The position numbers and the translations under genes are program-made. A stretch of DNA of 64,000 bases from Taibaiella koreensis. Lineage in GTDB: Bacteria > Bacteroidota > Bacteroidia > Chitinophagales > Chitinophagaceae. Below are positions 1-64,000 of the stretch, one piece after another; position 1 is the first letter of the stretch, and every line of letters begins with the position of its first letter. The notes under the pieces are model-generated. The model did no database searches. It saw only the letters and a program-made list of their open reading frames with translations, and had not been told where the DNA came from. The stretch lies in assembly GCF_003545715.1 (NCBI RefSeq), contig NZ_QVNU01000001.1, positions 372,001 to 436,000 of the forward strand, given 5' to 3'.

Positions 1-153
1 TTCCTGTAAGACCTGCTTTAAGCGCTCCGGCTTGAAAAAATTGTCTATACAGATGTAGGGGAATGGTTCGGCCGTATGATACACGGTATGTGCTTTTTTT
101 GCCGATTCGTAAAGTTCATGAAAAGAGCTGTCTAAAAACTCGGATTGAAACAT
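1..153 (-). CDS. N-terminus of a 2OG-Fe(II) oxygenase-like protein (cut by window edge)
   Basis: Only the first 51 codons are present; the gene runs off the left edge. Reading from the ATG at 153 gives MFQSEFLDSSFHELYESAKK, then a stretch containing PFPYICIDNFF followed by KPERLKQVL. A Pro-Phe-Pro-x-hydrophobic-Asp-Asn-Phe strand followed by a Glu/Leu-rich helix is how many bacterial 2-oxoglutarate/Fe(II) dioxygenases of the prolyl-hydroxylase group begin. The iron ligands would lie outside the window, so the family call is an inference from this short stretch. The frame stays open to the edge. Confidence 0.4.
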   Translation of the reverse strand, partial: MFQSEFLDSSFHELYESAKKAHTVYHTAEPFPYICIDNFFKPERLKQVLQE

Positions 154-388
154 CGTATCGATTGTTTAAGGATAGCGGGGCCCTCTCCGGAAAGGACTTG
201 CTTTAATTTAATTGAATTCATCTGCAGACAGCACTAAGACAAAGAACCAGCCCGTAAAACCACTAATCGTCTTTGGTAGTTAACCAATGAATAACATTTT
301 TTCTTTCTTAAGCATTTCCCCCTTTTTTATAAATGTAAAAAATGACATGGAGCAATCTGGCAATTATACTGAAGGGGTTAAAAAAGAA

Positions 389-409
389 ATCCCGCCATAA
401 AGGCGGGAT
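389..409 (-). terminator. Rho-independent terminator after the ExbD-like gene
   Basis: An 8-bp perfect stem (atcccgcc / ggcgggat) with a 5-nt loop. Read on the minus strand it is followed by a T-rich run, 26 nt past the stop of the ExbD-like gene. The rest of 154-434 holds no gene that I can see. Confidence 0.8.
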
Positions 410-434
410 GGTACAACGGGATATGTAAATAACG

Positions 435-836
435 TTATTTTTCTTTATTGACGGCCATTACCGCTTTTACTTTCAGTGCCTGTGTGGCTCTTAGCACTGC
501 TGCCAGGTTATAGATGGCGCCGGTGCTGTCGGCATTGATCACAACGGTCTTTTCGGCATCGGGCGACTTGGCCAGCATCTCGGCGATAGCTCCTTGCAGG
601 GCTTCGGGCGCCACCTGCCTGGTGCCTACGAAATACTGGTTCCCGGCATTGATCGATACCACTACCGTTTGCTTGGCCTTGGTATCCTTATTGGCTTTCG
701 GAATCGCCATACGGATCACATTGGGATTGGCCAGCGTGGCGATGATAAGGAAAAAGAATAGCAGGATAAACAGGATATCGTTCAATGCGGAAGTATGCGG
801 TTCACCTTTTTCGCGCAGGGTCGGACGTAAATTCAT
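435..836 (-). CDS. exbD: ExbD/TolR-family proton-channel subunit
   Basis: A 133-residue protein with the ExbD plan: a short cytoplasmic N-terminus, one membrane helix (about residues 18-37, LNDILFILLFFFLIIATLAN) and a periplasmic domain. The Asp at the start of the helix matches the proton-pathway Asp of ExbD/TolR. ExbD works with ExbB and TonB to power outer-membrane transport; Bacteroidota carry several sets. No ExbB or TonB gene is in view. It is the last gene of a minus-strand run (HEAT protein, LutB-like, ExbD) with a 50-nt gap to the LutB-like gene and a terminator behind it. The family is clear; which receptor system it serves is not. Confidence 0.85.
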   Translation of the reverse strand: MNLRPTLREKGEPHTSALNDILFILLFFFLIIATLANPNVIRMAIPKANKDTKAKQTVVVSINAGNQYFVGTRQVAPEALQGAIAEMLAKSPDAEKTVVINADSTGAIYNLAAVLRATQALKVKAVMAVNKEK

Positions 837-886
837 TCAGTATCAATTTGGGCCTTGTAACAAAAATAGCTTATTTAAAGGAACGT

Positions 887-2314
887 TCAGGCCTTTTTGC
901 GCTCTTTCCAGAGCTGGTTAAAGGATTTGGGGGCAAATACTATTTTATCTCTCCGGTCGCCCCAGGCACTGCGCAGGGCTTTCTCAAATACAAAATTCTT
1001 CATTCTTCCGCTGGCGCTGTTCATCAGGCCGCGGTGCAGTACGCCTCTCTTAAACAGGCGCCAGGCAAATTTTTCCGTCAGACCACCATATTTCTCTTCC
1101 GTATAAATATGGCGATTCTCCAGCAGCATTTCGTGAATATTGATCTTGACCGGACACGCCTCCGTACAGCCACCGCAAAGGCTGGATGCATAGCTGAGGT
1201 GGCCAAATTCGGCCATCCCGCTCAGGTGCGGGGTAATGACCGATCCTATAGGGCCGCTATAGGTGCTGCCGTAAGAATGCCCGCCTATGTTTTTGTATAC
1301 CGGGCAGGCATTGAGGCAGGAGCCGCAACGAATGCAGTACATCGATTCCCGTACTTCCTTACGCAACAGGTTGGTGCGGCCATTGTCTAGCAAGATCACA
1401 TACATCTCGCGCGGGCCATCGGTTTCGCCTGCCTGCCTTGGTCCGCAAAAGACCGAATTGTAAGCGGTGAGCGTCTGGCCGGTACCGTAGGTGGCCAGCA
1501 GCGGCCAGAAGAGTGCAAGGTCCTGCAGCGAAGGCAGCACTTTTTCAATGCCCACGATAGCAATGTGCGTTTGCGGGAAAGCCGTCGACAACCGGCCGTT
1601 GCCTTCGTTTTCGGTAACACATACCGCGCCGGTATCGGCGATCAGGAAATTACCACCGGTAATGCCTACTTCAGCCTCGGTGTATTTGTGGCGTAGCTTT
1701 TCTCTTGCTATCAGCGTCAGTTCAGATGGGCTTAGGCCCGGGGGCGCGCCGAGTTTCTCGTGGAAAAGCTGGGCAATATCTTCCTTACTCTTGTGCATTG
1801 CCGGTGTCACAATGTGATAAGGCGGCTCTCCATCCAGTTGTTGTATGTATTCGCCCAGGTCGGTTTCAAGCGACTCTATCTCGTTAGCGGCCAGGAAGTC
1901 GTTCAGATGCAGCTCTTCCGTGACCATCGATTTCGATTTCACTACGGTGCGGGTATTCTTATCGCGGCAAATGGCGAGAATCGCATTCAGGGCATCTTCT
2001 TTATCCTCGGCCCATATCACCTTGCCGCCACGTTCGGTAAAGTTTTTTTCAAACAGCTCCAGGTGTTTGTCCAACTGCTCTATCGCCCGCCACTTGGTGT
2101 TTTTGGCCTGCTTGCGCGCCGTATCCAAAGCCGAAAACTGGGCCTTACCCTTCACTACGGCGGCATTGTAGCGATCGATATTGAAAATGATCTTCCGCTT
2201 ATGGTCCAGGTCATGCGCTTTTACCTCGCTTTTTGCGAGGAAAGTATCTTTCTGCTGTTCAGGAGTTTTCATGGCTGCTATTTCACCGGTAAAGGTATTG
2301 AATATATCACTCAT
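887..2314 (-). CDS. lutB: LutB/LldF-type lactate-utilisation iron-sulfur protein
   Basis: A 475-residue protein, the usual LutB length. The N-terminal two thirds are the LUD domain (Gly/Asn-rich stretch ITGGNFLIADTGAVCVTENEGN). The C-terminal third has two 4Fe-4S clusters: CIRCGSCLNACPVY and CGGCTEACPVKI. With LutA and LutC, LutB oxidises L-lactate to pyruvate in the cytoplasm. Neither partner is in the window; LutA or LutC may be elsewhere. It sits 38 nt after a HEAT-repeat gene and 50 nt before the ExbD-like gene on the same strand, which looks like one transcription unit, although their functions have no obvious link. Confidence 0.88.
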   Translation of the reverse strand: MSDIFNTFTGEIAAMKTPEQQKDTFLAKSEVKAHDLDHKRKIIFNIDRYNAAVVKGKAQFSALDTARKQAKNTKWRAIEQLDKHLELFEKNFTERGGKVIWAEDKEDALNAILAICRDKNTRTVVKSKSMVTEELHLNDFLAANEIESLETDLGEYIQQLDGEPPYHIVTPAMHKSKEDIAQLFHEKLGAPPGLSPSELTLIAREKLRHKYTEAEVGITGGNFLIADTGAVCVTENEGNGRLSTAFPQTHIAIVGIEKVLPSLQDLALFWPLLATYGTGQTLTAYNSVFCGPRQAGETDGPREMYVILLDNGRTNLLRKEVRESMYCIRCGSCLNACPVYKNIGGHSYGSTYSGPIGSVITPHLSGMAEFGHLSYASSLCGGCTEACPVKINIHEMLLENRHIYTEEKYGGLTEKFAWRLFKRGVLHRGLMNSASGRMKNFVFEKALRSAWGDRRDKIVFAPKSFNQLWKERKKA

Positions 2315-2352
2315 CCCGGCAGAACGGCCTGTTGTTCTTTTGATAAAAGCGA

Positions 2353-2880
2353 TTAACGAATGTGCTTCTCCAATTGCTGAAGCACCTTCCTGGCACGGCT
2401 TTTGAAGCTTGGCGCAGGTTCCTGCAACAGGTTATCTTCGATAAGCAGCTTCAGCTCATGACCAATTTCGGGATAAACCAGAGCAAGCCTTGCCAGGATG
2501 CTCATAGCAAAGGCCCTTACGGCAAGCGCCTCCCGGGGGTTGGCCAGTGAATCGAAGCAACTGTTCATGAGCGGAGCATGTACGGCTTCGGGCAGCTCCA
2601 GGTATTGCATTACCCGGTAAACATTCCTTTTGACGGCGATGTGTGTATTGTCGTCTTCAAGCCGTTGTACCAGGGCCGGGATATGCGGTAGCATCAGTTC
2701 CGGATGCTGACGTGCTACATCGCTTACGATCCAGGCGGCACGTTGCACCACCCTGTATTCGTCGTGGCAGAAGATATCGATCAGCGCGGCGATCCTGCCG
2801 GTGTTTGCACCAATCCATTGCACGATCCGGGAAACTTGCTGCCGGGAGTGCTCTTCCAGTATGGCTTCTCTTAAATTCAT
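2353..2880 (-). CDS. HEAT-repeat-like helical protein
   Basis: A 175-residue, all-helical, soluble protein without a signal peptide. It contains repeated helix pairs of HEAT type, such as VVQRAAWIVSDVARQHPELMLPHI and AVKRNVYRVMQYLELPEAV (the first spans about residues 48-71). Such folds usually bind other proteins; no catalytic motif is visible. It opens the unit that continues into the LutB-like gene, 38 nt downstream. A second protein of this kind lies at 44592-45218, also of unknown role. Two direct repeats upstream (2931-2964) could be its control sites. Confidence 0.6.
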   Translation of the reverse strand: MNLREAILEEHSRQQVSRIVQWIGANTGRIAALIDIFCHDEYRVVQRAAWIVSDVARQHPELMLPHIPALVQRLEDDNTHIAVKRNVYRVMQYLELPEAVHAPLMNSCFDSLANPREALAVRAFAMSILARLALVYPEIGHELKLLIEDNLLQEPAPSFKSRARKVLQQLEKHIR

Positions 2881-2930
2881 ATGTCTTTGCCGGAGAAGGT
2901 AAAACCAAATGTAGATCGTTTCTTTTTCCC

Positions 2931-2964
2931 TTCGTCGATTTTTGCATGACGTTCGTCGATTTTT
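2931..2964. promoter_or_regulatory. Pair of 13-bp direct repeats, 21 bp apart
   Basis: The 13-mer ttcgtcgattttt occurs at 2931-2943 and again at 2952-2964. The period of 21 bp is two turns of B-DNA, so both copies face the same side, as in many operators. The pair lies 51-84 bp upstream of the HEAT-protein start (minus strand) and about 200 bp upstream of the LuxR-type gene (plus strand). The regulator is unknown. Confidence 0.4.
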
Positions 2965-3163
2965 TTTGGAAAAGGGAACACATAAGGCGCATCTTTGGAT
3001 TGTGAAAAGAAATTAACCCGGCTGGCTATGAAAGCGAACAGACCGTCCTTATCCGGCTCCGCTTCCTTTACATGTCCATTGGCCGTTTTCTTTGATCTGT
3101 CTTCCTGCGCAGGATAGTCCAGGCGTCACGCAAACCTATACCTTAAACCCTCAAATTTAACCC

Positions 3164-3418
3164 ATGAACATGCAGCCCTCCTTCATGCCCTGCATCGGCG
3201 CAGAAAAAGCGGCCGGTCTCCTTTCCCGCCGCGAGCGAGAAATTTTAGGATTGATCATTAACGGGTACACTAACAGCGAAATCGCAGGCCTGCTCTATGT
3301 GAGCTGCCGCACGGTCGATACGCATCGTCAGAACATGCTGGCCAAGATCGGCGCCCGCAATACCGCCGTGCTGGTACGCTTCGCAGTAGAGAACATTCAG
3401 CGCCTGGGGCTCAACTGA
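3164..3418 (+). CDS. Minimal LuxR/NarL-type DNA-binding protein
   Basis: Only 84 residues, almost all of it a LuxR C-terminal helix-turn-helix: LSRREREILGLIINGYTNSE, then IAGLLYVSCRTVDTHRQNML. The E-I-A-x-x-L and T-V-x-x-H-R signatures are intact, so DNA binding is expected. There is no receiver or ligand-binding domain and no room for one: upstream of the ATG the sequence is non-coding. It may be a stand-alone regulator or may need a partner protein. It precedes a secreted DUF4412-like gene by 38 nt on the same strand, possibly its own target. Confidence 0.8.
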   Translation: MNMQPSFMPCIGAEKAAGLLSRREREILGLIINGYTNSEIAGLLYVSCRTVDTHRQNMLAKIGARNTAVLVRFAVENIQRLGLN

Positions 3419-3456
3419 TCCTTGTTTTTCTTAAACCCATCAATCCCCTAAACCCT

Positions 3457-4308
3457 ATGAATTCCCGAACCCGTACGGGTATGGCCTTTCTGTTGGCCGC
3501 CCTCCTTTACCTGCCCCTGATCTCCTCCGCACAGCCGTCGGCCGTAAAAAGAGGTATCGAAAAGAGCATGGAACAAAAATATGGCGATCCCCAACGTAAA
3601 AAAGGCAAAGAGGAGATTGCAAAGGTCACCTATGAAAATGACAAACGTTATAAAGATCCCAACAACAAAGTACAGGCGACGATAGCTTTTGAGAGCAAAC
3701 AGTTCAATAAAAAAGGTGATGTAAAGACCACGACAAAGGATAAGATCGTCTTCGGCAAAACTGGTGAATGCATGGTGATGCGTGAAGGTGAAAAGGATGA
3801 GATGTGGATGGTCTTCAACTATGCGGACAAAGCCAATTATATGGTGATGGTACGCGACGGCTCTGCAATGAAAATGCCCTTGATCAATATGCAGAAGATG
3901 ATCGAAAAAGGTGCGCAGAAGGAAGCCGAACGCAGCCGCAGCGACGACAAAGCCTCCTGGAAGGCCACCGAAGAGCGGCAAACGATTAACGGCTATAACT
4001 GCCGTAAGTTTATCTATACGTATCCCGATAACCCGCACTTTGCCACCATGGATGCCTGGGTATCTACCGAAGTGAAGCTGGACCTGAGCGGCAACTATAT
4101 GCTGGGCGCCCGTCTCAGCAGCTATAAATTTCCCGACCATCCCGAATATAAGGATATGATCAACGGATTTATGGTACGCTCCATTCTTTACGATAAAAAG
4201 GGAAAGCCCGAAATGCAACGCGATCTTGTTGAATTGAAACCGTCGGCCGACGAGAAATATTTCGACCTGAGCCCGTTTAAGATCAATGATGTGCTGAGTG
4301 GATTATAG
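3457..4308 (+). CDS. Secreted DUF4412-like protein
   Basis: A 283-residue protein with an N-terminal signal peptide (hydrophobic stretch about residues 8-24, cleavage likely after SSAQ). The mature part is Lys-rich and has a beta-rich region with INGYNCRKFIYTYP followed by an AWVSTEVKLDL strand. That arrangement, a G-Y-x-C-K/R core and then a Trp-containing strand, resembles the DUF4412 family of Bacteroidota secreted proteins of unknown role. Probably periplasmic. It follows the small LuxR-type gene closely and is followed by a terminator at 4352. Confidence 0.6.
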   Translation: MNSRTRTGMAFLLAALLYLPLISSAQPSAVKRGIEKSMEQKYGDPQRKKGKEEIAKVTYENDKRYKDPNNKVQATIAFESKQFNKKGDVKTTTKDKIVFGKTGECMVMREGEKDEMWMVFNYADKANYMVMVRDGSAMKMPLINMQKMIEKGAQKEAERSRSDDKASWKATEERQTINGYNCRKFIYTYPDNPHFATMDAWVSTEVKLDLSGNYMLGARLSSYKFPDHPEYKDMINGFMVRSILYDKKGKPEMQRDLVELKPSADEKYFDLSPFKINDVLSGL

Positions 4309-4351
4309 GCCTTTATCTTTCCCCCTTTCCCCTTTACAGCATGCGTAAACA

Positions 4352-4376
4352 GCCCGGCCACCTTACCGGGCCGTTT
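4352..4376 (+). terminator. Terminator after the DUF4412-like gene
   Basis: Short GC-rich stem gcccgg / ccgggc (4352-4357 and 4366-4371) followed by gttttt, 43 nt past the stop. Confidence 0.65.
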
Positions 4377-4488
4377 TTGGCTTAAACCCATAAGAATAAG
4401 GAGTAAGGGTTTAATTTTTAGCTTTTCCTTCATAGTATGTCTGAAACTTTCGGAAGACCTTTGCGGTTCTTTACCAAATGAATTATTT

Positions 4489-5121
4489 ATGAAAAAGAAG
4501 ATCTTGACCCTGGCGTTGCTGTTTTCAGCAGGTATGCTCGCCTTCACGGCAGCACAAGCCCAAAATGCAAGGGCTTTTTACAAGACATCCTACAAAAGCC
4601 GTAACAGCGGTTCCTTTGATCGCCGTTCCAGCTTACTTTCTTTCGGTTTTGGCTTTCCCAACAATTCGGGTACCGGCTTCGATTACTGGGGCGGTAACGA
4701 GAGGCGGCTGGGTATAGGCCCGGGTTATATCAAATATGAGCATGGCATCACCGACGAGATAGGCATCGGAGGCTACGTAGCCGGCGCTGCGGCGCGTTAC
4801 AAGTATGGCCCTGACAGGCGCTATACCGATCGTATTTTCTCTGTAAGTATGGGTGCTATGGGCTATTATCACTTCAATAAGCTCATCCCTGTGCGTAAGC
4901 TAGATGTGTACGCCGGCGCCGGTGTAGGTTTCCGCAATATCAGCTACAGCTATGATGACGATTACAATGGCAATTTCAACGACGACCGCTCCGACTTTGA
5001 TGTGATGCCGTTGTTCAAGGTGGGCGCCCGCTACTATTTTACCCGTATGTTTGGCGTATACGCCGAAGGCGGTTATGACAATATGAGCGACGTAAACCTG
5101 GGCATTACGCTGCGGTTCTAA
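4489..5121 (+). CDS. Outer-membrane beta-barrel protein, OmpW/OmpA-barrel size
   Basis: A 210-residue protein with a clear signal peptide (MKKKILTLALLFSAGMLAFT, cleavage near AAQAQ). The mature chain has alternating aromatic and small residues typical of barrel strands and ends in the aromatic VNLGITLRF, the usual C-terminal signal for barrel assembly. The size suits an eight-stranded barrel. Stretches such as YYHFNKLIPVRKLDVYAGAG and FKVGARYYFTRMFGVYAEGG look like hairpins of the barrel. It stands alone between terminators. The specific role is unknown. Confidence 0.75.
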   Translation: MKKKILTLALLFSAGMLAFTAAQAQNARAFYKTSYKSRNSGSFDRRSSLLSFGFGFPNNSGTGFDYWGGNERRLGIGPGYIKYEHGITDEIGIGGYVAGAAARYKYGPDRRYTDRIFSVSMGAMGYYHFNKLIPVRKLDVYAGAGVGFRNISYSYDDDYNGNFNDDRSDFDVMPLFKVGARYYFTRMFGVYAEGGYDNMSDVNLGITLRF

Positions 5122-5144
5122 ATAACCTGAGCAGTTGATAATTC

Positions 5145-5177
5145 AATAAGCCAGCCGGAACCTCCGGCTGGCTTATT
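5145..5177 (+). terminator. Terminator after the beta-barrel gene
   Basis: Perfect 15-bp stem (aataagccagccgga, 5145-5159; complement 5163-5177) with a 3-nt loop, 24 nt after the stop. Confidence 0.85.
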
Positions 5178-5373
5178 TCATGGATTATATAATGCTTAGC
5201 TAAAGCAGGATCAAGCGAATGCCGTTGGACCTGCAAGCGGATCAAGTTGAAACGTGGGGCATGTTTCGGCGGAGCCATGCAGTTGCGATAGGAGCAAAAG
5301 CGAAAGGCTATAGCCTCCAATGTTCAATCGTTGCCGTTTAGGTTGCCGGCGCGGCCCAAACATCGGTAAATGA
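5178..5373. other. Non-coding gap between two terminators
   Basis: I see no credible gene here. A minus-strand open frame covers part of it but overlaps the 5145 terminator and has no coding character. With the two flanking hairpins, the gene-free stretch is about 300 nt. Confidence 0.5.
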
Positions 5374-5404
5374 AAACGAGCGTCCCGGGAAGGGACGCTC
5401 GTTT
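5374..5404 (-). terminator. Terminator after the DUF4870-like gene
   Basis: Perfect 13-bp stem (aaacgagcgtccc / gggacgctcgttt) with a 5-nt loop, 15 nt beyond the stop of the minus-strand gene at 5420. Confidence 0.85.
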
Positions 5405-5419
5405 GTATGTTTCTCTTTT

Positions 5420-5791
5420 TTAGATGCTGGGGAAAGTAGTTTGTGCTTTTTCGCCCAGTACAGGTATGGGCTTTTTCTGACCGTTAACCGCGCCAATAAA
5501 ACCGATGATCCAGAAGATAAACAGCACGATATTAAGCAGGTAGCTCACATACAGGATCGCTGTAATGGCCATAGAAAAGACCAGGATATTGACAATGATG
5601 CTAAGGGCCAGGGCAGTCAGGTGCAATAACAGGGTTTGCCTCAACTGATAGCTACCGATATCGGTTTTCTTGTCTTTGTGCATGGCAAAATAAGCTACCA
5701 GCCAGCCGATGATGGTAAAATAGCTGACGATGCCGGCTGTCTTACCTTCAGCTTCCGAAGCCGTTTGTTGTACAGGGTTGTAGTTTTCCAT
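5420..5791 (-). CDS. Small DUF4870/Tic20-like membrane protein
   Basis: I place the start at 5791 (MENYNPVQQ), because the 16 extra codons upstream look non-coding. The 123-residue protein has three or four membrane segments: GIVSYFTIIGWLVAYFAM, LLLHLTALALSIIVNILVFS, and a final long one ending in FIFWIIGFIGAV. The order helix, Q-L-R-Q-T-L-L, helix, helix, then NGQKKPIPVLG is the pattern of the DUF4870/Tic20-like family, inner-membrane proteins of unknown role. It is a single-gene unit with its own terminator. Confidence 0.7.
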   Translation of the reverse strand: MENYNPVQQTASEAEGKTAGIVSYFTIIGWLVAYFAMHKDKKTDIGSYQLRQTLLLHLTALALSIIVNILVFSMAITAILYVSYLLNIVLFIFWIIGFIGAVNGQKKPIPVLGEKAQTTFPSI

Positions 5792-5912
5792 AAATAAGCG
5801 TTTTGAAAGAGGTTTGTTTTGATATTTCAAAAATAGCAATTATTGTGAAATATAAACTTTCCTGGCGCTGATTTACGTTTTTTATCGTAAACTTAACGTT
5901 CCCCGGGAGCGC

Positions 5913-7064
5913 TTATGCGGGCTCTTCCTCGTACACATGGATCTCGTTGTACAGGGTATCCCGCTCAACCGGGAGCCGTTTTACAGAGCGGATCAACTCA
6001 CATAATTGCTCTGTGCTCATAGCAGGAACCTGTTCCTCGCTGCCGGCCATCGAATAGATCTTTGTCGTATCGTCGATAGTGCCGTCCAGGTCGTTTACGC
6101 CATAGTCCAGTGTAAGCTGGGCTGTCTGGCGGCCCAGCATAGGCCAGTAGGCTTTCAGGTTCGCGATATTGTCTATGAAGATGCGTGCTACCGCGTACAG
6201 CTTGAGATCCTCTACGATGGATGACTCGGGCAGGTGGCCCATATCATTGTCCTTATTGCGGAACTTAAGCGGGATAAAGCAATTAAAGCCGCCGGTCTTA
6301 TCCTGGAGGGTACGCAGGCGGCTCATATGATCGATGCGCTGGGCGTAGGTCTCAATATGGCCATACAGCATAGTTGCATTACTGTGCATGCCCAGGTTAT
6401 GCGCCGTTTCATGAATGTGCAGCCAACCGTCGGCATCTACTTTATCGGGGCATATCTCGTCGCGTATGGCCTGATCAAATATCTCGGCGCCGCCACCGGG
6501 TAGCGATTGCAGACCAGCCTCCTTCAGCTTGGCCATACCTTCCTCTATGCTCAGCTTAGCTTTCCTGATCATGTAGTCCAGCTCAACAGCAGTAAATCCT
6601 TTGCGGTGTAGCTCGGGGCGATGCGCCTTGATACGCTCGAGCAGGTCACAGAAAAACTGAAGGTTCATTTTGGGGTGCACGCCGCCCACGATATGCACTT
6701 CTGTTACCGGCTCGCCATCGTACTTACGCACGATGTCCATCATCTGTTCCAGGCTAAGTTCCCAGCCGTCTTCCTTATGCTTGTAGGTGCGGGAATAAGA
6801 ACAGAAGCCACAGGTAAAAATGCAGACATTGGTCGGTTCTATATGGAAGTTGCGGTTGAAATAGGTCTTGTTGCCATGCCGGCGTTCCCTTACAAAATTG
6901 GCCAGCGCACCCAGGAAATTCAGCTCCCCGCGTTCAAAAAGCGCCAGCCCTTCTGCTTCTGTAATACGTTCTTCCCTGATCACTTTTTCTGCTATCTGCT
7001 GTAGTTCCGGATCCTGTTTTACCTGTTCGATAAGGCTTTCCGGAAATTGCTGGTTAGATTCCAT
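5913..7064 (-). CDS. mqnE: Aminofutalosine synthase MqnE (menaquinone, futalosine pathway)
   Basis: A 383-residue radical-SAM enzyme with CIFTCGFC (the C-x3-C-x2-C that binds the 4Fe-4S cluster) directly after YFNRNFHIEPTNV, a context typical of MqnE. Further family marks are EVHIVGGVHP, SLPGGGAEIF and HSNATMLYGHIET. MqnE joins S-adenosylmethionine to the enolpyruvyl-benzoate made by MqnA, giving aminofutalosine. It shows that menaquinone is made by the futalosine route here. MqnC and CofH are related enzymes of similar size, but the metal-site context favours MqnE. No other mqn gene is in view. Confidence 0.9.
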   Translation of the reverse strand: MESNQQFPESLIEQVKQDPELQQIAEKVIREERITEAEGLALFERGELNFLGALANFVRERRHGNKTYFNRNFHIEPTNVCIFTCGFCSYSRTYKHKEDGWELSLEQMMDIVRKYDGEPVTEVHIVGGVHPKMNLQFFCDLLERIKAHRPELHRKGFTAVELDYMIRKAKLSIEEGMAKLKEAGLQSLPGGGAEIFDQAIRDEICPDKVDADGWLHIHETAHNLGMHSNATMLYGHIETYAQRIDHMSRLRTLQDKTGGFNCFIPLKFRNKDNDMGHLPESSIVEDLKLYAVARIFIDNIANLKAYWPMLGRQTAQLTLDYGVNDLDGTIDDTTKIYSMAGSEEQVPAMSTEQLCELIRSVKRLPVERDTLYNEIHVYEEEPA

Positions 7065-7197
7065 ATGGATGTTATTTTTTGGGCTTGCCTGGCGGCAAAT
7101 GTACGCCTGTTTGGGCTAAAGGCGGCAGGCAGACTATAGTTTTTTCCTATGAAAGAGGTGATTGGTGTATAAAATGGCCAAGGGGAAAAATAAAATA

Positions 7198-7219
7198 AGC
7201 CCGCTGAGAACAGCGGGCT
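7198..7219 (-). terminator. Terminator after the YceI gene
   Basis: 9-bp stem agcccgctg / cagcgggct with a 4-nt loop; on the minus strand it is followed by a T-rich tract. It separates the YceI gene from mqnE. Confidence 0.8.
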
Positions 7220-7250
7220 CTTTCCTCTAAAACTTACAGCCATGAAAAAG

Positions 7251-7934
7251 CTATTTTTGAACGGCCTTTAGGTTGATGTCCAGTTCAAAATCTTTGCTGA
7301 TGAGCCAGTTGGCAGGGTCGCCCTCAGCTTTATAATTTAAGCCCCATGAGGTCCTGTCCACGGTGAATTTAGCTTCAACCGTAACGCCGTTGTCGGCTAC
7401 AGTGATCTTGGCAGGGAATTTAATGTTCAGTGTGCTGTCTTTCAACGTCAGGTTACCGCTCACTATATTGGTAGCGCCTGCCAGCAAGCTTTGGTCTTTG
7501 GCGGCGTCAAATGCATCTACACCAGTGATCACAAACTTAGCTGTAGGATGTTTGGCTACATCAAAGAAGTCGGGGCTTTTCAGGTGGCCTTCCAGGTCCG
7601 CAGGCTTTTTGCCTTCGCTGGCGCCTACTGAAGCGCTGTCTACCTTCAATGTGTTCAGGTCTACTTCAAAAGAACCGCCGGTAACTTTGCCGTTGTCTAC
7701 AGAAACGGAGCCGTTGGTAATGTTGAGGGTGCCGTAGCGGGGATTCATACCGCCCTTGTGTACGCCGCGCCATTTGATCACGGTAGTAGCAACGTCGGCA
7801 GCATATTCTTTGCCGGTGGCTACAGCCGCCGTTTTAGCGGTGTCGGTCTTGGCCGTATCGGAAGTAGCGTTGTTGCAGGACGTGGCTGCAAATAACAAGG
7901 CAGCTGCTGCTGCGGTTAAAGTCAATTTTCTCAT
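7251..7934 (-). CDS. YceI-family lipoprotein
   Basis: I start at 7934 (MRKLTLTAAAAALLFAATSC); the 30 codons upstream of it are not signal-like. Cys20 in ATSC is a lipobox, so the 227-residue protein is probably a lipoprotein. After a Thr/Ala/Asp-rich linker comes the YceI lipocalin-like barrel (about residues 45-225) with marks such as VIKWRGVHKGG, SPDFFDVAKHPTAKFVITG and TVDRTSWGLNY. YceI proteins bind isoprenoid lipids such as quinones or polyprenols. Its place beside mqnE is suggestive, but the terminator at 7198 makes them separate units. Confidence 0.88.
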   Translation of the reverse strand: MRKLTLTAAAAALLFAATSCNNATSDTAKTDTAKTAAVATGKEYAADVATTVIKWRGVHKGGMNPRYGTLNITNGSVSVDNGKVTGGSFEVDLNTLKVDSASVGASEGKKPADLEGHLKSPDFFDVAKHPTAKFVITGVDAFDAAKDQSLLAGATNIVSGNLTLKDSTLNIKFPAKITVADNGVTVEAKFTVDRTSWGLNYKAEGDPANWLISKDFELDINLKAVQK

Positions 7935-8020
7935 GTGTTCGATGATGCTTTGATTTTTTGCAAAGTTAAGAAATAACTGTAGATACAACGATTGGATGTT
8001 TAATCTATTCATAAGGAAAA

Positions 8021-8971
8021 TCAATCAGCGAAGGTTACACTTGCATCCAACCTGCTTTTGGCACTCAGGCTGACACGGTTGTCCGATACTTCCAGCACAT
8101 GAGCCGTGCCCAGTGCCAGGCTGTAATTGATATCCTGGTGGCCGGCCGGGAAATCGAAGCATACGGGATAGTCGTATCCCGCTACCTTTTCCCGGACGAT
8201 CTCATAAATATTTTGCCCGAAAGGCCTTTCCGTATCTTTCATATCGGTGAAACCGCCGCAAACAAGCCCCTTCAGGCCGGTCAGCATGCCGCTGCGCTTC
8301 AGGTTGAGCAGCATGCGGTCAATGTTATACAGGTATTCGCCAATGTCTTCTATAAAAAGGATCTTATCCCGGGTATCGATCTGCGATACCGATCCCGAGA
8401 GGTGAGCCAGTATGGCCAGGTTGCCGCCGACGACAATCCCTTCGGCCCTGCCGTTGCGATTGTGCTCATTGGGAGTTGCCGGATAGCTGAAGGGCTGCCC
8501 TGTCCATGACTGCAGCACCGAAAGTATTCCCGGGCTGTCGACAGTATCCTCCTTGAAAGCGCCACACATAGGGCCGTGCAGGGTGGCGATACCGTAGCGG
8601 GCCTGGATATGGCTGTGTAATACGGTAATATCGCTGAAGCCACATATCCATTTGGGATGCCGGCAGAAGGCTGTAAAATCTACCTGGTCTATAATGCGGC
8701 TGAGGCCATAGCCACCGCGTCCCATCAATATGGCCTTTACCTCAGGATTGTCCAGCATGGTCTGCAGATCGTACAGCCTGCGGTCGTCGTTGTCGGAAAA
8801 ATAATAATGACCGCTGCCAACCGTGCTGCCCACCACTACGTTAAATCCCCAGTCTTCCAGGGTTTTCCTGGCCTGCACAGTACGTGCCGCAGGGAGGTAT
8901 CCGGAAGGACAGGTAATGCCTATCGTGTCGCCGGGCTGCAGATACGGCGGAATAATTCCCTGGTTCGTCAT
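8021..8971 (-). CDS. ldcA: LD-carboxypeptidase (peptidase family S66)
   Basis: A 316-residue protein with all S66 landmarks: the N-terminal PGDTIGITCPSGYL, the GRGGYG loop, the nucleophile Ser in WICGFSDITVLH, the Glu in LFIEDIGEYLYNIDRML, and the His in FPAGHQDINYSL. These enzymes cut the L,D bond that releases the terminal D-Ala from muropeptide tetrapeptides during cell-wall recycling; there is no signal peptide, as expected for a cytoplasmic enzyme. Its stop lies 86 nt before the YceI start on the same strand. Self-immunity peptidases of the MccF type share the fold, but the length and order favour LdcA. Confidence 0.88.
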   Translation of the reverse strand: MTNQGIIPPYLQPGDTIGITCPSGYLPAARTVQARKTLEDWGFNVVVGSTVGSGHYYFSDNDDRRLYDLQTMLDNPEVKAILMGRGGYGLSRIIDQVDFTAFCRHPKWICGFSDITVLHSHIQARYGIATLHGPMCGAFKEDTVDSPGILSVLQSWTGQPFSYPATPNEHNRNGRAEGIVVGGNLAILAHLSGSVSQIDTRDKILFIEDIGEYLYNIDRMLLNLKRSGMLTGLKGLVCGGFTDMKDTERPFGQNIYEIVREKVAGYDYPVCFDFPAGHQDINYSLALGTAHVLEVSDNRVSLSAKSRLDASVTFAD

Positions 8972-9047
8972 AGCTAATTGTAAAAGGTAATCCTTTTGGA
9001 ATGGTAAAAATAATTTTCTTTGCAGAAATAATTCCAGTTCCTTCGTT

Positions 9048-9506
9048 ATGTTTTACCGTTTCGTGTTGTTTTTTTCTTTGCTGCTACTGGCAGCTTGTTC
9101 CGGTACCAAAACTGATCCTGCCACGTCAAAAGCGCCTGCGACCGTGCAACAATGGCAGCCACCGGCCACCGGCGCCCAGGTAGCACAATACAAGGAACGG
9201 GTCAAAGAGGATAATCTAAACGAAAAATATTTCCGCATTACGGTTATCGCCACCGAAGCCAGCCCCGAAGGTAATTTCAAGCTGAAGCTGGAGTATGGCT
9301 TTAATATTAACGAGACCGATATCATGTTGCCCGAATGGACGCCCGGTGTGGTGCTGAAACCAGTATTGCAAAAGGCAGAAGGCGATTACCACTGCCTGCT
9401 GGGCTTCGAGGCCGGCGACGGGATCTTTCACGAATTATACGATATCCGGGCCGAGAACGGGAACGTACGTATGAAGCAGACCAAAGGTTATTTCAAGGCA
9501 AAATAG
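9048..9506 (+). CDS. Small lipoprotein of unknown function
   Basis: A 152-residue protein with a short signal and lipobox LLAAC (Cys17), followed by a Thr/Ala/Pro-rich linker. The folded part (about residues 50-150) alternates beta strands: YFRITVIATEASPEGNFKLK, a second strand pair with ITVIATEA-like spacing, and DIMLPEWTPGVVLKPVL. I do not recognise a family. It is read divergently from the LD-carboxypeptidase, 76 nt away, and ends before a terminator at 9533. Confidence 0.65.
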   Translation: MFYRFVLFFSLLLLAACSGTKTDPATSKAPATVQQWQPPATGAQVAQYKERVKEDNLNEKYFRITVIATEASPEGNFKLKLEYGFNINETDIMLPEWTPGVVLKPVLQKAEGDYHCLLGFEAGDGIFHELYDIRAENGNVRMKQTKGYFKAK

Positions 9507-9833
9507 GCTAAGGGTGCGGCGCTGCATTTATGAACAACAGGGCCTGCCTGTTGCTGCAAGCCCTGTTGTTGTAAAAAAATAGCGACTATACGGATATCTT
9601 TTCTTTTTTGCTCCGCCAAAAAAGAAAGAAAAAAGGCTGCAAAAAAACAATGCTCCGCTGTTTTTTTGTGGCCAGCGCACGCCGGCTTAAAACAGATAGC
9701 AACTTTAATTCAGCATTGCAGGGCATATGACCATAGGTCAACGTTTTAATAATTACCCAAAGGATCATTTTTTCTTTGTTCCTATCTTTTGGGCTGGGTT
9801 CCTATACGCGGATGGTCATTAAAAAATATTTCC
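9507..9833. repeat. Gene-free stretch with a terminator and a double hairpin repeat
   Basis: 327 nt without a credible gene. It opens with a terminator-like hairpin, stem aacaacagggc (9533-9543) / gccctgttgtt (9560-9570). Then two A/T-rich inverted repeats follow: cttttttg/caaaaaag (9603-9610 and 9617-9624) with loop ctccgc, and caaaaaaaca/tgtttttttg (9640-9649 and 9659-9668) with loop atgctccgc. Both loops carry CTCCGC. A minus-strand open frame over it seems to be a by-product of the repeat. Confidence 0.6.
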
Positions 9834-10610
9834 TTATTTTCCTTTGAAAACCGGTGGCCGTTTTTCCAGGAAAGCGGCGATGCCTTCATTAAAGTCGGCG
9901 GTATTGGCGCATGTCGCCTGGTATTCCTCTTCCACCTGCAGCTGCTCCGTAAGGGAATGGCTGTAGCTCTGATTCAGCGCTGCCTTGGTATAGGCCAGGG
10001 CTTTTGTCGGCATCTTTGCGAGCTGCTCCGCTATCTTTTTACTTTCTGCTTCGAAGCTATCATCGGCAAACGCTTTATAGATCATGCCCATGTTCATTGC
10101 TTCTGTCGCCATTACTTTATCGCCCGTCATCATGAGGGCTGATGCCCGCTGGAAGCCAATGAGGCGGGGTAGGAGCCAGGTGCCGCCGCTGTCGGGGATC
10201 AGTCCTATTTTGCTGAAAGCCTGGATGAACGCGGCGCTTTCTTTGGCAACCACAATGTCGCAGGCCAGCGCAATGTTGGCGCCGGCGCCGGCGGCTACGC
10301 CGTTCACTGCAGCCACCACAGGCTTCTCCATATTGCGGATACGCTCTATGATGGGGTTATAATGATCGCGTACGATAGCGCGTAGTTCGGGGCCGGCCGG
10401 GTCTACGGCTTCGGCAAGGTCCTGTCCAGCGCAGAAGGCTTTGCCTTCGGCGCTGAGGTAAACGGCGCGCACCGATTCGTCGGCAGCGCAGCGATCCAGC
10501 TCCTGTTGCAGCGCCAGGGCCATTTCGCGGTTAAAGCTGTTGAATTTGTCGGGGCGGTTGAAGATGATATACGCGACGTTATTTTCTGTACGGGTAAGGA
10601 TCGTGCTCAT
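9834..10610 (-). CDS. paaG: Enoyl-CoA hydratase/isomerase, PaaG-like
   Basis: A 258-residue crotonase. The oxyanion-hole residues sit in GKAFCAGQDLAEA and NGVAAGAGANIALACDIVVA. IGLIPDSGGTWLLPRLIG carries Asp at the position used by the isomerase PaaG instead of the Glu pair of a typical hydratase. In phenylacetate breakdown PaaG converts ring-epoxide CoA to the oxepin; the same fold also serves fatty-acid oxidation. No other paa gene is in the window, so the substrate is open. The gene is alone on its strand; TACTTTTA upstream of the start is a weak -7 element. Confidence 0.8.
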   Translation of the reverse strand: MSTILTRTENNVAYIIFNRPDKFNSFNREMALALQQELDRCAADESVRAVYLSAEGKAFCAGQDLAEAVDPAGPELRAIVRDHYNPIIERIRNMEKPVVAAVNGVAAGAGANIALACDIVVAKESAAFIQAFSKIGLIPDSGGTWLLPRLIGFQRASALMMTGDKVMATEAMNMGMIYKAFADDSFEAESKKIAEQLAKMPTKALAYTKAALNQSYSHSLTEQLQVEEEYQATCANTADFNEGIAAFLEKRPPVFKGK

Positions 10611-10684
10611 GTATCTTTTTTTTGAGGACGTAAAAGTACAAATTTAGACGTTTAGCAAGCGACCCCGGAGGGCCGCTTGTTGGA

Positions 10685-11320
10685 TTACAGGCTGGCAATG
10701 AAGGGGGCCGCCCGATGATATTGCGCTTGCAGCAACTGACTGGCTAGAAAGTTTGCCAGATCGCAGGCATGGACCTGTTGCCCGGGGCAATCGATCGTGC
10801 TGACCTGTATTTCTTTTGCCTCATGGGTAAGGATAATGCGGGGAAGCCGCACCAGTGTCCAGTTGAGCACGCTGGCCTGTAACATAGTGTACTCGGCTTG
10901 CTTGTCGGTCGTGGTAGCCGCGTAGTGGGCGTGCATCCACGCGCCGGCTTCCTGCACCCAGGGGCTTTTACGGTCCTGGGGAGTATCGACGCTAAGGCCG
11001 GTGGTAACGATATAGCGGCCTATACTATGTTGCGCCATGGTCTCCAGCACATGATGTGTAGCTGTGCTGAAAATGGGCGGCTCGTTGGCCGGCTGCCCCA
11101 GAGTGCTGATCACGGCGCTGCAACCTTCCAGCAGCCGGGCAATGTCTGCTGCGTTGCGGGCATCGCCTTTAAGTACCTGTATGGAAGCAGGGAAAGGAGG
11201 CAGGTTTCCGGGATGACGGTGTAATAAACGGAGGGGATAACCCTGCCGCAATAGTTCCTGCACCAGGTATTGTCCGGACTTGCCGGCGCCGCCGATGACG
11301 GCGATAAGACGGTTATTCAT
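10685..11320 (-). CDS. NAD(P)-binding NmrA-like Rossmann protein
   Basis: A 211-residue atypical short-chain dehydrogenase. The glycine motif IAVIGGAGKSGQYLVQELL is at residues 5-23, a strand-ending Arg pair (LRLLHRH) suits NADPH, and VLKGDARNAADIARLLEGCS and SAVISTLGQP follow as in NmrA/HSCARG proteins. The Tyr-x-x-x-Lys catalytic pair is not in its classical form. These proteins are sugar- or quinone-acting reductases or redox sensors. It is a single gene on the minus strand; a weak GC-rich hairpin lies just beyond the stop. Confidence 0.75.
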   Translation of the reverse strand: MNNRLIAVIGGAGKSGQYLVQELLRQGYPLRLLHRHPGNLPPFPASIQVLKGDARNAADIARLLEGCSAVISTLGQPANEPPIFSTATHHVLETMAQHSIGRYIVTTGLSVDTPQDRKSPWVQEAGAWMHAHYAATTTDKQAEYTMLQASVLNWTLVRLPRIILTHEAKEIQVSTIDCPGQQVHACDLANFLASQLLQAQYHRAAPFIASL

Positions 11321-11462
11321 AAAAAAACGCTTTTGAGAATGGGAAATAAATTAACCTGCCGGGCAGCTGTGCCGGCTAAGAAGCGCATCGGAGCGGCTTC
11401 GTAAGCGATCGCTTTATTTTATCAGGAGCGTTTAATAGCACGAAAATAGTTATTTTTAACCG

Positions 11463-12500
11463 ATGCAAGTAGACAAAAGGGAAGCGGAGCTGATCGAAAA
11501 AGCCATTGTGCACTGGCGCGAGCAAGGTATTGTGGATGAGCCTACCGCGGTGAAGATGAAAGAGAGCTATGCGCTCGAAGACAGCGATAGCAATATTTTA
11601 TCTATTTATGCGCTCATCGCCTGCGTCTCCTGTGGCCTCCTGGCTTTTGGCGCCCTGGTGATGGATGAGAAATGGATCGAGCTGGTGCGCCGGCGCTTCG
11701 GTTTTTCAGAAGTTATTGTGGGTATCTGTTTTATCTTGCTTAGCGCCGCCCTGGTGTACCTCAGCTACCGCCGCCGTTGCCGGAAGCCTGGTCTCTATGC
11801 GGCCAACGAGGCTTTCAACATTACTATTGTGCTGGGTCTGGCAGTAGGCATGGCATATATAGGTCGTAGTATCGGTTATCAGAACGGCAATTATGCCCCT
11901 ATATTGCTGGTGGCGGCATTATTGTATGGCAGTATCGCTGTGTTCCTGCGCTCCCAGCTGTTATGGGCGACGTTGTTGCTGGCTCTTGCCGGTTGGTGGG
12001 GAGCGCAAACCTATTACTGGAGCCATGGCAACGATTATTTCCTGCAGATGAATTATGCCCTGCGCATGTCGCTGTTCGGTGCGCTCATCCTGTTGCTGCA
12101 ACAGCTGGTACAAAGGGTTCCGGTGCTGATGTCTTTTGCCCGTATTACGCGCATCATGGGCTGGGTCTTCTTCCTGGTAGCGGCCTGGAGCCTTTCCATA
12201 CTGGGCAACAGCAGCAATTTTGATGTATGGCTACAGATACGGCAGGGGCGGCTATGGGTCTGGGCCCTGGCTTTTTCGCTGATGCTGCTGGGCCTTATCG
12301 TTTATGCTTTCCGCAGGAAAGATGCCTTCCTCAGGGATATTTGCCTCATCTTTTTCCTGATCAATATCTATACCCGCTATTTCGAATATTTCTGGGATAA
12401 GACCAACAAAGGACTATTTTTCGCGATCCTGGCCTTTTCTTTCTGGTGGATCGGACGAACGGCGGAGCGCTGGCGCAAAAAGCAGGTATTGCAGGAGTAA
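11463..12500 (+). CDS. DUF2157-like integral membrane protein
   Basis: A 345-residue protein with a soluble N-terminus (about 45 residues, EAELIEKAIVHWREQGIVDE, then DEPTAVKMKESY) followed by eight to ten membrane helices, from ILSIYALIACVSCGLLAFGA to GLFFAILAFSFWWIGRTAER. A short helical N-domain in front of a bundle of hydrophobic helices is the DUF2157 pattern. The function of the family is unknown. It stands alone on the plus strand, about 140 nt from the divergent NmrA-like gene. Confidence 0.65.
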   Translation: MQVDKREAELIEKAIVHWREQGIVDEPTAVKMKESYALEDSDSNILSIYALIACVSCGLLAFGALVMDEKWIELVRRRFGFSEVIVGICFILLSAALVYLSYRRRCRKPGLYAANEAFNITIVLGLAVGMAYIGRSIGYQNGNYAPILLVAALLYGSIAVFLRSQLLWATLLLALAGWWGAQTYYWSHGNDYFLQMNYALRMSLFGALILLLQQLVQRVPVLMSFARITRIMGWVFFLVAAWSLSILGNSSNFDVWLQIRQGRLWVWALAFSLMLLGLIVYAFRRKDAFLRDICLIFFLINIYTRYFEYFWDKTNKGLFFAILAFSFWWIGRTAERWRKKQVLQE

Positions 12501-12525
12501 CGGCCGGAATACTATGCCACCGGCA

Positions 12526-12556
12526 TTGGAAATATAATTTGCGTTAATTATCTTTG
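12526..12556 (+). promoter_or_regulatory. Bacteroidota-type promoter
   Basis: TTG at 12526-12528 and TATCTTTG (TAnnTTTG) at 12549-12556, 20 nt apart. The start of the small lipoprotein gene is 26 nt downstream. Confidence 0.6.
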
Positions 12557-12582
12557 GAAAATCTCTTGTAAACTTTACAGCA

Positions 12583-12837
12583 ATGAAGCAACGTTTTACT
12601 TCTCTTTTATGGGCATCGGCAGTGTTGGTATTATTGGCAGGAACAACCTCCTGTACCAGGAAGTATACCTGTCAGTGCAAAATGACCTATACCGGTGTGC
12701 CAGGCCTTCCCCAGGGCGATACACGGGAATATCCCATTACCGATACCAAGAAAAACGCACGGAGCGCCTGTCAGGCTGCTTCCGGCACTTATGATAACGG
12801 TGGCATTCATACCGTAGAAACCTGCGATCTGTTTTAA
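12583..12837 (+). CDS. Small Cys-containing lipoprotein
   Basis: An 84-residue protein: a signal (MKQRFTSLLWASAVLVLLAG) with lipobox GTTSC (Cys24) and a 60-residue mature part with four further Cys (YTCQCKMTY, SACQAA, VETCDLF). The Cys pattern could give two disulfides in the periplasm. No family is recognised. It has its own promoter (12526) and terminator (12857), so it is an independent unit. Confidence 0.7.
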   Translation: MKQRFTSLLWASAVLVLLAGTTSCTRKYTCQCKMTYTGVPGLPQGDTREYPITDTKKNARSACQAASGTYDNGGIHTVETCDLF

Positions 12838-12856
12838 TCTGCTCTATAAAAATACG

Positions 12857-12888
12857 AAGCGTGCGCCGCAGCCGGCGCACGCTTTTTT
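12857..12888 (+). terminator. Terminator between the lipoprotein gene and hemW
   Basis: 11-bp stem aagcgtgcgcc / ggcgcacgctt (12857-12867, 12874-12884) followed by six T. It ends at the 3' end of the convergent hemW. Confidence 0.85.
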
Positions 12889-14023
12889 ATGCCACCCCCC
12901 GGAACAGGTCAGCAGCAATACCATCGGCAAAAAGTTTGCCGGCAGTGGTCAGGATCATTTTTTCCTGTTCGATCCTCATCCAGCCTTTATCGAGAAAGGG
13001 TTCGCTTTCGGCGAGCAACTGTGTACGCACACCGTCACCGAATACGGACGCGATATGGCCAAGATCGGCGCCCCACATGGTGCGTAGCGAGGTCATCAGG
13101 TATTCGTTGAAGCGGTCTTCGGGGCTAAGCGTTTCTTTTTCAAAGGGTACTTTCCCTTCTGTAAGGATGCTTTTGAGATAAGCCTGGTTGTTGGCGACAT
13201 TCCATTGGCGACTTTCAGCATTGAAAGAATGCGCCGATGGTCCTAGCCCCAGGTAATGCCTGCCGCTCCAGTAATTGGTGTTATGCATTGCATATTTTCC
13301 CGGCAGGGCAAAATTAGAGATCTCATAATGCTCGTAGCCCGCGCCCCCCAGTCGTTCCATCAGCTGCTCAAACTGCGCCGCGGTCTGGCTGTTGTCCGGT
13401 TCCTTAGTCCTGCCTTTGGCGATGGCATGTGCCAGGGCGGTACGGGGCTCTACGGTAAGCGCATAAGAAGAGATGTGGTATACCTGCAAGCCGACGGCGG
13501 TCGCTATGTTCTCCTGCCATTCTTTATCGGTCATGGTAGGCGTGCCGTAGATCAGGTCTATGCTGATGTTCTCCAGTCCTGCGTCCTGGGCCGCTTTGAC
13601 CGCATAGTCTGCCTCAGCTGCTGTGTGCGCCCGGTTCATATAACGGAGGTCTTTATCGTGGAAAGACTGGATACCTATGCTAAGCCGGTTGACAGGGGTG
13701 GTGCGCATCTCGCGCAGGAAAGCCGGGCTCAGGTCGTCGGGATTGGCTTCCAGGGTGATTTCCTTAAGCTCCTGCCGCGGAAAATGCTTTTCGAGGCTTT
13801 CCCATAGCCGCATCAGCTCAGCGGCCGACAGCAGGGATGGGGTACCGCCGCCAAAATAGACCGTCTCGATGGTCTGCCCCTCCAGGTAATGTTGCTGCAG
13901 GATCATTTCCCGTTGCAGGGCATCGATCATTTCGGTCTTCAATCGCAACGAAGTGGAAAAATGAAAATTGCAATAGTTACAGGCTTGTTTGCAGAAAGGA
14001 ATGTGGAGGTAGATGCCGGCCAT
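12887..14023 (-). CDS. hemW: HemW, radical-SAM haem chaperone
   Basis: I start at 14023, where MAGIYLHIPFCKQACNYC opens the domain; the frame is open 76 codons upstream, but that part has no family features and covers the upstream region of the Xaa-Pro peptidase gene. The resulting 378 residues fit HemW. C-x3-C-x2-C is in CKQACNYC, then YFGGGTPSLLSAAEL, LSIGIQSFHDKDLRYMNRAH and SIDLIYGTPTMT. Compared with the haem-synthesis enzyme HemN it lacks the extra N-terminal part. HemW delivers haem to respiratory proteins. Confidence 0.88.
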   Translation of the reverse strand: MAGIYLHIPFCKQACNYCNFHFSTSLRLKTEMIDALQREMILQQHYLEGQTIETVYFGGGTPSLLSAAELMRLWESLEKHFPRQELKEITLEANPDDLSPAFLREMRTTPVNRLSIGIQSFHDKDLRYMNRAHTAAEADYAVKAAQDAGLENISIDLIYGTPTMTDKEWQENIATAVGLQVYHISSYALTVEPRTALAHAIAKGRTKEPDNSQTAAQFEQLMERLGGAGYEHYEISNFALPGKYAMHNTNYWSGRHYLGLGPSAHSFNAESRQWNVANNQAYLKSILTEGKVPFEKETLSPEDRFNEYLMTSLRTMWGADLGHIASVFGDGVRTQLLAESEPFLDKGWMRIEQEKMILTTAGKLFADGIAADLFRGVA

Positions 14024-14153
14024 AATGCAAAGGTATTCGATCCGGCCCATTTGAAACGTGTTCACCGCACTGACCCTATAAGGGGTAATTATGGTCCCTG
14101 CGCAGCGCATTCTTCTTTTTTTGCTTACTTTGCTGCTTATTTTCTTCGATATA

Positions 14154-15440
14154 ATGAAATACGAGCCCATTAATCCCGAATTATACCGGCAGAACCGCGA
14201 GCGGTTTGCCAAACAGATGAAATCCAACGCCATCGCGATATTCCAGGCCAACCCCGTAGTGGCCGAGAACGGCGATGCGGTATATGCTTACAAAGCCAAC
14301 TCGGATGTGGTGTGGCTTTCCGGCGTGGTACAGGAAAAGACCATGGTGATCCTGTATCCCGATAATCCCGATCCGAAAGCAAAAGAAGTATTGGTGATCC
14401 AGCGCCCCAATGAGCTGCTGGAAAAATGGAATGGTCACTTGCTGCGCAAGGAGGAAGCGACCGCCATCAGCGGTATCGCTAACGTGCAGTTTGTCGACAG
14501 CATCGAGGACCAGATCCAGCTGTGGATGCATTATGCCGACATCGTCTATCTCGATACCAATGAGAATGACCGTCGCGGCGCTGTGCTGCGTACCGACCTG
14601 CTGTTTGTACACGACTTCATGCGCCAGTTCCCGCTGCACCGTTACGAACGGGCAGCCCGGATCGTCAAGGAAGTACGGGCGATCAAGACCAAAGAAGAAA
14701 TAGAAGTGGCCCAACAGGCTGTTGATATCACGCATAAGGCTTTTCTGCGGGTATGCCAGTTTGTAGCACCAGGGGTGATGGAATACGAGATAGAGGCCGA
14801 GATCACACACGAATTTCTGCGCAACAGGGCCACACGGCATGCTTATGGCGCTATAGTGGCCAGCGGCGACAGGGCCCGTACCCTGCACTATGTGGACAAC
14901 AACCAGGAGTGTAAGAGCGGTGAGCTGCTGCTGATGGACTTCGGCGCCGAATACGGCAATTATAATGCCGACCTTACCCGCACGATACCGGTGAACGGCA
15001 AGTTCTCCAAGCGGCAGAAGGAAGTGTATAATGCCTGTCTTAACGTGCACAATTTTTGCAAAGCCATATTGAAGCCAGGTATCAATTACGCCGAGTACAT
15101 TGATAAAGTGAATAAGGAAATGGAAAAGCAGCTGATGGACATCGGTCTGATCTCCAAAGCCGACATTAAGAACCAGGATCCGGCCAATCCAGCTTACCGC
15201 AAATATTTTTATCATGGCATCGGGCATCACCTGGGCCTCGATGTGCACGATGTGGGCACGCGCAACCAGCCCGTAAAAGAGGGTATGCTGTTCACTATCG
15301 AACCGGGCATCTATATCGAAGAAGAGCAAATGGGCATCCGCATCGAGAACAATTACTGGCTCACCAAGAACGGCAGCAAAGATTTGTTCAAAGGGATACC
15401 CATTACCGTAGAAGAAATTGAAAAAGCCATGAAGCGATAA
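14154..15440 (+). CDS. pepP: Xaa-Pro aminopeptidase (aminopeptidase P, M24B)
   Basis: I start at 14154 (MKYEPINPELYRQNRERF); the frame also has an ATG at 14091, but that stretch overlaps the hemW upstream region and encodes only a hydrophobic string. The 428 residues contain the aminopeptidase P N-domain (about 5-150) and the pita-bread catalytic domain. The five metal ligands are visible: Asp in LLLMDFGAEYGNY, Asp in NADLTRTI, His in HGIGHHLGLDVHD, Glu in TIEPGIYIEEE and Glu in IRIENNYWLT. It cuts an N-terminal residue when Pro is second. No signal peptide: cytoplasmic. Confidence 0.9.
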   Translation: MKYEPINPELYRQNRERFAKQMKSNAIAIFQANPVVAENGDAVYAYKANSDVVWLSGVVQEKTMVILYPDNPDPKAKEVLVIQRPNELLEKWNGHLLRKEEATAISGIANVQFVDSIEDQIQLWMHYADIVYLDTNENDRRGAVLRTDLLFVHDFMRQFPLHRYERAARIVKEVRAIKTKEEIEVAQQAVDITHKAFLRVCQFVAPGVMEYEIEAEITHEFLRNRATRHAYGAIVASGDRARTLHYVDNNQECKSGELLLMDFGAEYGNYNADLTRTIPVNGKFSKRQKEVYNACLNVHNFCKAILKPGINYAEYIDKVNKEMEKQLMDIGLISKADIKNQDPANPAYRKYFYHGIGHHLGLDVHDVGTRNQPVKEGMLFTIEPGIYIEEEQMGIRIENNYWLTKNGSKDLFKGIPITVEEIEKAMKR

Positions 15441-15486
15441 GAGGTCTTACGGCGAAAGCCGTGATCTCTACAAACGAAGAAATCTT

Positions 15487-15849
15487 ATGAGCATACCTAA
15501 TCCTGCCTCGCCTACGGGCTCACGTCCCTACAAAAAGAAGGTGGGCCCCGATACCGCGGTCTTCGGCCTGCTGATCGGGCTGCTGTTCCCGGCCCTGGGG
15601 CTTATTCTGCTGTATTTTATCTGGTCGCGCGATATCAGCTTCAGTAAGTATCTGCAAATGTTTACGGCGATCAGCAGCCCGATCATGATGAGCACGGCAT
15701 CCAAGGCTCTTTCGCTATCGATGATCGCCAACCTCGCCCCTTTCTATTTTTTCCTGAACCGGAAGCAATACCTTACGGTGAGGGGAATATTGATGAGCAT
15801 GATCCTTATTGGGGTGCTGGTAGTGCTGTATAAATTTGTATGGCAATAA
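15487..15849 (+). CDS. Small membrane protein of unknown function
   Basis: A 120-residue protein starting 46 nt after the aminopeptidase stop on the same strand. Three hydrophobic segments: AVFGLLIGLLFPALGLILLY, one with SLSMIANLAPFYFFL, and GILMSMILIGVLVVLYKFVW. The N-terminal 20 residues are Pro/Ser/Lys-rich and probably cytoplasmic. I do not recognise a family; it is likely co-transcribed with pepP. Confidence 0.55.
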   Translation: MSIPNPASPTGSRPYKKKVGPDTAVFGLLIGLLFPALGLILLYFIWSRDISFSKYLQMFTAISSPIMMSTASKALSLSMIANLAPFYFFLNRKQYLTVRGILMSMILIGVLVVLYKFVWQ

Positions 15850-15880
15850 AAAAATCTTCAATTTTTTTTCACCGATTTTT

Positions 15881-15910
15881 TTTGGTGTTAAAAATTATTG
15901 ATTACTTTTG
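15881..15910 (+). promoter_or_regulatory. Promoter of tRNA-Gln
   Basis: TTTG at 15881-15884 and TACTTTTG at 15903-15910, 18 nt apart; the tRNA begins 16 nt later. Matches the -33/-7 consensus of Bacteroidota. Confidence 0.7.
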
Positions 15911-15926
15911 CACCCCGCAAGGGAGT

Positions 15927-15998
15927 TAGTTCTATGGTGTAAAGGTAGCACAACTGATTTTGGTTCAGTTAGTCTAGGTTCGAATCCTGGTAGAACTA
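15927..15998 (+). tRNA. tRNA-Gln (TTG)
   Basis: Acceptor stem tagttct (15927-15933) pairs fully with agaacta (15992-15998). The anticodon stem actga/tcagt encloses loop ttttggt, so the anticodon is TTG, reading CAA for Gln. The T arm has ggttcgaatcc. The weak U1-A72 pair is typical of tRNA-Gln. The CCA end is not encoded. Confidence 0.95.
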
Positions 15999-16155
15999 CA
16001 CTAATCTTTCTTAAGCCGCTTCATGCGGCTTTTCTCATACCTGCACCATCTCTCATAATTCGGCCGAGCCCTGGGCCAAGCAGCACAATCAAGGTTTACA
16101 TCTATTTTTTGTATGGTTACTGAGCTGTAATTTCACGAATTCAAACACTCTTTAT

Positions 16156-16416
16156 ATGAAAAAGATAAACCGCTCAGCAAAACTGCATTTAAAGAAAAAG
16201 ATCATCACCTCCCTGGCCGGCGACAGCGCAGGCCACATAATGGGCGGATCGGCGACTTGTCAGTCGATAGCAGTAGGCTGCCCTACCACAAGTCCTACCT
16301 TTCAGCTGCAATGTACGCTGGGTGTCTGTTTTGTCAAGAATACAGATGGTTGTCCGACTACCAGCAATATGTGCCCCACCTCACCGGAAGTGCATTGTAC
16401 TATTGCCGAATTTTAG
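16156..16416 (+). CDS. GG-leader peptide precursor A (lanthipeptide-like, 7 Cys)
   Basis: An 86-residue protein. Residues 1-31 are a Lys-rich leader with L-H-L-K-K-K-I-I-T-S-L, then nine residues, then GG. The 55-residue tail has seven Cys and about a dozen Thr/Ser, with GCPTTSPT and GCPTTSNMCPTS as near repeats. The leader pattern matches five other genes in this window (16504, 30200, 30560, 34663 and 35038) and resembles the leaders of Bacteroidota class I lanthipeptides, in which Ser/Thr are dehydrated and joined to Cys. No modifying enzyme is near. It converges on precursor B across a shared hairpin. The precursor role is inferred from leader and composition. Confidence 0.65.
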   Translation: MKKINRSAKLHLKKKIITSLAGDSAGHIMGGSATCQSIAVGCPTTSPTFQLQCTLGVCFVKNTDGCPTTSNMCPTSPEVHCTIAEF

Positions 16417-16447
16417 GCGCCTGATCGTTTAACCGGAGCTATAAAAA

Positions 16448-16484
16448 AATCAGGAATGTTGTTTTTTTAACAACATTCCTGATT
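16448..16484. terminator. Bidirectional terminator between precursors A and B
   Basis: 14-bp stem aatcaggaatgttg / caacattcctgatt with a T/A-rich loop. It stands 31 nt after the stop of A and 19 nt after the stop of B, and has A or T runs on both sides. Confidence 0.8.
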
Positions 16485-16503
16485 AGAAATTATACTGGAA
16501 AAA

Positions 16504-16683
16504 TCAAGCGCAATTTTCTGTTTCAACACAATAACCTGTTCCGCTATAGCATATACGTTCTTCTGTAGGACCGTGAGCGGTAGTGGTCTTACCACCTTTA
16601 AGCGCTGCCTGGGATTTGGCATCCATAGAAGTAATCACTTTCTTGTTGAGGCTGAGCTTCTTGCTGAGAACTTTCTTTTTCAT
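16504..16683 (-). CDS. GG-leader peptide precursor B (3 Cys)
   Basis: I start at 16683 (MKKKVLSKKLSLNKKVITSM), because this aligns with the other leaders; an ATG 17 codons upstream is in frame but outside the pattern. The protein has 59 residues: leader with L-S-L-N-K-K-V-I-T-S-M, nine residues, GG at 30-31, and a 28-residue tail with three Cys and several Thr (KTTTAHGPTEERICYSGTGY, then CVETENCA). The motif is strongest with precursor A. The short tail makes it the simplest member and the easiest to follow by mass. The modified-peptide role is inferred. Confidence 0.6.
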   Translation of the reverse strand: MKKKVLSKKLSLNKKVITSMDAKSQAALKGGKTTTAHGPTEERICYSGTGYCVETENCA

Positions 16684-16910
16684 CGGGTAAAAATTTTGGT
16701 TAAACAAAGCATCGAAACTAGGACATCCATCCATAGTCAGCAGACCTGCTTTTACAAAGGCGCCCGAAATGTTTATAAAGCGGCTTATATTTTTTATTGC
16801 CGGCTACAAGCATATCACCCAGGTTAGCAGTTCCCACCGACTGAGCAACCGAAGACCGGCGTAATATTATCCCGGTCTAAGGGAGGCTGCGCCCCGCTCC
16901 CGGCCGGTAT

Positions 16911-17807
16911 CTATTTGCTCAGGTTAATGGAGAAGAGCCAATAGGACTGCTGGGCGAGCCCTTTGGCCGGATCGGATCCTATATTGTAGGAAAGACCGAC
17001 CGAGGCCTTAACCTCGTTACTTTTAATGGGATAGTACCTGAGGCCTGCAGTAAAAAGGTTTGTATAATCCTCCTTTCCTGAAGTGGTATTGACCACATCA
17101 TATCGCCCTACATATTTCAGCGAAAGCTCCAGCAGGGGAGTGGCATTAGGGTTGGGACTATTTACATCGGACTCGTAGTTATACCGGAAGACAGCCTGCA
17201 GGTCAAATAAAGGACGAAGGATCAAACCCTCGGTACTGTCCTTCCCATCCGGCGCTTTGAACACTTCCTGGCCCTGCAGGCCGATATGCGGCGACAAGAA
17301 GTAGGAATAATGCCTGCGATAACCGTAAGCATTCCAATATGGCCCTGCAGTGTTCCCGCCAGGCGCGCGATAAGGTGTGACCGTGGCATCCAGGATTAGG
17401 GAGTGGTTTATAGCCATGCCGTCGTAGGCATATTTGATATCGCCTTCCAGATAATAGCTGGTTCTGCCTGCGGGAGCAGTAATGAGCTGCAGCCAATAGC
17501 CATAGCCCAGCTGGAAATTGTTCTGCTCCTTGTCAGTTTGCGTATTGCGATGGAATTCGGAGAGGATCTTAGAGGAAAATGAAGTGCTTCCCGGGTCATT
17601 CGTGTTAAATTTATAAGCGACACCTATATCCATCACCCAGCTTGCATCTTTGTCTTTAGGCAGGGTGAGCAGCAGCTGTGCCGGCTCTTCCCGTGTCTCG
17701 GCTGTTTCCATAGATTGGCGGATCTGCAGCTGTTTCCATATATCTGTTTGGGCCTGGACAACAGCTGTATGAAGCAGGAATGTGATCCATAGTATATGCT
17801 TTTTCAT
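16911..17807 (-). CDS. Outer-membrane beta-barrel protein
   Basis: I start at 17807 (MKKHILWITFLLHTAVVQAQ, a normal signal peptide); in-frame codons upstream run into the peptidase gene. The mature part (about 280 residues) is beta-rich with alternating polar and aromatic residues, and ends in a barrel strand (YWLFSINLSK). Stretches like YGYRRHYSYFLSPHIGLQ and TAGLRYYPIKSNEVKASVGL look like barrel hairpins. It follows the papain-like peptidase gene by 17 nt on the same strand, so the two are probably co-transcribed. I do not recognise a named family; a porin or assembly role is possible. Confidence 0.65.
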   Translation of the reverse strand: MKKHILWITFLLHTAVVQAQTDIWKQLQIRQSMETAETREEPAQLLLTLPKDKDASWVMDIGVAYKFNTNDPGSTSFSSKILSEFHRNTQTDKEQNNFQLGYGYWLQLITAPAGRTSYYLEGDIKYAYDGMAINHSLILDATVTPYRAPGGNTAGPYWNAYGYRRHYSYFLSPHIGLQGQEVFKAPDGKDSTEGLILRPLFDLQAVFRYNYESDVNSPNPNATPLLELSLKYVGRYDVVNTTSGKEDYTNLFTAGLRYYPIKSNEVKASVGLSYNIGSDPAKGLAQQSYWLFSINLSK

Positions 17808-17824
17808 AAGGCTTGTATTAAGGG

Positions 17825-18889
17825 TTATACCAGGGCAACGCAGTCGCCGACGGTAGTACAATCTGAAACGGCGGCCCGGGTGATCGCTGCCGCGCCGGGA
17901 GTGACGCTTCGCTTAATCGCCGTTAGCCGTTGGGCCAGGTCGTTCCACTGCATGTCGTTGTAATTGAAATATTCAAGCTTGTAGCTGTCCTCAAGCCGGT
18001 TGGGATCGTAGGCCGTATTGCCGGCTACATAAAGCAAGGCCTGTTTGATCCGGAATACGACATCGGCGGCTGCTTTTAACGGAGCTGCTTTCAGGGTGGC
18101 AAGTTCCGGCTGGTTAGCTACAGGTGCTTCTTCTACCAGGCGGATGGTCCAGAAGTCCTGGGCGTAGCCGGTATCGCTGATAAAGGCGTAAGGCATATAG
18201 AAATAGCCCTTATCGCCCCAGGTCTCGTTCCAGCTGTTGCGGATAACGAAGACCTGGCGGATGTCGTCGTATCCTACCGCCATTACGGCATGGCCGCCTG
18301 AGGGCGATTCTCCCGGGCCGGGCATAGGCATCATCCCATCGCTCCCGATTTTTCCAAAGCTATCCCATAACCGGAACCCGAATATAAAAGGATAGCCTTC
18401 GGCCAGGCAGCCTTTCAGCTGTATCAGGCTGGTATTATCCAGTTTTTTATACTGGAGCACCTGGTTGTCGCGTCCGCTTTTAAAGCAGGCTGCGCCAGGC
18501 CGGTTGCTGAATTTATCGATCTTGTAAGGCCAGGCTTTTTCGCCGCAAACCCCAAGCTTATTCATGCTTTTGACGGTTTCCCGTAAGCTTGCGCCCCTGT
18601 CTTCGTCCACCGTACCCATGGCTTCCCTGGTATTGTAATAAATAAAGAGACGGGATGGATCGAAGACCTTTGCACCTTGTTTTTGCAGGTCAAACCTGAA
18701 AGCGGAGGCAGCCGCATTAGCTGTGCAGCTACCCAGTGTTTCCTGGTCCAGTACGGGGCCGCATCGATCGCGGAGATTGATATAACCGGGTAAGGCCTTG
18801 AATGTTTCTGCCGATGCTGAAAAAAGGGTGTCCCTTGGATCGGGCAGGTCGGGTATCCAACCCATTTTGAACTTGTTTCCGGAGCTCAT
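17825..18889 (-). CDS. Papain-like cysteine peptidase (C1 family)
   Basis: A 354-residue protein with the catalytic residues of the papain clan: Cys in DQETLGSCTANAAASAFRFD (the usual Gln and Cys are both there), His in SGGHAVMAVGYDD and Asn in FVIRNSWNETWGDKGYFYMP. There is no signal peptide and no pro-domain of the usual size. The C-terminal 100 residues (Ala-rich, then RLEDSYKLEYFNYND) are not part of the fold and are unknown. It is followed 17 nt later by the outer-membrane protein gene. A C1 peptidase beside two GG-leader peptide genes is notable, but GG leaders are classically cut by C39 peptidases, so a link is only a thought. Confidence 0.85.
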   Translation of the reverse strand: MSSGNKFKMGWIPDLPDPRDTLFSASAETFKALPGYINLRDRCGPVLDQETLGSCTANAAASAFRFDLQKQGAKVFDPSRLFIYYNTREAMGTVDEDRGASLRETVKSMNKLGVCGEKAWPYKIDKFSNRPGAACFKSGRDNQVLQYKKLDNTSLIQLKGCLAEGYPFIFGFRLWDSFGKIGSDGMMPMPGPGESPSGGHAVMAVGYDDIRQVFVIRNSWNETWGDKGYFYMPYAFISDTGYAQDFWTIRLVEEAPVANQPELATLKAAPLKAAADVVFRIKQALLYVAGNTAYDPNRLEDSYKLEYFNYNDMQWNDLAQRLTAIKRSVTPGAAAITRAAVSDCTTVGDCVALV

Positions 18890-19197
18890 AAGTAATCGTA
18901 TTTGGGGTGAAAATGGCGTGCTGGTATCCCCAGTCGCTTGTCTTTAGCGAAGGTACTGTCGCGTTTAGGCGGCGACAAGCGTGAAGACACCCTAATCCAT
19001 GCGTGGAATTACGCAATTTCACGCATGGCCGGAATAAGGGGAGCCTGGCTTCAATGAAAATGGGGAAAGAAGATATGCCGACGCGCTCCGGACAGGCGCG
19101 TTCACCTTTTGCTGTTGCCGGTCCCTAAAACAATAAAGCGCAGCACTGCAAAACAGTCCCACGCTTATTATTTTAAGTCGATCGGTTTATCCGGCTG
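18890..19197. other. Gene-free stretch with a 32-bp palindrome
   Basis: 308 nt without a credible gene. It holds a palindrome at 18997-19028: arms ccatgcgtg (18997-19005) and cacgcatgg (19020-19028), with aatt/aatt inside, so nearly the whole 32 bp is symmetric. No T run follows on either strand, so an operator is more likely than a terminator. It lies about 108 bp upstream of the peptidase start and beyond the ilvE stop. Confidence 0.5.
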
Positions 19198-20286
19198 CTA
19201 TTCCCCGGCCGGTATGATATCGTTCCAGCCAAAGGGATCGGCAACCCTGCCCAGGCGTATATCCTGCAGCCTTCGCTTCAATTGGAACAACACAGCATCG
19301 TCTGTAACGGGGAGCTTGTACTGGTTGGCCCCGATACCGATGAGCTCGATAGGCGATATGACTGCTGCGGTGCCTACACCAAAGGCTTCCACCTGTTTGC
19401 CTGCTAACAGCGCGGCTTCCAGCTCGTGGTAGCTGAATGGTCTTTCTGTCACGACAATGCCCATTTCGCGGGCGATCGCCATGAGCGAATCGCGGGTAAC
19501 GCCATCAAGTATGGAGCCGGCCAGCGGTGGGGTAATCAGTACGCCATCGATAAGGAACATCAGGTTCATAGTACCCGATTCTTCCAGAAATTCGTTATGC
19601 TTGCCATCGGTCCACAGTATCTGGTCGTAGCCTTGCTCTTTTGCTTTTTGTGTAGGGTAGAAGGCCGCGCCATAGTTCCCGCCACACTTGGCCGCCCCGG
19701 TACCGCCTTCGACGGCCCGTACAAATTCTGTTTCCACCTTCACTTTCAGGTTTCCGGCATAATAGCTGGACATGGGCAGCGCCACAACCATGAAAAGGTA
19801 CTCGTCCGATACCTTTACACCTACCCGCGGCTCGGTGGCGATCACAAACGGGCGCAGGTACAGCGAACTGTCGGCACGGGCGGGTATCCAGTCCCGGTCA
19901 AGCGATACCAGGGTATGCAGCGCATCCATAAATAAAGCCTCAGGTACTTCGGGCATACACAGGCGATCCAGCGATTTGTTGAAGCGGCTATGATGTTTAT
20001 AAGGTCTGAAGATGCTGATGTCGCCATTCTCCAGCCGGTACGCTTTCAATCCTTCAAATACCGTTTGTCCGTAGTGTAGACATAGCGCCAGGGGGCTAAG
20101 GGTAAGCTGGTGCAGTGGTTCTACCCGTGCCTCGCCCCAGCTGCCATTGCTATAGCGGGCGGTGAACATATGATCGGTGGGATTATTGCCAAAGACGATA
20201 TGGTCGGGGTCGAAGTCCGGAAGCCGGCTTGCAGTAGTGCGGGTAACCGGTATGGTCGTTACGGTAGGCATAAATTGCGGCTGCAC
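19198..20286 (-). CDS. ilvE: Branched-chain amino acid aminotransferase
   Basis: A 362-residue class IV PLP aminotransferase of the long type. The PLP Lys is in GGTGAAKCGGNYGAAFYPTQ. Other marks: HYGQTVFEGLKAYR near residue 70, LDRLCMPEVP, SLYLRPFVIATEPRVGV and FLEESGTMNLMF, with VGTAAVISPI at the C-terminal substrate loop. It makes or breaks down Leu, Ile and Val by transfer with 2-oxoglutarate. The start could also be the Met at residue 6 (20271). It is a single gene on the minus strand with no partner nearby. Confidence 0.93.
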   Translation of the reverse strand: MQPQFMPTVTTIPVTRTTASRLPDFDPDHIVFGNNPTDHMFTARYSNGSWGEARVEPLHQLTLSPLALCLHYGQTVFEGLKAYRLENGDISIFRPYKHHSRFNKSLDRLCMPEVPEALFMDALHTLVSLDRDWIPARADSSLYLRPFVIATEPRVGVKVSDEYLFMVVALPMSSYYAGNLKVKVETEFVRAVEGGTGAAKCGGNYGAAFYPTQKAKEQGYDQILWTDGKHNEFLEESGTMNLMFLIDGVLITPPLAGSILDGVTRDSLMAIAREMGIVVTERPFSYHELEAALLAGKQVEAFGVGTAAVISPIELIGIGANQYKLPVTDDAVLFQLKRRLQDIRLGRVADPFGWNDIIPAGE

Positions 20287-20400
20287 TTTTTAGGGATCAC
20301 TGCGGGCAGGCATCCGGCACAGCAGTACAAAGTTGGGTGTAAAATGAATGCCAATACAGATACAATTTCGTTTATTTATACCGGTACAGTTAAAGATAAT

Positions 20401-20445
20401 TAAGAAAGCAAAAAGCTGCCCCTGGGGCAGCTTTTTGCTTTCTTA
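20401..20445. terminator. Long bidirectional terminator
   Basis: A perfect 22-bp inverted repeat (20401-20422 and 20424-20445) around one T. It contains aaaaagctgcccc and its complement, with A and T runs. It stands just past the stop of the receiver gene at 20460. Confidence 0.85.
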
Positions 20446-20459
20446 ATTAATTTGTGTGT

Positions 20460-20966
20460 TTACATTTTGGGCTTGACTACCAGGAAGTAGATAGCGCCCA
20501 GGATAATTAAACCGATTACCACGCTCAGCATCGTAATGGTATTGCGGTAACCCTTGTTGATCGTCCGCATTTTGTGCAGCTCGCTGGCATTGTTGATCAC
20601 ATTTTCGATACGCGAGAAGGCGCTTTCGCCCTTTACCACATAATCATAGGCGCCGTATTTCATGGTGTCGATTGCCACATCGATTTTATCCTGTCCGGAA
20701 AGCACGATCACCTGGGTGCCGGGATGCTGGTCTTTCATCGCTTTCAGTATCTCCACACCATTCCTGGCCGTTGCGTTATGCGCGCTCAGGTGATAGTCGA
20801 GGATCGCGATCTCGGGGTTCAGGTGCATATTCTGCAACGCTTCTTCTCCATTGTCAAAGATCTTGATCTCATACAGGAAGCGCTCATTCAAGTAGTCTTT
20901 CAACATCTCGTTTTGAATGGGCTCGTCGTCAACAAGGAACAGGTAGCGTTTGGTCGTATTTGCCAT
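20460..20966 (-). CDS. Response-regulator receiver with a C-terminal membrane helix
   Basis: 168 residues. Residues 7-130 are a CheY-like receiver: FLVDDEPIQNEM (acidic pair), phospho-acceptor Asp in EIAILDYHLSAHN, Ser in QVIVLSGQDK and Lys in YDYVVKGESAFS. After a short linker comes one membrane helix, TMLSVVIGLIILGAIYFLVV, close to the C-terminus. There is no DNA-binding or enzymatic output. Tethering a receiver to the inner membrane by its tail is unusual. The hybrid kinase gene ends 67 nt upstream on the same strand, so it is the likely phosphate donor. Confidence 0.82.
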   Translation of the reverse strand: MANTTKRYLFLVDDEPIQNEMLKDYLNERFLYEIKIFDNGEEALQNMHLNPEIAILDYHLSAHNATARNGVEILKAMKDQHPGTQVIVLSGQDKIDVAIDTMKYGAYDYVVKGESAFSRIENVINNASELHKMRTINKGYRNTITMLSVVIGLIILGAIYFLVVKPKM

Positions 20967-21032
20967 AGAAAGAATAAGATTTTAGTATGGATGGCGAAAG
21001 ATAATGATAGTTTTTGATTCGTCAAAGCCAAC

Positions 21033-23666
21033 TTACACAATTACCTGGCCCAGCTCTTCGAATGCCTTGAGGCAAAGCTTTTCCAGCTGGGCAACAAGCT
21101 GCGGCAGGTTTTCCTGGTGAGCGGTCTGTCCGGCCGATTGCTCGATCAGGAAAATATTGCTGACTTCCTCCTTTACGCCCATGTAGGAAAGCTGGGGCTT
21201 CATCGAATGGGCGGCAACCTTCAGGCTCTCATAGTCCTGATCCTGCAGCGCCAGCCTTATCTTTTCCAATAGCTTCGGCCCGTTGTCGAGGAACATTCCG
21301 ATATATTTCTTTTTCTTTTCGGGATTGCCGCCGGTAAACTGGTTGAGGAAGCTCATGTCGGTCACCTTATCGGGCAGGGCCTGCAGATTGCCTACGCCGG
21401 TAACGGTGGGTGTTTCGCCTGTTGCCGGATGATTTTTGTTGGCCATAACAGACGACATCTTCAGCAGCAGATCATCTGTCTGGAATGGTTTGCTGATGTA
21501 GGCATTCATGCCGGCATCCAGATAGCGCTGCACATCTTCCTGCAATACATTGGCTGTCATTGCGATGATGGGAATGTGCCGCTTGTCTTCGGGTAGTTCG
21601 TAGCGAATAGTACGGGTAGCATCCACGCCATTCATTACCGGCATCTGTATATCCATCAGTATCAGGTCGTACTCGTGGGTACGTACCTTGTCTACGGCGA
21701 TAGCGCCGTTCTCTGCTACGGCAATCCGGATATCGGGCAGCAATTCCTTCAGGGTATCTTCCGCAACCAGCCGGTTGAATTCATTGTCTTCCACCAGGAG
21801 CAGCGACAGGTGCTTCAGCCGGTCGTATACCTCTTCCGATACCTGGCTGGGCTTGATGGTTGCCGTTTGTTCACTGGCTACCTGGAGCGTAATGGTAACG
21901 GTAAATACAGTGCCCTGGCCCTCTTCACTCTCCACCTCGATGCTTCCCTGCATCAGCTCTACCAACTGTTTGGATATGGTAAGGCCGAGGCCGGTGCCGC
22001 CAAACCTGCGGGCCGTATCGGTACCAGCCTGGGTAAAGCTTTCGAATATCTTATCGACGTACTCCCTGGAAATGCCGATGCCGGTATCGGCTATCCGGAA
22101 TTGGATGGCTACTTCTTTTTCCCATTTTTGCGTGGCTTCACACTGCAGGGCGATATAACCTTTGTCTGTGAATTTTACGGCATTCCCGACGAGGTTGAGC
22201 AATATCTGGTTGAGACGGGTAGGGTCGCCGATCAGCCGGTCGGGTATCTTATCGTCTACCCTGATCCGGAGCTCAAGTCCTTTCTGCTCTGCCTTTAGCT
22301 GCATGATCTCCTGTATGCTTTGGATCATATCCCTGATGGAGAAGTCGATTTTCTCGATCACGATCTTACCGGCCTCGATCTTGGACAGATCCAGGATGTC
22401 GTTGATGATGACGAGCAGGTTGTCGGCCGACTGCCGTATCACATTCAGGTACTTGAGCTGTTCTGGACGGGGCTCTTTGTCTAGCAGCAGACGGGTAATG
22501 CCGACAATAGCATTCATGGGTGTACGGATCTCGTGGCTCATATTGGCCATGAATTGCTGCTTCAGCTCGGCTGTGCGCTCTGCTACCTCTTTTTCTTTTT
22601 TGGCTACTTCTATCTGGTTTTTGATCTGCAGGTTGCGTAGCTTATTGAGCGTGGCCTGCTGGAAGATCTCTTCCTTCAGCTTTTCATAGGCCTTCAGATG
22701 ATAAAAAGCCTTGGGAATATTGCCCATCTTATCGTACAGGTCGCTGAGGAACTCGTGAATGCTCATCAGGTCGTGCCGGCGCAGCGAATCTTTGGCAAGA
22801 TCGTAAGCATGCTCCAGGAATTCCAGCGCTTTCCTGAAATTGCCCTGGTGCAGGTACAGCCGGCCCTTGTAGAATTCGGCTACGATCTCTGCCTCGGGAT
22901 TGTTGAGCTCCTTGGCCTGGACCAAGGCCCTGTCGAGGTATTTCTTCGCGTTGTCAAAGTCATTGAGCCGGTAGTAGACCTTGCCCACACCACTGTCGGC
23001 CAGTGAACGGCCCTGCGTATCTTCCTCCGTAAGCTCCTGGCATTTCTGGAAATACCTCAGGGCCTCGGCAAAATATTCCTTTTTAAAATAGATATCGCCC
23101 AGGGTATTGTATATGCTCACCAGGCGGCTGTTGTCGTCGTACTTTTCAAAGATCGGCTGGCATTTCAGCGCATATTCCAGTGCCGTATCGTAGTCGCCCA
23201 GGTCGTAATACAGGTTGGAGATATTGGTCAGGTTGATGGTCAGATTCAGCTCGTTGCCCAGTCGCTCGTTGATATCGAGCGCTGCTTCAAAATCCCTGAG
23301 TGCACTGTCGAGATCGCCCAGGTTGCGGTAAATACGGCCAAAATTGTTGAGCACTTTTGCTTCCAGGGTCTTGTCCTTGATCTCGCGGGCAATAATATAG
23401 GCCTCGGTAAGCTCATCGAGCCCATCTTCGTATTCCCCCATCAGCCAGTAGCAGGCGCCTTTATGATTCAGGCCGTTGCCGATGCCGGCGGCATAGTGGA
23501 TTGCTTCGGAGCGTTCAATAATATCTTCAGCCATCAGCATCGCCTCTTCCGGGTTGTCGTTGCGCACTTCCAGCGTCATGTCCGTAAGCAGGTCGATCTT
23601 TTCCTTTTCGGTAGCAGCCTGGTTATATTTCTCTTTCAATTGCAGATAACGGGGTGTTTCCATCAT
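21033..23666 (-). CDS. TPR-hybrid sensor histidine kinase with receiver and Hpt domains
   Basis: I start at 23666 ([15 protein letters not shown]; 23663 is equally possible), because a terminator at 23711-23735 rules out the earlier Met. About 877 residues: tetratricopeptide repeats (about 1-330), a coiled coil, the phospho-acceptor His in [14 protein letters not shown] (near residue 374), the kinase core with [19 protein letters not shown] and [12 protein letters not shown], a receiver with Asp in [13 protein letters not shown] (near 671), and an Hpt domain with His in [13 protein letters not shown] (near 819). No membrane helix: it is probably soluble and senses through the TPR region. The four modules allow a full phosphorelay, and the membrane-tailed receiver downstream is a likely end point. 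Confidence 0.9.
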
Positions 23667-23710
23667 GATGCTATGGTATAAAAAAAGCGGGTTGAAGATA
23701 AATAAAAAAA

Positions 23711-23735
23711 ATCTTGCAGGGAACTCCTGCAAGAT
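23711..23735 (-). terminator. Terminator of the SprE-like gene
   Basis: 10-bp perfect stem atcttgcagg / cctgcaagat with a 5-nt loop; on the minus strand it is followed by eight T. It separates the SprE-like gene from the kinase gene. Confidence 0.85.
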
Positions 23736-23788
23736 AGCCCGGAATAAAGCTGCCCACCATGCTGTTTTGCCGGCAAGGCAGCCTTATC

Positions 23789-26700
23789 CTATTTGTAGTT
23801 TTTGTTGTAGAATGCCTTGTAGACAGTATAATCTTTCTTGAGGAAAAGCCTGGGGAAATTATCGGCAGAGATCAGCAGCAGGTCATAGTCGGCCGGTTTG
23901 TATTCTCTGAAAAGGAGATTGACGCCCCGGATCTCACTTATGTATTTTTTGGCCGCTGCCGCATTGGGAAACTCTTTGCATACGATAAGCGCCCGGCCTG
24001 CATCGAGCGTCGACATGGTAACGGTGATATGCTCGTTGCCCTGTTTCATCAGGTTGTAGTCCGATAGACCGGAACGGAAGCCCGAGAACCGGGCATCCTG
24101 CTGGGCCGAGAAGATCACATAATGCGGCGTTCCCGGTTTATAGTCGTATTGCAGGCTGCCACCTGTGAGGCCGCTGGTATCCGGTTTGTTGCTGCTGCCG
24201 GGCTGGAGGTTGTTCATGCCGCCGGATTGCGGGTTTTTATGAATGTATTCCAGTACGGCATTGGCCCAGTTGGTAAGGGAGTCCAGCGGGTTGGCCGATA
24301 CAAACTGTTTCAGCAGCGTATCTGCCTCGGGATAGTTGCCTGTGCCTGCGGTAGCGATGGCTTTCATCAGGTCAAATTTCTTGCGGAAGCTGCCCTGGTT
24401 CTTGTATTCGTCATCGGCCTCCTTCACCCTCCTTAATACATCGGTATATTGGCGCTGGATCAGCAGTCCGTACGTTTCGTCGTAGAAATTGGAAAGGTTT
24501 TCTTTGGGTAGGTTGCTGACATGTGCAAAAGGATCGGGCTCCTCCTGTGCAGCGCTGACGCCCTTAAGCAGCCTGGCCCATTCCGAATCCGGGAATTTGC
24601 TTTGCAGCTGGGCATTGTATTGGGCGGCCACAGAAGGCTGGTTCAGACGCAGGCTCATCAGGTAGCGGGTATACAGCACTTCGGCCTGGTGGTTGTGCGC
24701 CGGGAAGCGGCGATCAAGTGTATCGAAGGTTGCCGTAGCCTTGCCATAGTCCTCCAGGTAGGTATAGTAGGCTTTACCCAGGCCGAATAAGCCTTCTTTC
24801 ACACGTTCGTTAGCCTTTTTGAGCGCTTCGGGACTATGTGGGATCGCTGCATAAAGACTATCCTCATCGGGCAGATTGCTGGTTTCCGATTCCTGCTGGC
24901 CATTGTCTTCGGAGGCAAAATCGCTGGAGGCGCTGCTCCGGCGCCAGTTATCTTTCAGCGTGCGATTGCCCCATTTTTGCTTGAAATCATTCTCCCCCTG
25001 CCGCATCAGGTTGGGGTTGGCAAAGTACCAGGCCTGGTTGCCCTGGTTGTTCATCATGTTGTTGCCGGCCATGGCTCCCGTATTGCCGTTGGCCGCACGG
25101 AAAGCGCTGTCCCGCATTTTGCGTTCCAGGTCGCGGATATAATCGCGGATCACGTTGCGCTGTTCTTTTTCGCTCATAGCCGCCAGGCGTATCAGGCTAT
25201 CCTGTTCTTTTACTTCGGTGCCGGGTATCGCTACGCGATCCAGCGCCGCAGCCCTTTGCCGGGCCAGGCTGTATACCGGGTCCTGGGCCGGGGTGAGGAA
25301 CATCGACGCGCTGTCGTAGGAGCGCTTGGCATTGTTGTAGTCGCTACGGGCATAGTATTCGTCGCCCAGGGCCGCATAGGACAAGCCCTTTTGCTTTTTA
25401 TTGCTCTGGCCTATCCTCGCGCTTTTACGGAAATGTTCCAATGCTTTATCGTTCTGCTTGTTTTTTTGCGCCGCCTTGCCCATGGCATAGTAGATCTGGT
25501 CGTAATAGGGTCGGAACTTTTCGTCGGAAGCCATTTTGTCCAGCATATCGGCAGTATTCATAGTATTACTTCCGTAGTTGATGCTGTTGGAGACGATATT
25601 TTTACGGGCATAGAATTCCATTTCCAGGTCGGGCTTCAGCTGCAGCACCTCTTTGAAATATTGGTCCGATTCGATATAGTGCAGCTGCTGCTGCATGATC
25701 TGCCCATTGAGATAATTGGCGCGCAGGCGCAACCACCTTGGCAATTCCTTGTCTGCCGATACTATAGCGAGATGCTGAGAGGCCCCGGCGATATCGCTAC
25801 GGTTGAGGTCTATAAACGCTTGCTCCAGGGCTAGTTTGCCTTTGAGCCGTTCGGGGAATAGCGCATCGTTACGCAGCATGTCGAGCAGGGTCTGGGCCTG
25901 CCCCTCCTTGCCCGCCTGGGTGAGGGTACGTGAAAGCCAGAGCATGGCATCGTTCTTGGCTGGCTTGTGCTCCAGCGCTCCGGCCAGGCCTGTTTTTTCC
26001 GGTTCGCTATAGTTGGTGGGTTTGTTTTTGTCCTGCTTGGTTGTTCCCTTTCTTTTGGCTTCTTCTTTTTTTGCGATCTCGGCCTGGCTTACGACCTGCT
26101 TGAATGCAGCGCCGGCGTTCTGATAATCGCCCTTATAGTAATAGGCTTGTCCTACAAGCAGGTAGAGATCGTCCTGCCATTTGGCGCGCGGATCATGGAT
26201 CTGTATGCCCACTGAGGCCTTGCGGATAATGGTATCCATATCCGACAATAGCTTGGTCGAATCCCTGTCGGGGTTGAACGGAAAGAGTGCAATGAGGCTG
26301 TCGAAGTTGTCGGTATGCGATCGGACCATATTGCCGATGGCCTCTTCCATCTTCTTGTTGGCGTTAAAGTAATAGTTATACCGCGTGAAAGTATTCTGAA
26401 CCACCTTTCGCGGTAGGGTCCATTTCTTTTTCCGCATGTCCTCATTGGTATACTTGTCCTGCTTTTTCTTGATCTTGATTTCCAGGGCAAGCTTTTTCTT
26501 GTCTTCCTTGGTCTTTTCTTTTTCTTCCGCTTTCTGTTTTCGCAGCGCAGTCCTGGCCTCCCGTACTTTTGAAAGGCTGTCGGCCCTGGCTGCCCTTACT
26601 GCTTTAAGGCTGTCCAGCTGCTGCGTTCGTACGGCTTTAGCTGAGGCCATAGCCGTTTTCAAGCTATCGCTAAATGCTTTCCTGATCGCTGTGAGGCTAT

Positions 26701-27271
26701 CGGTCCGTGTTTTGGTAATGGTTCTTAGACTATCCGAGGTATGCTTCCGGGCAGCTATTTGTGCCGCTTTCCTGGTTTCGCGGGCATTGGTGACGCTATC
26801 TTTATAGTGTTTACTTTCCTTATAAACCCGCAGCGCCGTCAGGCTGTCGCTTATCCGTTTCCGCTCAAGCTTTACCCGTTCCAGCTCCCGCTGCTGTGCT
26901 TGCCGTATGCTGTCGTTGTGAAGCCGTACGCTATCGCTATGCTGGCGGCGATAGTTCATAATGCTATCCGCTATTCTTTTGCGTTCTGCGATCTGCGCCT
27001 CCGATGTGGCTTTTTGTGCCTCTTTTTGCTGAGTTACACGTTTGAGCCGGGCATTTTCGACACTGTCCTGGTAGTGTTTGCTTTGCCGGTAATTGCGAAT
27101 GAAGTTCAGGCTGTCGCTCCGCTGTTTACGGACAGCTTGCATGCTATCCGTTTGTCTCTTTTGCGCAGCTTTAAGGCTGTCGGCCCTGGATTGGGAGAAG
27201 GCCGGCAGGTGACTTACCAATATTATTAATAATACAAATAACCCTGATAAAAAATTAATAACCCGTTTCAA
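23789..27271 (-). CDS. SprE/PorW-like T9SS protein with a long repeat-rich N-terminus
   Basis: 1160 residues. A signal peptide (to about residue 27, ending PAFSQ) is followed by some 240 residues built of a degenerate repeat with 14 DS-hydrophobic pairs (ADSL, TDSM, SDSL and so on) between Arg/Lys-rich spacers. Then FTRYNYYFNANKKMEEAIGN, IQIHDPRAKWQDDLYLLVGQ and a long series of TPR units, and a C-terminal domain ending FLKKDYTVYKAFYNKNYK. The NYYFNA region and this ending resemble SprE/PorW, a T9SS-associated periplasmic protein needed for secretion and gliding. Known members are shorter and are lipoproteins; this one has no lipobox. The call rests on remembered family features and is not certain. 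Confidence 0.6.
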   Translation of the reverse strand: MKRVINFLSGLFVLLIILVSHLPAFSQSRADSLKAAQKRQTDSMQAVRKQRSDSLNFIRNYRQSKHYQDSVENARLKRVTQQKEAQKATSEAQIAERKRIADSIMNYRRQHSDSVRLHNDSIRQAQQRELERVKLERKRISDSLTALRVYKESKHYKDSVTNARETRKAAQIAARKHTSDSLRTITKTRTDSLTAIRKAFSDSLKTAMASAKAVRTQQLDSLKAVRAARADSLSKVREARTALRKQKAEEKEKTKEDKKKLALEIKIKKKQDKYTNEDMRKKKWTLPRKVVQNTFTRYNYYFNANKKMEEAIGNMVRSHTDNFDSLIALFPFNPDRDSTKLLSDMDTIIRKASVGIQIHDPRAKWQDDLYLLVGQAYYYKGDYQNAGAAFKQVVSQAEIAKKEEAKRKGTTKQDKNKPTNYSEPEKTGLAGALEHKPAKNDAMLWLSRTLTQAGKEGQAQTLLDMLRNDALFPERLKGKLALEQAFIDLNRSDIAGASQHLAIVSADKELPRWLRLRANYLNGQIMQQQLHYIESDQYFKEVLQLKPDLEMEFYARKNIVSNSINYGSNTMNTADMLDKMASDEKFRPYYDQIYYAMGKAAQKNKQNDKALEHFRKSARIGQSNKKQKGLSYAALGDEYYARSDYNNAKRSYDSASMFLTPAQDPVYSLARQRAAALDRVAIPGTEVKEQDSLIRLAAMSEKEQRNVIRDYIRDLERKMRDSAFRAANGNTGAMAGNNMMNNQGNQAWYFANPNLMRQGENDFKQKWGNRTLKDNWRRSSASSDFASEDNGQQESETSNLPDEDSLYAAIPHSPEALKKANERVKEGLFGLGKAYYTYLEDYGKATATFDTLDRRFPAHNHQAEVLYTRYLMSLRLNQPSVAAQYNAQLQSKFPDSEWARLLKGVSAAQEEPDPFAHVSNLPKENLSNFYDETYGLLIQRQYTDVLRRVKEADDEYKNQGSFRKKFDLMKAIATAGTGNYPEADTLLKQFVSANPLDSLTNWANAVLEYIHKNPQSGGMNNLQPGSSNKPDTSGLTGGSLQYDYKPGTPHYVIFSAQQDARFSGFRSGLSDYNLMKQGNEHITVTMSTLDAGRALIVCKEFPNAAAAKKYISEIRGVNLLFREYKPADYDLLLISADNFPRLFLKKDYTVYKAFYNKNYK

Positions 27272-27414
27272 ATTTCCTTTCCTTTAAGCACGATATTACA
27301 ATGAATAACTGATTTTTGGCTAAAATATTATTTGTGAGGATAAAAAAGAAACCTGTCAGAAAAATGTACCAACGGGTCAGAAATCGGCTCTCAAAAAAAA
27401 AATTTTCCAAACTA

Positions 27415-27446
27415 TTGCAAGTCCGAAAAATTTTTATGTATTTTGG
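27415..27446 (+). promoter_or_regulatory. Likely promoter of the three-repeat protein
   Basis: TTG at 27415-27417 and TATTTTGG at 27439-27446, 21 nt apart, resembling the -33/-7 elements; the ATG is 30 nt further on. Confidence 0.4.
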
Positions 27447-27475
27447 TAGCGATTTCGTAAAAATAGCATTTAACT

Positions 27476-28027
27476 ATGAACAAAAAATTATTATTTGTGT
27501 CTGCGCTTGTAGCGGGCATGTTCCTGGGAAACCAAACCACTGCACAGGCACAAGATAGCGATGAAATGGTCCCCGTTTATCGCTGGTTCAGCCAAGTTGA
27601 TAGAAATTACGTGACAGTGGCCGAAGGTGAATACCAGGAAGGCCAGTTGCTCAATTGGAAATACAATAACAAGACGCTTGTCTTTTACGCATACAGGGAA
27701 CCCGGGCCAAACCGCATTGCCGTTTATCGCTGGTTCAACCCCACTACTAAAGATATTATCAGTGTCGCCGAAGATGAGTATACCGACGACCAGCTGCTGA
27801 AAATGGGCTATAAAGAAAAGCACATCCAGTTCTATGCGCCCATCCGTCGCGGAGACAACCGTGTTGCGGTATACCGTTGGTATGTGCCTAAGACCCGCGA
27901 CTGGGTTACTGTGCCCGAAGAAGGTGATACCGATGCCTATTATAAAAAAGGATATCGCCGGAAGACTTTCCAGTTCTACGGTATCAAGCGTAGCACCGAC
28001 GAAAGCTTGTACAACCAGGACCTGTAG
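27476..28027 (+). CDS. Secreted three-repeat protein, DUF5648-like
   Basis: 183 residues with a signal peptide (cleavage near TAQAQ) and then three tandem copies of about 47 residues. The copies begin VPVYRWFSQVDRNYVTV, RIAVYRWFNPTTKDIISV and RVAVYRWYVPKTRDWVTV, and end with a VFYAY / QFYAP / QFYGI strand. Conserved are the V-Y-R-W core, the V-A/P-E element and a K-x-x-x-F-Y strand. Repeats of this V-Y-R-W type resemble DUF5648, small beta modules of extracellular proteins that often bind sugars or peptidoglycan. Function unknown. It has its own promoter and a terminator at 28053. Confidence 0.7.
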   Translation: MNKKLLFVSALVAGMFLGNQTTAQAQDSDEMVPVYRWFSQVDRNYVTVAEGEYQEGQLLNWKYNNKTLVFYAYREPGPNRIAVYRWFNPTTKDIISVAEDEYTDDQLLKMGYKEKHIQFYAPIRRGDNRVAVYRWYVPKTRDWVTVPEEGDTDAYYKKGYRRKTFQFYGIKRSTDESLYNQDL

Positions 28028-28052
28028 GCTATCATTACGATATTTTTAAAGA

Positions 28053-28080
28053 AAAGGAGCGTCATAAGTGATGCTCCTTT
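28053..28080 (+). terminator. Terminator after the three-repeat protein
   Basis: Stem aaaggagc / gctccttt (28053-28060, 28073-28080) extended inward by gtca/tgat, followed by tctta. Confidence 0.7.
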
Positions 28081-28111
28081 CTTATTTTCATACCGGCGAT
28101 GTGCCCATGTT

Positions 28112-29152
28112 ATGGCAGAAGATGTAAAAATATCCCGCAAAAAGCCGGTCTATCCTATCAATGACCCTTTGTATAAATACCTGAAGCACTATCAGCGTGA
28201 GGCCAGGTTGCCTGTTTCTTATACGGACCTGCGCCAGTTCAGGGAGGCTGTTCCGCTCATGGATAAAAAAGGCAAGGATACCCTATGGGAATGCCCCATT
28301 TATCCCCCTAGCGAGATCGAAAGGCTGCACAGCGGCCTGAAGAAGGTCTACGCCATGCTGAAAGCATCGGGCAACCTGCGCATTGTCGAGCATAAGTATA
28401 TCGACCGCATCGATTTTTGCACCTTTGGCAATACGCATCCGTTCAGGGTGCGGATCGTCAACCGGCTCAATGATGTGTACGATTATTTTTACATCAAGGT
28501 CGGCGACGCTTCGCGTATCTATGGTATGGAAGTGGAGCACCTGCTGTCGCCCAACCAGCTCAATTACCTGGTCGATAACACAACATTGGTGGAAGAGCAT
28601 ATCCCGGGTATTCCCGGCGATCTCTTTGTGAAAAATTATCTCGGGCATCCGGAATACAATCCCAAGCGTATCGCAAAAGAGTTTGTCAAGTTTAATGAAC
28701 GTTGCTTTATCACGCTCCTGGGTGATATGAGGGCCTATAACTTCGTGATGCAGATCACGCCCGATTTCGATGATTTCCAGTTCCGCATCCGCTGTATCGA
28801 CTTTGATCAGCAATTCTATGAAGGCAATAAAAAAGTATATCTGCCGCAGTTTTTCAAGGAGAATTACCCCTTTGTGAAGCTGGGGATCGACCATCTTACC
28901 GAAAAGACCTTTATCCAATACCAGCAGGAAGAATCATCTTCTATTGTACACCGGCTGCGCAGCGAACGGCATCGCATTACCGACCTGAGAGATGTATTGC
29001 AGCAGGACCAGGTATCCCCGCCTGAAAAGATCGCCGAGTTGCGCCAGGGCCTGGCTGAGCACTATGCAGATCCGCACTATCTCCGTTGCCGCAATATGGG
29101 CGATATTCTCGAGTTGAACCTGAAGCGGGTGATCCGCCAGGTAAAACTATGA
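28112..29152 (+). CDS. Orphan protein with an atypical kinase-like fold
   Basis: 346 residues, soluble, no signal. A possible kinase-fold core: Lys129 in DYFYIKVGD (beta-3), Glu140 or Glu142 for the next helix, a hinge stretch TLVEEHIPGIPGD, then LLGDMRAYNFVM with Asp205 and Asn210 (the five-residue step of an H-R-D-x-x-x-x-N catalytic loop), and CIDFDQQ with Asp230 (DFG-like). The order and spacing fit aminoglycoside-kinase or HipA-like folds. The G-loop is not obvious and the usual His of the catalytic loop is missing, so activity cannot be assumed. No neighbour explains it: it lies between a secreted protein gene and a gene-free stretch. Confidence 0.4.
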   Translation: MAEDVKISRKKPVYPINDPLYKYLKHYQREARLPVSYTDLRQFREAVPLMDKKGKDTLWECPIYPPSEIERLHSGLKKVYAMLKASGNLRIVEHKYIDRIDFCTFGNTHPFRVRIVNRLNDVYDYFYIKVGDASRIYGMEVEHLLSPNQLNYLVDNTTLVEEHIPGIPGDLFVKNYLGHPEYNPKRIAKEFVKFNERCFITLLGDMRAYNFVMQITPDFDDFQFRIRCIDFDQQFYEGNKKVYLPQFFKENYPFVKLGIDHLTEKTFIQYQQEESSSIVHRLRSERHRITDLRDVLQQDQVSPPEKIAELRQGLAEHYADPHYLRCRNMGDILELNLKRVIRQVKL

Positions 29153-29700
29153 ATGTTCCAACCCGCTGCAGCAATGCATCCTGCGGGAATAATCAGGATC
29201 CGGTAACGGCGCAGGGCAGAAGATATCATCGCCTCTTTTTTAAATTAAAAAATCTGAGTATTCCGGATATAGGAAACAAAAGCGGTCCTTGAGCGTGTCG
29301 AAAGGACAAAGATGGTGCTTCGACAAGCTCAGCAACCGTTATTTAGGAGCAAATTGTGTCCTGCTTCCTATATCCGGATAGTCATTTTAAAAAACATGCC
29401 CTGTTTTTTTAGCCCTGCGCCTTCCCCTGGCGTATGCCCGGGCTATCTTTGTGTAACAAATGAGGCCCCGTTATTACATATAAAAATTGCCGCCGCAACA
29501 ATACCTGTTGGTTCGACCACAACCATAAAAGGCAGTCCCACCATGATGCCTTTGTCTTCCATCGAACAGCACTATTGCCGGTCAAGGGTGTGGCCACACC
29601 CGGGCAATTTTCTCTTATCCGGTGAAGCCCGGATTGTGGGAGTATTGTTCCCGGTGAACTTTGTCGCCCTTTGCTTGTTTTACAGGTAAAGCCAGACTTT
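29153..29700. other. Gene-free stretch with a 117-bp repeat element
   Basis: 548 nt without a gene I can support; open frames here on both strands have no coding character. The main structure is the palindromic element at 29262-29378, described separately. The part 29400-29700 is unremarkable and contains the upstream region of the small lipoprotein gene. Confidence 0.5.
29262..29378. repeat. MITE-like element with 14-bp terminal inverted repeats
   Basis: tccggatataggaa at 29262-29275 is the exact reverse complement of 29365-29378. Inside lies a second, imperfect inverted repeat: ggtccttgagcgtgtcgaaa (starting at 29284) against ggtgcttcgacaagctcagc (starting at 29314); 15 of 24 positions match. 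The TTCGACAAGCTCAG motif recurs in many Bacteroidota genomes as short palindromic repeats. No gene is inside. Confidence 0.55.
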
Positions 29701-29880
29701 ATGAACAAGCTATTGTACACCACCATCCTGATGGCTTCTGTTGCACTTTATTCCTGTGAAGGTAAAGAGGGCAATCCCGAGGGTAGTTCAATGAGTGCTA
29801 CCGATACGCAAAGCTCGGTACCGGTACAGCCGCCTATAGCAGATACGAATCCTGTTCCACCGGATTCAACCGCCCGGTAA
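29701..29880 (+). CDS. Very small lipoprotein
   Basis: 59 residues. I start at 29701 (MNKLLYTTILMASVALYSC), since the ten codons upstream do not look like a signal. Lipobox ALYSC gives Cys19. The mature 41 residues are Ser/Pro/Thr/Asp-rich and disordered (GNPEGSSMSATDTQSSVPVQ). No function is visible. Many Bacteroidota carry such genes; this one could be part of the envelope or be a spurious frame, but the signal and lipobox favour a gene. Confidence 0.5.
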   Translation: MNKLLYTTILMASVALYSCEGKEGNPEGSSMSATDTQSSVPVQPPIADTNPVPPDSTAR

Positions 29881-30199
29881 GCCTCCAGGGATTTTTATTG
29901 TTCTTTTTTGCTTCCGGTATTGTCGCCGGGAAGCATTGTCGTTAAAACCGGCCGGCCGGTATAATCGTTGCCGCCCTTGGTAGAAAAAGAATAAAAGTAT
30001 TAGTATACAAGACTATTTTTGAATAGAATAAGTTTAATGGAAGACGATGTGGGCTCACCACGTTTCTTTCGCAACCATGTTTTGTGGGGGCCTTTCCAGG
30101 CTCCCTTTCCTCTTTTTTTACGGCTATACGAGCTGCTCCGACTGCATGATTGCTGCAGTGACATTTTTTAATTTTGAGAGTACATTTTAAACCGAACAT
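29881..30199. other. Gene-free stretch upstream of precursor C
   Basis: 319 nt with no credible gene (a minus-strand open frame has no coding character). It holds TAATTTTG at 30169-30176, a fair -7 element for precursor C, with TTG at 30150-30152. Confidence 0.45.
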
Positions 30200-30430
30200 A
30201 TGAAAAGGAGACATTTGCCCCTTACGAAAAAACTGCTGTTGAGCAAGCAGCAGATCAGCCCGCTGGAAGATAACGCGCAACTCGGGCTTGCTGGCGGAGC
30301 CGGCCCTACTGCCGATCCTTCGGCCTGTATCACCGCGCCCTATACCACGCCAATCTGCTGCAATGCCTCGGTTGTGGCTAAGAATACGCATTGCTGTCCG
30401 TTCACCTATCCGGAATGCTATCCCGGCTGA
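30200..30430 (+). CDS. GG-leader peptide precursor C (6 Cys)
   Basis: 76 residues. Leader with L-L-L-S-K-Q-Q-I-S-P-L, nine residues, GG at 32-33, and a 43-residue tail with six Cys, including two CC pairs (ICCNA, HCCPF), and several Thr/Ser. It begins a two-gene cluster with precursor D on the same strand, 129 nt apart. A TAATTTTG element stands 24 nt upstream. No modifying enzyme is nearby. The leader is the strongest evidence; Thr/Ser and Cys in the tail fit thioether rings, while the Cys pairs would also fit disulfides. Confidence 0.62.
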   Translation: MKRRHLPLTKKLLLSKQQISPLEDNAQLGLAGGAGPTADPSACITAPYTTPICCNASVVAKNTHCCPFTYPECYPG

Positions 30431-30527
30431 TCGTTTTTTTTGAATGCTATTGTCCGCTGCGGTCTGTTGCGACAGCGATTTGTCTAAAGCACAATGGCAG
30501 TACCTGACGCAATCCTGTAAACATTCC

Positions 30528-30535
30528 TATCTTTG
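30528..30535 (+). promoter_or_regulatory. -7 element upstream of precursor D
   Basis: TATCTTTG, an exact TAnnTTTG, 24 nt before the ATG of precursor D. A clear -33 partner is not seen. Confidence 0.45.
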
Positions 30536-30559
30536 AGTAGAAGCAAAACACCACTACTT

Positions 30560-30772
30560 ATGAACAAGAAACGGATGGGATCAAAGAAACCGCGCCTGAT
30601 CCTGCAGAAGCAAAACATTACAGCGCTGGGTATAAACACCGACAGTCAGCGCAGGGTATTCGGTGGTGAAGAATCCGGCGGATCCGGCGGTAACACCACG
30701 GTGGATACCCATTGGCCGACACTCAACAAAGCAAAAGACAATACGGTTTGTACACACTGGCCCACAAACTAA
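30560..30772 (+). CDS. GG-leader peptide precursor D (repeated THWPT tail)
   Basis: 70 residues. I start at 30560 (MNKKRMGSKK), where the pattern begins; an ATG nine codons upstream lies in the -7 element. Leader: L-I-L-Q-K-Q-N-I-T-A-L, eleven residues, then GG at 35-36. The 34-residue tail holds a repeat, T-V-D-T-H-W-P-T and T-V-C-T-H-W-P-T, with only one Cys. Thus a different chemistry from the Cys-rich members, perhaps a linear or single-ring product. The last part of precursor E also ends in C-W-P-T-G, so W-P-T is shared. Confidence 0.6.
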   Translation: MNKKRMGSKKPRLILQKQNITALGINTDSQRRVFGGEESGGSGGNTTVDTHWPTLNKAKDNTVCTHWPTN

Positions 30773-30858
30773 GGGCTCAAACAAGTCCCACAGGTAAGCT
30801 TTGTGGTGGATAAGGCATCGGGAGCATTCCCCGTGTATATCCTTTTGAAGCTTTAATA

Positions 30859-30888
30859 CAGAACGCCCGGCGCTGACCGGGCGTTCTG
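30859..30888. terminator. Terminator between precursor D and the delta-60 protein
   Basis: 12-bp stem cagaacgcccgg / ccgggcgttctg with a 6-nt loop. It lies between convergent genes, 86 nt past the stop of D and 20 nt from the stop of the minus-strand gene. Confidence 0.75.
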
Positions 30889-30908
30889 CTGTATAGAAGG
30901 GTGGGGGT

Positions 30909-32507
30909 CTAAAAAGATTTCTTTACAAAGCTCAGGGTTTGTATTCCCGTGCCTGTGCTGACGCGAAGCCCATAAACGCCTGCTGCCAGCTGACTTACCG
31001 GTATCGTGGTGCGGCTGCCTGTAAGCTTAGCGGCATAAACCGATTGTCCCGAAGCGCTGATGATAGCAATGTCGCCTTGTAAGGAGGAGCCGGCATTGCT
31101 GCAGCTGAGGATCAGCAGGTCGCTGGCAGGATTGGGATACAGCGATAACGATAGTTGTCCGCCTTTTGTTCCGGAAATACCGTTGGCGCCGGCGGAGCGG
31201 AAACGCGTCAGCAGGAAGCCGCCTTTGCGATCCTCGTCGCTGAAAGCGCCTGCAGTTAGCAGCTTGCCATCCGGCTGTGCCAGCAGGGTGTGGGCATAAT
31301 TGTTCTGGAAAATATGGGTGGTCATTTTGCCATTGGGGGCAAAGCTATTGTCGGTGCTGCCATCGGCATTGAATGCCGAGATGCTGATATCGGTTGTATA
31401 GTCGGCAACCGTTACCGATGAGCAGGTATATAGTTTGCCATCGCGCCATACCAGACCTTCTCCCGCAGGATGCTGGGGGTGTACAATCTTTCCGTTTTGT
31501 CCGAAAGTGGGATCGGGTGTGCCGTTGGCGAGATAGCGCGCCATGCCCAGCCGGGATCCGGCAGCGCCTGCCACACATATTTTACCATCCGGCGATAAGA
31601 TTACCCTGTACGCGACGTCGACGATTTCGAGTGCGTAGTCCGTAGTCAATCGTGTGCTTACCGAACCTTGCGTACCAAACGAAATATCCGGTGTACCATC
31701 GGTATTGATCCTTGCCAGGGCAAAGCTCATATCTTCTGCTGATGGCAGGTTGGCGCTTCCGGTAGCGCCTGCCAGTATTATTCTGTTGTCGCTTTGTATG
31801 GCCATATCCCACAGCGCCGCATTTTTGCCGTTTTCTATGGTGTATTGCCCCAGCCCGGAAGTGCCGAAACTATTATCGTAAGTACCATCGGTATGAAGCC
31901 GGACCAGATACATTTTAGCCTCTGCAACAGCGACGCCGGTACCACCGGCAACGATCTTGCCATCGGGTTGAACAGCAATGGTTGCAAGCTCTTTGTTGGA
32001 GAAATAAGTATCCAGCACATCAAGCCCGTGAATGCCATTAGTGCCGAAACTATTGTCCAGTGCACCGTTGGGAAGAAGCCTGGCGATAAAAGGCTTGGAA
32101 ATAATTTCGGCAGATGGCGGATTGCCATACTCATGGATAATGGTTTCGTCACCGGCGATCACGATCTTGCCGTCGGCCTGAAGGCTTAATGCCTGTGCGC
32201 TATTCTTGTTGCCGGTCTCGATCCGTACACTGCCATTAACACCAAAGCTGTTGTCTGGCTGGCCATTGGGCAGGAAGCGGCTGATGAGGGAGTGGTAAGT
32301 ATAGGGGACGTTGCCCTTTGTATATTCAACACCGACGACCAGTAGCTTGCCGTCCGGTTGACGGATCATGTTATAGGCTTCCTGGCCCCAGCTGGTGTTT
32401 TGGGTAGTAGCGGCGCCATTGTCGCCAAAGCCGGAGTCAAGCGAAAGTGATTGTGCGGTGGTCAGTACGGGAATAGAAAGCAGTAGCAGCAGGAGTTTGT
32501 ATTTCAT
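30909..32507 (-). CDS. T9SS cargo protein with delta-60 repeats
   Basis: I start at 32507 (MKYKLLLLLLSIPVLTTAQS, a good signal peptide). The 532 residues contain about seven delta-60 repeats, marked by D-N-S-F-G-x-N/S-G at roughly 55-residue intervals (for instance GALDNSFGTNGI and GTPDPTFGQNGK). The tail has the type A sorting domain: SLYPNPASDLLILS, then a region ending LAAGVYGLRV and FVKKSF. It is therefore secreted by T9SS and probably attached to the surface. Delta-60 proteins look like beta-propellers; the ligand is unknown. Followed by a terminator shared with precursor D. Confidence 0.85.
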   Translation of the reverse strand: MKYKLLLLLLSIPVLTTAQSLSLDSGFGDNGAATTQNTSWGQEAYNMIRQPDGKLLVVGVEYTKGNVPYTYHSLISRFLPNGQPDNSFGVNGSVRIETGNKNSAQALSLQADGKIVIAGDETIIHEYGNPPSAEIISKPFIARLLPNGALDNSFGTNGIHGLDVLDTYFSNKELATIAVQPDGKIVAGGTGVAVAEAKMYLVRLHTDGTYDNSFGTSGLGQYTIENGKNAALWDMAIQSDNRIILAGATGSANLPSAEDMSFALARINTDGTPDISFGTQGSVSTRLTTDYALEIVDVAYRVILSPDGKICVAGAAGSRLGMARYLANGTPDPTFGQNGKIVHPQHPAGEGLVWRDGKLYTCSSVTVADYTTDISISAFNADGSTDNSFAPNGKMTTHIFQNNYAHTLLAQPDGKLLTAGAFSDEDRKGGFLLTRFRSAGANGISGTKGGQLSLSLYPNPASDLLILSCSNAGSSLQGDIAIISASGQSVYAAKLTGSRTTIPVSQLAAGVYGLRVSTGTGIQTLSFVKKSF

Positions 32508-32762
32508 AGAGGAGGATGGGATTTTTGAGTCGAAAATTGTAGTACTTAATAGAGAGACGGGCATTCCGGTGCGGTTCTTAGAAGTAAAGCTGAAAATTTA
32601 TTTGCCGGTGTGTAGCGGGACTTGGCGCGACATTGGACCACGTCTGTAGAGGAGATATTAAGAAACCAAATGAAACGCCGCATCCTGGCGTAAACACATC
32701 GTAGCTTGCATTACATCGACTGAATAGATGTAACAAAAATTTGTAAACCTAAAAAAACTTTT

Positions 32763-34466
32763 ATGCAAGTATTTAAAACGATTGCTCATTTAAGCACCAC
32801 TACGGGGGCCTCGCCTGATGATTATAGCCGGCTTTTGGGATATTATGCACCCGGTGACGGGGGCGATGGTGACTTTTACTGGGATAATACATCTACTGAA
32901 GCCGACAATAAAGGTACTGTGATCGCGTGCTATCTTGATCCCGCAGACCCCACTACCATTGTCAATCCCGGCAGATGGAAACGTTTGTATTCGGGAACGA
33001 TTAACGTACGATGGTTTGGTGCCAAAGGAGATGGCGTTACTGATGATACCACTCCTTTTCTCAGCGCACTTTCATTGGCCAATATTTTCGTTCCCGAAGG
33101 AAGCTACCTGATCAAGCAGACGATTCCGCTGACAAAAGCTATTTCCGGAGCCGCAATGGGCAGCTCAACCCTGTTGTTTTCCGGCCTTAGCGCTTCACAG
33201 CCTGCAATGACTAATATGAACATGGATTACGAAATATCGCTTGATAACCTGGCGATTAAGGCCAAATCCTGGGATGCGGCCGACGGGGCTTTAGGTTATG
33301 GTATTGAAGCGGAAAGGAGGATTATTATGAACAATGTCTATGTTTCTCATTTCAAAAAATCCAACTTGTTTTTCCATCAGAATGCTGCAGAAGATCATGG
33401 CGCCTACTACAGCTCTATTGAAAATTGTTATTTCGATTACTCCGGTGAGCATGGCATTTGCCTGGGAACAGGAGCAAATTCAATCCAGCTCAGCAATGTG
33501 GTCGCCAGGTGGAACGGTACACCAGGGTACAATGTCGATCTGACAAAGATTGCCGGATTTATTTCCGACTTTGACGGTCTTTTTATTTCCGAAAATGATG
33601 AGGGAAACCCTGAAGGTTTGCCCAGCCGTACGCCAGAAGGTATTCGTGTTACCGGCGGCGACTTCTCCTATAATTCACGTTTTGGTATAAATGTAGATAG
33701 CGCGATGGGCTGCAACATTGCTACGGATTATGCAGAACTGAACCGGAATGCCAGCGAGGTCAGAGTAGGTGTGGGTGTAAGAACCTCTCTGCTGAATTTT
33801 GCATCGGGCAATGGCAATTCGCTGTTCGTTAATGAAGAGCAGAGTACTGTAAATCCTAACCAGGTAAATATTGCCGGCAAATCCTATGGAACAGGTCATA
33901 AGGAGAGCAGCGGCCTTTTCACCAATCAGCTTATGCGGAATCTGAAGAACTTTCTAAGCCAAGGTACCGATACCAAGATATCCACTTCAGCAGACAGTCA
34001 AGGTAATATAACGTTTACAGCCCAAGGCGGTGGATACCCTAGTATGACGCTTGATCATGTGTATCTTCCAGCGCTACCTTTCAAAGGCGGAACACATGCT
34101 CAGATATCAATTTCATCAGATAGTCGAGGTGACATAACGTTTACGGGCCAAGGCGGTGGATACCCTAGTATGACCCTTGACCAAGTATATCTCCCTATAT
34201 TGCCCTTCAAAGGCGGAACAAATACCCAGATTACAATCCAGACCGAAACTACAGGCAACTTATCTGTCAACGGTGTTAACAGCGCGGCCTCGATTTCATT
34301 TAATATTCATTTGTCAGCAGCCGGAATAACAGCAAACAATATAATCACCGACCAAATTGCATTGGGGACTGGCCATACGCCCATAAGCTCGGTTTGTACG
34401 TCCTCTACGGTGAAGATACCGATCGTTATTTCGGGAAATACTTATTATCTGCTGGCGACAACCTAA
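32763..34466 (+). CDS. Pectate-lyase-fold (beta-helix) protein with a tandem C-terminal repeat
   Basis: 567 residues. No signal peptide (MQVFKTIAHLSTTTGASPDD). An N-terminal module (GYYAPGDGGDGDFYWDN) precedes WFGAKGDGVTDDTTPF, the usual start of a pectate-lyase/GH28-like parallel beta-helix, and FVPEGSYLIKQTIPL follows. This layout is seen in phage tail-spike-like and other beta-helix proteins. The C-terminal quarter contains a 42-residue repeat, about two and a half copies (ITFTAQGGGYPSMTLDHVYL and ITFTGQGGGYPSMTLDQVYL); the DNA repeat has a period of 126 bp. No catalytic motif is evident. It is a single gene with a strong terminator at 34606. Substrate and export route are unknown. Confidence 0.65.
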   Translation: MQVFKTIAHLSTTTGASPDDYSRLLGYYAPGDGGDGDFYWDNTSTEADNKGTVIACYLDPADPTTIVNPGRWKRLYSGTINVRWFGAKGDGVTDDTTPFLSALSLANIFVPEGSYLIKQTIPLTKAISGAAMGSSTLLFSGLSASQPAMTNMNMDYEISLDNLAIKAKSWDAADGALGYGIEAERRIIMNNVYVSHFKKSNLFFHQNAAEDHGAYYSSIENCYFDYSGEHGICLGTGANSIQLSNVVARWNGTPGYNVDLTKIAGFISDFDGLFISENDEGNPEGLPSRTPEGIRVTGGDFSYNSRFGINVDSAMGCNIATDYAELNRNASEVRVGVGVRTSLLNFASGNGNSLFVNEEQSTVNPNQVNIAGKSYGTGHKESSGLFTNQLMRNLKNFLSQGTDTKISTSADSQGNITFTAQGGGYPSMTLDHVYLPALPFKGGTHAQISISSDSRGDITFTGQGGGYPSMTLDQVYLPILPFKGGTNTQITIQTETTGNLSVNGVNSAASISFNIHLSAAGITANNIITDQIALGTGHTPISSVCTSSTVKIPIVISGNTYYLLATT

Positions 34467-34605
34467 GTAAAACTATGGCAATAATATGGCTCCGTCGGAA
34501 AGACAAAATCTTGCGGGTTCTGTTAGTACCATCCCAGGATTAGCCTGCCATTGGTAACTGAAGTTCTACCCAATCCGTGGCGAGGTCAAAAGCGGCAGAT
34601 AAAAG

Positions 34606-34655
34606 AAGAGGCTGTCTCCTATGTTTGCGTTGTCAAATGTAGGAGACAGCCTCTT
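34606..34655. terminator. Bidirectional terminator after the beta-helix gene
   Basis: 16-bp perfect stem aagaggctgtctccta / taggagacagcctctt (34606-34621, 34640-34655), then TTTTTGG. It also lies just past the stop of precursor E. Confidence 0.85.
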
Positions 34656-34662
34656 TTTGGTG

Positions 34663-34851
34663 TTAACCTGTAGGCCAGCAGTTATTATTGATGGACATAC
34701 AGCATTGGCTGGCATAACAAATTGTGATACAGCTTCTGCAGGAATCCGTAGCCCCGCCAATTACGCGCCCCCTTGCCCGATCAGATAATTGCGCGATTTC
34801 TTGCTTGCCTAATGCCAGCTTTTTTTCAAATTGAATGCTTTTCTTTTTCAT
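34663..34851 (-). CDS. GG-leader peptide precursor E (6 Cys)
   Basis: 62 residues. I start at 34851 (MKKKSIQFEKKLALGKQEIA), which aligns with the family; the open frame continues 43 codons upstream without family features. Leader: L-A-L-G-K-Q-E-I-A-Q-L, nine residues, GG at 32-33. The 29-residue tail has six Cys in SCRSCITIC and QCC/NNCWPTG, so it is compact and densely Cys-bearing. It ends in WPT-G, like the repeat of precursor D. Its gene is the second of two minus-strand precursors, separated by a terminator (34985). Confidence 0.62.
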   Translation of the reverse strand: MKKKSIQFEKKLALGKQEIAQLSDRARGRVIGGATDSCRSCITICYASQCCMSINNNCWPTG

Positions 34852-34984
34852 ATAGAAATATTTAATAGCGAACAATGACGTAAAACTAACTGTACCCTGA
34901 TCGGAAAATAACATGATCTGCCGAATGGCTATCAACAAGGTGTGACATGCGTATATCGTCTGCCTAAAGGTTTGCATCAAGCAT

Positions 34985-35014
34985 AAAAAGCCACCTTGAG
35001 TTAGGTGGCTTTTT
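34985..35014 (-). terminator. Terminator of precursor F
   Basis: 12-bp stem aaaaagccacct / aggtggcttttt, 23 nt past the stop of F. Confidence 0.8.
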
Positions 35015-35037
35015 TAATATGAATAGGATAAATAAGG

Positions 35038-35358
35038 TTAATGGCAGGCCGGAGTAGCGGTATTGGCCACACAACAGTTAGGCGAGGTGTCTGTTCCGCC
35101 GCAGCCATTGGTAGCCGGGCAAATGTTGATGGAAGGTTGGCAATTGGCGGTCAACGGGCATCCCCGTAAGGTAGGGCATCCGATAGTCTGAATGCAGCCA
35201 CAGGGATTACTATTGGCCGGGCAAGTCTCCGTTAAGCAGCAATTGCCTGTGATGGTAGCGCCACCGGCAATATGGTTCTGCTTGCCGCTATCCAGTGCAG
35301 TGATTGTTTGCTTTTGCAGCATGAGCTTCCGGCCCAGGTTGAGGCTTTTCTTTTTCAT
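35038..35358 (-). CDS. GG-leader peptide precursor F (13 Cys)
   Basis: 106 residues, the largest member. Leader: L-M-L-Q-K-Q-T-I-T-A-L, nine residues, GG at 32-33. The 73-residue tail has 13 Cys, many Thr, Asn and Pro, and C-P-x units: IGCPTLRGCPLTANC and INICPATNGCGG. GCPT also occurs in precursor A, which makes A and F the closest pair. Such density could yield many thioether rings or disulfides. It is the first gene of the minus-strand pair with precursor E and has its own terminator. The initiator tRNA gene lies upstream, 151 nt away. Confidence 0.6.
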   Translation of the reverse strand: MKKKSLNLGRKLMLQKQTITALDSGKQNHIAGGATITGNCCLTETCPANSNPCGCIQTIGCPTLRGCPLTANCQPSINICPATNGCGGTDTSPNCCVANTATPACH

Positions 35359-35479
35359 AAGATCTGATTTCTTTAGTGAACTACGAAGTTCCCTATTAGC
35401 ACTGCAGCAAAAATGCAGTATACCGGAGTGGCCTTTGTCCGATCCGTGGCGTCGCCAAAAGCAGCGATTCGGATAAAAG

Positions 35480-35507
35480 AAAAACGCCCGGAAAACCGGG
35501 CGTTTTT
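35480..35507 (-). terminator. Terminator after tRNA-fMet
   Basis: Perfect 12-bp stem aaaaacgcccgg / ccgggcgttttt with loop aaaa, adjacent to the 3' end of the tRNA. Confidence 0.85.
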
Positions 35508-35508
35508 G

Positions 35509-35580
<72 letters not shown>

Positions 35581-35589
35581 ATGAGGGTG

Positions 35590-35620
35590 CGAAATTATAA
35601 CCTTTAGTTGAAACAGCAAA
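35590..35620 (-). promoter_or_regulatory. Promoter of tRNA-fMet
   Basis: Reading the minus strand: TTTG at 35620-35617 and TAATTTCG at 35597-35590, 19 nt apart; the tRNA begins 10 nt later. One mismatch to TAnnTTTG. Confidence 0.55.
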
Positions 35621-35657
35621 ATTTTTTTAGAAAAAAAATGAAAGCGCCCGGATTGTT

Positions 35658-35665
35658 TACCTTTG
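35658..35665 (+). promoter_or_regulatory. -7 element directly before era
   Basis: TACCTTTG (exact TAnnTTTG) with only 7 nt to the ATG at 35673. Transcription would start at or next to the start codon, so the message would have nearly no leader. No clear TTTG is found at -33. Confidence 0.5.
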
Positions 35666-35672
35666 CTCTCTT

Positions 35673-36554
35673 ATGGAAACAGCGCACAAAGCCGGTTTTG
35701 TCAATATTTTCGGTCCGCCCAATGCAGGTAAGTCAACACTAATGAATGCTTTGCTGGGAGAGCGCCTGGCGATCGTTTCGCCCAAAGTGCAAACCACCCG
35801 GCACCGTATATTGGGCATTCTCACAGAAGAAAATTACCAGATCATTTTTTCCGACACGCCTGGCATTATCGATCCGCAATACAAGTTGCACAACCGGATG
35901 ATGCAGCAGGTACGCAGCGCGGTGGAGGATGCGGATGTGGCTCTGCTGATGACAGATATTACCGACGATCCCGGGGAGTTTGCCACCCTTATCGACGCGC
36001 TGGCGCTCAAGACGCCCAAGATCCTGCTGCTGAATAAAGTTGACCTGGTGACCGATAAGGAACAGCAGGCAACAATGGTCAAAGCATTTGAAGAACGGAT
36101 CAGGCCGGAGAAAACGATGCTGATCTCTGCACTGAAAAAAATCAATACCAAAAAGATTGTTCCCGCAATACTGAAGCTGCTGCCCGAGGCGCCGGCCTTC
36201 TATCCCGATGAGGATATCTCCGACAGGCCGATGCGTTTCTTTGTTTCAGAAATGATCCGTGAAAAGATATACGCACTCTACGAGCAGGAGATACCCTACC
36301 ATACTGCTGTGTTGGTGCAGACCTATGAAGAACTCCCGCATGTGACCAAGATCCGCGCCGATATTATTGCCACCCGCGAAACCCAGAAGATGATCCTGCT
36401 GGGACAGGGCGGCGCCATGATCAAAAAGCTGGGAACCCAGGCGCGGGAAAGCATAGAGGCTTTCCTGGACAAAAAAGTATACCTGGAGCTTTTTATCAAG
36501 GTAAGGCCCAAATGGCGGGAGAATGATAACTACCTGAAAGAATATGGCTATTAA
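35673..36554 (+). CDS. era: GTPase Era (ribosome assembly)
   Basis: 293 residues, the normal Era length. GTPase motifs: G1 in FGPPNAGKST, switch TTRHRILGI, G3 in SDTPGIID, G4 in LNKVDLV. The C-terminal KH domain has LGQGGAMIKKLGTQARESIE, then VYLELFIKVRPKWREN. Era binds 16S rRNA near its 3' end and helps assemble the small subunit. The gene overlaps the next one by 11 nt (36544), so translation is probably coupled. Confidence 0.95.
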   Translation: METAHKAGFVNIFGPPNAGKSTLMNALLGERLAIVSPKVQTTRHRILGILTEENYQIIFSDTPGIIDPQYKLHNRMMQQVRSAVEDADVALLMTDITDDPGEFATLIDALALKTPKILLLNKVDLVTDKEQQATMVKAFEERIRPEKTMLISALKKINTKKIVPAILKLLPEAPAFYPDEDISDRPMRFFVSEMIREKIYALYEQEIPYHTAVLVQTYEELPHVTKIRADIIATRETQKMILLGQGGAMIKKLGTQARESIEAFLDKKVYLELFIKVRPKWRENDNYLKEYGY

Positions 36555-37461
36555 GCTGCAGGAGCAGCTACGGATCGATTATCCCGATGATGAACGGCTC
36601 AGGCATGCCGGTATAAGGCTGGGCATACTGCGACTCGATGAGTTGCATCCCAGGGTCTCCGGCAATAAATGGTTTAAGCTGGAAGAAAACCTGAATGCCG
36701 CCAGGGAAGCCGGCGCTATGCGTCTGTTGACCTTTGGTGGCGCTTATTCCAATCATTTATTGGCCACTGCCGCTGCTGCGCACCACCTCGGATGGGAAAG
36801 TATAGGCATGGTGAGAGGGCTGCATGCCCGGGAGGCGCTTACCGGCACTTTGCAGGAATGCGCCGCACTGGGCATGGAGCTGGTTTTTCTCAGCAGGGAG
36901 GAGTATAATGAGAAAGAAAGCCCTCGATTCCTGGATATCCTGCGCAGCCGTTATCCGCAAACGTGGATCATTCCTGAAGGGGGTAATAACGAGGCCGGGA
37001 CAAAAGGCGCCGGATCGATTACCCGCTATCTGCCGGCCGATAGTACACATATCGCTGTGGCTATAGGGACCGGCACTACTTTCGCCGGAATACGTGCTAC
37101 GCTTGATGCAAGGATAGCTATGCTCGGATTCCCCGTGATGAAAGGCGGCGCTTACCTGGAAGCCATACTGAAAGATCGCATACCCTCCACGCAAAACAAC
37201 TGGTCGCTTTGCGATGCCTATCATTTTGGCGGTTTCGGGCGGCATACAGAAGCCTTGCTCTCGTTTATGAACGATTTTTACGAACGACACCGTATTCCAC
37301 TCGATTTTGTTTATACGGGCAAAATGATGTGCGGTATTTTTGAAATGATTGAGGCCGGAAGTCTGCCCCCCGGCAGTCACGTGATCGCTATCCATACCGG
37401 CGGGTTGCAGGGTAACCGTTCCATCGCCCGGCACTTATGCTACGGGCCTGCCGATAGCTAA
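36544..37461 (+). CDS. D-cysteine desulfhydrase/ACC-deaminase-like PLP enzyme
   Basis: 305 residues of the fold-type II PLP family. Lys42 in RVSGNKWFKLEENL binds PLP; GGAYSNHLLATAAAAHHLG (the S-N-H motif), IPEGGNNEAGTKGAGS and AIGTGTTFAGI are further marks. ACC deaminases and D-cysteine desulfhydrases cannot be told apart by eye. It breaks down a D-amino or cyclopropyl amino acid to a 2-oxo acid, ammonia and, for D-Cys, sulfide. The first 11 nt overlap era, so both are likely made from one message, without an obvious functional link. Confidence 0.82.
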   Translation: MAIKLQEQLRIDYPDDERLRHAGIRLGILRLDELHPRVSGNKWFKLEENLNAAREAGAMRLLTFGGAYSNHLLATAAAAHHLGWESIGMVRGLHAREALTGTLQECAALGMELVFLSREEYNEKESPRFLDILRSRYPQTWIIPEGGNNEAGTKGAGSITRYLPADSTHIAVAIGTGTTFAGIRATLDARIAMLGFPVMKGGAYLEAILKDRIPSTQNNWSLCDAYHFGGFGRHTEALLSFMNDFYERHRIPLDFVYTGKMMCGIFEMIEAGSLPPGSHVIAIHTGGLQGNRSIARHLCYGPADS

Positions 37462-37515
37462 ATTTTCACAGTAAGGCCTTCCGGTATTTTCACATTATTG
37501 ACGTAAGTTTGAGGC

Positions 37516-38223
37516 ATGAATAGTATGAAAAGATCCGTTGTTTTTATATTCCTTTTATTCTCTTTAAGTTTTAGTCTTCATGCCCAGCCCGATCTGCCAG
37601 CTATCTCCGTTGTTACCCAGGGCGGTATTTCTGTGCTCAGCTGGAATAACCCCTACGAAAGCGGACTGAAATCCATTGCCGTACAACGGTCGGCCGACAG
37701 CAATTATAATTTTGTCACCCTTGGCTACGTTGCCAATCTCAAAAAAGGCGTGCAAAGCTTTGTCGATGCACATCCTGCTGTAGGTAAGAACTGGTACCGG
37801 CTCATTATCCTGTTTAGCTCCGATATGGAGTGGAAAAGCAGCCTGGGAAAAGTAATTGTGGATAGCAGCGCTATAGCCAACCGCAAACCACTGCCTCCCA
37901 GCGATTCGCTGCAAAAGCTGATCAGCCAGTCGGGCAATACGGCGGCAATGAACAACCTCAATACAGTTTCCTATCCTAAATCGCAATATGTATTCACCAA
38001 TCCGTTCACCGGGAATATCAATATTGAAATACAGGATGCCTTGAAAGAAAACTACTCGCTCATCTTCTACGATCAGCAGGACAGGGTCGTGTTAAAGGTC
38101 CCGCGGATCAACGATAAGATCGTGATCCTGGACAAACGTAACTTCCAGGCCACCGGCCTTTTTAAGTTCAAGCTTCTGAAGAATAAGGAGGAGTTTGACA
38201 AAGGATACGTTACCATTTATTAG
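37516..38223 (+). CDS. Secreted protein with a fibronectin-like strand pattern
   Basis: 235 residues with a signal peptide ending SLHAQ (alternative start at Met4, 37525). The N-half has ISVLSWNNPYESGLKSIAVQ and GVQSFVDAHPAVGKNWYRL, the strand order of a fibronectin-like domain; the C-half has SQYVFTNPFTGNINIEIQDA and NYSLIFYDQQDRVVLKVPRI, like a sorting-domain beta sandwich without its usual motif. I cannot name a family. It is followed by the nucleotidyltransferase pair, 21 nt away. Confidence 0.5.
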   Translation: MNSMKRSVVFIFLLFSLSFSLHAQPDLPAISVVTQGGISVLSWNNPYESGLKSIAVQRSADSNYNFVTLGYVANLKKGVQSFVDAHPAVGKNWYRLIILFSSDMEWKSSLGKVIVDSSAIANRKPLPPSDSLQKLISQSGNTAAMNNLNTVSYPKSQYVFTNPFTGNINIEIQDALKENYSLIFYDQQDRVVLKVPRINDKIVILDKRNFQATGLFKFKLLKNKEEFDKGYVTIY

Positions 38224-38232
38224 CCGCTTGTT

Positions 38233-38240
38233 TACGTTTG
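38233..38240 (+). promoter_or_regulatory. -7 element directly before the 38245 gene
   Basis: TACGTTTG (TAnnTTTG), only 4 nt before the ATG at 38245; it starts right after the stop of the preceding gene. The message would be leaderless. No good TTTG at -33. Confidence 0.4.
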
Positions 38241-38244
38241 CCTT

Positions 38245-38847
38245 ATGATCGCCGATGCTATTCCTTACGAGCTGCACCTGACGCTACGCGGTCTGGAACA
38301 GGGTGAGGAACAGGCTTTCCTGGATTTTTGCGCCCGTAATGCCGCTAAGCCGCTACTGATCGAGCTGGCCAGGGGGCAAACCTCCAGCCAACCCATGTTC
38401 AGCAAAGTAGTTAGCTGTCTGTCGATACAGGAAGCCCTTAGGCAAATGCGGGCCAATGCGGCTTTGCTGGAAGTTGCAGGTTATAGCGTTTGCCGCTTGA
38501 AGATGGAAGTACCTGCCGCCTGTGCCTGCAGGGCGACCTTGCCTGAAACGGCGGATTTTCAACCTTACTATGAATGGCATGGCCGCATAGCTTACCGTGA
38601 GGTAGCGGCTTTACATTTGCTGTGTGCCCGGTTTGCCGTGCATTTGTCGCGCAATGCTTTACGACAGGAGGCCGAAACCCGTTTCATAACGCTGCGGGAA
38701 TATGGCGATGAGCAGCACTTTTCGACGCGGTTGGATGTGCTGAAAAGCGAACTGGAGGCAGGTGCCTGGACGCTTTTTAAGGAGCAATCGGAATATTGTG
38801 TGTACGACGATAACCTTGCGCTGGATAAGGGCTGGTTGTCGCTCTGA
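38245..38847 (+). CDS. Partner of the AbiEii-like protein; two ferredoxin-like halves
   Basis: 200 residues, soluble. The two halves look alike. N-half: PYELHLTL, helix EEQAFLDFCARN, strand PLLIELARG, helix ALRQMRANAALLEVAGY, strand SVCRLKMEV. C-half: PYYEWHGRI, helix ALHLLCARFAV, HLSRNALR, RFITLREYG, helix RLDVLKSELEAGA, strand TLFKEQSEYC. Each has a beta-alpha-beta-beta-alpha-beta order (ferredoxin-like) with a shared C-A-R. The C-half ends in YDDNLALDKGWL. The gene stops 12 nt before the nucleotidyltransferase. No family is named; it could be its antitoxin, adaptor or substrate-binding part. Confidence 0.5.
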   Translation: MIADAIPYELHLTLRGLEQGEEQAFLDFCARNAAKPLLIELARGQTSSQPMFSKVVSCLSIQEALRQMRANAALLEVAGYSVCRLKMEVPAACACRATLPETADFQPYYEWHGRIAYREVAALHLLCARFAVHLSRNALRQEAETRFITLREYGDEQHFSTRLDVLKSELEAGAWTLFKEQSEYCVYDDNLALDKGWLSL

Positions 38848-38859
38848 ATTTTTTCTCTC

Positions 38860-39954
38860 ATGAACATTCCAGAATCGAGATTACCGGAAATGCTGGCCTA
38901 TGAAGCTTTCCTGAGGAGAGCGGCCGCGCTCAATATGCCTTTTATGCTGAAGGGCAGCTATGTGACCAGGCAATACTATACCCATCCCGGCGAGCGTATC
39001 CCGGCAGACCTGGATTGGGTTTGTCTGGAACCTTTGCAGGATGTGGAAGTGGCCGAAACGCTATTCGATAATTGGGCCATTGCCGTAACAGAGTCCGAAG
39101 CAGATGACGGCGTAGTCTATACAAGCTTTACAGAAAACCGTTTCTGGAGATTGATCGACTATGCGATGGACGACGATTTTCCGACCGTGAATACAGACCT
39201 GTCCTGTACGGTAGATGGTGAGCAACTGCAATACCTGAACCTGGATATATCCTTTAACCTGGATATTGATGCTCCGCCGGTCCCGATGTTGTATACACCG
39301 TTAAGAGGCGAGCCCTTTGTACTGCCTTTTACCGCGCCGTTGAGCCTGCAGGTATCCTGGAAAATACACCAGACCCTAGTACGGTTACGGTTTAAAGACC
39401 TGCTGGACCTGATCCATCTGCTGCAGCATCCTTCCTGGAATCGGGAAACTTTGCAACAAAGCCTGCAGGCTTTAGTAAATGAATGTGCTGCGGATAAGGT
39501 CGATATCCGTCGCCTGGGCGCCTTGTTTTCCGGCAATGTGGCTTCATTGTGCCCGCCGGGCAGCTTGCAGAAGACCTGGGAGCACTGGCGGCACGAAGGC
39601 TATAGTGATAGCCGGGCGCCTTTACTGTCTGCAGATCATGCCTCGCTCATAACAGATGCCGGCGCATTGCCGGTTACATTGCCTGAATTCCTGTCGCAAT
39701 TGACGAAGGCTTTTGCACAGGCCGGTTGGAATGAAACGCTGCTGCAGCATTTACCACCGGCGCAGTTACGCAGGGGGAAAACCAGGACCAATACAGATAT
39801 AGACGAGCAGCAGCAGACAAAGGAAGAGCCTTACCCTTATACACATCCCGAAACATACTATATCGAGCCGGAGGAAGAGCCATCCCCGGTATCGCGTAGA
39901 TCGGAACGTTCACGTGTTTTCTGGCGTTTCTGGTATCGCTTGTTCAATAAATAA
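38860..39954 (+). CDS. AbiEii-like nucleotidyltransferase
   Basis: 364 residues. The nucleotidyltransferase core: helix, then FMLKGSYVTRQYY (a G-S motif at 32-33), ERIPADLDWV with Asp50 and Asp52 (D-x-D), and a third Asp129 in YLNLDISF. SWKIHQTLVRLRFKDLLDLI agrees with the Lys/Arg-Asp motif of AbiEii toxins. Typical AbiEii proteins have G-G at the first motif; here it is G-S. The C-terminus (Thr/Glu/Tyr-rich, then VSRRSERSRVFWRFWYR) is unusual and basic. AbiEii proteins transfer a nucleotide to tRNA or another target and act as toxins in type IV systems; here a non-canonical partner precedes it, so a different role is possible. Confidence 0.6.
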   Translation: MNIPESRLPEMLAYEAFLRRAAALNMPFMLKGSYVTRQYYTHPGERIPADLDWVCLEPLQDVEVAETLFDNWAIAVTESEADDGVVYTSFTENRFWRLIDYAMDDDFPTVNTDLSCTVDGEQLQYLNLDISFNLDIDAPPVPMLYTPLRGEPFVLPFTAPLSLQVSWKIHQTLVRLRFKDLLDLIHLLQHPSWNRETLQQSLQALVNECAADKVDIRRLGALFSGNVASLCPPGSLQKTWEHWRHEGYSDSRAPLLSADHASLITDAGALPVTLPEFLSQLTKAFAQAGWNETLLQHLPPAQLRRGKTRTNTDIDEQQQTKEEPYPYTHPETYYIEPEEEPSPVSRRSERSRVFWRFWYRLFNK

Positions 39955-39980
39955 AAAAAAGCCGCTAAACGGCTTTTTTT
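39953..39980. terminator. Bidirectional terminator
   Basis: aaaaaaaagccg / cggctttttttt with a short loop (39953-39980), between the convergent nucleotidyltransferase and carboxyltransferase genes. Confidence 0.85.
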
Positions 39981-39998
39981 TTATTTAACCCCTAAAAA

Positions 39999-41537
39999 TT
40001 ACAAAGGTATGTTGTCGTGCTTTTTGCGGGGCATACGCGCCACCTTGTTTTCCAGCATGCGGAATCCGCGGATGAGCTTTTCTCTCGTAGTGTCGGGTAC
40101 GATTACTTCGTCGATAAAGCCACGGGCCGCAGCGCCGTAAGGATTAGCAAATTTTTCGGTGTATTCCATTTCCTTTTCTTTCCACTTCGCATCATGATCC
40201 GCAGCTTCGGCGATCTCCTTTTTAAAGATGATCTCCGCCGCGCCTTTGGCGCCCATAACCGCGATCTCCGCCGTAGGCCAGGCGTAGTTCAGATCGGCGC
40301 CGATGTGCTTGGAGTTCATTACGTCGTAAGCGCCGCCGTAAGCCTTGCGGGTGATGACGGTTACTTTTGGTACGGTGGCTTCGCTCAATGCAAACAGCAG
40401 TTTGGCGCCATTGGTAATGATGCCGTTCCATTCCTGGTCGGTGCCCGGCAGGAATCCCGGAACATCGACTAGTACCAGCAAGGGAATATTGAAAGCATCA
40501 CAGAAGCGAACAAAGCGCGCGCCTTTTTTGGAAGAATTAATATCCAGCACACCGGCCATAGCAGCAGGTTGATTGGCTACAATGCCGATGCTGCGCCCTG
40601 CCAGCCGTGCAAAACCCACCACAATATTCTCGGCATAATCTTTATGCACTTCAAGAAAACTGTCGCTATCGGCTACCTGGTCGATCACTTCTTTGATGTC
40701 GTAGGGCTGGTTGGGGTTTTCGGGTATAACGTTGTTCAGCGCCGGGCGGCTTTCGTTGCCGGCTTCGTAGGGATACACCGGTGCATCTTCTTCACAGTTC
40801 TGAGGCATATAGCTCAGCAGCTGTTTTACATGCTCGATACAAGCCACTTCATTTTCGCAGGCAAAATGTGTCACGCCCGATTTCTGGGCATGCGTTTGTG
40901 CGCCACCCAGCTCTTCGCTGGTTACGGTTTCGTGGGTTACCGTCTTCACCACATTGGGGCCGGTCACGAACATATAAGAGCTGTGCTCCACCATTAAGAT
41001 GAAGTCGGTGATCGCGGGAGAATACACCGCGCCGCCGGCGCAGGGTCCCATTATCGCGCTCAGCTGCGGGATTACGCCGCTGGCCTGTACATTGCGGTAA
41101 AAGATATCGGCATAGCCGCCCAGCGATACCACGCCCTCTTGTATACGGGCGCCGCCACTGTCATTAAGCCCTATCACGGGGGCACCGTTCTGCATGGCAA
41201 GGTCCATGATCTTGCATATCTTTTCGGCATGTGTTTCGGAGAGGCTGCCGCCAAATACGGTGAAGTCCTGAGAAAACACATAGACCAGGCGGCCATTTAC
41301 CGTACCGTAGCCGGTAACAACACCATCGCCCAAATACTGTTCCTTTTCCATCCCGAAGTCGCGGCTGCGATGTGTAACCAGCATGCCGATCTCTTCAAAC
41401 GAGCCTTCATCCATCAGTAGCTGAACCCTTTCCCTGGCGGTGAGCTTGCCTTTGCTGTGTTGGCTGTCGATCCGCTTCTGCCCGCCACCCAGCTGGGCCT
41501 GTGCTGTCTTTTCCTTGAGTATATGCAGTTTGTCCAT
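39999..41537 (-). CDS. pccB: Acyl-CoA carboxylase beta subunit (carboxyltransferase)
   Basis: I start at 41537 ([20 protein letters not shown]); the 44 codons upstream are not conserved in character. The 512 residues have both crotonase-like halves: [20 protein letters not shown] and, for the second, [20 protein letters not shown], with [18 protein letters not shown]. It moves CO2 from carboxybiotin to propionyl- or methylmalonyl-CoA; methylmalonyl-CoA decarboxylase subunits look alike. The biotin carboxylase and carrier subunits are not in view. The gene is a unit by itself between two hairpins. Confidence 0.88.
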
Positions 41538-41626
41538 TGTATTGTTTTGTGTAAAAAACGGGGCAAGATACAAAATGAACAGGAAATAAGATCGTTGGGA
41601 GCGATAGCGCAGATGGTGTGCACGAA

Positions 41627-41659
41627 CAAAGCGCCGCGCCGGGGAGGCGCAGCGCTTTG
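41627..41659 (-). terminator. Hairpin downstream of the choice-of-anchor protein
   Basis: caaagcgc / gcgctttg with an inner gcgcc / ggcgc stem. It has no T run, so termination is uncertain; it lies 21 nt past the stop at 41680 (minus strand). Confidence 0.4.
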
Positions 41660-41679
41660 CTGATGGCATAGAACAGCAG

Positions 41680-42510
41680 CTATTTTTTCAGAAAAGTACG
41701 CTGCCATACGGCGCCGGCTTCTGCCCTGCAAACGACAATATATGTTCCCGGTGCGAATGACGACAGGTCGGTCTCCTTCCGGAAAGGTATTGTGGCTATC
41801 TGCCTGCCGCGAATATCGTAGAACGCCATTTGGGTAAAGGCAGCATCAGTTTTTATCATCAGCTTATCGCCCACTGGGTTGGGGTATAGAGACGCGAAAG
41901 GAGCCTGCTTTCCCGTTGAGGGAATACTGATGGGAGTATTACCGCTGATCCTGACGTTGTCGAACCGCGTGTCGAGCCAGTTGGCTACAGTTCTGTACTG
42001 GACCGCGATATAGCAAACGCTGCTTGTAGGTGGCAAGCTGATCGAAGTGAGATTGCGCCAGACGTTATCACTGCTGTAGTGCTCGCCCCTGAAATCGTAC
42101 AGAAGTGTACGGGCGGCTGCCACAGCAGGATCGGGACTGCCTTTTAATAAATACACTGCAATCGTATCGCCGGCGCCAGGCACGCCAAAGCCGCTGAAGG
42201 CATAGCGTAGCGAATCGAGCTTGCCGCCGGTGCTCAGGTTAAACGGTGGGGATACAAACCAGTCGTTGGTCGTATCGGTGCCGCCCACAGGGTAGTTGTG
42301 TGCGAGGCAGTTGGGTGCCGAAAAGGCGGCGGTTGCCGTGTAGTTCCACTGATAAGAGGAAGCAACGCCTTTCCTGAATTGTTGCCATCCATTTTTCTGG
42401 GCGTCGTTATCGAATCCGCTGAAATAGGGCAGGGCGATCTGGGCTTTGCTCTGTGCGGTAAGCAGGAGAAGGGCGGTGCATAGTGCCGCCGCAGGTAGCT
42501 TCTTGTACAT
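41680..42510 (-). CDS. T9SS cargo protein with choice-of-anchor-J-like domain
   Basis: 276 residues. Signal peptide ending QSKAQ. The mature part begins [18 protein letters not shown], and [20 protein letters not shown] and [14 protein letters not shown] follow, the beta-sandwich pattern of choice-of-anchor J. The tail is the sorting domain: [27 protein letters not shown] and QRTFLKK. It is therefore a surface or secreted protein of T9SS. The ligand is unknown. With the 30909 gene it is one of two clear T9SS substrates in the window. Confidence 0.8.
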
Positions 42511-42594
42511 AAGAGATTGTTTATTGGTTATAGGACGTGTTGTTTCCCCGGTGAGGAGATCATTCCTTCCGGCGCCTGCAGTAGTGTCATCCGG

Positions 42595-43035
42595 CTACTC
42601 GTGCATGCCTTGCAGGTTCAGCTTATGCTGGTCGTCGTAGCCGATATCGAGTATCTTATAAAAGGACGGGCCGTCGGCGACCCTGATCTCCGATTGCGGT
42701 GGGAGTGTTTCGATGCCGTTGTAGTGCAGCACGGTGGCCCGGAAGCCGCATTGCCGGCTCATCCGGTCGGCCAGCAGGAACAGGTTATCGTGTTGGCCGT
42801 ACGCATCGTTAGCGGTCGGCACAGGTTGTAAGTCTGTCGTGAGGTGAAGGATCTCCAGGGCAACAGAAGTATGGTCGCCTGCACGCAAGCCGGTGCGTAG
42901 CTGATCGCAGTCGCAGGTCGCTTCCTGCTCCTGTTTCCGGCAACCAGTGCTTGAAAGCATCAGGACCAGGAATCCGGCGATCGCCATATATTTAGCGCAT
43001 GCCTGTGCTGTTTGGGCCAAAAGGGGAATCTTCAT
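42595..43035 (-). CDS. Lipoprotein of unknown function
   Basis: 146 residues, or 130 if Met17 (42987) is the true start, which would give a more typical signal (MAIAGFLVLMLSSTGC). Lipobox LSSTGC is present, Cys32 from the long start. The mature part has more Cys (TCDCDQL, QCGFRATVLH) and a conserved-looking tail (FYKILDIGYDDQHKLN). No family is recognised. It lies 84 nt upstream of the T9SS cargo gene on the same strand. Confidence 0.55.
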   Translation of the reverse strand: MKIPLLAQTAQACAKYMAIAGFLVLMLSSTGCRKQEQEATCDCDQLRTGLRAGDHTSVALEILHLTTDLQPVPTANDAYGQHDNLFLLADRMSRQCGFRATVLHYNGIETLPPQSEIRVADGPSFYKILDIGYDDQHKLNLQGMHE

Positions 43036-43209
43036 GAGGACAGATTTAAAAGGGGCTCGTTACAATAAAAGACGTTGCCGGCCGGCCGGTTCTTAGAAGA
43101 GAAAAATGAAAAAATCCGGCGGCTAAACTTAATTTTCATTGCCGGGAAAAATACCCGACTTTTGCGCAAAATTTAATATTTACCAGCAAATACAGACTGC
43201 TCCTCTATT

Positions 43210-44595
43210 ATGGAAAGGAATATCGAAACCATTATCGAAGAAACCGAACTGCTGATCGAGCGTAACGACGATCAGGCGCTCAACCATCTGCTGGAAGAGC
43301 TGAATATTTCGGAAGTCAAGGACCTTGTCGATGAGCTACCCGAGCATGGGCCGCGGTTCATCGAAATGCTACCCTTGAGCCGATCGGTCCATGTGTTTCG
43401 TATATTGGATTTTCCTGTTCAGGAGCGTATCATAAAGAAGCTGTCGGGTACTAAGATCACAGAGTTGATCAACGAGCTGCCGCCCGACGACCGTACCTCT
43501 TTTTTCAGCGAGCTGCATGGCGATGTGGTAAAAAAGTTGATTATCCTGCTGCCCGCCGAAGACCGTAAAGAGGCCCTGGCGCTGCTGGGTTATGAAGAAG
43601 ACAGTGTAGGCCGCCTGATGACCCCCGATTATGTTGCCGTGAAAAAACACTGGAACGTGGCGCGGGTGTTGGAGCACATCCGCCGTTACGGTGTCAACTC
43701 CGAAACGATCGATGTGATCTATGTGATCGATGATAAAGGCGTGCTGCTGGACGATCTTCGTATAAGAAAAGTGCTGCTGGCCTCGCCCGAAGCGATGGTA
43801 AGCGATCTTACTGACGACCGTCTCATTGCACTTAATGCTTATGATCCGCAGGAGGAGGCTATTGAGGTGTTCCGTATGAACAACCGCGTGGCGCTCCCGG
43901 TCGTGGATCACGATAATATCCTGCTGGGTATTGTTACGGTCGATGATATCCTGTGGCTGGCGAAGGAAGAGTACACCGAAGATATCCAGAAGATCGGTGG
44001 TACAGAAGCCCTGGACGAGCCTTATCTTGATACTTCCATTTTTGAGTTGGTAAAAAAGAGGGTAGGCTGGCTGGCTATCCTGATGGTAGGCGAAATGCTG
44101 ACGGCCACAGCCATGGGCTTTTTTGAAGACCAGATCCATAAAGCCACGGTGCTGGCCCTGTTTATTCCCCTTATTATTTCCTGCGGCGGCAACAGCGGCT
44201 CGCAGGCCTCTACGCTTATTATCCAGGCTATGGCCCTGGGTGAGGTCACCATCCGGGATTGGTGGCGGGTTATGCGCCGGGAGATCATCTCCGGCTTTAT
44301 GCTGGGCGTTTGCCTGGCCCTGGTAGGCTTCCTCCGTATCTTTATCTGGCACCTGATCGCGCCCAATATCTATGGCGAACACTGGCTGCTGATCGCCGGC
44401 ACCATTAGTGTATCGCTCATCTTTGTGGTGCTGTGGGGATCGCTGAGCGGTTCTATGCTACCGATATTACTGAAGCGGCTTGGGGCCGACCCTGCCACAT
44501 CCTCCGCGCCCTTTGTCGCGACCCTGGTTGATGTGACAGGACTCCTGATCTACTTTATTTGTGCGGTGCTCTTCCTGAGCGGCACGCTCCTTTAG
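43210..44595 (+). CDS. mgtE: Magnesium transporter MgtE
   Basis: 461 residues. N-domain of MgtE repeats (about 1-130) with ELPPDDRTSFFSEL, then two CBS domains (about 130-250; VDHDNILLGIVTVDDILWLA), and five membrane helices after residue 280, with LFIPLIISCGGNSGSQASTL (the pore motif) and SAPFVATLVDVTGLLIYF. MgtE is a homodimeric Mg2+ channel of the inner membrane gated by Mg2+ binding in the cytoplasmic part. Its stop overlaps the stop of the convergent HEAT gene by 4 nt. Confidence 0.95.
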   Translation: MERNIETIIEETELLIERNDDQALNHLLEELNISEVKDLVDELPEHGPRFIEMLPLSRSVHVFRILDFPVQERIIKKLSGTKITELINELPPDDRTSFFSELHGDVVKKLIILLPAEDRKEALALLGYEEDSVGRLMTPDYVAVKKHWNVARVLEHIRRYGVNSETIDVIYVIDDKGVLLDDLRIRKVLLASPEAMVSDLTDDRLIALNAYDPQEEAIEVFRMNNRVALPVVDHDNILLGIVTVDDILWLAKEEYTEDIQKIGGTEALDEPYLDTSIFELVKKRVGWLAILMVGEMLTATAMGFFEDQIHKATVLALFIPLIISCGGNSGSQASTLIIQAMALGEVTIRDWWRVMRREIISGFMLGVCLALVGFLRIFIWHLIAPNIYGEHWLLIAGTISVSLIFVVLWGSLSGSMLPILLKRLGADPATSSAPFVATLVDVTGLLIYFICAVLFLSGTLL

Positions 44596-45218
44596 GGTTT
44601 CAGCTTTTTCAGCACCTTTTCGATGCGTTTTCTTTTGCTTTCCTGTTCGATATCGTTCAGGCGCGTGTGCAGCACCTGCCTGAACTTTTCTTTGTCTGTA
44701 GGCGGGATTACGGGCATCGCCTGTTCGGCATAAGCGGGTACCTGGTTGACCGGCGCCTGGAGCAGCTGCTCCAGCAGCAGCGGTACGGCATCGGAGGCGT
44801 AGGCCGGGATACCGGCAAGGCTCACCAATATTCGTACAAGGTGGTCGCGCGTGATCACCGAGCCGGCATCGGCTATGGCTACCAGGCGCGGTAAGGCCTG
44901 GTACAGCCCGGCAGGTACTTGAGCAGCAATAGCCGAAAGCGTCGTCATGGCGCCCCATTGCAGCCGGTTATCTTTACTGTCCAGCAAGGCCAGGAATACC
45001 TGTACATAAGGGCTCGCCAGGCCAGGCTGCAGCGCGGCGACCTCATAGATTGTCTTGATGCAATCGTGCCGCAGTGCTTTTGTTTTGTGCTCCAGGCCGG
45101 CAATTAGCTCCTGTACGGCTTTTTTGTCCTTTGTTGCAGCGATCTGCTGCGCCAGGGCTATGTTCAGATCCTGCACCCGTTGGCCCGCGGCGGAAGCCAG
45201 CTGTTCCAGTATAGTCAT
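44592..45218 (-). CDS. HEAT-repeat protein
   Basis: 208 residues, helical, no signal. HEAT-type helix pairs: KALRHDCIKTIYEVAALQPG, DNRLQWGAMTTLSAIAAQVP and ITRDHLVRILVSLAGIPAYA. The C-terminus is a Lys/Arg-rich helix (LNDIEQESKRKRIEKVLKKL) that could bind nucleic acid or acidic partners. It converges on mgtE with a 4-nt overlap of the stop codons. Function is unknown; a paralogue-like protein lies at 2353. Confidence 0.6.
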   Translation of the reverse strand: MTILEQLASAAGQRVQDLNIALAQQIAATKDKKAVQELIAGLEHKTKALRHDCIKTIYEVAALQPGLASPYVQVFLALLDSKDNRLQWGAMTTLSAIAAQVPAGLYQALPRLVAIADAGSVITRDHLVRILVSLAGIPAYASDAVPLLLEQLLQAPVNQVPAYAEQAMPVIPPTDKEKFRQVLHTRLNDIEQESKRKRIEKVLKKLKP

Positions 45219-45320
45219 ATTGTCTTTTGTTTACAGGCCAAAGATAGTATTTGCGGCTGTGCCTTATTGTGTCTGCCGATTATTCGCCGAAAGCATCCCG
45301 GTCAATAGCGAAATGGGTAG

Positions 45321-45328
45321 TACCTTTG
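45321..45328 (+). promoter_or_regulatory. -7 element before the DUF3817-like gene
   Basis: TACCTTTG (exact TAnnTTTG), 18 nt before the ATG at 45347. A -33 TTTG is not obvious. Confidence 0.45.
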
Positions 45329-45346
45329 CCCCAATTTTTCAGGCTT

Positions 45347-45682
45347 ATGGATAACCGATTGTTGAACCGTTTTTGCTTTATCGCCCTGCTCGAAGGGATA
45401 TCTTACCTGTTGCTCCTTGGCGTGGCCATGCCGCTCAAATATGGGCTCAAGCTGCCCTGGGCGGTCGACTTCAGCCTCTATGCCGGCTGGGTGCATGGCT
45501 TGTTGTTTGTGCTTTATGGTACTTTTCTTATCGCCTGCTGGGCCCGGTATAAGTGGTCCTTTGGCCGGGCAGCACTGGTCTTCTTTGCTTCCCTGCTGCC
45601 ATTTGCCCCTTTTGTCGTTGAGAAGAAATTAAAGCGTGAAGCCGCGACTAAGGCGGGATTGGCTAAAGCAAAGCTTTCTTAA
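45347..45682 (+). CDS. DUF3817-like small membrane protein
   Basis: I start at 45347 (MDNRLLNRFCFIALLEGISY); the 32 codons upstream overlap the promoter. 111 residues with three helices: FIALLEGISYLLLLGVAMPL, AGWVHGLLFVLYGTFLIACW and ALVFFASLLPFAPFVVEKKL. E-G-I-S-Y at the first helix and H-G at the second, followed by a tail of Lys-rich residues, fit the DUF3817 family of unknown role. It is followed by truA 9 nt after its stop. Confidence 0.75.
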   Translation: MDNRLLNRFCFIALLEGISYLLLLGVAMPLKYGLKLPWAVDFSLYAGWVHGLLFVLYGTFLIACWARYKWSFGRAALVFFASLLPFAPFVVEKKLKREAATKAGLAKAKLS

Positions 45683-45691
45683 ACCTGTTTC

Positions 45692-46450
45692 ATGCGTTAT
45701 TTCCTGGAAGTAGGCTATGAAGGCACGGCCTTTCATGGTTCACAGGTACAAGGCGATCTGCTTACCGTTCAGGGTACGCTCAATAAGGCCTTGTCTACCT
45801 TGCTGCGTAGGCCTGTAGAGACCTTCGGCGCCAGCCGTACCGATGAGGGCGTGCATGCACTCAGCAATTTTTATCATTTTGACGAAGCAGAGGCGCTGCA
45901 TCCCCAGTTTCGTTATAAGCTCAATGCCATTTTGCCGTTCAGCATGGCGGTTCATGCTGTGTATACCAGCGAAAAGCCAGAGGCCAATGCCCGCTTCGAT
46001 GCGGTGAGCCGGCGTTACCGTTACCGTATCTATACGCGTAAAGATCCTTTCCGCCACCACCGGGCATTGTATTATCCTTTTGCTATTGACCGGGAGGTGC
46101 TGAACCATACCGCTCAGATGCTGATGGCATACCGCAATTTCGAGACCTTTTCCAAACGCAATACCCAAACGCATACTTTCCTGTGCACGATCTTTCAATC
46201 CTATTGGGAAACCGCCGGCGAAGAGCTGCATTATGTAGTGGAAGCCAACCGGTTCCTGAGGGGGATGGTGCGTGGATTGGTAGGTACGCAGCTGCAGGTG
46301 GCCCGCGGCAGGCATAGCCCGGAGGATTTCCGCCGTATTATCGAAGCGCAGGACTGTACACTGGCCGATTTCAGCGTAGCCGGGCATGGGTTGTACCTGG
46401 AGGCGGTCAATTATCCTGAAGGTTATTTGCAGGAAGTGTCCTTACGATAG
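45692..46450 (+). CDS. truA: tRNA pseudouridine synthase TruA
   Basis: 252 residues, the right length. RYFLEVGYEGTAFHGSQVQ at the start and GASRTDEGVHALSNFYHFD with catalytic Asp51; VSRRYRYRIYTRKDPFRHHR and FLRGMVRGLVGTQLQVARGR follow. TruA makes pseudouridine at positions 38-40 of tRNA anticodon stems. It begins 9 nt after the small membrane protein, so they are probably one transcript. Confidence 0.95.
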   Translation: MRYFLEVGYEGTAFHGSQVQGDLLTVQGTLNKALSTLLRRPVETFGASRTDEGVHALSNFYHFDEAEALHPQFRYKLNAILPFSMAVHAVYTSEKPEANARFDAVSRRYRYRIYTRKDPFRHHRALYYPFAIDREVLNHTAQMLMAYRNFETFSKRNTQTHTFLCTIFQSYWETAGEELHYVVEANRFLRGMVRGLVGTQLQVARGRHSPEDFRRIIEAQDCTLADFSVAGHGLYLEAVNYPEGYLQEVSLR

Positions 46451-46455
46451 CTCAG

Positions 46456-46779
46456 TCAATGGCCATGGCCGGAAAAAAAACGTGCCAGTCCTTCTGCGCT
46501 CACTACTTCCCTCAATACAAGCCTTTCCTCTTCAAGGATCATGGCCAAAGCATATTTTTTGAAAGTGCAATCCTCTGCGTTGGTGAGTACCAGGTTGATG
46601 GTTAAGGTAGGGTCTTCAAGGCGTTGCATAGCGTCCTTTTCCTGTAGCAACTGTTGCATGATGACGGCTTGTGGTGAATTTTTAAATGTCCACTGGCCTT
46701 CCAGTCGCCACATGTCATTCCATGGATCGCTCAATATACCTACTTCTTCGCCTTTCCAGGTAGCAATAAAGTGATTCAT
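46456..46779 (-). CDS. Small protein of unknown function downstream of hflX
   Basis: 107 residues without signal or membrane helix. It begins MNHFIATWKGEEVGILSDPW and contains NLVLTNAEDCTFKKYALAMI, a mixed alpha/beta fold. No family is recognised. The gene starts 17 nt after hflX ends on the same strand, so it is probably translated from the same message; it converges on truA with a 5-nt gap. Confidence 0.55.
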   Translation of the reverse strand: MNHFIATWKGEEVGILSDPWNDMWRLEGQWTFKNSPQAVIMQQLLQEKDAMQRLEDPTLTINLVLTNAEDCTFKKYALAMILEEERLVLREVVSAEGLARFFSGHGH

Positions 46780-46796
46780 CTCAACAATAGCACGGA

Positions 46797-47984
46797 TTAA
46801 TAGAAGCTGTTGAGAAAGGGGTAGCGCTCTTCATAAAGGCGTTTCACCCGTTCCAGTATGGTCTCGCGCAACAGGTCGATGTTGGAGCGCTCGGTGGCAG
46901 AAACAAAAATGGCATTGCCATGCGTTTCATTGTCCCAGCGCCGGTGTAATTGCTTCAACAGGTCTTTTTTTACGCTGTCGTCGAGCCATTCGTCGAAGGT
47001 GCGCAACTCGTATTGATCCATTTTGTTGAAGATCATCAGGATCGGCTTGTCGAAAGCGCCGATATCCTGCAAGGTGGTGTTCACCACTGCGATCTGGTCT
47101 TCGTATTGGGGGTGCGACACATCAACCACATGCAGCAGAATATCGGCCTCGCGTACTTCATCGAGCGTAGATTTGAAGCTTTCTACCAGGTGGTGCGGCA
47201 GCTTGCGAATGAATCCTACCGTATCGCTGAGCAGGAAGGGCGTACGTTCAAACACTACTTTACGGGTGGTGGTTTCCAGGGTGGCGAAAAGCTTGTTTTC
47301 AGCAAATACTTCCGATTTGCTCAGCACCTGCATCAGCGTGCTTTTGCCTACATTGGTATAGCCTACAAGGGCCACACGTATAAAGGTGCCGCGTTCCTTT
47401 CTTTGCGTGGAAGACTGTTTGTCGATCTCGCTCAGGCGCTTGCGCAACAATGTGATCTTATCTTTTACGATACGACGGTCTGTTTCGATCTCGGTCTCAC
47501 CGGGACCACGCGAGCCTATGCCGCCGCCCTGCCGTTCCAGGTGTTTCCACATACCCTTCAGGCGGGGCAATATATACTGATATTGGGCCAGCTCCACCTG
47601 GGTTTTGGCCTGTGCCGTTTTGGCCCTGCGGGCAAAAATATCCAGGATCAGGTCGGAGCGGTCGATGGTCTTGATGCCCGTTTCTTTTTCGATATTGCTG
47701 ATCTGCGACCCGGTCAGTTCATCGTCAAAAATGATAAGCGTGGCATTGTGCCGTATGGCGTATTGCTTGATCTCTTCCAGCTTGCCTTTACCTACGAAGG
47801 TGCGGCTGTCGGGATGTGGTAATTTTTGAAAAAAACTTTTGATGGCGGTCGCCCCGGCGGTTTCTGCCAGGAAAGCCAGCTCATCCAGATACTCCATGAG
47901 CTGCGCTTCGGTATTGTTCTTCTGCATCAGGCCCACCAGCACGGCACGTTCCTCGTTGGAGATAATATTTTTATTGTCGATCAT
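46797..47984 (-). CDS. hflX: Ribosome-splitting GTPase HflX
   Basis: 395 residues. The N-domain has DSRTFVGKGKLEEIKQYA and ELTGSQISNIEKETGIKTID, a helical linker with ERQGGGIGSRGPGETEIETD, and the G domain: G1 GYTNVGKST, ATLETTTRKV, G3 SDTVGFIRKLPHHLV and G4 FNKMDQ. HflX binds the large subunit and splits stalled ribosomes under stress. It is followed by a small unknown gene (46456). The end of the gene is unusual only in being short beyond the G domain. Confidence 0.95.
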   Translation of the reverse strand: MIDNKNIISNEERAVLVGLMQKNNTEAQLMEYLDELAFLAETAGATAIKSFFQKLPHPDSRTFVGKGKLEEIKQYAIRHNATLIIFDDELTGSQISNIEKETGIKTIDRSDLILDIFARRAKTAQAKTQVELAQYQYILPRLKGMWKHLERQGGGIGSRGPGETEIETDRRIVKDKITLLRKRLSEIDKQSSTQRKERGTFIRVALVGYTNVGKSTLMQVLSKSEVFAENKLFATLETTTRKVVFERTPFLLSDTVGFIRKLPHHLVESFKSTLDEVREADILLHVVDVSHPQYEDQIAVVNTTLQDIGAFDKPILMIFNKMDQYELRTFDEWLDDSVKKDLLKQLHRRWDNETHGNAIFVSATERSNIDLLRETILERVKRLYEERYPFLNSFY

Positions 47985-48141
47985 ATGCTACTTATAGTAC
48001 AAAAAAGCCTGCAAATATACCGATGTGCCGTGGAATAATCATCGAAAAGCGATAACCGGCTGGGAAACAATTAACCAGGAGCATTCGGATTTAATTTGTT
48101 TCTTTTGCAAAAGGAACCCGCGATATGAGCGGCTTCTACGG

Positions 48142-49485
48142 ATGATAAGAAAGATAAAACTTACCGATTTTGTGCGCAATGTGCTGACGCTGACCACCGG
48201 AACCACGGTGGCGCAGGCCATACCCGTTCTTATCACACCCGTGCTCACCCGCTTGTATACACCCGCCGATTTTGGTTTGCTTACATTGTTCGTTTCCCTT
48301 ACCTCCCTGCTTACCGTGGTGGTAACGGGGCAATATGAATTGTCGATCCTGTTGCCCGGTGTTGACAGAGATGCCCGGAAGCTGGTACGGCTGGCGCTCA
48401 TGCTTACGGTAAGCGCTTCCATATTGTTGCTGCTGCTTGTTCTGCTGCTGCACGCGCCGTTGCTCACATGCTTTAAGGACAAACGGATCGGCTTTTGGCT
48501 GTACCTGGTGCCGGTAGCAGTATTGTTTTCCGGCGTTTTTGAAATATTACGGTACTATAGCGTGCGGCAGCAAGCTTACAAGGGCATTGCCGTAGCTACT
48601 GTGATACGGTCGGGCACGGCAGGTGGCTTGCAGGTCGCTGCAGGAATGGCCGGGGCTCAGGCCGCCGGCTTGCTATGGGGCAACCTGCTTTCTTTGTTGG
48701 GCGGCAACCTGGGCGTTATCAGGGTTTACTTGAAAAAGAAGGAAAAGGAAGAACCGTTCCGGATCACACCGGATCTCAGGCGCATGGCCTGGCGTTATCG
48801 CAATTTCCCAAAGTTCACATTGCCTTCTCTCTTACTGAATACGGCTTCCTTACAGCTTCCGGTTTATGTTTTCGCTACCTTTTTTTCAAATACCGTTGTC
48901 GGTTTCTACGCCTTGTCGCAAAGGGTGCTTAATGCTCCCATGACACTCGTGGGCGCGGCCATAGGCCAGGTTTATTTTCAGAAGGCGGCTTCCGGTAACG
49001 GTGATAAGGAACAGCTGCGGCAGCTTACCTGGGCATTGTACAAGCATCTGCTCCTTTTGGGGACCTTGCCCATGGCGGCATTGCTGTTCTGGGGCGATAA
49101 GCTCTTCGGCTGGTTCTTTGGTAGCAGCTGGACCGTTGCAGGGCAGTATGCCCAATCCCTGAGCCTGTGGTTCCTGTTTGTGTTCATCTCCTCTCCTTTG
49201 TCCAATCTTTTTTTTGTACAGGGTAAGCAAAAGCAGGGCTTGCTGCTCCAGGTCATCATTTTTGTCTCCCGGGCGCTGGTGCTCCTGCTGTGCCTCTGGC
49301 GGCACTACGACGCGGCAGCTACAGTGGTGTGGTTTGGTGCGATAGGTGCGCTTATCTTCTTCTGCTTCGTATTTTACCTGCTGTCCTCGGCGGGCATAGG
49401 AAAGCTTCAGATATTGGTGTACACGCTCGCCGTGCTTGCTGCCGGTATCCTTCCTTTTTTTCTGATCGATCAATGGCTGTCATGA
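48142..49485 (+). CDS. Polysaccharide flippase (Wzx/MOP type)
   Basis: I start at 48142 (MIRKIKLTDFVRNVLTLTTG); the codons upstream overlap non-coding sequence. The 447 residues have 12 or more helices and the pattern of O-antigen flippases: GTTVAQAIPVLITPVLTRLY at the start, then RYRNFPKFTLPSLLLNTASL, and GFYALSQRVLNAPMTLVGAA. Such proteins move undecaprenyl-linked sugar units across the inner membrane. The gene overlaps the next (ATGA at 49482-49485), so the asparagine-synthase-like protein is translated in step and is probably in the same pathway. Confidence 0.8.
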   Translation: MIRKIKLTDFVRNVLTLTTGTTVAQAIPVLITPVLTRLYTPADFGLLTLFVSLTSLLTVVVTGQYELSILLPGVDRDARKLVRLALMLTVSASILLLLLVLLLHAPLLTCFKDKRIGFWLYLVPVAVLFSGVFEILRYYSVRQQAYKGIAVATVIRSGTAGGLQVAAGMAGAQAAGLLWGNLLSLLGGNLGVIRVYLKKKEKEEPFRITPDLRRMAWRYRNFPKFTLPSLLLNTASLQLPVYVFATFFSNTVVGFYALSQRVLNAPMTLVGAAIGQVYFQKAASGNGDKEQLRQLTWALYKHLLLLGTLPMAALLFWGDKLFGWFFGSSWTVAGQYAQSLSLWFLFVFISSPLSNLFFVQGKQKQGLLLQVIIFVSRALVLLLCLWRHYDAAATVVWFGAIGALIFFCFVFYLLSSAGIGKLQILVYTLAVLAAGILPFFLIDQWLS

Positions 49486-50999
49486 AAGTTGAAGTCAGGC
49501 TTGTATACAATTACGGTTACACCTGGTATACCAGCGATGGTATCTCGGTAAAAGGCTTTATCTACGATACGGAGGACAATCCTTTGCGTGAAGCCGGTCT
49601 TGTAGCGTTTTTCCGCGGTGCCGACAGCGCAGAGACATTGCAGGATCGCCTTCGGCAGGCCAACGGGCTTTTTGCCGTGGTGATACAGACGGATGCCGGT
49701 GTGTATTGTGCCACCGACCGGACGCGGACCTTTCCCTTATACTATTCTCTGGATAAAGGTGTATTGCGGATCAGCGATGCGGTGGAACACGCGGCGCCTG
49801 GTCTCTTGCAGATGGATACCCTGTCAAAGGAGGAATTTTTATACACCGGTTATGTTACCGGTAACAGCACCTTGCTGAAGGATGTATGCCAGGTACAGGC
49901 CGGCGCCTGCCTGGTAGGAGTGGACGACCAGGTGCAGGAATATTGCTATCATTTCTATGTAGCGGATAAACCCCTTACAGGGACTTTCGATGCCTTGCCG
50001 GATCAGCTGGCGGGCTTATTTGATAAGGCAGGAGAACGCCTGGTCAAAGCCCTGGCCGGGCGCACGGCCGTGGTGCCGCTGAGCGGGGGCTACGATTCGC
50101 GGTTGATCGCCGTTTTGTTGAAAAAGCAGGGCTATAGCAAAGTGATCTGCTTCACCTATGGCATTCCTTCCAGCCCCGATGTGCGCATGTCGGCAAGAGT
50201 AGCGGCGGAGTTGGGATTTCCCTGGCATTTTATTGCTTACACGCCGCGTTTGGTGGGTGACTTCCTGCACACACCGGAATTCAAAGCTTACCTGCCTTTC
50301 GTGGTCAATGGCACTTCAGCCTTGTTTACACAAGATTACTTCGCGATAAGGCAGTTGGTAACACAAAAAATGATCCCGGAAGATGCGGTGATCGTTCCCG
50401 GCCATACCGGGGATTTTATCGCCGGCGGGCACCTGGAGGCGGGCCTTACGGAAGATAATGTTGCGGAGCGGTTGCTGCAGCGGCATTATGTATTCCGTAC
50501 TGGTGATAAACGGTCATTGCTTTCCCGTATCCACCTCCCGGCCATACCAGCACAGCCTTACGAATACTTTGAGCATTGGAACCTGAAAGAGCGCCAGTCA
50601 AAATTTATCATCAATTCCAACAGGATATATGAATTCTGGGGCCACGAGCATTTGGTTCCCTTATGGGATAAGGATCTGCTGCTCTTCTTTCAAAATCTGC
50701 CCTGGGAGTATAAATGGGGAAGGAAATTATTTGACCAGGTCGTGTTTCGCTATTTTTTTGAACCGTATAGTGTGGCTTTCCCCAAAAAACGCTATCCTTT
50801 TGTGCTGCAAAAAATCGCCGGCGCCCGCAACCGGATGCGCCGAATCTTCTTTTCCGATCCGGTCAATTTCAAGCTGATCGCACGTAGTTTTCTAAAAGAC
50901 CGGCAGCTGGGCCTGCGCTGGAGCAATAAGGAAGTAAACATCAACCGCATACAGACGGCCTGGTACATTGCCTGGCTGGAAGATCATCTCGGCGGATAA
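49482..50999 (+). CDS. Asparagine-synthase-like protein without an N-terminal Cys
   Basis: I choose 49482 because it gives an ATGA overlap with the flippase; 49473 would add three residues. The 505 residues contain a class-II amidotransferase-like N-domain (about 1-170) and an asparagine-synthase domain with the PP-loop VVPLSGGYDSRLIAVLL near residue 200. Active glutaminases need Cys at residue 2; here the chain begins MKVEV, so ammonia would come from elsewhere or the domain is structural. Similar proteins in polysaccharide loci amidate sugars or peptides. Partner genes: flippase before, acyltransferase converging after. Confidence 0.7.
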   Translation: MKVEVRLVYNYGYTWYTSDGISVKGFIYDTEDNPLREAGLVAFFRGADSAETLQDRLRQANGLFAVVIQTDAGVYCATDRTRTFPLYYSLDKGVLRISDAVEHAAPGLLQMDTLSKEEFLYTGYVTGNSTLLKDVCQVQAGACLVGVDDQVQEYCYHFYVADKPLTGTFDALPDQLAGLFDKAGERLVKALAGRTAVVPLSGGYDSRLIAVLLKKQGYSKVICFTYGIPSSPDVRMSARVAAELGFPWHFIAYTPRLVGDFLHTPEFKAYLPFVVNGTSALFTQDYFAIRQLVTQKMIPEDAVIVPGHTGDFIAGGHLEAGLTEDNVAERLLQRHYVFRTGDKRSLLSRIHLPAIPAQPYEYFEHWNLKERQSKFIINSNRIYEFWGHEHLVPLWDKDLLLFFQNLPWEYKWGRKLFDQVVFRYFFEPYSVAFPKKRYPFVLQKIAGARNRMRRIFFSDPVNFKLIARSFLKDRQLGLRWSNKEVNINRIQTAWYIAWLEDHLGG

Positions 51000-51002
51000 G
51001 CC

Positions 51003-51527
51003 CTAGGCTTTTGCCGCGGCAAAAGCAGCACAGGCCTCCCTGTCGAGCGTACGTAGCAGCCGGGCAGGGTTGCCGGCCAGCACGCAATAGCCTTCTTCGA
51101 AGCTTTTGGTGACGATAGCACCCGCACCTACCATCGTGAAGTCGCCGAGCCGGACGCCCGGCAGGATCACTGCCCCCGCACCGATCCAGCAAAACCTGCC
51201 GATCGCTATCGGTGAGGCGGTCACATGCACATCGTTATTGATAAAATCATGATTGGCCGACACGATCGCTACGTTGGGACCGATATTGGTAAAGTCGCCG
51301 ATGAGGATGCCATTGAGCGCATTGATGTATACGCCGGGCGAATCCCCTGGCCAGGTGCTACGGCCCCTCGTAATCTTTTCGGGGCTGTGTATAGTGCTGG
51401 TATGGTGAATGGCCCATTTTACGCGGGCATTCTGACGGAGGAGCTTCCGGAATACGAAATCGGCCATATAGAAATTGAAGCCCATTTCGGGTCTGAGCTT
51501 CAATTTCCTTTTGATAGCCTGGATCAT
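51003..51527 (-). CDS. Hexapeptide-repeat acyltransferase
   Basis: 174 residues. A left-handed beta-helix is shown by the repeats INALNGILIGDFTNIGPNVA, SPIAIGRFCWIGAGAVILPG and VRLGDFTMVGAGAIVTKSFE; NHDF carries the catalytic-type His. VLAGNPARLLR is the usual end of sugar O-acetyltransferases. It probably acetylates a sugar during polysaccharide synthesis. It converges on the asparagine-synthase-like gene with a 3-nt gap, and follows the secreted protein gene at 51541 on the same strand by 13 nt. Confidence 0.85.
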   Translation of the reverse strand: MIQAIKRKLKLRPEMGFNFYMADFVFRKLLRQNARVKWAIHHTSTIHSPEKITRGRSTWPGDSPGVYINALNGILIGDFTNIGPNVAIVSANHDFINNDVHVTASPIAIGRFCWIGAGAVILPGVRLGDFTMVGAGAIVTKSFEEGYCVLAGNPARLLRTLDREACAAFAAAKA

Positions 51528-51540
51528 AGATACGCTTGCT

Positions 51541-51999
51541 TTACTTGTTTTTCAGCACGGAAAGGCCGCCGCAGGCTTCCGCTTGTCCCTTTATTTTTTG
51601 CGATACAATAACCAGGTAATTGCCGGTATAGGGTGCGGCAAAGCTTTCGGAGAGCTGCCGGTCGCCGCCTGTCTTGATCTTTTTGTCGACCAGCTTCTTG
51701 CGGTCCTTGTCCATTATGGTAAGGTGGTATTGCTGGAAGTTCTTGCTGGCGATGAAATTGATCTGGTACATCTTGCCTTCCTGCATGGTTACCGTTACCG
51801 GGACATAGGAACCTGAAGGCATGTTCATCATCTTGAACTGTTCCAGGGCAAATCCTCTTTCTTCCAGTGATTTGTCAAGCGATACCAGTTCGGAATGCAT
51901 GGCTTTGTCGGAGCATACGGCCACATTCTGCTGTTGCTGGGCATAAGCCGCGAAAGAGAAGGCAGAGGCAACGAAAGCCATTATTATCTTGTTACGCAT
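51541..51999 (-). CDS. Secreted protein of unknown function
   Basis: 152 residues with a signal peptide ending AAYAQ and a Gln-rich start (QQQQN). The mature part has two Cys, one near the start (VAVCSDKAM) and one near the end (AEACGGLSV), which may form a disulfide. A beta-rich middle (SGSYVPVTVTMQEGKMYQIN and YTGNYLVIVSQK) suggests a small sandwich. No family is named. It is upstream of the acyltransferase by 13 nt; co-transcription is likely but the functional tie is not known. Confidence 0.6.
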   Translation of the reverse strand: MRNKIIMAFVASAFSFAAYAQQQQNVAVCSDKAMHSELVSLDKSLEERGFALEQFKMMNMPSGSYVPVTVTMQEGKMYQINFIASKNFQQYHLTIMDKDRKKLVDKKIKTGGDRQLSESFAAPYTGNYLVIVSQKIKGQAEACGGLSVLKNK

Positions 52000-52284
52000 A
52001 AAATGTATAATGGATTAGACGAAGCGAAAATAACCCTAAAAAACTATTTAAAACACTAATTAATTTGCCTCATATCTTCCGGGCAAAAGATAGGAGAAAA
52101 ACGGGTACTTGCCATTACCTGCCCCTGTGGTTTACCCATTGTTGCCGGCAGGGCACCCAAGGAATGTTCCCGGAATATGGGAGGGAGGGTCTGGCCTATA
52201 GCATAAATTGCGACCCGTTTATTTTAAAATCTGGGAAAAAATCTGTTTATTGCGAAGCCCTAATAAACAGCGATAATTTCCCCG

Positions 52285-54198
52285 ATGCGTTACCTGGCTT
52301 TACTTATGGTCCTTTTGTACAGTGCCGGAATGTCGAATGCGCAGGGGATTGTAACGCCAAAAGCACAGCGACTGTATAGCCGTGCACAGGAATGCATTCG
52401 CCTGCATCGTAGCACAGAGGCAGAAACACTACTTCAAAAATGTCTTCGTGAAGCTCCGAATTTTACCGATGCGTACACGGCATTAGGCATGCTGTATTGT
52501 GACAACGGTCAGTACAGCAAAGCTGCCGATGTATTCCGGCAGGCTTCCGGCGCCTGCCCTTCCTGTACGCAGGCTTTTGTGCTGCCGCTCGCCCGCGCCT
52601 TATGCCAGGCACGTCAATACGAACAGGCCTCGTCAGTACTGGATCAATGGAAGAGGTCCGCCGCGCTTTCGCCATCCCTCAAAGGGGAATACGACCGCCT
52701 CCGGCAAAATGCCCAGTTTGGAAAGTATGCGGTCAATGCCAGGCCTACAGATACGCCCATCAACATGGGCGCACGCATCAATTCGGTATACGATGAATAC
52801 TTTCCTTCGGTAAGTATCGACGACAGCACATTGGTATTTACCCGTCGCACCAATGGGGTCGATGAGGACTTTTATATAGCACAGCGCGACTCCTGCGGCG
52901 GTTGGTTCATTGCCCGCGATATGGGCAGCCCGCCCAATTCGGGAATGCAGGAAGGAGCGCAAATGCGCTCTGCAGATGGACACTACCTCTTTTTTATGCG
53001 ATGTGGCAACCGTAGCGAGAACGGATGGGAAGCGGGTGGTTGCGACCTCTATTTTTCTTATACCAAAGACGCGGGCTGGTCGCAGCCTGTGCCCTTCGGC
53101 GCTACCATCAATACGCCGGGATACGAAGGGATGCCTGCGCTATCCTGTGACAATAAGGAACTGTATTTCGTAAGCGACCGGGTGGGAGGCTATGGGGGAA
53201 AGGATATCTGGGTGTCCCGCTTTGAGAACGGCCTGTGGCAGGTGCCGGAGAACCTGGGGCCTGAGGTTAATACACCCTTCGATGAAACGGCTCCGTTTAT
53301 CGCTTCCGATAACCAGACCCTTTATTTTGTTTCCGACGGCCATCCCGGCCTGGGGGGCAACGATATTTTCTACAGCCGCAAAAAGAAGGATAAATGGCAG
53401 CGGCCCGAAAATATGGGTTATCCCTTCAATACGCCTTTCGATGACGTAAGCCTGTGTCTGAGCGCCGATGGCCGGAAGGCTTACCTGGCTTCTAACAGGG
53501 AGGGGGGATTGGGTAACATGGATCTGTACGAGGTCCGCATGCCGGAGACAGCGCAGCCGGAACCTTATACTTATGTTTTTGGTATTGCTTACGACAGCCT
53601 CGATAAGCGGAGACTTAATTATGCCCAGATCGAATGGAGCGATGCGGAGACTGGGGAAAAGCTATACCATTACCAGAGCAACAGGGGCGATGCCAGCTAT
53701 ATGGCTTCTGTACTACTCCATCGCAAATATGGCCTGCATGTGTACCGCGTGGGCTATGCCGATTATAACGATACCATTTCTTTCACAACGGCGCATGTAC
53801 TGGCGCCGGATACGCTCAATTTTCCATTGCTGGACTTCAACTACAGCCCTCCGCTCTACGATACGTTGCTGGCCCGCTTTTATTTCCTGCGCAGCAATGT
53901 GCAACTCAGCGATAGCGACCAGGCACAGCTGAAGGCCATGATCGCTCCGTACCTGGAGCAGACGCGCGTCGAATTCTTTGTGAATGGCTATACCGATGAC
54001 TCCGGTACGCCGGCCATCAATGAGGAACTATCGTCTGCCCGCGCCAGAACGCTGGCCAGTCTGCTGGGAGCAATGGGCATTGGCGACGATAAGATCCACA
54101 TCCAGGGCTGGGCCGATGCCGATCCTATTGCCCCAAACGACAGCGAGGAACACCGGCAGCAGAACCGGAGAGTCGAAATAGTACTGCGTAAGCCCTGA
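52285..54198 (+). CDS. PorE-like OmpA-family protein (T9SS periplasmic anchor)
   Basis: 637 residues. Signal peptide to about residue 20 (no lipobox). In order: TPR repeats (about 20-140), a PD40 beta-propeller (about 160-420; SRFENGLWQVPENLGPEVNT and FYSRKKKDKWQRPENMGYPF), a carboxypeptidase-regulatory-like domain (YTYVFGIAYDSLDKRRLNYA, about 430-510), and a C-terminal OmpA peptidoglycan-binding domain (FFVNGYTDDSGTPAINEELS, QQNRRVEIVL). That four-domain order is known from PorE, a T9SS protein that ties the machinery to the wall. PorE is a lipoprotein in the model organism; this one is not, so the role is inferred. Confidence 0.7.
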   Translation: MRYLALLMVLLYSAGMSNAQGIVTPKAQRLYSRAQECIRLHRSTEAETLLQKCLREAPNFTDAYTALGMLYCDNGQYSKAADVFRQASGACPSCTQAFVLPLARALCQARQYEQASSVLDQWKRSAALSPSLKGEYDRLRQNAQFGKYAVNARPTDTPINMGARINSVYDEYFPSVSIDDSTLVFTRRTNGVDEDFYIAQRDSCGGWFIARDMGSPPNSGMQEGAQMRSADGHYLFFMRCGNRSENGWEAGGCDLYFSYTKDAGWSQPVPFGATINTPGYEGMPALSCDNKELYFVSDRVGGYGGKDIWVSRFENGLWQVPENLGPEVNTPFDETAPFIASDNQTLYFVSDGHPGLGGNDIFYSRKKKDKWQRPENMGYPFNTPFDDVSLCLSADGRKAYLASNREGGLGNMDLYEVRMPETAQPEPYTYVFGIAYDSLDKRRLNYAQIEWSDAETGEKLYHYQSNRGDASYMASVLLHRKYGLHVYRVGYADYNDTISFTTAHVLAPDTLNFPLLDFNYSPPLYDTLLARFYFLRSNVQLSDSDQAQLKAMIAPYLEQTRVEFFVNGYTDDSGTPAINEELSSARARTLASLLGAMGIGDDKIHIQGWADADPIAPNDSEEHRQQNRRVEIVLRKP

Positions 54199-54201
54199 GT
54201 A

Positions 54202-54540
54202 TCAGCCCTTCGTTTGGGTGTAGCCCCATTCTTTCAGCCATGTAATCACTTTGTCTTTGTAGTCGCCTTGTATCAGTATTTCCCCATCCTTGGCGCTGCC
54301 GCCCGTGCCACATTTGGTTTTTAGCCTTTTGCCCAGCTCGCTCAGGTCGTCTTCTGTACCGTCAAAGCCATCAATTATGGTTACTGTTTTGCCGCCGCGG
54401 TGTTTCTTTTCGATACGCACCCGCAGCTTCTGGGCTTTGGGTTCAGCTGTGTCCTGCTGTTCCGGTGGCTCCTCCTTCATCATGTCAGGATTGGTAGAAA
54501 ATACCAGTCCGCTGAAGCTGTTGAGCTTTTTCTTTGTCAT
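54202..54540 (-). CDS. yciH: eIF1/SUI1-like protein (YciH)
   Basis: 112 residues. The C-terminal 70 residues match the SUI1 fold: LRVRIEKKHRGGKTVTIIDG, then LKTKCGTGGSAKDGEILIQG, with the typical K-C-G-T-G-G-S signature. The N-terminus (about 40 residues) is Glu/Pro-rich and flexible. Bacterial YciH proteins may act on initiation fidelity; they are not essential in E. coli. It converges on the PorE-like gene with a 3-nt gap. Confidence 0.88.
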   Translation of the reverse strand: MTKKKLNSFSGLVFSTNPDMMKEEPPEQQDTAEPKAQKLRVRIEKKHRGGKTVTIIDGFDGTEDDLSELGKRLKTKCGTGGSAKDGEILIQGDYKDKVITWLKEWGYTQTKG

Positions 54541-54555
54541 AGCACTATTGTTTGA

Positions 54556-55482
54556 TCAGCCCAGAAGTGTCTTTTTTACTTTCCAGAGCAAAGAACGGTT
54601 CCTGGAAGCACAAAGGTACGTTTTTTGGCTGCCGCCGAAACGGCGGAAAAACGCGGCGATACCTGGATCCATACTGCCTTCGAAGTCGAATGCAGACAAG
54701 CCTTTTTGCCTTGCCGTTTTTATGGCATACCATATCAGCAGTCTTACAGCGCCGGGATGCGCCGCTTCAGGATCTACCGCGCTTAGCAGCAGGTACATCT
54801 TTTGATGATCCCAAACGGTGAAGATAGTTGCATTGGTGTGGCCCTGCTCGTCCTGCAGGTACCACAGGCCGCCGCTATTCTTTTCCCTGCTGGTATGCAC
54901 CAGGCGATCGATGAGCGCCGGATCGAAAGGATAGGCTTTATTCTTCCGGGCGAAGGTTTCGCGGTGAAGCGTGAGCAGGCGTTCGGTTGAGCCGGTATGT
55001 TCAACAACGGAATGGTGGCTTTCAGCCTGCCGGATCAGGTTGCGGTGATTGCTGTTCATAGCGCGCCAGAGCATGTCTTCCTCCGGCGCCAGACCAATCT
55101 CAAAAGTGATCTTTTCCGATACCTCAAAGTCTTTCTGCTGCAATAATGCCGCCTGGTGAAAAGCAACGGTAGTTTCCATATCGAAGCTGTCCCAGCGGGG
55201 AAGCTGCTGCCAGAGCGCCTCAAAAACAGCCGCTTCTTCTTTTTCGGAAAGGGATTGCAGGAACAGCGGTCCCAGGTAAGGTGTCAGCAAGGGATTACGG
55301 GCTATAGCTAATCCTATTTTCTTTTCCCTCGCAACAGGCCATATGCCTGCCGGGGCGCCATCGGGGCCGGGTGCGAGGGCTATTTGCCAGTCGTTGCTGA
55401 CGATATCCAGCCACCAGGGCTGGAAAAATACCGGCAGCTGTTGTAGTAGCAGCGGTGATCCGAGATATTGTTCCTTACGCAT
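54556..55482 (-). CDS. GNAT/FemX-like acyltransferase
   Basis: I start at 55482 (MRKEQYLGSPLLLQQLPVFF); the 40 codons upstream belong to the overlap with the hydrolase gene. 308 residues with a two-lobe GNAT pattern: NSNHRNLIRQAESHHSVVEH (with N-x-x-R-N-L as in FemX-like proteins), TLHRETFARKNKAYPFDPAL, and GAVRLLIWYAIKTARQKGLS followed by FDFEGSMDPGIAAFFRRFGG. This matches the acetyltransferase group near FemAB and CelD proteins. Substrate unknown; envelope or polysaccharide modification is a reasonable guess. The hydrolase gene ends 88 nt upstream. Confidence 0.72.
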   Translation of the reverse strand: MRKEQYLGSPLLLQQLPVFFQPWWLDIVSNDWQIALAPGPDGAPAGIWPVAREKKIGLAIARNPLLTPYLGPLFLQSLSEKEEAAVFEALWQQLPRWDSFDMETTVAFHQAALLQQKDFEVSEKITFEIGLAPEEDMLWRAMNSNHRNLIRQAESHHSVVEHTGSTERLLTLHRETFARKNKAYPFDPALIDRLVHTSREKNSGGLWYLQDEQGHTNATIFTVWDHQKMYLLLSAVDPEAAHPGAVRLLIWYAIKTARQKGLSAFDFEGSMDPGIAAFFRRFGGSQKTYLCASRNRSLLWKVKKTLLG

Positions 55483-55570
55483 AACCAAGGCGCAGAAAAA
55501 GCGCCTGCCTTGTTTTTCGCAATAATACGAAAATATAGACAGGCGCTCTGTAGTATATCTTGGGTAATGC

Positions 55571-56407
55571 TTAGAGGAGGAAGGCTTCGATCGCCCGTAC
55601 AACGCGGTCGGCGTTGGCGCCGTAAAGCATGGTCTGATGATTGCCGTCTACGCCTACGTACCGGCAATGGTGCATCAGCTCCACCGTTTCTTTTGCTTTG
55701 AAATCGGGCAGCAGCGGCTCGTCCATGGTATAGTTGTCGAGCGCGTTGATGAGTACCGCAGGTTGCATTACCTGCTCAAAAGTCTGTACCCAGGGCTGTT
55801 GTGCCACACCGGTAGCCACTTCTATAATATTGGAAAGATTGGGATAGGGATTGGCAGTACCATCCTCCCTTATGTGGGCGTCGGCTTTGTAATAGCTTTC
55901 CATATCCTTGTCCCAGAAAGTGTTTTGGGGTGCCGCCTTCATCTCTTCCAGGAAGCTGGCATAAGAAGGGAAAGTCTTGTCCAGCCTGCTAAGGGTAGGC
56001 CCCAGCATAGCGGGAGCGTTGGGGTTCATTTCGGCAGCAGCATCCAGGATCACCAGCCGTTCCACGCGTTCGGGATAATGGGCTGCCATGTATACGCTAA
56101 GCAAGGCGCCATAAGAATGACCGCCCAACAATGCTTTTTCAATGCCGAGATGGTCCAGCAGACCCAGTATATCCTGGGCATGGTCTTCCAAGCCATAGCG
56201 AAAGGCCGGCTTGCTGCTAAGGCCACGGCCCCGGAGGTCGGGAGAAATAAGACGGAAATGTCTTGTAAGGCCATGATTGACCAATCCGTCGAAGGCATGG
56301 GCATTGGCGGTCAGGCCGTGCATCAGCACAAGGGTGGGATTCCCTTTAGGATGGTATTCGACGTAATGTAGCTCGATATTATTGGTGCTGATCGTGTAAT
56401 CTGTCAC
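55571..56407 (-). CDS. Alpha/beta hydrolase
   Basis: 278 residues. NPTLVLMHGLTANAHAFDGL (oxyanion region), nucleophile Ser in GGHSYGALLSVYMAAHYPER and His in GVDGNHQTMLYG near the end give a complete alpha/beta hydrolase. No signal peptide: cytoplasmic. The substrate may be an ester or lactone. It follows the SDR gene on the same strand, 27 nt after its stop, so the two probably act together. Confidence 0.85.
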   Translation of the reverse strand: MTDYTISTNNIELHYVEYHPKGNPTLVLMHGLTANAHAFDGLVNHGLTRHFRLISPDLRGRGLSSKPAFRYGLEDHAQDILGLLDHLGIEKALLGGHSYGALLSVYMAAHYPERVERLVILDAAAEMNPNAPAMLGPTLSRLDKTFPSYASFLEEMKAAPQNTFWDKDMESYYKADAHIREDGTANPYPNLSNIIEVATGVAQQPWVQTFEQVMQPAVLINALDNYTMDEPLLPDFKAKETVELMHHCRYVGVDGNHQTMLYGANADRVVRAIEAFLL

Positions 56408-56434
56408 TATAAGTTGTTTTGATGAACAATAAGC

Positions 56435-57208
56435 TTAGTGCGCGGTCCAGCCGGCATCCAGTGGCATAGCAATGCCCGTGATGGTAGCTGCCGCTTCGCT
56501 GTCGGCCAGGTAAAGGATCGTTTGGGCAATGGTATCGAGCGAAATGAAGTCCTTGATGGCATGCTCCGCCAGGAATACTTTTTCGATCACCTCTTCGCGC
56601 GTCATGTTATGCGCCTTCATCTGGTCGGGGATCTGTTTGTCGACAATAGGCGTGTGCACATAGCCCGGGCAAATGGCGTTGGCGGTAATGCCGTGCTCGC
56701 CGCCTTCCAGCGCCAGCACTTTGGTAAAGCCGATAATGCCGTGCTTGGCGGCAACATAGGCGCTTTTGAAAGGCGATGCGATCAAGCCGTGCGCAGACGA
56801 TATATTGATCACCCGGCCAAACTTATTGGCCTTCATCGAGGGCAGTATGGCTTTGGTTAAATGAAACGCAGCCGTAAGGTTAATGGCGATGATGGCATCC
56901 CACTTGTCCTCGGGGAAATCTTCAATGGGCGCCACGAATTGTATGCCGGCATTGTTGATCAGTACTTCAACCGATCCGAATTTATCCAGCGCTTCCTTGG
57001 CCAGCGCCCTTATCGCTTCGGGCTGCATCATATTGGCGGGAGAAAAGAGATAGCCTATGCCAAACTCCTGGGCTACGCCGGCTGCGATCTCTGCGCCGTT
57101 CTCCTCCAGTCCGTTAAAGACAATGTTGTATCCTTTTGCCGCGAAGGCTTTGGCGGTAGCGAGGCCTATGCCGCTTGTGCTACCGGTGATCAATGCTGTT
57201 TTTGCCAT
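56435..57208 (-). CDS. 3-hydroxybutyrate-dehydrogenase-like SDR
   Basis: 257 residues. Cofactor motif ALITGSTSGIGLATAKAFAA (residues 5-24), INNAGIQFVAPIEDFPEDKW, and the catalytic Ser in INISSAHGLIASPFKSAYVA with Y-x-x-x-K in SAYVAAKHGIIGFTKVL. ITANAICPGYVHTPIVDKQI is typical of D-3-hydroxybutyrate dehydrogenases, which make acetoacetate with NAD. It starts a unit with the hydrolase gene (27 nt). With the hydrolase it may serve storage-polymer or hydroxy-acid turnover, which is inference. Confidence 0.85.
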   Translation of the reverse strand: MAKTALITGSTSGIGLATAKAFAAKGYNIVFNGLEENGAEIAAGVAQEFGIGYLFSPANMMQPEAIRALAKEALDKFGSVEVLINNAGIQFVAPIEDFPEDKWDAIIAINLTAAFHLTKAILPSMKANKFGRVINISSAHGLIASPFKSAYVAAKHGIIGFTKVLALEGGEHGITANAICPGYVHTPIVDKQIPDQMKAHNMTREEVIEKVFLAEHAIKDFISLDTIAQTILYLADSEAAATITGIAMPLDAGWTAH

Positions 57209-57287
57209 AAAATGTTTTTATTGTTTACCCGGTAAATTTCAGGGAATAAAACAGTTTGTACTGTAAAGCAATTGTTATGCAATGTGT

Positions 57288-57833
57288 TTATCGCAAAAAG
57301 GGGCTGCTGAAGTCTTCCAGCCGGGAAAAAGAAAGGTCCCTTTCTGAAAGCACCGGGGCATAGCATTCCCAATCGAAGCCAAAAGAATCGTAGCGGATGC
57401 CTGTATCGTGTTCGCGGCTATGCTCCGAAGAGACCAGGTAGCAGGTCATCGCGCCTTCGCTTAGCGACTTGAAGCCATGCGCAAATCCTTTTGGAATATA
57501 ATAAGCCAGGTGATTGTCGGCCGAAAGCGTTGTCGCATAGTACCTGCCATAAGTATCGCTGTCGCTGCGCAGGTCGACCATTACATCCAGTATAGCGCCC
57601 GAAGGGCAGTACACCACCTTGGCATGATCGTGAGGCGGCAACTGGAAATGCATGCCCCGGATCACATCTTTGGCCGAAAGGGAAAAGTAGCTCTCCTGCA
57701 GGCGAAAATCAATGCCTTCGTGTGCGAAAATGCTGTGCTGAAAAACCTTTATAAAGCTGCCGCGGTCGTCGTTGAAAGCAGGCAAGGTAACCAGAAAGGC
57801 ATCATTAAGGGGTAGTGGGCTGAAATGGAACAT
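57288..57833 (-). CDS. rmlC: dTDP-4-dehydrorhamnose 3,5-epimerase
   Basis: I start at 57833 (MFHFSPLPLNDAFLVTLPAF). 181 residues of the RmlC cupin: GSFIKVFQHSIF, SAKDVIRGMHFQLPPHDHAK with His62, VVYCPSGAILDVMVDLRSDS and YIPKGFAHGFKSLSEGAMTC. It makes dTDP-4-dehydro-L-rhamnose, a precursor of surface rhamnose. The other rml genes are not here. A TACTTTTG element (57861-57868) stands upstream on the minus strand. Confidence 0.9.
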   Translation of the reverse strand: MFHFSPLPLNDAFLVTLPAFNDDRGSFIKVFQHSIFAHEGIDFRLQESYFSLSAKDVIRGMHFQLPPHDHAKVVYCPSGAILDVMVDLRSDSDTYGRYYATTLSADNHLAYYIPKGFAHGFKSLSEGAMTCYLVSSEHSREHDTGIRYDSFGFDWECYAPVLSERDLSFSRLEDFSSPFLR

Positions 57834-57860
57834 TGTTTTAATCTGTAATCCGTAGGAGCT

Positions 57861-57868
57861 CAAAAGTA
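57861..57868 (-). promoter_or_regulatory. -7 element of the rmlC gene
   Basis: Minus strand TACTTTTG, an exact TAnnTTTG, 27 nt before the ATG at 57833. Confidence 0.5.
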
Positions 57869-58040
57869 CGATTTATGTTAACACATTTTTGTATTTATAT
57901 TGGCGGGCAGGCGCTAAACCTTCAACCTCAGTCCTCGTCTTATTAGTGCATCTTGATATGATGGTTGTGCATGCTGCCAATTATCGCTATAAAGATGATC
58001 CCTGCGCAGGAAACATCGTTAACTGAATAAAAGCCATTTT

Positions 58041-58403
58041 ATGAGAAAGTATCTTTTGACAGCGGCCCTTATCGCGTTCTTCGGATTATTCATGAATTTC
58101 ACCGCAGGAGCCCAAGGCTGGCACAGAGGCCATTACAAGCAACGCTACAAAGAGCAACGGAGAGTAGAAAGAGCCTACAGGCATGGTTATTATCAGGGCG
58201 CACGGCAGGGTTATGGTTATCAGCGACCTTATGCCCCGGCCCGTTATTACAGCTATCAAAGGCCATACCGCAGGTATTATCGCCGTCCCTATTACCGCCC
58301 GGCGTATTATGCACCACCAAGGCCCTATGCAACAGGAGGCATCAGCATCAATATTCCTTTGCCGCCGCACCCGCCTTTGCCACCGCATCCACCTTTGCCT
58401 TAA
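58041..58403 (+). CDS. Secreted Tyr/Arg-rich protein with a Pro-His tail (copy 1)
   Basis: 120 residues with a signal peptide ending FTAGAQ. The mature chain is low in hydrophobic residues: HRGHYKQRY, RHGYYQGARQGYGYQRPY, then a run of YRRYYRRPYYRPAYYAPPR, and a tail of P-L-P-P-H-P-P repeats (PLPPHPPLPPHPPLP). It resembles copy 2 at 58531. His and Tyr suggest metal or cell-wall binding; no fold is evident. It ends at a terminator (58432). Confidence 0.65.
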   Translation: MRKYLLTAALIAFFGLFMNFTAGAQGWHRGHYKQRYKEQRRVERAYRHGYYQGARQGYGYQRPYAPARYYSYQRPYRRYYRRPYYRPAYYAPPRPYATGGISINIPLPPHPPLPPHPPLP

Positions 58404-58431
58404 ATAGCTATCTGAATACTATTGCTATCTG

Positions 58432-58460
58432 ATGTTCTGGCAAGACGATTGCCAGAACAT
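58432..58460 (+). terminator. Terminator after copy 1
   Basis: 11-bp stem atgttctggca / tgccagaacat with a 7-nt loop, followed by tttt, 28 nt past the stop. Confidence 0.8.
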
Positions 58461-58530
58461 TTTTGCTTTTAGCTTGTCATCATAACAGATCGGGAAAACC
58501 AGTGTTTTTTCCTGTAAAAATCTAAAACAC

Positions 58531-58812
58531 ATGAGAAAATTAATTTGGTACGTGGTATTGATCCTGACGCTCGGATTATTTTCGGCACCGGAAAGCTACG
58601 CGCAACGACGCCCACATCGTGGCTATTACAAGCATTACAATAAGCGGTATCACCGGGGATACCATCCCCGCCGCCATTATTACCGGTCGCATCCCCGACC
58701 TTACGTAAGACCTTTGCCGCCCCGGCCGCCGTTGCCACACCATCGCCCGCCGCACCCGCCATTACCGCCACATCCGCCATTACCGCCGCACCCGCCTTTA
58801 CCCCGCAGGTAG
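58531..58812 (+). CDS. Secreted Tyr/Arg-rich protein with a Pro-His tail (copy 2)
   Basis: 93 residues. Signal peptide ending PESYAQ, then RRPHRGYYKHYNKRYHRGYH, PRRHYYRSHPRPY, and a tail of at least four L-P-P-H-P-P units ending PLPRR. Same plan as copy 1, but shorter in the Tyr/Arg part. Together they look like a duplicated gene. The role is unknown. It has its own terminator at 58821. Confidence 0.62.
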   Translation: MRKLIWYVVLILTLGLFSAPESYAQRRPHRGYYKHYNKRYHRGYHPRRHYYRSHPRPYVRPLPPRPPLPHHRPPHPPLPPHPPLPPHPPLPRR

Positions 58813-58820
58813 GCCTGTTA

Positions 58821-58852
58821 AAAACGTTCCGGTACCGATACCGGAACGTTTT
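58821..58852 (+). terminator. Terminator after copy 2
   Basis: 14-bp stem aaaacgttccggta / taccggaacgtttt, a 4-nt loop, then T and A residues. Confidence 0.85.
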
Positions 58853-58879
58853 TGTTTATATCTGTATCAGGGCTGCACA

Positions 58880-58912
58880 TTTGCGCATTTTATTAATTTA
58901 GACTTAACTTTG
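58880..58912 (+). promoter_or_regulatory. Strong promoter of the PurF-like gene
   Basis: TTTG at 58880-58883 and TAACTTTG at 58905-58912, 21 nt apart: both elements match the consensus. The ATG is at 58920, 7 nt after the -7 element, so the message would be leaderless or nearly so. Confidence 0.7.
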
Positions 58913-58919
58913 CGTCCTC

Positions 58920-60767
58920 ATGTCAGATGCTTTAAAACACGAATGCGGGCTTGCCTACATTCGGCTGCTCAAGCCCATTTCTTACTACCACCGTAAATAC
59001 GGTACTTCCTTTTACGCATTGAACAAGCTTTACCTCCTGATGGAGAAGCAGCATAACCGGGGCCAGGATGGGGCCGGTATTGCTACGCTGAAGCTTAACG
59101 TAGAGCCGGGTTACCAATTCATGCACCGTCTGCGCATCGCAGGACCGGGAGCGATCAAGGAAATTTTTGCATCGGTACAGGACGAAGTAACAGAGCTTGA
59201 ACGTATGTATCCCAATCTGCGGGACTATCCCGGCTTAATGAAAGGATACCTGCGTTTTATGGGCGAAGTGATGCTGGGGCATCTGCGCTATGGTACACAG
59301 GGCAAAAACAGCGTGAAATTTTGCCACCCCTTTGTAAAATCGGACATTAACCCTGCCCGTAACCTGACCATGGCGGGCAATTTCAACCTGGTGAATACCG
59401 ATGAGCTGTTTGCGATGCTGAAGGAGAACCCGGACGAGACCATGCGGACCAGCGACCTGGGCGCGATGATCGATACCGTGCATCACTTCCTCTGCGAAGA
59501 AGAAGCCAAGTCGCCCGAGAATCCCGATGTGGAAGCGATGCTGCGCAACGCGGCCAGTCGCTTCGACGGCGGCTATGTCTGCGGCGGACTTATCGGCAAT
59601 GGCGACAGCTTCGTATTGCGCGATAAGCATGGCATACGGCCGGCCTATTATTATCACGACGATGAGATCGTAGTCGTTGCGTCGGAGCGTCCTGCTATCC
59701 AGACCAGCTTCAATGTGCAGCAGCACGAGATCAAAGAATTGCCGCCGGGTTGTGCCGTGATCGTAAAAGCAGATGGTACCCTGAGCGTGCCGCAAATACT
59801 GGAGCCTGCGGAAAAAAAGGCCTGCAGCTTCGAAAGGATCTACTTTAGCCGTGGCAGCGATGCCGATATCTACCAGGAACGCATGGCACTGGGCAATAAC
59901 CTGGCACCCCAGGTGTTGAAGGCGATAGACAACGATTTAAAGAATACGATCATCTCTTTTATCCCTAATACTGCTGAAACGGCTTTTTACGGCCTCATCA
60001 AGGGATTGGAGGATTACCTGAAAGAACTGAAGATCCAGCGGATCATCCGCAACCGGAATACGATGACCGATGCAGAGATCAGCGAGCTGATCCGCCGTAG
60101 GGTGCGTATCGAGAAGCTGGCCATTAAAGATGTAAAGTTGCGCACCTTTATTACTTCCGACTCGACACGCGACGAGATGGTGCAACACGTATATGATATT
60201 ACCTATGGTACGGTAAAGCCTCAGCAGGATACCCTTGTCGTGATCGACGACAGCATTGTAAGAGGTACCACGCTGCGGCAAAGCATTATCAAAATGCTGG
60301 ACCGGCTCAAGCCCAAAAAAATTATTGTAGTCTCTTCGGCGCCACAGATCCGCTATCCCGATTGCTATGGCATCGATATGAGCCGTATGGCCGATTTTAT
60401 TGCGTTCCAGGCTGCCGTAGAGCTGCTGAAGGATCGTAATATGAACCATGTGCTTACGGAGGCCTATCTCAAATGTAATACGGCAAGAGAGCACAACCGG
60501 CTGCACGAGGAGAACTTTGTCAAAGACATCTATGCGCCGTTCACGCCTGAGGAGATCAGCGAAAAGATAGGTCAGCTGCTGCGTCCCGAAGATGTTGAAG
60601 CAGAGGTACAGATCATTTACCAATCCATCGAAGGCTTGCACGAGGCCTGTCCGCACAACAAGGGTGACTGGTATTTTACCGGCAACTATCCCACACCGGG
60701 TGGCAACAAAGTGGCCAACCGCGCCTTTATGAACTATATGGAAAACAAGGCAGGACGCGGCTATTAG
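58920..60767 (+). CDS. Long amidophosphoribosyltransferase-like protein (PurF family)
   Basis: 615 residues, clearly longer than classical PurF (about 470-510). Cys9 in ALKHECGLAYIR would be the glutaminase nucleophile after processing of the short N-terminus; HNRGQDGAGIATLKL and GHLRYGTQGKNSVKF are glutaminase marks. The PRPP motif is in TLVVIDDSIVRGTTLRQSII. The extra length is mainly in insertions of the N-half (EVTELERMYPNLRDYPGLMK) and a C-terminal extension. Bacteroidota often have a second, longer PurF-like enzyme; this one fits. The first step of purine synthesis is likely, but a separate role is possible. Confidence 0.8.
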   Translation: MSDALKHECGLAYIRLLKPISYYHRKYGTSFYALNKLYLLMEKQHNRGQDGAGIATLKLNVEPGYQFMHRLRIAGPGAIKEIFASVQDEVTELERMYPNLRDYPGLMKGYLRFMGEVMLGHLRYGTQGKNSVKFCHPFVKSDINPARNLTMAGNFNLVNTDELFAMLKENPDETMRTSDLGAMIDTVHHFLCEEEAKSPENPDVEAMLRNAASRFDGGYVCGGLIGNGDSFVLRDKHGIRPAYYYHDDEIVVVASERPAIQTSFNVQQHEIKELPPGCAVIVKADGTLSVPQILEPAEKKACSFERIYFSRGSDADIYQERMALGNNLAPQVLKAIDNDLKNTIISFIPNTAETAFYGLIKGLEDYLKELKIQRIIRNRNTMTDAEISELIRRRVRIEKLAIKDVKLRTFITSDSTRDEMVQHVYDITYGTVKPQQDTLVVIDDSIVRGTTLRQSIIKMLDRLKPKKIIVVSSAPQIRYPDCYGIDMSRMADFIAFQAAVELLKDRNMNHVLTEAYLKCNTAREHNRLHEENFVKDIYAPFTPEEISEKIGQLLRPEDVEAEVQIIYQSIEGLHEACPHNKGDWYFTGNYPTPGGNKVANRAFMNYMENKAGRGY

Positions 60768-60788
60768 CAGCAGCTGCGGAAATAATAA

Positions 60789-60824
60789 AGCAAGGAGCCG
60801 TTTCGAGGGGAACGGCTCCTTGCT
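60789..60824. terminator. Bidirectional terminator after the PurF-like gene
   Basis: 14-bp stem agcaaggagccgtt / aacggctccttgct with an 8-nt loop, then ttt. It also lies beyond the stop of the convergent lipoprotein gene (60850). Confidence 0.85.
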
Positions 60825-60849
60825 TTTATGGGAAGGCGGCTGTACCGCT

Positions 60850-61191
60850 TTATCTCTGCGTATCATTGGACGGCGTCCGGGTCTGAAGCTGCAGCATGCT
60901 GCCGGTATCGGCTCTGGCAGGCGTACCGTCGTCGCCCGGAAAAACCGGTACCGGTCCTATCTCATGCGAAACATTACGGATCGAATCGATCTTTGGTTTC
61001 AGCTCGATGGGCATACGCCGGTCCAGGTCTTCCTTCGCCTGCCGGCGCAGTTTATCCATTCTGCTGTTCACAATGCTGTCCGCAAGCGCATTGATCCGGG
61101 CAGGGCTGAGCTCTTTTTCCTTTTTCCCACAAGCTGGGAGCAACAATAACAAAAGCAGGTGCGTAGCTATATTTTTTGCAGATACCTTCAT
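60850..61191 (-). CDS. Small lipoprotein
   Basis: 113 residues with lipobox LLPAC (Cys21) after a Leu-rich signal. The mature part has one helix (ALADSIVNSRMDKLRRQAKE) and a Pro/Asp-rich end; no family is known. The gene is alone, read convergently with the PurF-like gene and divergently from the ABC exporter. Confidence 0.6.
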   Translation of the reverse strand: MKVSAKNIATHLLLLLLLPACGKKEKELSPARINALADSIVNSRMDKLRRQAKEDLDRRMPIELKPKIDSIRNVSHEIGPVPVFPGDDGTPARADTGSMLQLQTRTPSNDTQR

Positions 61192-61318
61192 AGAGAAGCT
61201 AAACGGCCAAAGATAAGCAATGCAGGGCGTATTGTCGTATCTTTGCCCAGGTTTTCACATTTGGAAAACAACGGCGGACCGCGGTTTTCCTGAATTTCGG
61301 CCTCAAAACCTGTAACCA

Positions 61319-63100
61319 TTGCAGCAGCTCTCAGTTCTGAACAAATATTTTCTGCGGTACAAATGGCATTTGCTGCTGGGTACCGTATTCATTATTATCT
61401 CCAATATTTTCGCAGTACTCTCACCCCAGGTCGTACGCAATACACTGGACGAGGTGTATCGCAATGTAAGCCGGTATCATGTGCTGGGCAACAGTCCTGC
61501 AGCGCAAGGCCTTCGCGGACATCTGATGCACCTGGTAATGATGGCAGGACTCTTGTTGCTGGCCTATGCTTTATTGCGCGGCATCTTCATGTTCTTTATG
61601 CGGCAAACGATCATTGTTATGTCCCGCCATATTGAATATGATCAGAAGAATGAGGTGTTTGGGCATTACCAGAAGCTGAGCACTGCCTTTTATAAGAGCA
61701 ATGCTACAGGCGACCTGATGAGCCGCATATCGGAAGATGTATCGCGTGTAAGGATGTATACCGGGCCGGCTATGATGTACGTGATCAATCTCGTGATCCT
61801 GATCGCACTTTGTTTCTGGAAAATGATCCTTGTAAGCCCCTCGCTGACACTCTATGTAGTGGCGCCCTTACCCTTCCTGGCGCTTTCGATCTTCTATGTG
61901 AATAAGATCGTGAACCGTAAGAGCGAGCAGATACAGGCCGAGTTGTCGTCGCTTACCTCGCAGGCCCAGGAATCCTATTCCGGCATCAGAGTAATCAAGT
62001 CTTTTGTGCAGGAGCAAAGCGCTATCAATACTTTTGCCCGCATCTCCCAGGCCTACCGGAAAAGCACCATCAACCTGTCGCTTACCGAGTCGATCTATTT
62101 TCCGGCGATGAACCTGTTCATAGGGCTTAGCATGTTGCTTACGGTGTTGGTAGGCGGCTGGCAGGCCATAGAAGGAAAGGTGACGCCGGGGAATATTGCC
62201 GAATTTGTCTTCTACATCAACCTGCTCATGTTCCCGATTTCGGCCATCGGCTGGACGGCGAACATGATCCAGCGGGCAGCCGTATCGCAAAGGCGGATCA
62301 ATGAGTTCCTCCTGTCGGAGCCCGATATTTTTGATGCGCCGGAAGCCCTGGCGCAGCCGTTGAAAGGTAAAATATCGTTCAGGGATGTGACCTTTGTTTA
62401 CCCCCACACCGGTATCAAAGCCCTGGAGCATTTCAACCTGGACATACTTCCGGGGCAAAAGATAGCAGTGATAGGCAAGACGGGCTCGGGCAAGTCGACG
62501 CTGGTGCACCTTCTGCTACGCATGTATGATGTAGCGGAAGGCGAAATACGGATCGATGATGTGCCGATTAAGGAATGGCAGCTGGAAAGCCTGCGTGGCC
62601 AGGTGAGCTATGTACCGCAGGATGTTTTCCTGTTTTCGGATACTGTAGCGAACAATATAGGGTTGGGCCTGGAAGAGCAGGATATGTCTGCAGTACAAAA
62701 TGCAGCGGTAATGGCCGCTGTCGACGGCGATATCCGTCAGCTGGCGGAAGGTTATGAGACCATAACGGGAGAAAGAGGTGTGATGCTATCGGGTGGGCAA
62801 AAGCAGCGGATCTCGCTGGCCAGGGCCCTGATAAAGGCCCCATCTGTGCTCATCCTGGACGAGAGCCTTTCAGCAGTCGATACGCGCACAGAACAAACGA
62901 TCCAGCACAACCTGGGGCAATACCTGGAGGGCAAAACGGCGATCGTGATCACCCACCGGATCTTTAAGGGCTGGAATTTTGATAAAATCATTGTGCTGGA
63001 GGATGGCCATATTGTTGAAACCGGCAACCACGAGGAATTGATGAAACAGGATGGTCAATATGCTAAACTATACTTATACCAGACACAGGTAGAAGAATAA
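61319..63100 (+). CDS. ABC exporter, MsbA type (TTG start)
   Basis: 593 residues, one half-transporter. I use a TTG start at 61319, because no ATG or GTG lies at the right place; the reading MQQLSVLNKYFLRYKWHLLL is a normal beginning. Six membrane helices in the first 320 residues (LLLGTVFIIISNIFAVLSPQ, MYVINLVILIALCFWKMILV and others), then the ATPase: Walker A AVIGKTGSGKSTLVHLLL, signature LSGGQKQRISLARALI, Walker B VLILDESLSAVD. It exports a lipid, peptide or drug; the nearby genes do not decide which. No peptidase domain is fused, so it is not a C39-type peptide exporter. Confidence 0.9.
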   Translation: MQQLSVLNKYFLRYKWHLLLGTVFIIISNIFAVLSPQVVRNTLDEVYRNVSRYHVLGNSPAAQGLRGHLMHLVMMAGLLLLAYALLRGIFMFFMRQTIIVMSRHIEYDQKNEVFGHYQKLSTAFYKSNATGDLMSRISEDVSRVRMYTGPAMMYVINLVILIALCFWKMILVSPSLTLYVVAPLPFLALSIFYVNKIVNRKSEQIQAELSSLTSQAQESYSGIRVIKSFVQEQSAINTFARISQAYRKSTINLSLTESIYFPAMNLFIGLSMLLTVLVGGWQAIEGKVTPGNIAEFVFYINLLMFPISAIGWTANMIQRAAVSQRRINEFLLSEPDIFDAPEALAQPLKGKISFRDVTFVYPHTGIKALEHFNLDILPGQKIAVIGKTGSGKSTLVHLLLRMYDVAEGEIRIDDVPIKEWQLESLRGQVSYVPQDVFLFSDTVANNIGLGLEEQDMSAVQNAAVMAAVDGDIRQLAEGYETITGERGVMLSGGQKQRISLARALIKAPSVLILDESLSAVDTRTEQTIQHNLGQYLEGKTAIVITHRIFKGWNFDKIIVLEDGHIVETGNHEELMKQDGQYAKLYLYQTQVEE

Positions 63101-63121
63101 TTAATTTGTTCGCTTTCAATG

Positions 63122-63154
63122 AAATAGCCTTCGCTTATGCGGAGGCTATTTTTG
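63122..63154 (+). terminator. Terminator after the ABC exporter
   Basis: 13-bp stem aaatagccttcgc / gcggaggctattt (one mismatch) and loop ttat, then tttgtt, 21 nt past the stop. Confidence 0.75.
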
Positions 63155-63333
63155 TTGTTTGCATTAACAGATATTTGTTAACATAATTTTTGGCATTCAT
63201 GAATATGATTGAAATATGGCATTCAAATAATTGTTTTTCTTGCTCTTAGAAGTAGGTTAATTATTGCCTATTTCTATTTTGTTAATAAATTATTATGGAA
63301 CTGCGTCATAACGCTTTGATTTATCATGTGATG

Positions 63334-63363
63334 CGAGTATATTTGGTTAACTAAATATACTCG
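63334..63363. promoter_or_regulatory. 30-bp near-perfect palindrome just before the SusC start
   Basis: cgagtatatttggtt (63334-63348) and aactaaatatactcg (63349-63363) are reverse complements with one mismatch in 15. The palindrome ends 3 nt before the ATG. It could be an operator for a dimeric regulator or a hairpin in the message that hides the start. Confidence 0.65.
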
Positions 63364-63366
63364 TGT

Positions 63367-64000
63367 ATGAAAAAACTACTACTCATGCTTGCAATCTTTT
63401 TATGGTCAGGATTGCAGCTAGCCATGGCACAAGGGCGGCCTGTCAGAGGACAGGTTTTAGATGACAAAGGGGAAGGTATTCCCGGTGCGAGCGTTCAGGT
63501 AAAAGGGACGAGCACCGGTACCATAACCGACGTAGACGGGAACTTTAATTTAGAGGTGCCGGATGAATCCGATATCCTGGTCATTAGCGCCATAGGATTC
63601 GGTCAGCAGGAAGTGAAGGCAGGCGATGGCTCCGGCGCGGTGTCGGTGCGCATGTCGACCACATCCAAGGTGATGGGAGAAACCGTAGTAACGGCCCTGG
63701 GTATCAAAAAGGAAAAAAAGGCGCTGGGCTATTCGGTCAGCGAGGTCAATAGCGATATGATTGAAAAGTCAGGAGAGCGTAATGCTATCCAGTCGCTTTC
63801 GGCCAAGGCGCCGGGTGTGCAGGTTACTTCCAGCGCAGGTACGCCGGGTGCTTCCACCAAAATATTGCTGCGTGGTAACTCTACCTTCACCGGTAACAAT
63901 GCGCCGCTGGTGGTAATCGACGGTATTCCTGTCGATAACGGCTCTTCCAACGTGTCCAATCAATCCTTTGCCGGTGATAATCCGTTCAACATTAACCTTA
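63367..64000 (+). CDS. susC: SusC/RagA-family TonB-dependent receptor (N-terminal part)
   Basis: The window ends after 211 codons. Signal peptide MKKLLLMLAIFLWSGLQLAM, then the carboxypeptidase-like domain (GQVLDDKGEGIPGASVQVKG, about residues 25-110), the TonB-box-like TVVTALGIKKEKKALGYSVS and the plug (SLSAKAPGVQVTSSAGTPGA, LLRGNSTFTGNNAPLVVIDG). These are the first modules of SusC receptors, which import glycans or other large nutrients with a SusD lipoprotein. A susD would be expected to the right. A 30-bp palindrome sits before the start. Confidence 0.92.
   Translation, partial: MKKLLLMLAIFLWSGLQLAMAQGRPVRGQVLDDKGEGIPGASVQVKGTSTGTITDVDGNFNLEVPDESDILVISAIGFGQQEVKAGDGSGAVSVRMSTTSKVMGETVVTALGIKKEKKALGYSVSEVNSDMIEKSGERNAIQSLSAKAPGVQVTSSAGTPGASTKILLRGNSTFTGNNAPLVVIDGIPVDNGSSNVSNQSFAGDNPFNINL

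Follow-up and report, generated by a model that had tools for sequence, protein, structure and literature searches.

Invertible promoters of Bacteroides are built with inverted repeats that flank a segment at surface-protein promoters. The sigma-A (sigma-ABfr) promoter of Bacteroidota has the consensus TTTG / TAnnTTTG, as given in PMC7366714, and in F. psychrophilum the -7 box occupies -12 to -5 (PMC9723704). For B. thetaiotaomicron, PMC7366714 reports 23 nt as the commonest leader length and short leaders as common, and describes PM2, a near-palindromic motif at promoters with elements around -10 and -30. AraR of Bacteroides is presented in PMC4666351 as a dimeric repressor with a semi-palindromic site; its regulon has a 21-bp motif, susCD operons are among its predicted targets, and araR clusters with targets.

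We analysed a 64,000-nt stretch of DNA (the window) that carries a 30-bp palindrome directly before the start codon of a susC gene. The genome carrying the window (G000) was compared with three other species of the same genus (G001, G002 and G003). The susC site resembles a Bacteroidota sigma-A promoter in both elements, in the 19-nt spacing and in the distance to the ATG, but promoters of this kind are not as a rule built into a palindrome of 30 bp, as this one is. As in the invertible promoters of Bacteroides, an inverted repeat lies at the promoter of a surface protein. We nevertheless rejected an invertible promoter: the arms of the susC palindrome abut, no repeat pair flanks a segment, and there is no second copy. 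The likeness to AraR extends to a semi-palindromic site at a susCD operon, but AraR, as described in PMC4666351, serves a regulon and is encoded near its targets, whereas the susC palindrome is a single site per genome. PM2 is likewise near-palindromic and found at promoters; its elements differ in placement, around -10 and -30, from the susC dyad, which would be centred near -1 and coincides with a sigma-A -7 box.

Judged from its sequence, the palindrome is real, overlaps a predicted promoter, is operator-like and sits at one genus-specific susC locus; it is ordinary in kind. A literature search, with supplements outside its range, found no paper on this element. In Bacteroidota, a palindrome near a start codon can lie on top of the -7 box, and it should first be considered as part of a promoter before an RNA hairpin is invoked.

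The palindrome and the predicted susC promoter

The receptor gene starts at position 63367 of the window on the plus strand and runs past its end (63367-64000). Profile matches assign its product, which has 1033 aa in the full genome, to the SusC/RagA family (TIGR04056, 606.3 bits), with CarboxypepD_reg_2, Plug and barrel domains. On the 3' side of susC lie a SusD-like gene and then a gene for a 424-aa protein with a sub-threshold outer-membrane-barrel match alone, while an MsbA-like ABC exporter gene lies on the 5' side. A terminator-like hairpin (63121-63152, plus strand) and a second terminator-like stem (63247-63276) are found 3' of this ABC exporter gene. These hairpins upstream of susC suggest that it needs, and probably has, a promoter of its own.

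The palindrome, CGAGTATATTTGGTTAACTAAATATACTCG, occupies positions 63334-63363 as read on the plus strand, and 14 of its 15 pairs match with no spacer between the arms. The initial annotation had placed it just before the susC start codon, and this was borne out, as 3 nt separate its end from the ATG (63367-63369). The span of 63334-63369 given there was too long, since it takes in the ATG. Its figure of 14 matching pairs out of 15 also stood, while the accompanying "29 or more of 30 bases" in symmetric position must be lowered to 28 of 30. The single mismatched pair is G63345 against T63352, which would be G-U in RNA.

Symmetry of this degree exceeds chance. When the 266-bp intergenic region was shuffled 20,000 times with its dinucleotide composition kept, 14 of 15 pairs matched in no case and 13 of 15 in 33 cases. 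Shuffles of the whole window (n = 200) yielded a mean of 0.0 sites at 14 of 15, against two in the real window; the other of the two (58822-58851) is followed by a T run and has a terminator-like look. A palindrome with 13 of 15 matching pairs, CATGCGTGGAATTACGCAATTTCACGCATG, is found at 18998-19027. An intrinsic terminator was rejected for the susC palindrome, whose AT-rich stem is followed by TGTATG and which is absent from the output of the terminator scan. A dif-like site was also rejected: a dif-like search pattern gave 2 matches versus 5 for the control, and its arms are unlike the palindrome.

The left arm of the palindrome contains TATATTTG (63338-63345, plus strand), a perfect match to the sigma-A -7 consensus TAnnTTTG, so that the palindrome overlaps the predicted core promoter. 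A -33 element, TTTG (63315-63318, plus strand), lies 19 nt 5' of this box and follows the consensus in PMC7366714. The -7 box ends with the unmatched G63345. A full -33/-7 match arose in 1025 of 20,000 shuffles of the intergenic region, and taken alone the consensus match would be weak evidence for a promoter. The promoter call gains weight because five of the six susC genes of the locus, from four species, carry the same box near the ATG, at a distance of 21-23 nt and with TTTG 17-22 nt before the box. The box of the G002 gene has A as its final base. No box stands 21-23 nt before the ATG of the sixth gene, the second susC of G003.

Considering the box position of -12 to -5 given for F. psychrophilum in PMC9723704, we predict that susC transcription starts at 63350, +/- 2 nt, on the plus strand. 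This would leave a 17-nt leader (63350-63366, plus strand) that contains AACTAAA. As AAC[AT]AAA is common to five promoters of the locus, including ones without the palindrome, the right arm consists in part of leader sequence. Relative to the predicted start, the palindrome would cover about -16 to +14. With that start inside the palindrome, a transcript from this promoter would not contain the complete hairpin.

Upstream of the promoter, two blocks (63168-63220 and 63274-63299) are similar to G003, for example ATATTTGTTAACATAATTTTTGG and TTTTGTTAATAAATTATTA, and could possibly be activator sites or a second promoter. Elsewhere in the window (58880-58920) there is another consensus -33/-7 pair, with its box, TAACTTTG, at 58905-58912, 7 nt before a purF-like ATG (58920). 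A purF-like message from this box would be almost leaderless.

Conservation at the locus and searches for further sites

For searches of relatives we used the conserved 22-bp core of the palindrome, TATATTTNGTNNACNAAATATA (63338-63359). G000, G001 and G003 each contain the core exactly once, in every case immediately 5' of this susC. It is absent from G002, which lacks the right arm. Among 294 family genomes, it was found in these same three, and the reversed control in 0. A search of 29 genomes with one mismatch allowed gave further sites only in G011 and G026, each inside a reading frame; within one mismatch there was no further site in G000. The initial annotation had held that its reading would fall if the palindrome were unique and not conserved in close relatives. 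It is unique in its own genome, yet it stands before the same gene in two of the three other species of the genus.

The two species that share the core differ in what they say about selection. Between G000 and G003, 29 of 30 palindrome bases are identical, compared with 159 of 233 in the remaining intergenic region. The similarity extends into the gene, where 59 of the first 60 coding bases and 20 of 20 third positions of codons 1-20 agree; identity at third positions is 58.9% in the ABC gene and 58.4% in the purF-like gene. Because a recent exchange may account for this block of palindrome and gene head, the G000-G003 comparison says little about selection. G001 is better evidence, because its flanks have diverged while the core was kept: 21 of 22 core bases agree, although the sequence 5' of the -7 box is unalignable and the signal peptide is 60% identical. 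The outer four pairs of the palindrome are gone in G001. The mismatched pair remains unmatched in each of the three species, where G faces T, A and T.

Downstream of the palindrome, the locus has a mosaic structure. SusC of G000 and SusC of G003 are 96% identical over residues 1-25 and 86% over residues 26-88, and 26-29% identical beyond residue 250. In this last part, G000 is 80-83% identical to SusC1 of G001, and G003 is 57-68% identical to G002. The SusD lineage tracks the SusC body, with identities of 71.8% between G000 and G001 and 62.2% between G003 and G002; from one group to the other, SusD identity is 30-33%. G000 and G003 thus have the promoter, the signal peptide and the N-terminal domain in common, and their barrels and SusD proteins come from different lineages (window 63367-64000; L113 10368-14854; L115, L116 and L117). 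Two susCD pairs are present at the locus in G001 and G003, and one in G000 and G002. That the head is common where the bodies differ suggests a fixed "expression head" of palindromic promoter, signal peptide and N-terminal domain, behind which whole receptor bodies and their SusD partners would be exchanged between species, with one genus-specific regulator controlling the slot whatever nutrient is imported. We regard this bolder account as unlikely. A cargo-specific repressor fits badly with a promoter head that is common where receptor bodies differ, and the arrangement would speak against a regulator tied to one cargo.

The initial annotation had proposed looking for the same palindrome before other susC genes of the genome; it was found in 0 of 28 other upstream regions in G000. 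The N-terminus of susC had 31 matches in G000, from which one second piece of an already listed gene and one match without a locus were left out, so that 29 upstream regions were examined, with start codons assigned by script. The runner-up palindrome among these 29 regions (score 10, against 12 for the susC palindrome) belongs to L159, a TonB receptor gene (G000:C17:658369). It is a T-run/A-run palindrome that likewise ends 3 nt before the ATG and is not kept in orthologues, and symmetry of this type before an ATG can be an accident. The L159/L184 gene also has TTTAGAYTAATCTAAA (G000:C17:658960-658975), which precedes the ATG by 30-35 nt in all 4 Taibaiella genomes (G000, G001, G002 and G003), each with a single exact copy. 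This sequence resembles a DtxR/MntR box. The conservation of the susC palindrome (three of four genomes) lies between that of the L159 palindrome, which is not kept, and that of TTTAGAYTAATCTAAA, which is kept in all four.

Outside the genus, palindromes were scored in the regions 5' of 34 more distant matches to susC, some of which begin inside the gene, so that the true start may be further upstream. None of these regions had the core, and the best palindrome score among them was 10 (L090, 97 nt upstream of the match). When up to three mismatches to the core were allowed, sites outnumbered those of the reversed control in G000 (9 vs 2); the counts were 4 vs 6 in G001, 13 vs 11 in G002 and 5 vs 2 in G003. 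The contexts of five such sites in G000 and of three sites in other genomes were viewed. One of the five G000 sites is inside a reading frame and three are upstream of one. A 2-mismatch site lies about 30 nt before a 297-aa frame that has no match in G001-G003, and another 2-mismatch site lies about 100 nt before a different frame. A 3-mismatch core (G000:C18:565394-565415, L143) is separated by 4 nt from the downstream ATG of a gene that matches protein kinases. This kinase-like gene is present in G001 and G003 and was not found in G002. At its upstream site, G003 keeps GGTAAACAAAA without the full symmetry, and G001 keeps neither. We read the relaxed-core sites, including that of the kinase-like gene, as a weak lead and not as a regulon.

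Readings of the palindrome

The palindrome has the look of an ordinary site for binding of a regulator protein, and less that of a ribosome-blocking RNA hairpin. Of the two options in the initial annotation, a transcription operator and a message hairpin, the operator is favoured by the -7 box in the left arm, and the hairpin is disfavoured. Our preferred reading, which we hold about as readily as we doubt it, is that the palindrome is an operator-like DNA dyad covering the core promoter from which susC and susD are transcribed as an operon. If so, transcription would start near 63350, within the dyad, and a putative dimeric DNA-binding protein, whose binding at the palindrome we infer, would occupy about -16 to +14. 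The bound protein would bar RNA polymerase from the -7 box until a signal released it. The sole asymmetric pair would sit where the promoter requires its final G, and translation would then begin from a short leader with little structure. Two sister promoters, before the G002 susC and before the second of the two susC genes in G001, keep the box and lack the right arm, so the basic promoter does not need the arm. An operator in this place had been called unusual because the ribosome must load here. This view was not upheld, as a DNA site that overlaps a promoter is ordinary and short leaders are common according to PMC7366714.

A hairpin in the mRNA that controls translation or message stability would require transcription from a promoter further upstream, and the conserved blocks shared with G003 leave space for one. 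The RNA fold beside the start codon is indeed strong in G000 (-21.2 kcal/mol, z -5.2, with 0 of 200 shuffles as good). However, the best predicted promoter would start the transcript inside the palindrome, so that only the right arm would be transcribed, and RNA from 63349, 63350 or 63352 cannot form the stem; its folding is limited to a weak hairpin of -4.1 kcal/mol, in which the start codon takes part. The fold also drops to -14.5 kcal/mol in G003 and -5.8 kcal/mol in G001. Species differences in G003 and G001 break pairs with no compensation among the three sequences compared, and a search of Rfam up to E = 1 returned six sub-threshold matches, none over the palindrome. Because RNA from the predicted start would lack the stem, the fold is weaker in relatives, compensation is absent and Rfam gives no match, we favour a palindrome that acts as DNA and consider the hairpin quite improbable.

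Among DNA-level explanations, it is possible, if somewhat doubtful, that there is no dedicated operator and that the -7 box and A-rich leader are symmetric by accident, having been inherited or spread with the gene head in a small genus. The L159 palindrome, found before a receptor gene of the same genome, is consistent with this, as are the leader motif AAC[AT]AAA in promoters without the palindrome, the right arm missing in G002 and the G000-G003 identity, which may be a recent exchange. Accident does not sit easily with the absence of 14-of-15 symmetry from the 20,000 shuffles, nor with the core match in G001 despite its differing flanks, and the outer CGAG/CTCG and the right-arm TATA have no promoter or leader reason. 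It is very improbable that the palindrome is a recombination site or boundary used in the exchange of susC bodies. Although susC is mosaic between species at this locus and the G000-G003 high-identity block starts near the left end of the palindrome, the genome has no second copy for pairing. The switch between bodies lies some 200-330 bp inside the gene, away from the palindrome, and homologous recombination in the conserved N-terminal part would suffice.

If the palindrome is an operator, it would provide one well-defined bait for finding the regulator of the susCD locus. The sister promoters with the same -7 box and without the right arm are natural controls at the same locus. Among 15 neighbouring G000 proteins scanned, a subset of the neighbours, there was no repressor-type DNA-binding protein. 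An ECF sigma/FecR pair is located about 21 kb downstream of the palindrome (L114 11432-12933, minus strand), next to a gene that probably encodes an outer-membrane protein.
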